A DNA stretch of 27,634 bases from a virus. This document shows positions 1 to 27,634 of the stretch, one piece after another. The position numbers were made by a program, and so were the translations under genes. Position 1 is the stretch's first letter. Every line of letters begins with the position of its first letter. The notes under the pieces are model-generated. The model made no database searches. It was not told the DNA's origin and saw only the letters and a program-made list of their open reading frames with translations. The stretch is taken from positions 1 through 27,634 of the IMG/VR virus record IMGVR_UViG_3300036845_000696; one strand, 5' to 3'.

Positions 1-217
1 CTTCTTCTTCCTCTTCCTCGTCCTCTTCGTGGATCGGCCGGTTCCCGAGCAGTGCGTTGCTGGCTGGCAGCGACTCCTGCTCCGGAGCGGCCGCCATGCT
101 GCGCCGCTGCTCCCCGTGGCCGTTGGGACATACGGCGATATCGTACCCGTCGCTGTCCTGGTAAACGTCGCTCTTCGCGCCGCAGCGCAAACAATAATCG
201 CCCAGCTGAGTCGTCAT
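1..217 (-). CDS. Zinc-ribbon small protein, 3' end cut by window edge
   Basis: The reading frame starts at ATG 217, behind a strong SD (AAGGAGGA) and 25 nt after the stop of the 1045-aa gene, and is still open at base 1. The 72 visible residues have CLRCG near the N-terminus and CPNGH about 20 residues later, a C-x2-C...C-x3-H zinc-ribbon pattern. An Ala/Pro/Glu-rich linker follows, and the visible end is almost pure Glu/Asp. The N-terminal finger of the plus-strand gene at 25.56 kb ends in the same CPNGH motif. If the window is circular, the frame would finish two codons past the join (Gly-Tyr-stop), giving 74 aa. Function is unknown. It is the last gene of the late operon as seen. Confidence 0.75.
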   Translation of the reverse strand, partial: MTTQLGDYCLRCGAKSDVYQDSDGYDIAVCPNGHGEQRRSMAAAPEQESLPASNALLGNRPIHEEDEEEEEE

Positions 218-241
218 TTCTGCTCCTCCTTCGGTTTGGAT

Positions 242-3200
242 TTAATGCGTGCTCTTGGTGAATGCTCCATATTTTCCAGCTTCCGCATCTTCGTGATATT
301 TCTGCGCATAGGCATCGGCGTCCTGATAATGCGCGAATTTTCCCATGTGCTGTCCTGTGTCCTTGTAGTGCTGCCACGCTGCTGCATCGGTATGAAGGGC
401 ACCATCATAGATAAGCGGATACAGCACTTCCAGACCGTTCTGTTCGCGGCTTGCGGAATAAACCGTTCCAGTGGTTCCGGCCTTAATGGAGGATGTGTCT
501 ACTTGTGGACGGTTGTACCACTGTATGTTCCCAGCGACGACAGGTTTCGGATATCCAGGTCCAGAAGGGGCTACATTCTCCTCTTTTGACGCCGGCTTCT
601 GCTCCTGTATCTCTACAGGGCTAGGTTTCTGTAGTTCCTGTGGTTGCTGTTTTTTCTGATTGCTGTTGATCATCCCCGCTATCATCGGCCCGTAGATCTT
701 GGGATCTCCCCCGTTCCTGGCTGCATAGAGCAGGAACCGGGCAACCTTGGGGTCGCTCATCATGGCATTCTGCACGCGCTGGACCGCCATGGATCCGGCT
801 TTCATGCTTCCCTCGGCAGCGCCGGCCGCCATCGCTCCTCCTATAGGCCCTCCATGCGAATAGCCCAGGCCCCAGGCCAGGGATGCAACCACTTTCCTGC
901 CGGCCGCGCGGGCAACTTTGCCCGCCGATAGCCCAGCTTCCGGCTCTTCAAGCGTTGGTTCCTTCGGCGGTTTCGGCGGCCGCGGCGCGGGTGCTTCCGG
1001 CTTCTCCGGATAGGCCGGCTTCTCCGGTTCCTCGAATTTGCCCACCTTGGGCTTTTCCGGTGCAACGAATTTAGGTTTGGGCGTGGCCGGGGTCGGCGCT
1101 TCAAACTTCCCTGCTTTGAAGGGAGGAGGAACACTGGCCGGCTCTACGGGTTCCATGTACCTTGCAACATCCACAACTGACTTGTTGAGGCTCTGGCGGC
1201 CGCCATTGGTCGATGTCTGCTGCCCTATTTCATCCAGCGCGCGCAGCCGGTCTGCGCCTCCCAGCGCCGCTTCCACTGCCGGGCGTCCATGGGTACGCAC
1301 CAGGCGCGACAGATTGTCGGTTAGGATCTTGCCGTCGATGCCGCGCTGCACTTGGCTCACCGCGGTGTCGCCGGGAACGCCGCGAACAGCCTTGTCCAGC
1401 CCGGTAGTGAGGTCGCCCATGATGTAGTACTGCCGCCAGCCGCTGCGCACTGCCTCGGCAAACTTGGGGCTCACGTTGCGCGTTCCACCGATTAACTGAT
1501 CCATCTCGGTCAGCTTCTGCTGGTAAGCGGCTACGTCCTCGGCCTTATTGCCGCCCTTGTACATGCGGTTCTGCGCATCGGCAACCTCTCCCTTCAATTT
1601 TCCAAACTGCCCTCCGGTGGCCTGATCCATGGCCTCGCTGGCCTGGTTCAGGGAGTTCTGCAGTTCCGTGCGTGCTCCGGTGTAATCGCCCACGCGGCTC
1701 AAAACTTCGTTGGTATCGAATTGCACCAGAGGTTTTTCGTGGATCAGCTGGCCGGCTGGCGCGCCAGGGCCGCCTCCAGGCTGCGCCATGGTCACCTGGC
1801 GCGGCTGGCCTGCTTCCTCCAGAGCTCTCAAGTGCGGCTCGACGGCCCCACGCGCGGTCTCCGCATATTGAGTTCCCACTCGTGCCGTTTCCTGCTTCTG
1901 CGCGGTCTCTGCCGCGGTCTGTGCTTTTTCCGTGGCGGCCGCCTGCCGCTGCTCGTAATCCTTCTCACCGGCCGCAGTGGCCTCTGCGTGCTCGGTAGCG
2001 CGCGATTTTTCCGCCGCATCAAAGTGCGCTCGTGCTGTATCTATAGCCTCTTTGTGCTGTGCCTTCCACTCTTCCAGTCGGGCGTTGTGCGCCGTATGCG
2101 CCGCCTCGAGGTCTCTTTGATATTGAGCGTTCGCATCAGCCTCGCGTTGCGGTGCCTGCGCATCGTGCTGCGCTCTGGCCGCCGCTACATTGGTATCGTG
2201 CTGCTTGTCGATAGCTGCAACCTGCCTGTCGTACTCGGCATTTTTTATCTGGTAGTCATACTTGGCCTGCTTCCACTTGTAGTCGTCCAATGCGTCCAGG
2301 TACTTGGCCTGCCGGGCACCGGCACCGGCAGCTTCCTCGGCCGCCCGCGCGGCCGTGGCCCCCTTTACTCCTTCAACGCCTTTGGTGATTCCCGCTCCCA
2401 CGCCCCCAAAGACCAGCCCAGCCAGGCCCATCTCTCCCGCAGATTTTCCCGCCTCACGTATATCGCCGCCGGTCTTCGCAAGACTCTGCGCGCCGGATAC
2501 CGTAGCATTTTTGATGGCGCTCTGGGCTAATTTGCCCAGCGTCGATCCCTTCTGAATCTCCGCTTCCACTTGGGCTGCATCCTTCAAGGTCACCAAAGAT
2601 TTTGTTGCCTTACCTAGAAGTCCAAGCAGTTCTTCTCCTCCCACGAATTCGCCGCCGGTTTCCAGAACTCCTCCCAGTTGCTGGTTAGGATTCTCCTGCG
2701 GCGCCTCCGCAAATTTGCGCACTCCGCTTTCCTGGCCCGCTTCCGGCCTGCCGGCCACGATGTCATGCAGACCTACTGCAGTCCTGGCTGCCTCGCGCGT
2801 GGCACCTATGCCGGTCTGGTATACGGGATCGGCGCGCATAATATTTCCGCGCCGCGTGGCTGCAAAATTGGGGTCGCTGGAATAGCTGTTGAACAGGTGC
2901 TTTACTTCGTCCGGATGGATCACGTACTGCTGGTTGGCGACTCCCGTCTGCTGCATTGGATTGGTAGCCGTATTGAACTGCTGATTCACATGACTTTGCA
3001 GGCGCAGCACATCGTTGCTCGTCTCATCGCTGCTCAGTCCCCGGTAGTATTCCGGATGGCCGAGCAAGTCGAGCGCCTTGCTGTAGGGCACGTAGATCAC
3101 GGGCGCGTGCAGCATGTAATTCTTTGCTGCCTGCGCATTGTCAGTCGGGGCCTTGCTCATGTCCACGAAGCGATAGAGCCCTTCCTTATTGGGATTGTCC

Positions 3201-3379
3201 GTCAGCGATGACGACGTATCCTGGGCCGCCGTCGTCGCGGCAGCATTCTGCGTAAACCAGTTCGCGCCTCCGGATGGCGGCGCTGCGCCTCCCTGCGGTA
3301 TGGCACCGCCGGCCTTGGCCGCATTTTGATCGAACCAGTTTCCTGTTCCTGCGGAAGTGTCCTGCTGCTGTCCGTTCAT
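242..3379 (-). CDS. Large internal virion / DNA-ejection protein (T7 gp16 position)
   Basis: This 1045-aa protein is the last and largest of three consecutive candidates for ejection proteins. Its ATG overlaps the stop of the 664-aa gene by 4 nt (ATGA), so the two are probably translationally coupled. Visible parts are two NWFxQNA repeats near residues 14-20 and 40-46, a Gly/Ala-rich helical stretch around 240-340, a long charged coiled coil around 350-500, a Pro/Lys/Glu-rich tether around 760-840, and a C-terminal segment of the type GTVY...EVLYPLIYDG...HYKDTGQHMGKF...YAQKYHE. I recognise that last pattern from the ends of many phage and prophage virion proteins. I see no lytic transglycosylase motif, unlike T7 gp16. 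The role is inferred from size, order and coiled-coil content. Confidence 0.72.
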   Translation of the reverse strand: MNGQQQDTSAGTGNWFDQNAAKAGGAIPQGGAAPPSGGANWFTQNAAATTAAQDTSSSLTDNPNKEGLYRFVDMSKAPTDNAQAAKNYMLHAPVIYVPYSKALDLLGHPEYYRGLSSDETSNDVLRLQSHVNQQFNTATNPMQQTGVANQQYVIHPDEVKHLFNSYSSDPNFAATRRGNIMRADPVYQTGIGATREAARTAVGLHDIVAGRPEAGQESGVRKFAEAPQENPNQQLGGVLETGGEFVGGEELLGLLGKATKSLVTLKDAAQVEAEIQKGSTLGKLAQSAIKNATVSGAQSLAKTGGDIREAGKSAGEMGLAGLVFGGVGAGITKGVEGVKGATAARAAEEAAGAGARQAKYLDALDDYKWKQAKYDYQIKNAEYDRQVAAIDKQHDTNVAAARAQHDAQAPQREADANAQYQRDLEAAHTAHNARLEEWKAQHKEAIDTARAHFDAAEKSRATEHAEATAAGEKDYEQRQAAATEKAQTAAETAQKQETARVGTQYAETARGAVEPHLRALEEAGQPRQVTMAQPGGGPGAPAGQLIHEKPLVQFDTNEVLSRVGDYTGARTELQNSLNQASEAMDQATGGQFGKLKGEVADAQNRMYKGGNKAEDVAAYQQKLTEMDQLIGGTRNVSPKFAEAVRSGWRQYYIMGDLTTGLDKAVRGVPGDTAVSQVQRGIDGKILTDNLSRLVRTHGRPAVEAALGGADRLRALDEIGQQTSTNGGRQSLNKSVVDVARYMEPVEPASVPPPFKAGKFEAPTPATPKPKFVAPEKPKVGKFEEPEKPAYPEKPEAPAPRPPKPPKEPTLEEPEAGLSAGKVARAAGRKVVASLAWGLGYSHGGPIGGAMAAGAAEGSMKAGSMAVQRVQNAMMSDPKVARFLLYAARNGGDPKIYGPMIAGMINSNQKKQQPQELQKPSPVEIQEQKPASKEENVAPSGPGYPKPVVAGNIQWYNRPQVDTSSIKAGTTGTVYSASREQNGLEVLYPLIYDGALHTDAAAWQHYKDTGQHMGKFAHYQDADAYAQKYHEDAEAGKYGAFTKSTH

Positions 3380-5370
3380 GGCTCAACCACTTTTGCTCCG
3401 AGTTTCTGATAGCCCTGCACTTTATCCTTGGGAACCTTGCTGATGGTGCCGTCAGGTGCCTGCATGGATATACCCACGTTGTCGCTGTATACCTCGTTGG
3501 GATCGATGCCGAAATGCTGCAGGGCACGCTGGCCATCGGGAGAAATCAGCATGGGAACATGCTGCCCCATGGTTCGCGAGAACGTGTAATCGGACGCGCG
3601 CACGCGCACCACGCCGGCATGCACCATGCGGCTCATCGCTTCCTGCATCTGCGCAGGCGTGGCATTTTCGCTCAGAATCGTCTCTCCGTTTTTACGGTCC
3701 TCAACCGTCAGGGCGGTGTTGTTCTTGAGCATGCTCTCGTACTCCGTGCGCATGTTTTCAATGTCCACCAAGGCCCCCACTACTGCGTTGGAACGATTGG
3801 TTCCCGCCAGCGTAGCTAATTTGTTCAGCGGCATGTTGACCAATTTCACATTCTGATTGCGCAGCGTGTTGACAGCCTGCGATGCGTTCAACGCATGCCC
3901 GAAGAACTTGTCGAAGGACTCGAGATTTTTAGCCTCGCCGCCGGTCCCGGTATATTCCTCTGTCAGCTTCAGCCGCGACTTGTACCCGATTTCGCCGGCC
4001 TCACGGTCATAGGGCTTGCCCGTCTGCGCTTTGCTCAGTTCATCGGCGCGCCGCATGATGGCGTTGTAATCCTTGCGCTTGCTCATCAGGCTGGAAGTAC
4101 TGCGCTGATCCACCAGCGCCTGGGCATTCGATTCGACATCGTCCCCGATGGCATTGTTCAAAGCATTGTCGGCTTCGATCTTCGACTTGCGATTATTTGT
4201 CCAGGCCAATGCCGTTTCTGCTACGGATTTCTTAATATTTTGCTTGAGTTCATCGAGCTTCAGGGGGGCCATGTCCTTCAATTGCTGGTTCTCTGTCTGC
4301 AGGTGTTCGGTTGATGCTTTCTTGTTTTCCAGTTCCGCCTGCTTCGTCTGCCAGTCCAGCTTAGCTTTATCCGCATCCGCGTTGTAAGTAAGCTGTTGCC
4401 TCTTCGTCATGGCATTCGAGGATTGCTGTTCTTCAAGTTGATGCGTCGTCGGATTGAAGACGTTGAAGGGTGACTTCGGCGGCAGCATCTTATCCAGCTG
4501 ATCTCTGGGAATTTGCATGAATGTAATTTCATGGTTTCCGTTGGCATCCACGGTATTGATGGGCTGGACCGTGCCGGCCTTGATCATGTTGTTGGCAAAA
4601 TCCGGCGTGGATTGCATGAGATTGGCCAGGCCGTTGAGATCGGGTGCAGTACCGAGGACTGTGCCGTCGTAGTTTTTTTTCAGATCCTCGATCATGTTCT
4701 GCGAAAACAGGGCGTCCTTCTGTGTCGCCTCCACGCCCAGCCGCTTGGCGCGGAACGCCTGCTCGATCAGGTCCATGTGCGTCTTGAAGGCGTTGGCGCG
4801 ATCAATCCTGTCCTGCTGCACCTCGGTCTTCATCTTGTCTTCTTGAGCCTCGGCCTGCTGCTGGTTCTGCTGCGCTACCTGGACACCCGCGAGGGCTGCG
4901 TTGCCCATGTGACCGGCGCCGCGGCCGGCGGCCAGACCCGCGGCCGCGCCCTCCATGAGTTCACCACCGATGCGCATCCACTGCTGCCCGCGGGTCATCT
5001 GGGGATGGCGGATGTACTCATTGCCGGCATCGTCCTTCCAGATCTCTGGTCTGGTTTGCCCGGTCATGGCATCGGTAAACTTGTCCACCACGCCGAGAAG
5101 GCCGCCGCGCGCCGGCCGCATCACCACAGGCGGCACTTTGCTCTGGTCCGGAAGGGCAGGAACTGCTCCCACCTGGTCTTCCGTATCCTGCGCTGCTTTG
5201 GGGGCCGTTGCGGCCGCCGGCTGGGCCGGCGCATTGCCATTGGGCGAGGCTACCGTGCCAGGCGTGGATGGGGCCGGCGGCGAACTTACTGCTGCGGCAC
5301 CGGCACTCTTCCAGCTGCCGGGATCGGTCTGCTGCTGTTCCGGCTCAATCGTTGTTTGATCCGGTCCCAT
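3376..5370 (-). CDS. Internal virion protein (T7 gp15 position)
   Basis: This is a 664-aa protein with a Pro/Ala/Gln-rich first 80 residues, a Gly/Ala segment near 135-165, and a mostly helical, Gln/Lys/Glu-rich body (about 165-420) suited to coiled-coil packing. It ends in a compact domain. The ATG at 5370 follows a GGGGG-type SD and lies 4 nt past the stop of the 200-aa gene. The gene sits between the MCG-type protein and the 1045-aa protein, which is the T7 gp14-gp15-gp16 order. No catalytic motif is visible. A role in the internal core or ejection tunnel is inferred from order and composition, because I cannot detect sequence identity to T7 gp15 by eye. Confidence 0.7.
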   Translation of the reverse strand: MGPDQTTIEPEQQQTDPGSWKSAGAAAVSSPPAPSTPGTVASPNGNAPAQPAAATAPKAAQDTEDQVGAVPALPDQSKVPPVVMRPARGGLLGVVDKFTDAMTGQTRPEIWKDDAGNEYIRHPQMTRGQQWMRIGGELMEGAAAGLAAGRGAGHMGNAALAGVQVAQQNQQQAEAQEDKMKTEVQQDRIDRANAFKTHMDLIEQAFRAKRLGVEATQKDALFSQNMIEDLKKNYDGTVLGTAPDLNGLANLMQSTPDFANNMIKAGTVQPINTVDANGNHEITFMQIPRDQLDKMLPPKSPFNVFNPTTHQLEEQQSSNAMTKRQQLTYNADADKAKLDWQTKQAELENKKASTEHLQTENQQLKDMAPLKLDELKQNIKKSVAETALAWTNNRKSKIEADNALNNAIGDDVESNAQALVDQRSTSSLMSKRKDYNAIMRRADELSKAQTGKPYDREAGEIGYKSRLKLTEEYTGTGGEAKNLESFDKFFGHALNASQAVNTLRNQNVKLVNMPLNKLATLAGTNRSNAVVGALVDIENMRTEYESMLKNNTALTVEDRKNGETILSENATPAQMQEAMSRMVHAGVVRVRASDYTFSRTMGQHVPMLISPDGQRALQHFGIDPNEVYSDNVGISMQAPDGTISKVPKDKVQGYQKLGAKVVEP

Positions 5371-5374
5371 TCAT

Positions 5375-5977
5375 CTACCCCCACTTCTTTCCCGCGAGTC
5401 CTCCACCGATAGTTCCCACCGCACCGATAGCCGCGTTGATCCACGAGTTCTGCTCCTGAGCGATCTGGTTGGCCGTGTTTGCCGCTGCGGTGCCGCTCCT
5501 GGTAGCGGCTTCCTCGAATCCCAAAGGGTTGTAGCCGGAAGCGATGGTCAGCAGGCCCTTTGAAGCATCTGCCCAGTTCTGGCGGCCCTGCTGGAAGCTG
5601 GCCTCCTTGATCTGCCCTTCCTCGCCGGTTTTTTCCTGCGCGGCGGAAAGCGCGGTATCGAGCTTCAGCTGGTCGGCGGCCCCGCTCGGCATATAGCCAC
5701 CCCCGCCTGCGGCCAGCTGCCCTCCCACGGCCCTGGCGGCCTGGGAATAATTGCGCGCCGTGCCCTCGATGACACCCGTCTCGAGGTTCTGCTTCTCGGC
5801 GTCCGAGAACCCCTCCTGGCTGGGCCCCATGTCGAAGATGGACTGAAACTGCGCCTTCATGGGGGCATAGACGGCCTGCATGTCTCCGAATTCCTGAGTG
5901 GCCAGTTCCTGAGCCTGCTGATAGGCGGCCATCTGCTGCGCCTGGATTTGGTTTTGTGCTCCTGTTGACCCACACAC
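5375..5977 (-). CDS. MCG-type internal virion protein (T7 gp14 position)
   Basis: I place the start at GTG 5977, giving 200 aa. It has an AAGGGGG SD with 8-nt spacing, and the product then begins MCGSTGAQ, a start seen in many podovirus internal proteins. An upstream ATG at 6040 would add 21 residues of poor character. The body is Gln/Ala-rich and helical (about 8-120), with a Gly-rich turn near 85-95. The end, residues about 175-200, is a hydrophobic Gly/Ala segment (INAAIGAVGTIGGGLAGKKWG-like), which fits a membrane-inserting ejection protein such as T7 gp14. The first gene of the three-gene ejection block lies 4 nt upstream of the 664-aa gene. Confidence 0.72.
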   Translation of the reverse strand: MCGSTGAQNQIQAQQMAAYQQAQELATQEFGDMQAVYAPMKAQFQSIFDMGPSQEGFSDAEKQNLETGVIEGTARNYSQAARAVGGQLAAGGGGYMPSGAADQLKLDTALSAAQEKTGEEGQIKEASFQQGRQNWADASKGLLTIASGYNPLGFEEAATRSGTAAANTANQIAQEQNSWINAAIGAVGTIGGGLAGKKWG

Positions 5978-6045
5978 GATACTTACCCCCTTCCCCCGGT
6001 TCTCCAATCGTTCCTCGGTGCCCTGCAGCCTCGGGAACAACCCTT

Positions 6046-6507
6046 TTAAAGTTGCTTCGCCAGCCGCCCTGGAGCCTTTTCGTGGAACCCCATCCGTTTA
6101 ATCGAAAACTGGATGAGGGAATCGCTTCTGGAGTCGAAGTAGAGCTCGTGAACCTGGACCCGGCGCAGCATCCGCTCCAGCCATTCCAGGCCGCGCAAAA
6201 GGCCGGCGGCGATCCGCTGGCGCAACTCTTTTCTGGCGTGATCGGGCGGAAACTGGATGTGCATCTCGACGGCCCTGCCATCGGGCCCGCTGATCATGAT
6301 CAGGCGCGCGAAATAAAGCGGCCCCATCTGGTCGCACAGCACGTAGGAATCGTTCTCCCCGTCCTGCAGCAGCCAGAAATCCGGCTCGATGCTGCAGTGG
6401 TCCGGATCGGCGCTGGTCCACGTTTTTGCCAGGGTGGCATCGTCTTTCCCGGCGCCGGCCGGGCGCAGGACGTAAGGCCCAAATTTGTAGGTTTCGCGCG
6501 CGCTCAT
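6046..6507 (-). CDS. GNAT-like protein in T7 gp13 position
   Basis: The protein has 153 aa, with ATG at 6507 overlapping the preceding stop by 4 nt and a perfect AAGGAGGG SD. Residues 10-20 resemble a GNAT opening (YVLRPAG). The middle alternates strands and helices, and the end reads Y-F-D-S-R-S...IQFSIKRMGF. An 'F..k.GF' ending is common at the end of acyltransferase folds. T7 gp13, which sits just before gp14-gp16, has a degenerate acyltransferase fold, so position and pattern agree. I do not see a clear acetyl-CoA loop (Q/RxxGxG/A), so catalysis is doubtful and an assembly role is more likely. Confidence in the gene is high and in the family moderate. Confidence 0.68.
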   Translation of the reverse strand: MSARETYKFGPYVLRPAGAGKDDATLAKTWTSADPDHCSIEPDFWLLQDGENDSYVLCDQMGPLYFARLIMISGPDGRAVEMHIQFPPDHARKELRQRIAAGLLRGLEWLERMLRRVQVHELYFDSRSDSLIQFSIKRMGFHEKAPGRLAKQL

Positions 6508-6743
6508 TTGGGAACCCTCCTTGATGGCAGGGCGCGGCCGTGCGTGTAGTACTGCCGCAGCGCGCTGTCATCGGTAGTCGAGATCACCGGCAGCGAAGAG
6601 ATCATCACCGGGCTGCGGCCCAGCCACGGGGGGGCCGGCGTGGGCATGCCGGGATTAACCGGGACGCCTATCGGCTGCCCCTCGAACGGAACCTTTACGT
6701 GGCTTCCGCTCAGGCTTGTTGATCGGCTGCTGATGCTGGGCAT
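6504..6743 (-). CDS. Small Pro/Ser-rich protein overlapping its upstream neighbour
   Basis: This 79-aa frame is unusual in overlapping the end of the 118-aa gene by 89 nt in another frame. Start ATG 6743 has a good SD (GGAAGGG, 6-nt gap). A later ATG at 6647 lies after the neighbour's stop but has no SD. The stop overlaps the ATG of the GNAT-like gene (ATGA), a typical coupled junction, which supports real translation of at least the 3' part. The product is rich in Pro, Ser and Arg and shows no domain I recognise. A shorter 47-aa product from 6647 is the main alternative. Confidence 0.5.
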   Translation of the reverse strand: MPSISSRSTSLSGSHVKVPFEGQPIGVPVNPGMPTPAPPWLGRSPVMISSLPVISTTDDSALRQYYTHGRALPSRRVPK

Positions 6744-7011
6744 GTTCGGCCCTTCCTGTCCGGTCCACTATCGCCGTGAGTTTGTTTCCGCAAATGGCGC
6801 ACACCCCGATGCATGCCCGGTTCGATTTGAAGATGTAGGCATCGCTGGTTCCATCGAAAACCGCCGCCATGAGAACTGCCTGGTCGAACGTGACCCTGGT
6901 CCCGTCAAAGCGCAGCACCTTGGCGTGCTTTTCATCCTCCGTGCAGCGCACCGTGATCCGGATCTCTTCCTCATAGCTGCCCTTCTTCCACCTCTCCGAC
7001 ACTGTCCCCAT
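6655..7011 (-). CDS. Hypothetical phage protein with CxxC-CxxC-like cluster
   Basis: The gene encodes 118 aa, starting at ATG 7011 behind AGGGGG. The N-terminal half looks like a beta-rich domain (IRITVRC, KVLRFDGTRV). Residues about 67-75 (CIGVCAICG) hold three Cys that could bind metal. The C-terminus is basic, His/Arg/Lys-rich and looks disordered. Its SD lies in the 3' arm of a 12-bp inverted repeat (7020-7048), so translation or transcription may be controlled there. It belongs to the run of small genes between the 1032-aa tail protein and the internal virion block. Function is unknown. Confidence 0.62.
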   Translation of the reverse strand: MGTVSERWKKGSYEEEIRITVRCTEDEKHAKVLRFDGTRVTFDQAVLMAAVFDGTSDAYIFKSNRACIGVCAICGNKLTAIVDRTGRAEHAQHQQPINKPERKPRKGSVRGAADRRPG

Positions 7012-7019
7012 TTCGATCC

Positions 7020-7048
7020 CCCTGTGACGTTACTTTAACATCACAGGG
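7020..7048. promoter_or_regulatory. Inverted repeat, candidate RHH operator or leader hairpin
   Basis: Arms CCCTGTGACGTTA and TAACATCACAGGG flank CTT, with one mismatch. The core TGACGTTA-CTT-TAACATCA matches 15 of 19 positions of the site at the RHH gene start (25350-25368). It lies in a 42-nt gap between two operon genes, and in minus-strand RNA the 3' arm includes the SD of the 118-aa gene. It could be a DNA operator, an RNA hairpin that masks the SD, or both. There is no T-tract, so it is not a typical terminator. Confidence 0.5.
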
Positions 7049-7049
7049 A

Positions 7050-7307
7050 CTACGCAATGTTGAGGTACTTCCCTTCCCGCTCGTACCACGCCCAGCCCTC
7101 TTCGTCACTGCCGTCGAACTCCCCCAGCATCGCCCGGTTCACGATCCCCGTAAGGCCGGCCGCATTGGCATCCTGCACCAGGGCCTCCAGGGGATTGGGG
7201 ATGGGGCTTTCGTAATCGTCGTAGACGCCGCGCTCCGCGTTCAGGATCATCCCCAGCGGAGCCCTCGCTTCCTGCAGTGCCTGCACGAGTTTTTCCCTGG
7301 TTTTCAT
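7050..7307 (-). CDS. Small acidic hypothetical protein
   Basis: I choose ATG 7307 (85 aa), which has GGAG about 9 nt upstream. A longer frame to 7364 would run into the tail-protein gene and starts with unlikely sequence. The product begins MKTREKLVQALQEA, a clear amphipathic helix, and ends in an acidic, Trp-containing segment (DGSDEEGWAWYE). There are no membrane segments, Cys clusters or recognised motifs. It lies directly after the 1032-aa tail gene (13-nt gap) and before the inverted repeat at 7020-7048. It might be a small virion or chaperone protein, but nothing in the sequence proves it. Confidence 0.62.
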   Translation of the reverse strand: MKTREKLVQALQEARAPLGMILNAERGVYDDYESPIPNPLEALVQDANAAGLTGIVNRAMLGEFDGSDEEGWAWYEREGKYLNIA

Positions 7308-7320
7308 GGCTGCTGCTCCT

Positions 7321-10300
7321 TTACTGCTGTTTTCTCTCCTTGAAGACCCCCCCGTAAACTGCAAATTTCAGCAGTTCGTCGGCTACTTGTTGCGGGCCGT
7401 AATCGATCTTCAGCTGGAATGTTTCGCACTTGGGCGTCTCGGCTGAACTCGATGCTTTGTAGCGGTCAGAAAACATGGTGATTGAAGGCTCGATGTTGGG
7501 CGGATCCTCGTGGTGGCCGTCATCGAGCGACAGCTGGTCCCATGCCGTGGTGCGGCCCTCGACGGTGACCCCGGCCGCCAGTTCATCGAGCAGCAGGCTG
7601 ACCGCCGGCCGCGCTCCCGCGGCCACGCTCTTGAGAGCGATGTGGACGATCTCGGCAACCTCGCCCGTGTCGCACAGCCCGATGGCGCCTTTAACGTCCC
7701 AGCTGGGATAGGGCGCATACGCGCCCGCGGTCCAGTCCCCGTACACCGCGGCGTCCCGCTTCAGCATCGGCCCGTTGACCGGCGGCCCGATGAGCAGATC
7801 GAATATCCCCGGCGCGGTCTCCACCGACTGCACGCAGCTGGTCCCGCCCTGGATGGCCGCGCGCGGACTCCACAGGCTGCCCGATTCAGGCGGCGCAATC
7901 GGGGACCAGCGGAACCATCCCACCGCTCCATCGGCCACGTAGAGTCCGGTATCTGTGGAGTTCTTCTCGTGCCAGGTCACGTAGGTGCCGGCCAGGCTGT
8001 AGAGCGCCGCGCCGATCCCTCCCGTGCTCACCTTCACGAACTGGTCGCCGATGGGGAACCCCTCCTCGATGTAGCCGTTCGACGGATCGAAGGAAAACAC
8101 CTTGGACTTGTTCGAGAAGCCGTGGAACGTGGAACCTACCATGCACAGGGCGTCGTAGTTGGCCAGACCCACGTTCTCCATGTACATGCGCGGCGCCAGG
8201 AAGGGAGGCGTCCCCGTCCCGTCGCCCAGGATGATGTAGGTATTCGAGACGCAGAACACCACCAGGCCGCCGCCCGATACCGTGATCGATTTCAGACGGA
8301 TGGGCTGCTCGGGCAGCTGGAAGTAGTTGCCCGGCGGGAACGACTCGTTGCCGTTGCCGGTCACCGTGTCCGGTCCTCCGGAGTAGATCACGTAGCTGCC
8401 GTTGATCATCCAGATGCGGCCGCAGTGGTACTCCGGACAGGTCGCCGTCGCCGGCGGCGGCGTGGCCAGCGTGCTGCCCGCTGTGGAACCAGGCGCGGCT
8501 ATCTCGGCATTGAGCATCTGGTCGGAATTGGTGTCGGTGTAGATCCAGATCTGGCCGGCGCCGGGGTTGGGAAACTCGTCGTCGTAAAGCAGCACGGACC
8601 CGTCCTGGGCGGTGCGCCACAGGATGATGGTGTCGTACTGCGGATCGGCCAGCCCTGCGCCCTGGATCACGGCCAGCTGGCCGGCGGCCAGGGTCAGCGG
8701 CGCGCTGGTGGGGCTGGGATTCGAGATGTAGCCGGTGATCGAGTTCTTGCCCGAGTACGCCCACTGCCACGCGCCCGTGCTGGCCGGGCTGTAGGGCCCG
8801 GCGTTGAGCCACATCTGGCTGCCGTCAGGAGTGGTCGATCCGGTGCCGCCGGTAGACCACGAGGGCGCGGCCGTGCCCGACTCGCCCAGCTGCTGCGGCC
8901 TTTCGATGTTGCCGTTGGTGTCAATGACCCTGGTATCCAGGCTGAGAGTCGCGGATGCCGGCCATGAATTCTGCGCGCCGGTATTTGTCCATACCACCGT
9001 GGAGTCAGAAACCGTCGTCCCCAGTCCGTTTGTCCATTGCGGAGGGTTGGCCCCGCTGGTTCCGGCCGTGGTACAGGTGAAGACCTGGGTGACGGTCACC
9101 GTAGTGGTGGTGAGGATGAAGTACGGCGGATAAGGAACGCTCTGCCCCTGGGTGATGGTGTAGGTAAACGTCACCAGCACCACCGCTCCCACCGCATACG
9201 CAGTGCTGGCCATCCAGGTCGCCGGGCCGAGATTTGTCCACACCGCGGTTCCCCCAGCTTCGGCCGTGGTTCCCCCTAAAGTTGTATTCCACGCAGGCGC
9301 TGCGCTGCCCGTGGTTCCCGCCGTGGTCAGCTGCTGCAGGTTGCCGTTGGAGTCGAGGATGATGAATGCCCCCGAAGGCGCGTACCAGGTACTCGCCGCC
9401 CAGTGGTGATAAATGCTGGGGGCCGCCGCCGTGGTCACCAGCGGCGGATCTGTCGGTGCCGCGCCGCCCAAGTTCTGGAGCGCGCTGCCCATGTTCACCC
9501 ATTGATTGCCGCCGTCCTGGGTGACCAGCCCCTGGGTCGTGTTCCAGGCCGGCTCAGTGCTTCCGGTTATGCCCGTGCCCGTACTCGCGGTTCCGGTCTC
9601 CACCGAGTATGGCGTGACGGGCGGATTGCCGCCCGAGGCCAGTATCGTGTAATGCATCTTGATGCCGCTGTCGTCTGCCACCGTGTAGGGCGTTGTCCCG
9701 TTCGCGCTGGGAACCGTGGTCAGCCCGGCAAGCGTCAGCGCGATGTTGCTCTTGATCTCGAGCGGCGTGGAAGGACTAAAGTAGAGCGATACCTTGCGGG
9801 TTCCCACGGGCGAAGGGAGGGACTCGACCTGGATGTTGACTATCGTCGCGGTCTGCGCGCCTATCGACAATTGCAGGTTGCCGTTCGAGTCCACGATATA
9901 AGCGCCCGTAGCGAATGCCGTCGATCCGGCCCATGATTTCTGGCTGCGCACCCACTTCATGGTCTTGGCGCCATCGGCGATGTAGAGCACCGATCCGATG
10001 CCGAGGAAGCGCGCATGGGCGGCGGCGGAACTCTTGGCGGCGATCAGCAGTTTCTGGTTGGCCGTCGCATCGTAGATGTTGCCGTCGCGGCCGTCGTAGA
10101 TCACGCGCAGGACTTCCTGGTTGTCGCGCACCCACTTGAATGCGTACCAGGAGTAGCCGGGAGGAAAACTGCTCGAGTTGTACACCGAGGATCCCGCCCG
10201 GCGCACATCGGTCAGCCGCGGCGAGATCTCGCGGTTGATGCCGTCGATCATCGAATCGAAGCGGCTGGCCGAGTAGAATTTTCGGTAAAGATAGGGCACA

Positions 10301-10419
10301 TCGGCATCGCGCAGCGGGCTGCGCTGGGTCCACAGGCCGGTGAACTGCGCGTCCATCGACAGGGCTGCATACTCGCTAGGCTCTACCGTCGCGCCGGCCT
10401 GCGCCAGAGAGCTAGGCAT
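7321..10419 (-). CDS. Large tail protein (tail-tube B / tail-hub-like) with internal repeats
   Basis: This 1032-aa protein starts at ATG 10419, 8 nt inside the preceding gene, with only a weak SD, so it is probably coupled. The N-terminal 160 residues and the C-terminal half (from about 560) look like the beta-rich body of T7 gp12-type nozzle proteins, an assignment made from length and from its place after two connector-like genes. Between about residues 164 and 541 it carries repeated modules of the form 'DSNGN-Q ... GTTGSAAPAWNTT-GGTT-DGG--W-N-G'. The clearest copies are at about 279-311, 341-399, 402-481 and 485-541. Such modules are frequent in surface-exposed virion proteins, so it may also bind the host surface. 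No separate tail-fibre gene is obvious in the window. Confidence 0.7.
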   Translation of the reverse strand: MPSSLAQAGATVEPSEYAALSMDAQFTGLWTQRSPLRDADVPYLYRKFYSASRFDSMIDGINREISPRLTDVRRAGSSVYNSSSFPPGYSWYAFKWVRDNQEVLRVIYDGRDGNIYDATANQKLLIAAKSSAAAHARFLGIGSVLYIADGAKTMKWVRSQKSWAGSTAFATGAYIVDSNGNLQLSIGAQTATIVNIQVESLPSPVGTRKVSLYFSPSTPLEIKSNIALTLAGLTTVPSANGTTPYTVADDSGIKMHYTILASGGNPPVTPYSVETGTASTGTGITGSTEPAWNTTQGLVTQDGGNQWVNMGSALQNLGGAAPTDPPLVTTAAAPSIYHHWAASTWYAPSGAFIILDSNGNLQQLTTAGTTGSAAPAWNTTLGGTTAEAGGTAVWTNLGPATWMASTAYAVGAVVLVTFTYTITQGQSVPYPPYFILTTTTVTVTQVFTCTTAGTSGANPPQWTNGLGTTVSDSTVVWTNTGAQNSWPASATLSLDTRVIDTNGNIERPQQLGESGTAAPSWSTGGTGSTTPDGSQMWLNAGPYSPASTGAWQWAYSGKNSITGYISNPSPTSAPLTLAAGQLAVIQGAGLADPQYDTIILWRTAQDGSVLLYDDEFPNPGAGQIWIYTDTNSDQMLNAEIAAPGSTAGSTLATPPPATATCPEYHCGRIWMINGSYVIYSGGPDTVTGNGNESFPPGNYFQLPEQPIRLKSITVSGGGLVVFCVSNTYIILGDGTGTPPFLAPRMYMENVGLANYDALCMVGSTFHGFSNKSKVFSFDPSNGYIEEGFPIGDQFVKVSTGGIGAALYSLAGTYVTWHEKNSTDTGLYVADGAVGWFRWSPIAPPESGSLWSPRAAIQGGTSCVQSVETAPGIFDLLIGPPVNGPMLKRDAAVYGDWTAGAYAPYPSWDVKGAIGLCDTGEVAEIVHIALKSVAAGARPAVSLLLDELAAGVTVEGRTTAWDQLSLDDGHHEDPPNIEPSITMFSDRYKASSSAETPKCETFQLKIDYGPQQVADELLKFAVYGGVFKERKQQ

Positions 10420-11116
10420 TGCGGCCGCCGATCCCGCCCTGCACCGCGCCCTGGCTGCGTATGGCGGTGCGGGTGAACTCCAGCCACTCGCCCATGAAGA
10501 TGATCTTGGACTGGTCGTCCAGCCCGTCCTGGGCGGCGATCAGATCGGAGACGAACCGCTTCTCCCAGATAGGAAAACGCGCATCGTTGACCAGCATGCC
10601 CGCCCAGGCCAACATGCCGGTGTAGAAGATGTGCGCGAACTCATCGGGCGCGGTGCCCAGCGGCTGCGCGTAGCCGGTTATGATGGGAGGCTTCTGCTGG
10701 TAATCGAAGAAAGCCGTGTACGCCTGGTCGGGAACGGCATTGAACCTGAGCGTGATGTTGCCCTGGTTGTCGTCGTACTGCGGAGCCACTTTGGTGGGCT
10801 GCTTTTTCATGCCCGTTTTGGCCAGCGTGGTCTCACCGTTGAGCTCGTAGGTCTTGCCCTGGCTGTCGAGCATCCACTGCGTCTCGATATGGCCGAGGGC
10901 GGGCAGGCTGATCACGTAGTCGGTGCCTCCCACGGTGGAGATCGGAAGAGACAGGTTGAAACGATTGAACCGCCACACGAACGGAGGGCCGAGCATGATG
11001 TTGAGGATGATCTGCGCGATGCCGAGGCCCGGCTGCATATTGTTCACGCTCAGGGTCTGCTGCTTGATGTAGGCGCGGCAGAATGTGATCCCGTCCTGTA
11101 CCGTGAGCGTCTGCAT
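10412..11116 (-). CDS. Connector / tail adaptor protein, paralogue of the next gene
   Basis: This 234-aa protein starts at ATG 11116 behind AGGTGG. Residues about 140-170 read YQQKPPIITGYAQPLG-APDEFAHIFYTG, nearly the same as a block in the neighbouring 330-aa protein (YQLDPPIFTNYAQLLT-IPDSFSHHFQDG). The N-terminal part (GLGIAQIILNIMLGPPFVWRFNR) also parallels that protein's 'MAELITERFNWKFNR' stretch. Tandem related proteins after the capsid gene and before a large tail protein suggest head-tail adaptors or tail-tube components such as T7 gp11. The gene follows a stem-loop in the 34-nt spacer. The structural role is inferred. Confidence 0.66.
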   Translation of the reverse strand: MQTLTVQDGITFCRAYIKQQTLSVNNMQPGLGIAQIILNIMLGPPFVWRFNRFNLSLPISTVGGTDYVISLPALGHIETQWMLDSQGKTYELNGETTLAKTGMKKQPTKVAPQYDDNQGNITLRFNAVPDQAYTAFFDYQQKPPIITGYAQPLGTAPDEFAHIFYTGMLAWAGMLVNDARFPIWEKRFVSDLIAAQDGLDDQSKIIFMGEWLEFTRTAIRSQGAVQGGIGGRNA

Positions 11117-11129
11117 GGAAATCCACCTG

Positions 11130-11161
11130 TAGCCTTGTAGCCTTGTATTTCTACAAAGGCT
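11130..11161 (-). promoter_or_regulatory. Stem-loop between paralogous connector genes
   Basis: Bases 11139-11161 form arms AGCCTTGTA and TACAAAGGCT around TTTC, with one bulged base, next to a second direct copy of TAGCCTTG. The hairpin includes the stop codon of the upstream 330-aa gene and ends about 20 nt before the SD of the next gene. No T-tract follows, so it more likely modulates coupling or mRNA stability than terminates transcription. Confidence 0.4.
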
Positions 11162-12143
11162 GGTCTGCCGTGTACGGACCCTTCCATCCCCAGCGGCTTT
11201 CTACAGCCGAGGTCTGCGGTATCAGCCCGTAGGAATTCATCTCGTGGTCTCCCTGCTTGATCATTCCCTCCATGCTTCTCATCCAGCGCACCCACGCCGC
11301 ATCGCCGCGCGCCTTGTCGGCGGGATTGGGGCTGGCGATCAGGCACATCGCCTCGAGACCATCCTGAAAGTGGTGCGAGAAGCTGTCCGGAATCGGCGTC
11401 AGCAGCTGCGCGTAGTTGGTGAAGATCGGCGGATCGAGCTGATAGCTCGGTATCAGCTGGTAGGTCGGGCCCGTGGCATTGGGAAGGAAATCGACGCGGA
11501 ACCCCTGCGAGTCGCCGCTTACCACCGTCCAGGTGCAGGTGCCGTCCGTGACCGTGACCCCCTCGAGGCTATTGGCCGGCGCGGCCGGCGCCGTTAAGCC
11601 CGTCGTCCCGAATGCGGTCAGCACCAGGTAATTCCCGCTGCCGTCGATCATGTTCATGAGCGGATTCTGGCCCGCAGGGCCGGCCGGCGCGATCAGCGGG
11701 TAAAACACCTTTCCCGGCCCCGGCCATCGCCCCCAGGTCATGTTGCGGTTGTACATCCAGGCGATGCGCGTCGGCCGCCAGCGGGGCACGCTGGTGCGCG
11801 TCAGCTGCCGCACCCAGCTGATCGGGCCGTCCCAGTTCAGCGGCTTGGGGTAGGACGTATTGTTGATGTCCACGATGTCGCAGTCGTCCCCCCAGCCGAT
11901 GATGCCCCCGGCCTGCGTGGCCTGGGGATAATCCTGCTGCCACGAGTTGGTGTAGATGGGAGCCGCTACCGCGCGGTTGAACTTCCAGTTGAAGCGTTCG
12001 GTGATCAGTTCGGCCATCGCCTGGCTGGCGAGGTTCAGCGCCAGGTCGTCGGCATAGCCGGAAGGCAGGTTGCGCGGATCCGGAATTCCTTTTGCGGCCA
12101 GGACATTGTATGTGGCCTGCAGCGAAATAGTCGACATCGCCAT
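11151..12143 (-). CDS. Connector / tail adaptor protein, 330 aa
   Basis: The start is ATG 12143 (MAMSTISLQ...), behind AAGGAT with about 7-nt spacing. A longer open frame to 12218 lies inside a terminator-like hairpin and is rejected. It shares the 'DPPIFTNYAQ...PDSFSHHFQDG' block (about residues 255-290) with the 234-aa gene that follows, and both end in a helix-rich segment. The middle contains an extra domain (about 60-240) with WV-RQ, PRWRP and 'PGPGKVFYP' stretches that the smaller paralogue lacks. As the first gene after an internal terminator it may be made at a level different from the capsid protein. A head-completion or tail-adaptor role fits its position. Confidence 0.65.
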   Translation of the reverse strand: MAMSTISLQATYNVLAAKGIPDPRNLPSGYADDLALNLASQAMAELITERFNWKFNRAVAAPIYTNSWQQDYPQATQAGGIIGWGDDCDIVDINNTSYPKPLNWDGPISWVRQLTRTSVPRWRPTRIAWMYNRNMTWGRWPGPGKVFYPLIAPAGPAGQNPLMNMIDGSGNYLVLTAFGTTGLTAPAAPANSLEGVTVTDGTCTWTVVSGDSQGFRVDFLPNATGPTYQLIPSYQLDPPIFTNYAQLLTPIPDSFSHHFQDGLEAMCLIASPNPADKARGDAAWVRWMRSMEGMIKQGDHEMNSYGLIPQTSAVESRWGWKGPYTADQPL

Positions 12144-12161
12144 GTGAAAATCCTTCCCGAC

Positions 12162-12207
12162 AAAGAACAAGGCCCGGTTAGGGGGGACATTTCCCGGCCG
12201 GGCCTTG
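12162..12207 (-). terminator. Terminator-like hairpin upstream of the connector genes
   Basis: On the minus strand AAGGCCCGG pairs with CCGGGCCTT, with a GC-rich inner loop, followed by GTTCTTTG. The T-tract is interrupted, so termination is probably partial. It lies in the 105-bp gap between the 206-aa gene and the 330-aa connector gene and would lower downstream transcription. Confidence 0.5.
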
Positions 12208-12248
12208 GGTTCTCCCACTCGAAACCGGGGGGGAGGAACGACGCGAAA

Positions 12249-12869
12249 TTACGCTCTGGCGCCCAGGCGATTGTCGAGGCCCTGCGCGTAGCTGTCGCAT
12301 GGCCGCGGCATCAGCACTTCCTGGCCGTCGCCGCTCATGAATGTGAAGGTCACTCCGCAGTGCATGGGCGCCGCCGCCTCGGGCGTCAGCTTGTCTGCGG
12401 CCAACTCCAGCAGGCGGTCAAATTCCCTGCGGTCTTCCATGTACCTGGCCACGCGCGCGGTAGCCTGCTCCTTCAATTCGCCAGGGCGCGGATTGCGCGC
12501 CATGTTCCGCTCGTTGGGAGAAAACACGCGCAGGCGGCAGATCGTGCAGGTAATCAGCTGCGTGCGATGGTCGGGCATGATCACCACGTTGAGCGCGGCC
12601 TGCCCCTTGCCTCCGTAGGGGTTCTTGGGCGATCCCCCCTGGCGGTGCGTACAGGCCCTGGCCACGCGCGCGATCTCTTCCCGATCCGTGGCCAGCTGCG
12701 TCTGGCGCTGCGCGTTCTGCCGGATCTTCTGGTCGCGCCTGGCCTTCCAGTCCTCCACTTCGCCGCGCGTCTTGTCGAGCGTCATGCGCGCCGCTTCCAG
12801 CTGTACCTGTGCGGTCTCGAGGTTGATAGCCTCGAGCTCTGCCTTGACCTGGTCGGCTGACTTGGGCAT
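12249..12869 (-). CDS. Coiled-coil protein with Cys/His pairs downstream of capsid
   Basis: The gene encodes 206 aa from ATG 12869 behind GGGAGGA. Residues 1-70 are a strongly charged helix (VKAELEAINLETAQVQLEAA...), predicted coiled coil. Residues about 73-115 contain CTH, then TCTICRL, so C/H pairs that could bind a metal. A second helix runs about 128-165. It lies just after the capsid gene and its terminator. Coiled-coil proteins beside the capsid gene can be scaffolding or decoration proteins, but scaffolds usually precede the capsid gene, so I leave the function open. Confidence 0.65.
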   Translation of the reverse strand: MPKSADQVKAELEAINLETAQVQLEAARMTLDKTRGEVEDWKARRDQKIRQNAQRQTQLATDREEIARVARACTHRQGGSPKNPYGGKGQAALNVVIMPDHRTQLITCTICRLRVFSPNERNMARNPRPGELKEQATARVARYMEDRREFDRLLELAADKLTPEAAAPMHCGVTFTFMSGDGQEVLMPRPCDSYAQGLDNRLGARA

Positions 12870-12891
12870 CTGAATTCCTCCCTGGGAGAAT

Positions 12892-12950
12892 AAAAAAGGC
12901 GGCAGCAGGGGAAAGTGAATGAGCCCCCGTAAAGGCTCCCTCTGCTGCCT
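12892..12950 (-). terminator. Rho-independent terminator after the capsid gene
   Basis: The minus-strand transcript would form GGCAGCAG...CTGCTGCC, with additional GGGA/TCCC pairing inside, then GCC and six U residues. It begins 5 nt after the capsid stop codon. A leaky terminator after the capsid gene would raise capsid mRNA over downstream genes, a common phage arrangement. Confidence 0.75.
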
Positions 12951-12954
12951 GCGA

Positions 12955-14139
12955 CTAAGTTGTCTGGGGAACCGTGACGGCGATGCGCGCGCGGCTGGTG
13001 GATGCCGGATCGGGCGGTAAACCTATGCCCAGCACGGCGTTGTAGCCTGTTCCGGCCATGATGAGGCCGTTCGGATCGTAAGCCGTTTTGGCCACGTACT
13101 CGCCCGCCCACAGATTCATATTTTTCCAGCTGGGATCGATCTTGGTGTGGCGCTTATTGGGGAAATTCACGAACACGATGGCATCGCGGCCGGCCAGGTA
13201 GGTGGAGATGCCGGTCAGTCCGCTGGACTGCCAGTTGGCGTACTGCGTCTGGTTGGTCGACTGCCGCCAGTGAGCCCCAAACAGGTCGAGGATGCGGGTC
13301 GGTTCCCTGCCCTCGGTATCGGTGGTCAACGATTCCAGCTTGACCTGGCCGGCATCGGTGCGCTTCCAGATATCGACCACGCTGTTATTGGTCTGGTCGA
13401 TCATTGCATCGCCAACCAGGAACGGATGGATAGACCCGGTGAACGCGCCCGAATCCATGGGCAGAACCGTCGCGCCCAGAAGCGACTGCGGCATCTGCTC
13501 GATGATGTTGGTGGTGAAATGGTAGGGGGTGGTCAGCGCGTCCTGGTTGCCGGTGCGCGGATCGTAGGTGCGCAGGTAGTCGAACATGTACATGACCAGG
13601 TCGTCGATGGTCAGGCCCAGCTGGTAGGCCATGATCTTGCGGTTCTCCTCGAGGTCGTTGGAGATCGAGGTCATGAACGCCAGGTCGGAGATGTTGTTGT
13701 AATTGGCCCACTGCCCCACCACGATGTCCCTGAAGTTGACGTTGATGGTCTCGGGCGAATTGATCGTTCCCTCGGTCTGCTGGGTCGTATCCGCAGGCAG
13801 CGGGATCGACATGAAATTCCTGAAAGTCTGGCCCGACTTCTCGGGCAGATCCATGTGCGTGCACATGAGCAGTTTGTTCAGGAACATGTACAGCCACTGC
13901 ATGAAAACGCGGTTGTAGTGGATGGTGAGCCGGGCCTGCGGCATGTTGGCGCTGGTCTGTGCCGCAGGGCTGGGACCGTCAGAAAAGGTCAGGTGGTGCG
14001 CGGCGGCCGCCGCGCTCTGCATCAGGAGAGATCCGGTGACGGCAATCGCGCCGCCGGTTGCAGCGAGCAGCTGCAGCATCGGCCAGAAAAGATTCCGCAC
14101 CAGCCACAGAGATAGGGAGATCTGTGTCCTTGCCCTCAT
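12955..14139 (-). CDS. Major capsid protein, N4-gp56-like, with hydrophobic N-terminus
   Basis: This 394-aa protein starts at ATG 14139 behind a strong AAGGAGA SD. From about residue 90 the pattern SGQTFRNFMSIPLPADTTQQTEG...INVNFRDIVVGQWANYNNISDLAFMTS...ENRKIMAYQLGLTIDDLV resembles the N4-gp56-type HK97-fold capsid family. The first ~48 residues are odd: a basic start, then LWLVRNLFWPMLQLLAATG and an Ala-rich end (SAAAAAHH), much like a signal peptide or membrane anchor. Internal ATGs near residues 40 and 66 have no good SD, so the long form is favoured. A strong terminator follows the gene. The family call is from pattern memory and not from a search. Confidence 0.78.
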   Translation of the reverse strand: MRARTQISLSLWLVRNLFWPMLQLLAATGGAIAVTGSLLMQSAAAAAHHLTFSDGPSPAAQTSANMPQARLTIHYNRVFMQWLYMFLNKLLMCTHMDLPEKSGQTFRNFMSIPLPADTTQQTEGTINSPETINVNFRDIVVGQWANYNNISDLAFMTSISNDLEENRKIMAYQLGLTIDDLVMYMFDYLRTYDPRTGNQDALTTPYHFTTNIIEQMPQSLLGATVLPMDSGAFTGSIHPFLVGDAMIDQTNNSVVDIWKRTDAGQVKLESLTTDTEGREPTRILDLFGAHWRQSTNQTQYANWQSSGLTGISTYLAGRDAIVFVNFPNKRHTKIDPSWKNMNLWAGEYVAKTAYDPNGLIMAGTGYNAVLGIGLPPDPASTSRARIAVTVPQTT

Positions 14140-14154
14140 TTTCGGTCTCCTTGC

Positions 14155-14964
14155 CTAAGCCGAGGCTTGGGCGGATCCGAAATAGTATTCGCACGCTTCC
14201 GCAAAATCCTTGTCGTTCCGGTTGATCAAATCCCTGGATTTGGCCAGCGGCATGGTGCGGATCTCTACTTCGGAGTATTTCAGGGTTCGCGTGGGCGCGG
14301 CCTGCCGCTGGAAGCCGGTGCTCCTGCTGCCGGTGGCAAATCGCGTTGATCTTTGCTGCCCGTCGCGCTGAACCTGAGTCTCCGCAGGAAACGTGTTGGG
14401 GGCGGGGGGTTCGCCGTTCTCCACCAGGACTCCCTGCAGGCGCAGGTTGTGCAGCGCCCTGGTCAGGTATTCCCCGGTGATGTGGCCCAGGCTTCCGCCG
14501 GCCAGCTTCAGCGCCTCTGCTGCCAGCAGGCGCCGGTTGGCCGGATGAGAATAAAAATCGGTGCGCTCGTTCTCCCAGGATTCGGCCACACGCTGGAAGT
14601 TTTCAAGAACCATCTGCTCGGGATTGAGGCCGGTGTGCGCCTCGAGCAGCACGGCGATGGCCTGGCCGGATTTCTCCGGATCCTCGAGATCCGAGGTGGC
14701 CTGCATCACCTGGTCGGGAGTGATGCGCCTGGGGAGGCTGGGAAGAGGCGGCGCAGTCGATGTGGCCGGGGCCGCCTTGCGGTTCATGATGGCAATCTGG
14801 GCGTTCGCGTTCTGCTGCGCCAGTTTGCGCAGAACCTCTTCCTGGTCTTTGCCATAGGTGTAGATCGGGTGGGTGCCGTCCTCGAGATCGGTCACCCAGC
14901 AGACTGAATCCGGCTCAACCGGCTGTCCGTTCGGCCTGGTGTCTGTCCAAAAACCTTTCACCAT
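14155..14964 (-). CDS. Protein upstream of capsid, candidate scaffold
   Basis: I use ATG 14964 (269 aa), which has GGAG 4 nt upstream. An ATG at 14985 would add seven residues without an SD. It overlaps the end of the 147-aa gene by 50 nt. Residues 1-35 read as a small folded start (KGFWTDTRPNGQPVEP...CWVTD), then a helical Gln/Ala/Asn-rich region, a Pro-rich patch near 70-80, a helical core (about 85-180) and a low-complexity, Arg/Ser/Gln-rich tail. Its place directly before the major capsid gene (15-nt gap) is typical of scaffolding or protease-scaffold proteins. I see no protease motif. The role is inferred only from position and composition. Confidence 0.62.
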   Translation of the reverse strand: MVKGFWTDTRPNGQPVEPDSVCWVTDLEDGTHPIYTYGKDQEEVLRKLAQQNANAQIAIMNRKAAPATSTAPPLPSLPRRITPDQVMQATSDLEDPEKSGQAIAVLLEAHTGLNPEQMVLENFQRVAESWENERTDFYSHPANRRLLAAEALKLAGGSLGHITGEYLTRALHNLRLQGVLVENGEPPAPNTFPAETQVQRDGQQRSTRFATGSRSTGFQRQAAPTRTLKYSEVEIRTMPLAKSRDLINRNDKDFAEACEYYFGSAQASA

Positions 14965-15358
14965 CCAACTCCGCGATCTCGGCATCGATCAGCTGCGAGA
15001 ATTCCACCAGTGCGCGGCGATACATCGCGATATATGCCCACCGCTGGGAAATCTCGGCTGCCCTGCCCAGGGGATCTTGTTCGGAGTCTATTCTTGCTGA
15101 TTCAATATGGGTTTCGAGCGTCTTTTTCAGCGTCCGTTCAATAATCGCCAACACCCCCGAGGCTTTGGACTCCTTCAGGAGCTCCCGGTCTGCCCTGGTG
15201 ATCGGGCCCGTTCCCGCGGCCGGCGCGCCGCGCGCGACCAGGTTCTCGAGGCCGGCAAAGCCGTATTCCGCCGCTTCCATGCCGTCGCGCACCTGGCGCA
15301 GATCATCGGTAAGCGGTTCGCCTGACAGGTACTTCTCGAGATTGGATTTCTCGGTCAT
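14915..15358 (-). CDS. Hypothetical helical protein, 147 aa
   Basis: The frame starts at ATG 15358, 9 nt after the stop of the 78-aa gene, with no convincing SD. It ends inside the next gene. The product is acidic and helical, with segments around 1-45 (NLEKYLSGEPLTDDLRQVRDG), 60-95 and 100-135 joined by a Gly/Ala turn near 45-55. It has no Cys, membrane segment or known motif. Like the 78-aa gene before it, it begins MTEK, which may reflect a duplicated start region. It lies two genes upstream of the capsid gene and could be a head-assembly protein, but the sequence does not show this. Confidence 0.6.
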   Translation of the reverse strand: MTEKSNLEKYLSGEPLTDDLRQVRDGMEAAEYGFAGLENLVARGAPAAGTGPITRADRELLKESKASGVLAIIERTLKKTLETHIESARIDSEQDPLGRAAEISQRWAYIAMYRRALVEFSQLIDAEIAELDGERFLDRHQAERTAG

Positions 15359-15367
15359 CGCGTCTGC

Positions 15368-15604
15368 TTATCTGGGGGGAATCCACATAAGTTCCCCGCT
15401 TTTACCGAGATAAACTACTCCTCCTGACACCAACAGAAAATCCTTAAGCTGGTTAATAGTCAGATCATTGGGAGCAATGCAGAATCCGCCGCGCAGCGTC
15501 CAGATACCGGTATTCAGGTAATCGGCATATTGCCCGATCACGCACTTTTTCGTTAGTTTCGTTGAATCCACGTTCATTCCTGTATTCGTGAATTTTTCGG
15601 TCAT
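15368..15604 (-). CDS. Small hypothetical protein, 78 aa
   Basis: ATG 15604 follows a GGGGGGA SD, with the upstream stop only 13 nt away. The product is mixed in character: a polar N-terminal 20 residues, then a beta-like CVIGQYADYLNTGIWTLRGGFCIA and a C-terminal helix-strand (INQLKDFLLVSGGVVYLGK). The local DNA is more AT-rich than its neighbours, and Asn, Thr and Lys are frequent, which hints at a separate origin. No domain is recognised. It is flanked by a zinc-ribbon gene and the 147-aa gene in the same operon. Confidence 0.62.
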   Translation of the reverse strand: MTEKFTNTGMNVDSTKLTKKCVIGQYADYLNTGIWTLRGGFCIAPNDLTINQLKDFLLVSGGVVYLGKSGELMWIPPR

Positions 15605-15616
15605 ACAATCCCCCCT

Positions 15617-15973
15617 TCAAATGAACGGCCTCATGCATTGTTCGAGTTCGCCGCTCTCCAGCTTATCCGCATCGTGGCGCAGTCGCGCGACGATTGCCTT
15701 GCGCAGCGCATCCGGCATTTCCACCGCGAAAAATTCCGGCATCCAGTAGACGTTGACCAGCGCCATGTCTTTCGGGTCCATGTTCATCTTGACCAGCGCG
15801 ATGGTCATGTTCCCGTGATCGGCCGCCTCTGCGGGCGACAGGGTCGCCACTTTGTAGGCATCCACGGCCATGTCCGCGTGGAACATGTGGCAGTTTCCGC
15901 AGTACCTGTACCTCACATCGTCAGGACTCCAGCTTGTCAGGCCGCAGCGCGGGCAAGTGATCGAAGTATCCAT
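15617..15973 (-). CDS. Zinc-ribbon phage protein, 118 aa
   Basis: I place the start at ATG 15973, behind AGGAG. An in-frame ATG at 16036 would overlap the DUF1064 gene heavily. Residues 7-30 read TCPRCGLTSWSPDDVRYRYCGNCHMFH, a two-knuckle CxxC...CxxCH zinc ribbon that I know from many phage hypothetical proteins. The rest (about 35-118) is a helical domain ending in RKAIVARLRHDADKLESGE. It might bind nucleic acid or protein. It is cotranscribed with the DUF1064 gene (26-nt gap). Function is unknown. Confidence 0.72.
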   Translation of the reverse strand: MDTSITCPRCGLTSWSPDDVRYRYCGNCHMFHADMAVDAYKVATLSPAEAADHGNMTIALVKMNMDPKDMALVNVYWMPEFFAVEMPDALRKAIVARLRHDADKLESGELEQCMRPFI

Positions 15974-15999
15974 AGTCCTGTACTCCTGTAGTTCTGGCG

Positions 16000-16371
16000 T
16001 CAAACTTCCTCGATCTGGATTTTCTTGAGATGCCATAGAAGCTTCTTCTTGACCTGGTATACCGCGGTTCGCACCCCCTTGGCGTCCAGGCAGTGCTGCT
16101 TTCCTTCAGAGTCAAGATAAAGAAAGTCAGCAATGTAACTGACCGCCCGAAACGGCGGATCGGGGGGAATGAGCTCGATGCGAACCTGCTCCTCTAAATC
16201 GAATATCTTTCCCGCCCTGGCCAGCGCGTGGAGCTTGGCGGCGAACTCCATCTCGTGTTTCGAGGCATAGCCGCCGCGTTCCTCCTTGGGCGCTACGTGG
16301 TACTTGTTGCCGGCCGCCTTCTCCCCGGTCACAAACTCCGTCCACGCATTGCGCTCTGCCCGCCGGTTCAT
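16000..16371 (-). CDS. DUF1064-type nuclease-like phage protein
   Basis: This 123-aa protein starts at ATG 16371, placed 9 nt after AAGGGG. ATG 16380 is possible but lies against the SD. The core pattern SKHEMEFAAKL...FDLEEQVRIEL...SYIADFLYLDSEGKQHCLDAKGVRTAVYQVKKKLLW matches the DUF1064 family, which is related in fold to PD-(D/E)XK/resolvase-like nucleases. The likely catalytic set is Glu (KHEMEFA), Asp (YIADF), Asp-x-Lys (LDAKG). Such proteins are thought to act on branched DNA in phage recombination or packaging. The gene lies in the cluster between parA and the capsid gene. The domain call is good and the biochemical role is family knowledge. Confidence 0.75.
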   Translation of the reverse strand: MNRRAERNAWTEFVTGEKAAGNKYHVAPKEERGGYASKHEMEFAAKLHALARAGKIFDLEEQVRIELIPPDPPFRAVSYIADFLYLDSEGKQHCLDAKGVRTAVYQVKKKLLWHLKKIQIEEV

Positions 16372-16401
16372 GCGCGTCATCCCCTTACCAATGCCTTTCT
16401 T

Positions 16402-16758
16402 TTAATTTGTGTGCATCTGCACGATCTGCCGATGCCCTTCAAGTGCATCCTCGCGCGTGGCGTATCTGCGCTGAAGCCGGTCGTTTGTGCCGCCAAAGAC
16501 CATCGTTTCGTAGAGGATTGGAGTTGTCTGGTCCGGTACGCGCGAATAATAATGATGGGCATGGTCGAGCCCTAAAAATACAGTGGATATGTGCGCATTC
16601 GCGACTTGTGTGAACGCGATTCTGCAATCATTTTCCTGCATCCACTTGCCCCAGCTGAACAAGCCTTTTGCGGGTACTGGATTTCCGCTCTCGTCCAGAA
16701 TGTACTGACCAATCCAGGGCATGGATTCGCTCCATTCATCATCCGGCTTCGTCGTCAT
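16402..16758 (-). CDS. Conserved phage protein (ISTVFLGLDH family)
   Basis: The start at ATG 16758 overlaps the previous stop (ATGA), giving 118 aa. The longer frame to 16851 is rejected because it lies inside the neighbour. The central block HISTVFLGLDHAHHYYSRV...PILYETMVFGG, followed by RRYATREDALEGHRQIV, is a pattern I recognise in many phage proteins of unknown function, which often end in an 'A..GH' helix. It looks like a small alpha/beta fold. It could be a metabolic or host-directed accessory protein. Its role is unknown here and in the family. Confidence 0.72.
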   Translation of the reverse strand: MTTKPDDEWSESMPWIGQYILDESGNPVPAKGLFSWGKWMQENDCRIAFTQVANAHISTVFLGLDHAHHYYSRVPDQTTPILYETMVFGGTNDRLQRRYATREDALEGHRQIVQMHTN

Positions 16759-17093
16759 TCCGTACCTCGCCCTCCCCAGTGCATCTTTACCGTTTGTATG
16801 TTTTCCTTGCCGTCCAGTCCATCGACAAATTGCCGGCCGCGCTCCAGCCATTGCACCAGCCGAATCACGTTTCCGGCCTCGAGCCGCTTTTGAAGTTCCT
16901 CTGCATTTTCCTCGTAAGCGACCAGCATGGATAGATTCTTTGGGTATAGCGGCGGGGGAAGGATTCCGCCGCGATTGATGGATTCAAGCGTGGCCTGATC
17001 CGCATGTTGCATGCGGATCAGGTTTTCCGGTTGCAGCACTACCACCAGGATGGATTCCTGGGATGCGTCGATATCCAGCATCGCCATGATCAT
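16755..17093 (-). CDS. Hypothetical protein, 112 aa
   Basis: ATG 17093 follows AGAGGAAG by about 8 nt. A second ATG two codons later is less well spaced. The product opens with a beta-rich segment (SILVVVLQPENLIRM), then an acidic helix (AYEENAEELQKRLEAGNVIRLVQWLERG) and a short polar end. Its stop is coupled to the next ATG. Length and layout resemble small phage regulatory or accessory proteins, but I recognise no motif. It belongs to the five-gene run between the partition pair and the DUF1064 gene. Confidence 0.6.
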   Translation of the reverse strand: MIMAMLDIDASQESILVVVLQPENLIRMQHADQATLESINRGGILPPPLYPKNLSMLVAYEENAEELQKRLEAGNVIRLVQWLERGRQFVDGLDGKENIQTVKMHWGGRGTE

Positions 17094-17109
17094 GTGCGGC
17101 TTCCTCTTG

Positions 17110-17382
17110 TCATATCGTTTCCTTGCTGCTCCTCATGGTTTGAGCGAGCCTCATCCGCTGCATGTGATCCCTGACACGTTGCGGCGATCCCCAAACTTCC
17201 CGCGAGACATGGTTATAGAGGTACTGAACGATGTCGAACAGGATGTAGCGCGTGGTCATGTCCGCATGACTGCACGCACCCACTAAATCGTTCTCCAGAA
17301 TGGCATAGGTGCAGCTTCCCGGCTCGTACCCGTACTTAACGTAATTCTCGATGGCTTCAATGTGATCTTGCAGTTCCGCCAT
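17110..17382 (-). CDS. Hypothetical protein, 90 aa
   Basis: ATG 17382 has a near-perfect SD (GGAGGAGG, 5-nt gap). An in-frame ATG at 17472 would run through the partition partner gene and is rejected. The product is helical, with MAELQDHIEAIENYVKYG at the start, two Cys in the middle (SCTYAILENDLVGACSHA), then a Tyr/Phe-rich helix (RYILFDIVQYLYNHV) and a basic end. No domain is recognised. It follows the parB-like gene by 25 nt and is probably on the par transcript. Confidence 0.62.
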   Translation of the reverse strand: MAELQDHIEAIENYVKYGYEPGSCTYAILENDLVGACSHADMTTRYILFDIVQYLYNHVSREVWGSPQRVRDHMQRMRLAQTMRSSKETI

Positions 17383-17407
17383 TATGGCCTCCTCCAGTCC
17401 TGTGCTT

Positions 17408-17668
17408 TTATTCCCCTGCGCAGGGCGCGGGAACCTTGTACTTGGAACAGAGGTAGTTGAACGCCTCTTCAAGCAGGGGCTTCAGCTTCTTGCCGCTCTT
17501 GGCCTCGGCCATCTTCAGGGCCTGGCGCACCTCGGGGCTGAACTGGCCCCCGATGAATACCGTACTGCCGTTTCCGTTGTTTTTCGCAGCCGGAACCTTC
17601 TTGGCGGCCTTGGTTACCTTGCGGCTGGCGGCTGCCTTCAATCCTGCGGCTAGTGTGCCCTTTTTCAT
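17408..17668 (-). CDS. RHH partner of ParA (ParB/ParG-like centromere binder)
   Basis: The gene encodes 86 aa and its ATG overlaps the parA stop (ATGA) behind AAGGAG. Residues 1-35 are a flexible, Lys/Ala-rich tail, and such basic tails in small partner proteins can stimulate ParA ATPase. Residues about 38-80 are a ribbon-helix-helix fold: a strand (TVFIGGQFS), helix 1 (PEVRQALKMAEAKSG) and helix 2 (LKPLLEEAFNYLCSKYK). This 'GGxFSPEV...L...A...LF.KY..P' pattern is typical of proteins encoded right after plasmid parA genes. It probably binds the palindromes at 18324, 19254 and 27451 as a dimer, serving as centromere binder and repressor. The binding site is inference. Confidence 0.85.
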   Translation of the reverse strand: MKKGTLAAGLKAAASRKVTKAAKKVPAAKNNGNGSTVFIGGQFSPEVRQALKMAEAKSGKKLKPLLEEAFNYLCSKYKVPAPCAGE

Positions 17669-18312
17669 TTGTTCTCCTTCGGTTTGTACTTCTCCAATAC
17701 TACAGAAATGTAACCGTACAATTGTGCCATCTCCTCGGCGGCCTTCGATCCCGGCGCGAACTCGGAGGCGCTCTGGCCGATGTTGCCGGCATCCCCGTGG
17801 GCGGCCCTGGCATAGACCACGATGGGGCAGACCTCGAGGCCCAGGGCGGCCACTGCCTCGCGGGTTTCGATGTGCCGCCTGCCCTGCACCGGGGCGCGGT
17901 TGATCAGCACCGCGGCCGAGGGCTGGCCGGCCAGGGTCAGAACGTCCATCAGGTTGGTGAGGGTTTCGACGTCGTAGAGTTGCGGCTGCACCGGCATCAG
18001 CACCAGGTCGGCGGCCTTGGCGGCCGCGATCAGGGCGTCGGTGGATTTTCCAGGGCAGTCCACGATGGCCAGGTCGGCGCCGCCGCGTTTGGCCGCCGCC
18101 AGCACCTGGCCGAGGCGGGCGACCTGGCAGCTGACCACCGCCAGGGCCTCGCCCTCCCCCCGGCGGTCACTCCAGTTGGCCGCGGTTGTCTGCGGGTCTA
18201 AATCTATAACCGCCACGGAGCGGCCGGCGCGGTGCGCCTCGACAGCCAGGGCCAGGGCCGTGGTGGTCTTCCCGGTTCCGCCTTTTTGTCCAACGATTGC
18301 TAGCACTTGCAT
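17665..18312 (-). CDS. parA: ParA partition ATPase
   Basis: This 215-aa ParA/Soj-type ATPase has the deviant Walker A KGGTGKTT at residues 10-17, the A' motif IDLDPQ at 35-40 and a Walker B segment (LAIVDCPG) near 80-87. It lacks an N-terminal DNA-binding domain, as in type Ib plasmid partition systems, where the small partner protein represses transcription. It moves plasmid copies apart on the nucleoid surface. The first ATG at 18312 has no SD, and a -10-like TATCTT ends 7 nt upstream, so the mRNA may be leaderless. A palindrome fills the promoter spacer. The partner gene follows with a 4-nt overlap. It lies inside the virion gene cluster. Confidence 0.93.
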   Translation of the reverse strand: MQVLAIVGQKGGTGKTTTALALAVEAHRAGRSVAVIDLDPQTTAANWSDRRGEGEALAVVSCQVARLGQVLAAAKRGGADLAIVDCPGKSTDALIAAAKAADLVLMPVQPQLYDVETLTNLMDVLTLAGQPSAAVLINRAPVQGRRHIETREAVAALGLEVCPIVVYARAAHGDAGNIGQSASEFAPGSKAAEEMAQLYGYISVVLEKYKPKENK

Positions 18313-18319
18313 GGCTAGA

Positions 18320-18348
18320 AAGATACAGGACTACATTCCTGTATGCAA
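18320..18348 (-). promoter_or_regulatory. Predicted parA promoter with embedded operator
   Basis: Reading leftward, TTGCAT (-35), a 17-bp spacer and TATCTT (-10) lie 7 nt before the parA ATG. The spacer overlaps almost all of the palindrome TACAGGA-N6-TCCTGTA (18324-18343), so a bound dimer would block RNA polymerase. This is what is expected for autoregulation by a type Ib partition complex. Confidence 0.55.
18324..18343. repeat. 20-bp palindrome, copy 1 (parA promoter)
   Basis: Perfect 7-bp arms TACAGGA/TCCTGTA surround a 6-bp centre. The same arms and spacing recur at 27451-27470 in the origin region, and a weaker copy lies at 19254-19273. It is probably a binding site of the ParB-like RHH protein (operator or centromere). 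Confidence 0.65.
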
Positions 18349-18396
18349 CAGGCGGCAGGCCCTGCCCTGTTTACATTTCCGGTACACCCCGGACGT

Positions 18397-18429
18397 AAAA
18401 AAGGCTACCCGCGAAGGTAGCCTTTTTTT
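18397..18429. terminator. Bidirectional Rho-independent terminator
   Basis: A-run, GGCTACC, loop CGCGAA, GGTAGCC, then seven T. The reverse strand gives the same stem followed by six T. It insulates parA from portal-side transcription and any rightward transcripts from the left. Confidence 0.9.
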
Positions 18430-18563
18430 GGGATCCTAGCGCCAACCAGTATCCACGATGAACCAAAGGGTGGGAACCTTGGAAGGTAACCGGCCCCTTC
18501 AAAAATATATTTACATGGACGGGCGGCATTCGCAAGACTGTATTTGCCAACCTAGTATTTTCC

Positions 18564-18737
18564 ATGACTCTTCTTCAGCAACAATCCGCACAAGTCGAAT
18601 ATTCACGCGAATGCTTGCGTTTGGCCGCGCCCTTGCATGGTGACTTCATCCCGAGGGTGGGCAATCGCGTACAGGATGAGCAAAAGCGGTCCCGTTGCCT
18701 AAAAAACAGCAATAGCGGTTTAACCCCAGCAAAGTAA
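18564..18737 (+). CDS. Possible 57-aa plus-strand ORF (doubtful)
   Basis: ATG 18564 opens 57 codons encoding a polar, Gln/Arg/Ser-rich product (MTLLQQQSAQVEYSREC...). There is no SD, but a TAGTAT -10-like box at 18553-18558 lies 5 nt upstream, a distance that would allow a leaderless start. TTCGCA, 18 bp further up, is a poor -35. I recognise no family. It may be a chance frame in a structured spacer. Confidence 0.22.
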   Translation: MTLLQQQSAQVEYSRECLRLAAPLHGDFIPRVGNRVQDEQKRSRCLKNSNSGLTPAK

Positions 18738-19087
18738 GGCAGATCCGCCTGTAGATGGCCGTGTCGCCGCAGGGATCCGTTCAACGGGGATGGGGAAAAC
18801 TACGCGGCTAAGGGTTCTCTCCGCTGAGAGGCGGTCTTTCCAGGCGCTGCTGGCGACTTGCAACCTGGTACGGTATACAGACCAAAGAACCCACAAGGCG
18901 AAGCGTTGGTTTGATTGCTATTTGCTCATAGGTTTTTCGGTAAAGCAGACGTTTGGAGCTTCCAAAGGCGTCCCAAGGGAGAAAGAAACTCTTCGTTTCT
19001 CTCCCCCTTGACCCCCTCTCTTCCGCTTTTTCCGACTCTTCCGACCACTACTGTGTGGTAACGGGGAAAGTCGCACTATGCCTGTTT

Positions 19088-19237
19088 TTAATGGTTGAAA
19101 TGGCTGCCGATCAACTCGGCCAGCACCCAGAAAGCCAAGCCGGCGGCGATCAAGTTGAGGCGCGGCGGCGTGGGCACCCCAAACGCGGCCAGCGCAAAAC
19201 AGACGAACGAAAACACCAGCAGAATCATAGTGATCAC
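19088..19237 (-). CDS. Small two-helix membrane protein (common phage type)
   Basis: This 49-aa gene starts at GTG 19237, five bases after a perfect GGAGGT. Residues 4-20 (MILLVFSFVCFALAAFG) and 28-44 (LNLIAAGLAFWVLAELI) are two membrane helices joined by a Pro-rich turn (VPTPPR). Small proteins of this make ('FVLAAFGVP...NL...GLAFWVLAELI') occur in many tailed phages, and their function is unknown. A holin-like or membrane-signalling role is possible, since no other lysis gene is recognised. It follows the portal gene by 39 nt, with the third palindrome copy between them. Confidence 0.78.
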   Translation of the reverse strand: MITMILLVFSFVCFALAAFGVPTPPRLNLIAAGLAFWVLAELIGSHFNH

Positions 19238-19253
19238 CAGCGACCTCCATTGC

Positions 19254-19273
19254 TACAGAAATATAAGCCTGTA
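19254..19273. repeat. 20-bp palindrome, copy 3 (imperfect)
   Basis: TACAGAA-N6-GCCTGTA keeps the length and outer bases of the two perfect copies but has two arm mismatches. It fills most of the gap between the portal stop (19277) and the SD of the two-helix membrane gene. It may be a lower-affinity site of the same DNA-binding protein, or chance similarity. Confidence 0.4.
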
Positions 19274-19276
19274 TGA

Positions 19277-21475
19277 CTATACCTGCGGAACCACGCCCTC
19301 CTGCAGGGTCTGCATGTCGGTGTTGCGCGCCAGCCGCGCCTGGGCCATCTCGAGGGGCACCGCGCCCTCGACATGATCCATGGCTTTTTCGACCAGGGTG
19401 TGCTTGATGTCCTCGGCCCCCTGGGCCTGGATTTGCTGCAGCTTGTTCTGGCCCTTGACCTGTTCGACCTTGGCGTCGGCGGCGATGCGCTGCACCCCCG
19501 GCTGCATCTGCTGCATCATCTGCTGCTGCTGCGGCGTCAGGGGGATGAAAATGTCCTCCCTGGTGGCCAGCTCGGACATGCGCAGGAACAGGTTGGCGAT
19601 GGCCTCGTAGTTCACCGTCATGCCGATCTCGTGCATGTACTGGAGCATCTGGGGCTGCTGCAGGATCTGCAGCAGGAAGGGGATCAGCTGGGCGATGGCC
19701 GCCTTGGCCGCCAGCTTCTGGCCGCACAGGATCTTGATGTCGAAGCGCGCGTCGAGGAACAGTTCGGCCTCGAGTTCGTCGAGGATGGCCTGGCCGTATT
19801 TCTCCGAGAGGATGTCGCGGATCTCCTTGATGGGCATGATCTCGCGCACGGAGCGGTAGAGAAACTGCAGCCAGCGGGTGAGCACGTACTCGATCATGTC
19901 CACCGGATCGGCCACGTTGTCGTCGGCCTTGTTGGACAGCCGGTTTACGCCCGCCGCGGTGCGCCCGAAACTCGATCCGGACCCGGCCGCCTGCCCCTGC
20001 ATGGTGATGCGGTCAGCGCCCACCGCTTCCTCGCCGCCCTGCATGGCCAGCTGGTAGATCCTCCAGGCCCACTCCGGAGGCTGGGGTATCTCCATGAAGC
20101 GCAACGCTTTGTTGATGTCGCGCGAGGGCCCGGTGTCGATCCCCCAGAAAGTCCCCAGGCCGGCGATCACGTTCTGGGTGGGCGCGTTGCCGTTGGCCTT
20201 GTCGTAGAGAATGGGCGCGTTGAGGGGATAGCCGATGTAGCGGAGGCACTCGTTCAGAACCCCTTGGCTCATGCGCTGGTCGCCCGTGTTTATCCTTCCG
20301 GTCCCGTAGCCAACTCCTGAGTTGTCAATGTTGTACCAGTTTGCCGTGTAGCCGGCGGCGTGGTCCCCGAGGTTATGTTCCTCGTTGCGGATGGTCTTGC
20401 GCCGGGATTCGTAGCACAAGACCTCGATGACCCGCTGCGGCGTCCAGTAGGCCAGCTTCATCAAGGGCTTTTGAAAGGGGTTATTGCTGGCCTGGACGTT
20501 CTCTCCCGAGGCGTGCGCCACTACGCTCGAGTTGGAATTCATGTTCTGTGCCACTTCGGTTCCCGGCTGGGCATCGCCGTAGGGGTGGTCGAGGAAGTAC
20601 TTCTTGAGCTCCTCGTCCGAGGGCAGATCCTTGTAGCATTCCAGTTCGCGCATCTGCTGCAGATCCGCAAAGGTCACGTAGTCGATGTCGATGCGCGGCC
20701 AGCCGCTCAACTCCGGACGGCCGGGATGGCGCCACTTCTCCGAGTAAAGCGTGGTTCCCAGGCGCCGGTACTCGAAAAACGGCCAGCTTTCGGTGGTCGT
20801 CTGCTCAGTCTTCTCCCAGTCATCCGAGGCCAGGGTATGGATGATCTTCTTGCCGCCCACCGGCTGGTCGATCTCCACCGGGGCAACCTTGGGCTTGCGC
20901 ACCGTCTGGGTGATGGTGCGCTCCTCCCAGCCGGGGATAGCGATGGCCGTCCCCTGCAGCGTCTGGCACTCGATGAAGAGCCTCATGTTGTACTGCAGGT
21001 CGGCGCGATCAGACAGGATCTCGAAGATCTCCGTCCAGGCGGTGAGGTACTTCTCCGCGTCCGGACGGCCGGCCAGCTTGCCGCGGGGCTCGAGCACGAA
21101 CCAGTGGTTGTCCCCGAATACGGCGCGGCGCACCTGGCAGGACATGGTGCGGGAATTTTTAGCCACGTTGAAGCGCGACACCCGCGCCGGCCGGTTGGTG
21201 GCGGTGCGCCAGTCCCTGTCGTAGTTGGGACTCTGGTAGAGGTAGTCGACGTACTGCCACTCCATCAGCCAGGAATTGCTGTCCACCCACGCCTGGGCCT
21301 TCTGGTAGTCGTTCCACACCAGGGTGGCGGCGGCATCGTCATCGAAGACCGGCTCTTTGCGGCCGCCGGGGGTGATCTCCACCTGGCTGTCGCGGATGGG
21401 CAGGGAAGTGACGTTGCCGATGGGCATTCCGTCCCCGGTTACGCGCGCCGCCAGATCGACAGTGTCAGTGGCCAT
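19277..21475 (-). CDS. Portal (head-to-tail connector) protein
   Basis: The start is ATG 21475 (732 aa), behind GAGG. An in-frame TTG at 21490 falls in a hairpin and is rejected. The size is close to that of the P22- and N4-type portals. The N-terminal half has Trp- and Arg-rich segments (WQYVDYLYQSPNYDRDW...NRPARVSRFNVAKNSRTM), the centre a PFQKPLMKLAYWTPQRVIEVLCYE block, and the C-terminal third long helices ending in a Gln/Met-rich tail (LTPQQQQMMQQMQPG), the barrel/crown helix type of portals. It would form the dodecameric DNA gate at the capsid vertex and dock terminase. It lies two genes after terminase, separated by a hairpin-rich gap. Confidence 0.82.
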   Translation of the reverse strand: MATDTVDLAARVTGDGMPIGNVTSLPIRDSQVEITPGGRKEPVFDDDAAATLVWNDYQKAQAWVDSNSWLMEWQYVDYLYQSPNYDRDWRTATNRPARVSRFNVAKNSRTMSCQVRRAVFGDNHWFVLEPRGKLAGRPDAEKYLTAWTEIFEILSDRADLQYNMRLFIECQTLQGTAIAIPGWEERTITQTVRKPKVAPVEIDQPVGGKKIIHTLASDDWEKTEQTTTESWPFFEYRRLGTTLYSEKWRHPGRPELSGWPRIDIDYVTFADLQQMRELECYKDLPSDEELKKYFLDHPYGDAQPGTEVAQNMNSNSSVVAHASGENVQASNNPFQKPLMKLAYWTPQRVIEVLCYESRRKTIRNEEHNLGDHAAGYTANWYNIDNSGVGYGTGRINTGDQRMSQGVLNECLRYIGYPLNAPILYDKANGNAPTQNVIAGLGTFWGIDTGPSRDINKALRFMEIPQPPEWAWRIYQLAMQGGEEAVGADRITMQGQAAGSGSSFGRTAAGVNRLSNKADDNVADPVDMIEYVLTRWLQFLYRSVREIMPIKEIRDILSEKYGQAILDELEAELFLDARFDIKILCGQKLAAKAAIAQLIPFLLQILQQPQMLQYMHEIGMTVNYEAIANLFLRMSELATREDIFIPLTPQQQQMMQQMQPGVQRIAADAKVEQVKGQNKLQQIQAQGAEDIKHTLVEKAMDHVEGAVPLEMAQARLARNTDMQTLQEGVVPQV

Positions 21476-21488
21476 GGCATTTATCCTC

Positions 21489-21512
21489 AAAAACGGCGGC
21501 AGAAGTTGCCGC
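21489..21512 (-). terminator. Terminator-like hairpin just before the portal gene
   Basis: In the minus-strand transcript GCGGCA-ACTTC-TGCCGC is followed by CG and five U. The U-tract lies within the portal's SD region (GAGG), so the element could attenuate portal expression. The stem is only six base pairs, so strength is uncertain. Confidence 0.5.
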
Positions 21513-21719
21513 TAAACGAGCGAAGGCTCCAAGGGCATCACCCCTCGAAGCCTTCGATTCCATGGAGGTAACGATGCGTAGACATCGTCACCATCGTGGA
21601 TGGCTCAACACAGTGCGTACTGTGCTGGGCATCCTGAGAGCTATTGTCGAATTGATTCACATGGTTCGTCAATAGTGTTTCCTCAACCCGCTTCCCGAGG
21701 CGCAAACCTCGGGGAGCGG
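21491..21719. ncRNA. Array of six stem-loops between portal and DUF6496-like genes
   Basis: Six successive inverted repeats fill this gap: 21496-21512; 21521-21556 (CGAAGGCT/AGCCTTCG); 21567-21592 (GGTAACGATG/CATCGTCACC); 21603-21630 (CACAGT/ACTGTG core); 21641-21675 (CTATTG-CGAA/TTCG-CAATAG); 21688-21719 (CCGCT-CCCGAGG/CCTCGGG-AGCGG). Stems 2 and 3 are improved by wobble pairs on the minus strand, stem 6 on the plus strand. It might be a structured RNA, a packaging or recombination site, or a set of terminators around the mini-ORF at 21574. Confidence 0.45.
21574..21675 (+). CDS. Plus-strand mini-ORF, 33 aa, basic amphipathic peptide
   Basis: ATG 21574 stands five bases after GGAGGT, as good an SD as any in the window, and the frame ends TAG at 21675, 12 nt before a plus-strand terminator. 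The peptide starts MRRHRHHRGW and continues as a hydrophobic helix (LNTVRTVLGILRAIVELIHMV), a make seen in small membrane-active peptides such as type I toxins and lysis peptides. It is antisense to the late operon. The overlap with several hairpins and the lack of a clear promoter make chance possible. Confidence 0.42.
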   Translation: MRRHRHHRGWLNTVRTVLGILRAIVELIHMVRQ

Positions 21720-21728
21720 TCACTTTTT
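21688..21728 (+). terminator. Rho-independent terminator on the plus strand
   Basis: CCGCT-T-CCCGAGG, loop CGCAAA, CCTCGGG-G-AGCGG, then TCAC and TTTTT. The stem is 12 pairs plus a U-G wobble. On the minus strand no T-tract follows, so it is directional. It ends inside the 3' end of the DUF6496-like gene and would stop a transcript of the 33-aa mini-ORF. Confidence 0.65.
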
Positions 21729-21884
21729 GCCCTTGCTCTTGTACTCCGCTTTTCCGCCTTTGGCGGCGCGCTTCTCGCTCATCTGGATGGCGACAGCCTG
21801 CTTGGGATTGGTCACTTTCTTCCCATTCGAAGACTTCAGGCTGCCGGATTTGAACTTCTTCATGACCTCGTTCCATGGGGACAT
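21720..21884 (-). CDS. DUF6496-like small basic protein
   Basis: This 54-aa gene starts at ATG 21884, 3 nt past the terminase stop, with GGAGGG as SD. The product MKKFKSGSLKSSNGKKVTNPKQAVAIQMSE follows the pattern of DUF6496 proteins: a basic 'K.G.L.S..GKKVTN.KQA.AI..SE' stretch, then Lys/Gly-rich repeats. These are small, frequent proteins in phages and bacterial genomes with no known function. The strong positive charge suggests contact with DNA or RNA. Its 3' end is shared with the plus-strand terminator stem. Confidence 0.75.
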   Translation of the reverse strand: MSPWNEVMKKFKSGSLKSSNGKKVTNPKQAVAIQMSEKRAAKGGKAEYKSKGKK

Positions 21885-21887
21885 AGA

Positions 21888-23582
21888 TTAACCCTCCAAA
21901 TTGCCTGGCAAAGGTGGAAGCCTGAAATTCATGGTGCGCGACATGGCGTCGATGTGCGCCTGGGTCTGGTTGCGGCGCATCTCGTCGGCGGTATCGTAGC
22001 CCTGCTGCTCGAGGAACTGGCTGAGAAGGGCATCGTCGCGGCGCCGCCGCTGCCACTCCAGTTCCTCCTCGGTCATGTTGGCGCGCAGCAGGGACAGGGG
22101 AACCTGGTTGGAGATCTTGGCGATGGACTCGATGATGCCGTTCTCCTCCACCAGGCCGAAATGGATGAACTGCTTGCGGCACTCGAACGCCTTGCCCATG
22201 GCCGTCGAGAACAGCAGGCGGCCGCTCTTGATCATCGGCTCCAGCTGTTCCATCTCCGCGATCCGCCGGTTCTCCTCCTCAAAGGCAACCGGCTGCATCT
22301 TGATGGAGCGGTTGCGCTTGAGGGCCTCGTTGCGCACATGGTGCATGAGGTAGTCGGCGCCGGGAACGTCGATGACCATCAGCGCATCGGCCTCGTGCTG
22401 CCTGAGCGCCGCCACGATCTTCTCGGCCTCGCCCGAGGGGGTCCAGGTTCCCTGCCATGCCTCGAGGATGTACACCCGGCCGTCGAGGATGCGCGCGCAT
22501 GCCCCTTCCGAGTACTTCGACATGCGGCGGTGCCCGCCGTAGCGCGGCCGCCAGCAGATGTAGACCTCCCCGTTGCGCGGGATCCGGCCGGGCGCGATCT
22601 GCGCGGCGTCGAAGGCGTACTCGTCAAAGCGGGGGATGGCGCCACCCTGGGGATCGTTGATTAACTGCGACATGAAGGCTTCATAGTTGGCGTAAAACTT
22701 CTCGCGCAGTTCCCCGTAGCCAAGGTTGGGGAGCTCGGGGAAGAGCAGGTCCATGTTCTCTTCCTCGGGGAATTGCCCCGGTACCAGGCGTTCTCTGCTC
22801 TTGAGAGTCAGGGCTGGGCGGATCAGCACTTCCCAGTTCTGGGGGTTCATCTGGGCGCGCTCGATGCACCGTCCGTACCAATCAAAGGGTGCGTATCGTG
22901 TGCCGCAGATATTGATATATCCGCCGCCGCGCAGAAGGTTCTCGTTCTGATCACAGATGTCTATGATGTTCTGGCGCACCTCGGGCGAGGCGCTAATGCC
23001 CGAATTCTTGGTGTCCTCGACATCGTCGGGCTCGAGGATCCACGGATGCCAGCCGGATTGCGTGGAGAGCGGTGAAGTAAAAGCCAGTGTGCAGTCCAGG
23101 TCGCCCGCGCCCGTCTGGCGGCGGTTGGGCGTGTTCCACGGCAGTTCCGGCCAGGTGGAGCTCACGATCTCCGGAAACATGATGTGCAGGGGTTTGGAGG
23201 GGCTGTTCTTGCTCTTGTAGAACAGCTGCGCGGTCTTGCCGGCCGAGGCTTGCGCCAGCGGTTGGGTCGCGCTCTCCACCAGGATGGTGATCTCCTCAGG
23301 AAAGGCGGCGATCCACTGGGCCCGGTCTATGCGCTTGGCGGTGGTCTTGAAGGCATGCCTGGGATCGAGGTGCAGGCGCTTGTGCTTGGAATGCTGCTGG
23401 GTGATGGGGACATTGGGATTTTTGGAGAAGTAGAGTCCGTTGAAGACCGGCCCGTGGACGCGCGGGGAGAAATCTTTATAGCCCAGAAGGTCAGCGGCGA
23501 AGAAAGCGTCGGTGATGAAGCGGTGGCGCATCTCCCCGCGGTAGTCGGAATCGTTCACCAGGCGCTCGGTGTCGAGGATCAA
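21888..23582 (-). CDS. terL: Terminase large subunit
   Basis: I read the start as TTG 23582, just after the preceding stop, behind GGGGTGA (564 aa). ATG at residue 18 is the alternative. ATPase motifs are a Walker A-like PRHAFKTT at about 74-81, Walker B WILEPDD at 181-187 and coupling motif ICGTRY at 225-230. The nuclease part (about 338-520) shows a strand pair (EVYICWRPRYGG...GRVYILEAW), an Asp in LMVIDVPGAD (405) and an acidic RRDDALLSQF near 518. It pumps DNA through the portal and cuts it at the end of packaging. The usual first catalytic Asp is not obvious in YICWRP. No small terminase subunit is recognised nearby. Confidence 0.87.
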   Translation of the reverse strand: MILDTERLVNDSDYRGEMRHRFITDAFFAADLLGYKDFSPRVHGPVFNGLYFSKNPNVPITQQHSKHKRLHLDPRHAFKTTAKRIDRAQWIAAFPEEITILVESATQPLAQASAGKTAQLFYKSKNSPSKPLHIMFPEIVSSTWPELPWNTPNRRQTGAGDLDCTLAFTSPLSTQSGWHPWILEPDDVEDTKNSGISASPEVRQNIIDICDQNENLLRGGGYINICGTRYAPFDWYGRCIERAQMNPQNWEVLIRPALTLKSRERLVPGQFPEEENMDLLFPELPNLGYGELREKFYANYEAFMSQLINDPQGGAIPRFDEYAFDAAQIAPGRIPRNGEVYICWRPRYGGHRRMSKYSEGACARILDGRVYILEAWQGTWTPSGEAEKIVAALRQHEADALMVIDVPGADYLMHHVRNEALKRNRSIKMQPVAFEEENRRIAEMEQLEPMIKSGRLLFSTAMGKAFECRKQFIHFGLVEENGIIESIAKISNQVPLSLLRANMTEEELEWQRRRRDDALLSQFLEQQGYDTADEMRRNQTQAHIDAMSRTMNFRLPPLPGNLEG

Positions 23583-23585
23583 GGC

Positions 23586-23954
23586 TCACCCCATTTCTGG
23601 GGCGCCGCCTGCCGGCCCTGCCGGTGCTCCCTGGCCGCCGCCGGCTTCCTCTTCGCCCGGTTCTTCCCCGCCGGGAGGGGCAGCAGCACCGCCCTGGTTC
23701 ATGGCGAACTGCTCGGCCACATGCTGGCCGGCGTCTTCAGGCGAGGAACTGGTGGCCACGGGGCCGCGCTCGGGATGGGTGAAGGGGGCCTCGGCGTGAT
23801 CTTTGTAGGTGTGATGATGCACGATGGACCCGTCGTGCGCCTGGGTGGAACGGATTTCATGCAGATGGAGCTTCTTCTTCTTGCCGCCGCCCTCTTTGCC
23901 GTGTTCGCCTTCTTTGGCCTTGGGCTTCTTGTCGTCTTTCTCTTCCTTCGCCAT
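23586..23954 (-). CDS. Lys/His-rich protein preceding terminase
   Basis: I choose ATG 23954 (122 aa), which has AGAGG 7 nt upstream. The frame upstream to 24017 is of poor quality. The first 35 residues are a Lys/Glu run, then LHLHEIRSTQAHDGSIVHHHTYKDH and THPERGPVATSSSPEDAGQHVAEQFAMN, a pattern I have seen in other podovirus genomes. A Gly/Pro/Glu-rich, disordered tail follows. It sits where many phages have the small terminase subunit, but shows no helix-turn-helix, so I do not call it TerS. It might be a small virion or DNA-binding protein. Confidence 0.66.
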   Translation of the reverse strand: MAKEEKDDKKPKAKEGEHGKEGGGKKKKLHLHEIRSTQAHDGSIVHHHTYKDHAEAPFTHPERGPVATSSSPEDAGQHVAEQFAMNQGGAAAPPGGEEPGEEEAGGGQGAPAGPAGGAPEMG

Positions 23955-24033
23955 GGCGCATCCTCTGCCTGGAAAAATGCGGGGGCCCGGAAAAACTGCC
24001 ATCCGGTCCCCGCTCATTCAACTGCAGTGTCGT

Positions 24034-24624
24034 TTATCCCACGCTGAATTTCTTGACCACCACGGTGGTAGCCGCGCCGCCGGCCGCCGCCGAGGAGGAG
24101 AAACTGAGCACGAAGTTGGCCACGGGGCTGTTGGCGTCCTTGACCCCGGTGATGATGGTGGCGATGGCCGCCTTGACGGTGAGGATGTTGTTCACCAGCC
24201 ACTCGACGGTGCCGGTCAGCTTGCCGCTCACCGAGTCGTAGAGGAGTTCGCAGTGGACCTTCCAGGGCGCCGTGGTGGTGCCCACGGCCGAGGCGCTCGA
24301 GGATCCCAAGGCGGTGTTGGTGGCATCCGTGGTGGAGGTGCCGGCGGCCAGTTTGCCCACGATGTTGGAGGCATTGGCCGTGGTCACGTAGCCGGAAGCG
24401 TAGAGATCGAAGGGAGTGGCTTCGTTGCCCTCGTTGGGACTCAGGGGGCAGACCAGCGCCAGGGTGGGGTTCTGGGGATTGAGAACAACTCCCGCGGCCA
24501 CGCCGGTCAAAACGAGGGAGGCGGGCAGGACGTTGGCCTGGTTGGCCTGCTGGTTCAATCCGGACATCAGGGCCGAATTGGCGGCCAGGGGTACAACGCT
24601 GTTGGGCCGGTCTGACAATGCCAT
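24034..24624 (-). CDS. Probable structural protein, 196 aa
   Basis: The gene starts at ATG 24624 behind a strong AAGGAGAACC SD. The product is rich in Ala, Thr, Ser, Asn and Val with almost no charge (LPASLVLTGVAAGVVLNPQNPTLA..., SSSASAVGTTTAPWKV), like a beta-sandwich decoration or spike protein. The C-terminal third alternates short strands (KLTGTVEWLVNNILTVKAAIA, NFVLSFSSS, TTVVVKKFSV). No collagen-like repeats or enzymatic motif are visible. Position before terminase is unusual for a tail protein, so a head decoration role is equally likely. Function is not settled. Confidence 0.62.
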   Translation of the reverse strand: MALSDRPNSVVPLAANSALMSGLNQQANQANVLPASLVLTGVAAGVVLNPQNPTLALVCPLSPNEGNEATPFDLYASGYVTTANASNIVGKLAAGTSTTDATNTALGSSSASAVGTTTAPWKVHCELLYDSVSGKLTGTVEWLVNNILTVKAAIATIITGVKDANSPVANFVLSFSSSAAAGGAATTVVVKKFSVG

Positions 24625-24713
24625 CGCGGTTCTCCTTGCCCGCTCAGTCTAAGGCGAGCCGAGAACCGCAAATCAGAAACTTGGGGCTATTTTCCGTAAT
24701 GGTAACTAGGGAT

Positions 24714-24914
24714 CTACTCCTCCTCCAGATGCTTGAGCCGGGCATCGATCACTTCCTCTACCCGTCTGAGTTCCGCCCGCCACAAGTCGCGCATGTCGTC
24801 GAATCTCTGGTTGATCTGATTGAAACGCTGGTTGTTCATCCACATCCCCACCAGAACCAGAAAGCAGGGAAAAAAGCCCGTCAGGAAGAAGGGCATGTAT
24901 TGGGAAATGTTCAT
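24714..24914 (-). CDS. Small membrane protein with coiled-coil tail
   Basis: Its ATG overlaps the stop of the upstream gene (ATGA), giving 66 aa. Residues 5-27 (QYMPFFLTGFFPCFLVLVGMWM) form one membrane helix, and residues 28-66 (NNQRFNQINQRFDDMRDLWRAELRRVEEVIDARLKHLEEE) a continuous charged helix likely to be a coiled coil. The plan resembles a short spanin-like or holin-associated protein, but it is smaller than known spanins and no outer-membrane partner is seen. It is the second gene of the late operon as drawn here. Confidence 0.68.
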   Translation of the reverse strand: MNISQYMPFFLTGFFPCFLVLVGMWMNNQRFNQINQRFDDMRDLWRAELRRVEEVIDARLKHLEEE

Positions 24915-25345
24915 TTGGACAACTCCCTGAGCCGCAAAATCAGGTTGGGGATCTCACCAGAATGACCACTGCTGGCGTTTCCAGCCTCGCCAGGCGTTTC
25001 GGAGACCTCGGGTGGGGGTAAGAGACCTTCCAGAGTCCCTGCGGCCTCCCTGAGGGCTTTACGGAGGATGTTCTTGTTGGGCAGGCTGCGGTCCCGGCTC
25101 AGGGGGACCGCCCTGGTGATGTCCCCCCGTTCGGCCCGCCAGGCGCGGAACAGTTCCCGCTCCTCGGGCGTGGAGGGGTGGAGGCACACGGTGCATTTGC
25201 GGCCGCGGCGCTGCTCGGCGCGGATGGCGGCGAGTTTGTTCTTGCATTTTTCGCCGCACACGGTGGACTGCCGGCTGGCCCGTTCGGCGGATATGGGCTT
25301 CTGGCACACCGTGCAATGCAGCTGGGATTCGGTGGTCTGGGACAT
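24911..25345 (-). CDS. Zinc-finger-like protein, first gene of the late operon
   Basis: The gene encodes 144 aa from ATG 25345. Residues 10-35 (LHCTVCQKPIS...TVCGEKCKNK) and 50-54 (KCTVC) give three CxxC-type pairs, a treble-clef or FCS-like zinc-binding pattern. The middle is basic (RAEQRRGRK) and the end Pro/Glu-rich. There is no SD, and a TAACAT -10-like box lies so that transcription would begin at the ATG itself. That -10 overlaps the RHH operator, so the gene heads a regulated, leaderless transcript. It is a candidate DNA- or RNA-binding switch. Its biochemical role is unknown. Confidence 0.7.
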   Translation of the reverse strand: MSQTTESQLHCTVCQKPISAERASRQSTVCGEKCKNKLAAIRAEQRRGRKCTVCLHPSTPEERELFRAWRAERGDITRAVPLSRDRSLPNKNILRKALREAAGTLEGLLPPPEVSETPGEAGNASSGHSGEIPNLILRLRELSK

Positions 25346-25349
25346 AAAA

Positions 25350-25380
25350 CAATGTTACTTTAACGTCATGAGCAACGCAA
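25350..25380 (-). promoter_or_regulatory. Predicted late-operon promoter with overlapping RHH operator
   Basis: Reading leftward, TTGCGT (25375-25380), a 17-bp spacer and TAACAT (25352-25357) place the start site at 25345, the A of the ATG. The palindromic core CAATGTTA-CTT-TAACGTCA (25350-25368) covers the -10 and also the first base of the RHH start codon on the other strand. One bound repressor could thus control both genes. Confidence 0.5.
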
Positions 25381-25559
25381 AAGAATCTTCCCGCTACCTG
25401 CGCATCGGGCTGTACTTCGACAACCAGCAGGAGTTCGACCTCGTCATCCAGGCCGCCGAGGCCGCGCGCCGCAGCCGCAACAGCTGGATCATCCAGACCA
25501 TCGTGCGCGTGGCCAGGGAAGAGCTCGCCAAGGAAAAGAAGCGTGGGAAGGTGGCCTAA
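25368..25559 (+). CDS. RHH-type small DNA-binding regulator
   Basis: This 63-aa protein is encoded on the plus strand from ATG 25368. The arrangement strand (YLRIGLYF, 10-17), helix (QEFDLVIQAAEAARR) and helix (SWIIQTIVRVAREELAKEK) fits an Arc/MetJ-type ribbon-helix-helix dimer. It has no SD, and the start codon overlaps an operator-like palindrome, which suits an autoregulated repressor. It is transcribed divergently from the late operon and sits 1 nt before a zinc-finger gene. A role as switch between plasmid maintenance and virion production is a reasonable inference from place and fold. Its target is not proven. Confidence 0.72.
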   Translation: MSNAKESSRYLRIGLYFDNQQEFDLVIQAAEAARRSRNSWIIQTIVRVAREELAKEKKRGKVA

Positions 25560-25560
25560 A

Positions 25561-25941
25561 ATGGCGCTGAAAGCAATTCAATTTGAAGAATACTGGCAAC
25601 GCTGCATTAGCTGCGGATCGTGGTTCGGCGTTGATGCCTTTTTTGACAATGAGCGACGCAAAAGCAAAGCCAGCTTCTACTGCCCCAACGGACATTCGCA
25701 GGTCTACACCGAGAACGAGGCTGACCGTCTGCGCAGGGAACTGGAAGCGGAGCGTCAGCGTGTAGCCCTGGAACGGGGAATGCGAATCACTGCGGAGAAT
25801 CGGCTGGCAGTGGTGCAGAAGGAAGCCAAGCGCGTCTCCCGGCGCATTCATGCCGGTGTGTGCCCCTGCTGCAACCGCACCTTCCAGAATCTGGCGCGGC
25901 ACATGGCGACAAAGCATCCGGAAAAAACGCCGTTACGTTAG
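25561..25941 (+). CDS. Two-zinc-finger protein with coiled coil
   Basis: ATG 25561 (126 aa) follows GGAAGG and sits 1 nt after the RHH stop. The N-terminal finger CISCGSW...FYCPNGH is a C-x2-C...C-x3-H ribbon. Residues about 55-95 are a charged coiled coil (NEADRLRRELEAERQRVALERG). The C-terminal CPCCNRTFQNLARHMATKH is a C-x2-C-x9-H-x4-H finger close to the prokaryotic Ros type. It probably acts with the RHH protein as a regulator or as a DNA-contacting factor. The last codons overlap the end of repA on the opposite strand (convergent, 4 nt). Confidence 0.75.
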   Translation: MALKAIQFEEYWQRCISCGSWFGVDAFFDNERRKSKASFYCPNGHSQVYTENEADRLRRELEAERQRVALERGMRITAENRLAVVQKEAKRVSRRIHAGVCPCCNRTFQNLARHMATKHPEKTPLR

Positions 25942-26912
25942 CGGTCTAGTGATATGAACTTTTGCGGGACCGGCGGTTCGCTGTGGTAGAGGGTGAGTCC
26001 CATGCGCGCCGGTTCGCGCACGATGCTGGGCGCGCCAGGCGTACTGCTGGCAAACACCTTGCGCCGGCCGCGCTCTCCCTCTTCGACGCGCGCCTTCTTG
26101 TAGAGCCTCATGACCATCTTCAAAACTTCGCTGAAGTCGCGCCTGAAATTATTCAGGCGGCTGTACCTGTGGCCAAACTGGGCGTGCAGCCGCAGCCATG
26201 AGATCTGCTGGGGGCGATTGGGCGGAATACGGTGCAGGCGATGCGCCAGCCATGAATAAACATCCAGGGCCAGGGCGTTGTGGCTGAGAGCTCGGATGTG
26301 GTTTTCAACCAGTGGGACCGCGTGGGCGTTGAGATCCTGAAAATAATCTGCGGAAAGAAGGATCTGTACCGGCCAGATCACTTTGCCCTGGATCCACATC
26401 TCGCATCCTCGAACAAACTTGCCATCCACCGTGTGGAAGTGATCCTCGGATCCGTCTTTTTTGCGCGTGATCTGCAGATGAGTATTGGCCAGGCGGCCTA
26501 ACTGTTCCTTGATCCTGTCGTTGTTTCGTCCATAAGAAGCCTCCTTCAGCACCAGGCGAACAAAACTTCTTATGTTTTTTTCTACGTCGATCACCGGATT
26601 GTGTGTGAGCAGCGCGATCTGGTTCAAGTGCATCAGGATCACGCGCGCTTTGGGCCCCCACGGCAAACCCAGCTGGATGTCGTTCTTTCCCCATCCAGGC
26701 ATGATGATTTCGCCGGCCGTCAGCTTAATGGCCAGGTTGCCGTTCTCCCGCCGTACTACCCGTTCCTCGCCGGGATCGTTGTGAGGAAAGTAGATCTGGC
26801 AAAAAGTCGAATCGAGATAGAGAGGCTTTTGGGGAGTGGACGGCTCTACCGCCGCTGCGATAAGGCGCGCTTCGATGGCAGTTGGCTCGGCCTTGTGGAT
26901 TAAATCGGCCAT
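25938..26912 (-). CDS. repA: Plasmid replication initiator, RepA_C-type
   Basis: This 324-aa protein is homologous, by pattern, to the 'plasmid encoded RepA' family. The signature LGLPWGPKARVILMHLNQIAL lies at about 82-102, followed by IDVEKNIRSFVRLVL, an RKDGSEDHFHT insertion, a KVIWPVQILLSADYFQDL segment and an ALALDVYSWLAHRLHRI helix. The C-terminus has a winged-helix-like region (WLRLHAQFG...FRRDFSEVLKMVMRLY). It would bind the four iterons upstream and open the AT-rich region. ATG 26912 has no SD. TATGAT at 26924-26929 suggests a 5-nt leader. Replication control by iteron handcuffing is family knowledge. Confidence 0.88.
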   Translation of the reverse strand: MADLIHKAEPTAIEARLIAAAVEPSTPQKPLYLDSTFCQIYFPHNDPGEERVVRRENGNLAIKLTAGEIIMPGWGKNDIQLGLPWGPKARVILMHLNQIALLTHNPVIDVEKNIRSFVRLVLKEASYGRNNDRIKEQLGRLANTHLQITRKKDGSEDHFHTVDGKFVRGCEMWIQGKVIWPVQILLSADYFQDLNAHAVPLVENHIRALSHNALALDVYSWLAHRLHRIPPNRPQQISWLRLHAQFGHRYSRLNNFRRDFSEVLKMVMRLYKKARVEEGERGRRKVFASSTPGAPSIVREPARMGLTLYHSEPPVPQKFISLDR

Positions 26913-26923
26913 GGTTTTGCTGA

Positions 26924-26952
26924 ATCATAAACCAAAAACCACCCAAAATGAC
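26924..26952 (-). promoter_or_regulatory. Predicted repA promoter
   Basis: Reading leftward, GTCATT (weak -35), a 17-bp spacer and TATGAT (good -10) lie 11 nt before the repA ATG. The predicted transcript would have at most a few bases of leader, matching the absence of an SD. Confidence 0.4.
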
Positions 26953-27017
26953 GCTAAAACTGTTTACTAATCTTGCTCTGGCATATTGCTTATCTCCTAG
27001 TGATCATTCGCTTTATT

Positions 27018-27035
27018 TGTGAGCACTTACTAGCA
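27018..27035 (+). repeat. Iteron 1
   Basis: TGTGAGCACTTACTAGCA. It shares at least 16 of 18 bases with the other copies. It is the copy nearest repA and stands apart from the rest by 76 bp. Confidence 0.85.
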
Positions 27036-27111
27036 TTGAGCGTAATGTTAGGCGAATATTTCGCGAAGCATGAATTTTGCTTGTGCAAAATGTTGAAAAT
27101 GTTCGGGCACG

Positions 27112-27129
27112 TGTGAGCACTTGCTAGCA
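27112..27129 (+). repeat. Iteron 2
   Basis: TGTGAGCACTTGCTAGCA, direct repeat of iteron 1. The following AACAACCC resembles sequence next to other repeats in the region. Confidence 0.85.
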
Positions 27130-27145
27130 AACAACCCTCAAAATG

Positions 27146-27163
27146 TGTGAGCACTTGGTAGCA
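27146..27163 (+). repeat. Iteron 3
   Basis: TGTGAGCACTTGGTAGCA, 34 bp from iteron 2 (start to start). It ends in GGTAGCA, like the short repeat family downstream. Confidence 0.85.
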
Positions 27164-27170
27164 GATAGAG

Positions 27171-27188
27171 TGTGAGCACTTACTAGCA
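27171..27188 (+). repeat. Iteron 4
   Basis: TGTGAGCACTTACTAGCA, identical to iteron 1 and 25 bp from iteron 3. A decayed relative (CGAGCACTTTGCATGA) lies at 27282-27297. Confidence 0.85.
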
Positions 27189-27193
27189 GAGAA

Positions 27194-27238
27194 ACCCGGT
27201 AGTACAACCCGGTAGTTAAAAGCAGCCGGTAGTGCTCT
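27194..27238 (+). repeat. Triplet of CCGGTAGT short repeats
   Basis: Three copies of (A/G)CCCGGTAGT-like sequence follow iteron 4. The last runs into GTGCTC, the reverse complement of the iteron core GAGCAC, so it doubles as an inverted half-iteron. It could be an operator for repA control or extra initiator contacts. Confidence 0.55.
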
Positions 27239-27340
27239 CTGTGGAAATTGTTGAAAACCACAGAAAAACCACGATCTAGCCACGAGCACTTTGCATGAGG
27301 GAGGTGGAAGGTCCCAAAAACCCCCCGACCTGGTAGCAAA

Positions 27341-27450
27341 GCAGTTTCCTTAAGCAACCAAAAAATCCTTATAAATTCAATCTTTTAAGGCAAGGGCCAG
27401 CCATTTTCTCCTCCTTACAAATCACATCTTATAAGGAATGCTTGTAGTGC
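27341..27450. other. AT-rich stretch of the origin
   Basis: Two related motifs, TCCTTATAAATTC and CTTATAAGGAATG, lie in a run of low GC. This would be the natural DNA-unwinding element next to the iterons. Confidence 0.5.
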
Positions 27451-27470
27451 TACAGGAGTGTATTCCTGTA
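27451..27470. repeat. 20-bp palindrome, copy 2 (origin)
   Basis: Perfect arms TACAGGA/TCCTGTA with a 6-bp centre, as at the parA promoter 9.1 kb away. On the plus strand TATAAC follows at the place of a -10. It is a candidate parS/centromere or co-regulated promoter. Confidence 0.65.
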
Positions 27471-27539
27471 TAACAACCCGGTGAAAACAAAACAAGTAAA
27501 AACAAGAAAACCGAGCAAAGACAAGTAAATGAAAACAAG

Positions 27540-27634
27540 GATATTGACAAAATCGTCAAATTAATTTAGCTTTATGCTATCGCATAATTTAATAACTTAA
27601 ACCACAAAATTAATTAGACGATTTTGTCAATATC
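27540..27634. repeat. Terminal inverted repeat with nested hairpin
   Basis: Arms 27540-27567 and 27607-27634 (28 bp, one mismatch) start GATATTGACAAAATCGTC. The 39-bp centre contains TTATGC-TATC-GCATAA. The window ends exactly at the outer base of the right arm. It may be part of the origin, a transcription barrier at the end of the late operon or a recombination site. No recombinase gene is present to support the last. Confidence 0.8.

Follow-up and report, generated by a model that had tools for sequence, protein, structure and literature searches.

A 22-bp divergent gap in a soil phage family: a probable leaderless bidirectional promoter overlaid by the putative operator of an Arc-like repressor

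Can a gap of 22 bp hold the start signals of two opposed genes and, within the same letters, the binding site of a protein that would shut both of them? The question is raised by a virus record of 27,634 bases (IMG/VR, IMGVR_UViG_3300036845_000696), analysed over its whole length and hereafter called the window. Its structural genes, including those for the terminase and the head protein, lie on the minus strand from 25345 downward and are headed by a zinc-finger gene, whose CAT (minus) closes at 25345, while the gene for a small ribbon-helix-helix (RHH) protein runs the other way, with its ATG opening at 25368 (Table 1). The tight divergent spacing of the original prediction, only 22 bp (25346-25367) between the zinc-finger and RHH ATGs, is confirmed on the sequence. 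We consider it probable that this gap is a symmetric, leaderless bidirectional promoter, and that its overlapping -10 elements form the operator of an Arc-like autorepressor that would also control the late operon.

Table 1. Features of the window discussed in the text (strand "." where no strand applies)
Feature	Coordinates	Strand	Basis or remark
Second GTTACTTTAAC copy (7029-7039) in a 29-bp palindrome	7020-7048	.	8 bp upstream of ORF 6655-7011 (-)
Major head protein, late operon	12955-14139	-	weak match, phrog_1357
Terminase large subunit, late operon	21888-23582	-	phrog_38
Zinc-finger (treble-clef-like) gene, first of late operon	24911-25345	-	homologues hold the same position in relatives
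Gap between divergent ATGs	25346-25367	.	22 bp, letters AAAACAATGTTACTTTAACGTC
Putative RHH operator	25351-25367	.	17 bp; core GTTACTTTAAC at 25354-25364; centre 25359, 9 bp before RHH ATG
Putative late-operon -10, TAACAT	25352-25357	-	6 bp before zinc-finger ATG
Putative RHH -10, TACTTT	25356-25361	+	6 bp before RHH ATG
Alternative late -10, TAAAGT	25357-25362	-	from gap letters by family geometry
RHH (Arc/TacA-like) protein, 63 aa	25368-25559	+	profile, fold prediction, structure comparison
ORF 3' of RHH gene, zinc finger	25561-25941	+	phrog_33336; Shine-Dalgarno present; 1 bp past RHH stop
RepA_C plasmid replication initiator	25938-26912	-	domain match; convergent with RHH transcript
Four iteron-like repeats GTGAGCACTTnnTAGCA	27017-27196	.	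repeat search; beside repA

With terminase and head protein, RepA_C and ParA on one record, and the iteron-like repeats, the window has the gene content of a phage-plasmid: structural genes of a phage beside replication and partition genes of plasmid type. A tblastn search with the window RepA gave a match in 880 plasmid records. The parA gene (17668-18312) and a second RHH gene directly after it (17408-17668, above the Antitox_RHH cut-off) are located within the late operon; parA is without a Shine-Dalgarno site, so it may have its own promoter, also leaderless. The right end of the record (27540-27634), which adjoins the iterons, is an inverted repeat with 28-nt arms, 96% complementary, and 39 nt between them. 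Candidate explanations are a hairpin telomere, an origin structure and a snap-back made in assembly. The ORF at 16003-16380 matches a Holliday junction resolvase family, and its first 26 or so residues (MTRMNRRAERNAWTEFV...) are common to proteins encoded near the beginning of the late operon in relatives (RusA in L004, 1665-1739; L028, L006 and L024), a pattern that looks like the fusion of a single N-terminus to different nucleases.

Single-sequence searches of viral contigs with the RHH, zinc-finger or RepA protein returned no relative and those with the terminase three; no relative of the RHH protein was found among phage records, and none of the terminase among genome contigs. Profile searches gave 22 loci for the terminase and 37 for the head protein, together 41 distinct related viral contigs. 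An iterated profile seeded with the window RHH protein identified a single RHH ORF in every one of the 34 sequences searched, representing 24 distinct contigs including the window (L001 is the window's own locus in opposite orientation), and linked the RHH proteins of the window and L004, for which pairwise BLASTP gave no alignment. In all 24 contigs this ORF lies on the strand opposite the late operon and adjoins its first gene. The remaining 18 contigs, searched with the RHH alignment, yielded one match, in the L029 contig, where the RHH gene runs co-directionally with the late operon. The 17 contigs without a match are mostly short or begin inside the late operon; in G010, G012 and G013 sequence upstream of the late genes is present, yet no RHH match was found. 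The 42 contigs including the window thus comprise 24 divergent, one co-directional and 17 with no RHH gene found, and the arrangement belongs to a whole family of soil phages, part of which carry plasmid genes. Among the records searched, a distant phage of an acidobacterium gives the only head-protein match of nearly full length; an acidobacterial host is only hinted at.

In several relatives a replication initiator converges on the RHH gene: RepA_C in L022, and HTH_36/O-like or DnaD-like matches in L010, L012, L008 and L015, with a small minus-strand ORF intervening in L022 and L015. In L047 a plus-strand ORF is convergent with the RHH gene and the RepA and ParA genes lie further left; L018 also carries a RepA_C gene. 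In L004, L006 and L024 a minus-strand gene follows RHH instead (DUF1376 in L004). Judged by these neighbours, the RHH gene mostly stands alone in reversed orientation, with the replication module on one side and the structural module on the other.

The family profile places the protein in the RHH (MetJ/Arc) superfamily: among solved structures it matches 1y9b best (4.1e-07), followed by the TacA2 chain 7ak7 (4.1e-06) and Arc (4.7e-05). The AlphaFold2 monomer (pLDDT 85.5) contains helices at residues 20-32 and 37-58, with the strand unassigned in the monomer. Arc chains rank first in Foldseek, where all E-values exceed 0.001, short of significance for a chain of this length, and VIA-align gives Z scores of 6.6-6.7 for the RHH antitoxins KacA, AtaR and TacA and of about 5.8 for Arc. 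The window protein is below the curated Pfam cut-offs for TacA1 (14.2 of 21 bits) and Arc (12.5 of 20.4). A ParG-like identity was also considered and dropped, as the window has a separate RHH gene beside parA.

The VIA-align scores, together with weak TacA1 matches in 11 of the 24 family members, could point to an antitoxin-type autoregulator of the TacA/KacA kind, for which divergence from the late operon would be incidental. This we regard as highly unlikely, since no acetyltransferase toxin was recognised among the neighbours scanned (a minority of all neighbours) and most relatives have a convergent gene on the 3' side of RHH. In the window this position is held by ORF 25561-25941, presumably co-transcribed with the RHH gene, which matched no toxin in the window scan. 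Weak NikA-like matches in seven of the 24 members, and ParA genes nearby in 9 distinct contigs (including L045-L049, L051, L052 and L055), would agree instead with a partition or relaxosome DNA-binding protein whose centromere includes the palindrome described below. The separate RHH gene right after parA in the window, the plus-strand ORF standing between parA and the RHH gene in L047, and the presence of one palindrome at the promoter and no array make this scarcely probable.

A TAnnnT hexamer, with -12T, -11A and -7T all present, stands exactly 6 bp 5' of the RHH ATG in 17 of 24 contigs and exactly 6 bp 5' of the first late start codon in 13 of 24; each of the other spacings from 0 to 19 occurs in 0 to 3 contigs on either side, and the same placement is found at 1.26% of 1354 ORFs (at least 100 aa, same loci). 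The full set of key bases is missing at the RHH start in seven contigs (L021, L022, L048, L004, L024, L006 and L028). The distance from ATG to ATG is 18 bp in 11 of the 24 contigs, 19 in three, 21 in one, 23 in the window, 24 in one (GTG), 29 in two and 39-53 in five (L004, L006, L024, L028 and L048). If the ATGs are taken as the starts, 17 contigs have starts 18-24 bp apart, within the 7-25 bp by which bidirectional promoters are defined, two have them at 29 bp and five at 39 bp or more. TTGACA is found 31-45 bp upstream of the RHH ATG in 10 of 24 contigs, where it falls within the first part of the reading frame or leader on the late side. In L047, L051, L018 and L046 the frame that follows the ATG at 18 bp has fewer than 40 codons, and the longer ORF begins later; this ATG and the GTGTCAA motif (RHH -35) are kept before a RusA-like gene despite the short frame, which suggests that recombination spared the regulatory DNA.

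Shine-Dalgarno sites (anti-SD pairing of -5 kcal/mol or better) are found at none of the 24 RHH starts and at one of the 19 first late starts scored, namely those of contigs with a gap of at most 28 bp. The controls, a few rows of which are two loci of one contig, gave 23 of 23 rows for gp24624 (22 distinct contigs), 13 of 20 for the terminase, 20 of 29 for the head protein and 22% at random positions. Absence at the RHH starts and presence in the gp24624 control argue that transcription begins at or very near the ATGs, and the transcripts in both directions are probably leaderless. The co-directional RHH gene of the L029 contig (L063, 1081-1119) also has a promoter of leaderless type, TTGACA ... 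TATAGA-6-ATG.

Across the 24 contigs the centre of a palindrome falls exactly 9 bp upstream of the RHH ATG, as in CTGGTATtATACCAG (L012), GTGCTATaATAGCAC (L020) and CCTATATaATATAGG (L051). The mean paired fraction at this centre is 0.60 (24 contigs, 8 pairs), against 0.23 (sd 0.055) over 200 centres and 0.37 at the next best. Because the start had been chosen among in-frame Met codons in ten contigs, with the promoter partly guiding the choice, the 14 contigs whose start required no choice served as a control and gave 0.62. Three or fewer of the eight positions are paired in L016, L004, L022, L048, L024, L006 and L028. The outer pairs 4-7, which lie outside both hexamers, are paired in 53 of 72 cells in a class of 18 contigs (all but L004, L006, L021, L022, L024 and L028), against a column-shuffle mean of 29.6 (sd 3.5), with 0 of 10000 shuffles as good and with 12 pair types; 13 less redundant contigs give 39 of 52 against 19.9 (sd 3.2), the column shuffles ignoring relatedness among contigs. 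These pairs, beyond the -10 hexamers, co-vary with compensatory changes. Further operator copies were sought in the other 23 contigs, many with partial loci, at up to 3 mismatches; only the site itself, duplicate-locus copies and one overlapping match in L021 were returned.

Symmetry of this kind might belong to the promoter only, as overlapping -10 elements with a mirrored extended -10 TGn, the RHH protein acting elsewhere. Symmetric -10 elements are described as common and as sufficient for bidirectional transcription in the available text of PMC12825309 and PMC10268837, and TGn precedes the RHH-side hexamer in L010, L012, L008, L015 and L020. We hold this explanation to be unlikely: pairs 4 and 7, which are outside the hexamers and the TG of TGn, pair in 12 and 16 of the 18 contigs with four and three pair types, the GCCTATAtnATATAGGG group has no TGn yet is equally palindromic, and in the L029 contig, where the RHH promoter is not divergent, the leaderless spacing is present but a palindrome is not evident by eye.

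In the window, a TAnnnT hexamer stands precisely 6 bp 5' of each ATG, so that, if the ATGs are both starts, T, A and T occupy -12, -11 and -7 in both directions; the -7T and -11A that define a bidirectional promoter are thus found each way. The two hexamers share 2 bp, and the core GTTA-CTT-TAAC, a palindrome of 11 bp, lies at the family centre with 5 of 8 pairs formed. The ATG-to-ATG distance is 23 bp, unlike the commonest 18 bp, and the alternative hexamer TAAAGT could serve as the late -10 instead of TAACAT. The original prediction had the RHH ATG starting in the last base of the operator; the family geometry instead ends the operator one base short of the ATG. Both hexamers are poor matches to TATAAT, no -35 is evident, and a generic sigma-70 scan found no promoter in the gap, its two overlapping sites within 24600-27634 both lying inside repA. 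As the scan is blank here, the promoters of the window alone are weak and the argument depends on the family comparison; by its letters the window promoter/operator is weaker than those of the relatives.

Under the reading that we prefer, the compact bidirectional promoter would double as an operator. RNA polymerase would bind either way round, since the two -10 elements overlap within the palindrome, and the transcript in each direction would begin with the A of its ATG or right beside it. The RHH protein made from one direction would bind the palindrome, block both -10 elements and thereby repress its own gene and the late (structural) operon; with the shared start signal as its binding site, one protein could turn off both itself and the virus-building genes. 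With such a brake, the structural genes would stay silent for as long as the element is maintained or replicates. A palindromic operator is usually occupied by two RHH dimers, an arrangement that a palindrome of 15-17 bp would suit, whereas the original prediction would have one dimer shut both promoters. We infer RHH binding, repression of both genes, leaderless starts and the life-cycle role from sequence comparison, in which the idea of a single site spanning two promoters is well supported: the divergent architecture in 24 of 42 contigs and a palindrome at a fixed position over both putative -10 elements uphold this part of the original prediction, RHH binding, the single dimer and the firing of both promoters being predictions.

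RHH regulators can also activate, and the position of the gene between replication initiator and late operon would fit an activator or temporal (early-late) regulator and not a brake; a site over both -10 hexamers is the typical position of a repressor, and we give the activator very little probability. A wider form of the repressor proposal has, in our estimate, slightly less than an even chance. It holds that the palindrome of 15-17 bp does four jobs, as operator, as two opposed -10 elements and, by way of leaderless transcripts, as start-codon spacer (18 or 23 bp), that the RHH family locks replication or maintenance against virion production in an uncultured phage lineage, and that the half-sites diversified with the protein while the core was kept. 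If so, repression would be specific to each phage through its co-diversified half-sites and protein.

The window holds two occurrences of GTTANNNTAAC, against 0.04 expected in shuffles. The 29-bp palindrome around the second copy of the core is a possible second RHH site; its strong fold as RNA (-26.1 kcal/mol, z -5.2) means that it may be a hairpin element instead. No palindrome was seen by eye upstream of the homologues of ORF 6655-7011, and ORF 7050-7364, beside the palindrome, has no homologue in the fetched loci.

Autorepressors at divergent promoters are of a known kind, and the parts of the arrangement are known. Literature searches found no RHH protein at a bidirectional promoter, no equivalent for an RHH protein at a divergent phage operator, and nothing related to a leaderless bidirectional promoter with a phage repressor; as far as these searches show, no phage late switch is described in which an operator coincides fully with two -10 elements and with the start-codon spacing, and the compression is unusual. 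The family offers some twenty natural variants of one bidirectional promoter with a candidate cognate repressor, so that operator and promoter symmetry can be separated experimentally. It also supplies a candidate late-gene switch in a phage lineage of which the records searched contain no isolate. The abstract of PMC12825309 describes the regulation of bidirectional promoters as unknown.

Bidirectional promoters with a shared -10 (Warman et al.; PMC12825309, PMC10268837) are the nearest in geometry. Divergent starts are most commonly 18 bp apart, with 10 and 23 bp common too (PMC12825309, in the text available), and here they would be 18 bp (the commonest in the family) or 23 bp (the window) apart if the ATGs are the starts; the 18-bp class sets -7 and -11 opposite one another (PMC10268837, likewise), as here. 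The present promoters differ in that both starts would equal the A of the ATGs and that a longer, co-varying palindrome, the likely operator, is laid over the -10. AcrR/acrA of E. coli (PMC12825309) resembles the proposal in having an autorepressor divergent from the operon that it represses, at a bidirectional promoter; AcrR, however, is of the TetR family and non-phage. The antitoxins TacA, KacA and AtaR are alike in fold and in weak Pfam TacA1 similarity but have a partner toxin, none being recognised here among the neighbours scanned. The Mnt and Arc proteins of P22 immI are small phage RHH repressors with an operator covering a promoter, and Arc is the protein that tops the non-significant Foldseek ranking for the window RHH model. 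In P22 two repressors control an antirepressor moron, in longer regulatory DNA. The gene under mnt and arc control there is ant (PMC2629481, in the text available), whereas here a single RHH protein faces the structural operon itself, and the divergent gene is the zinc-finger gene.
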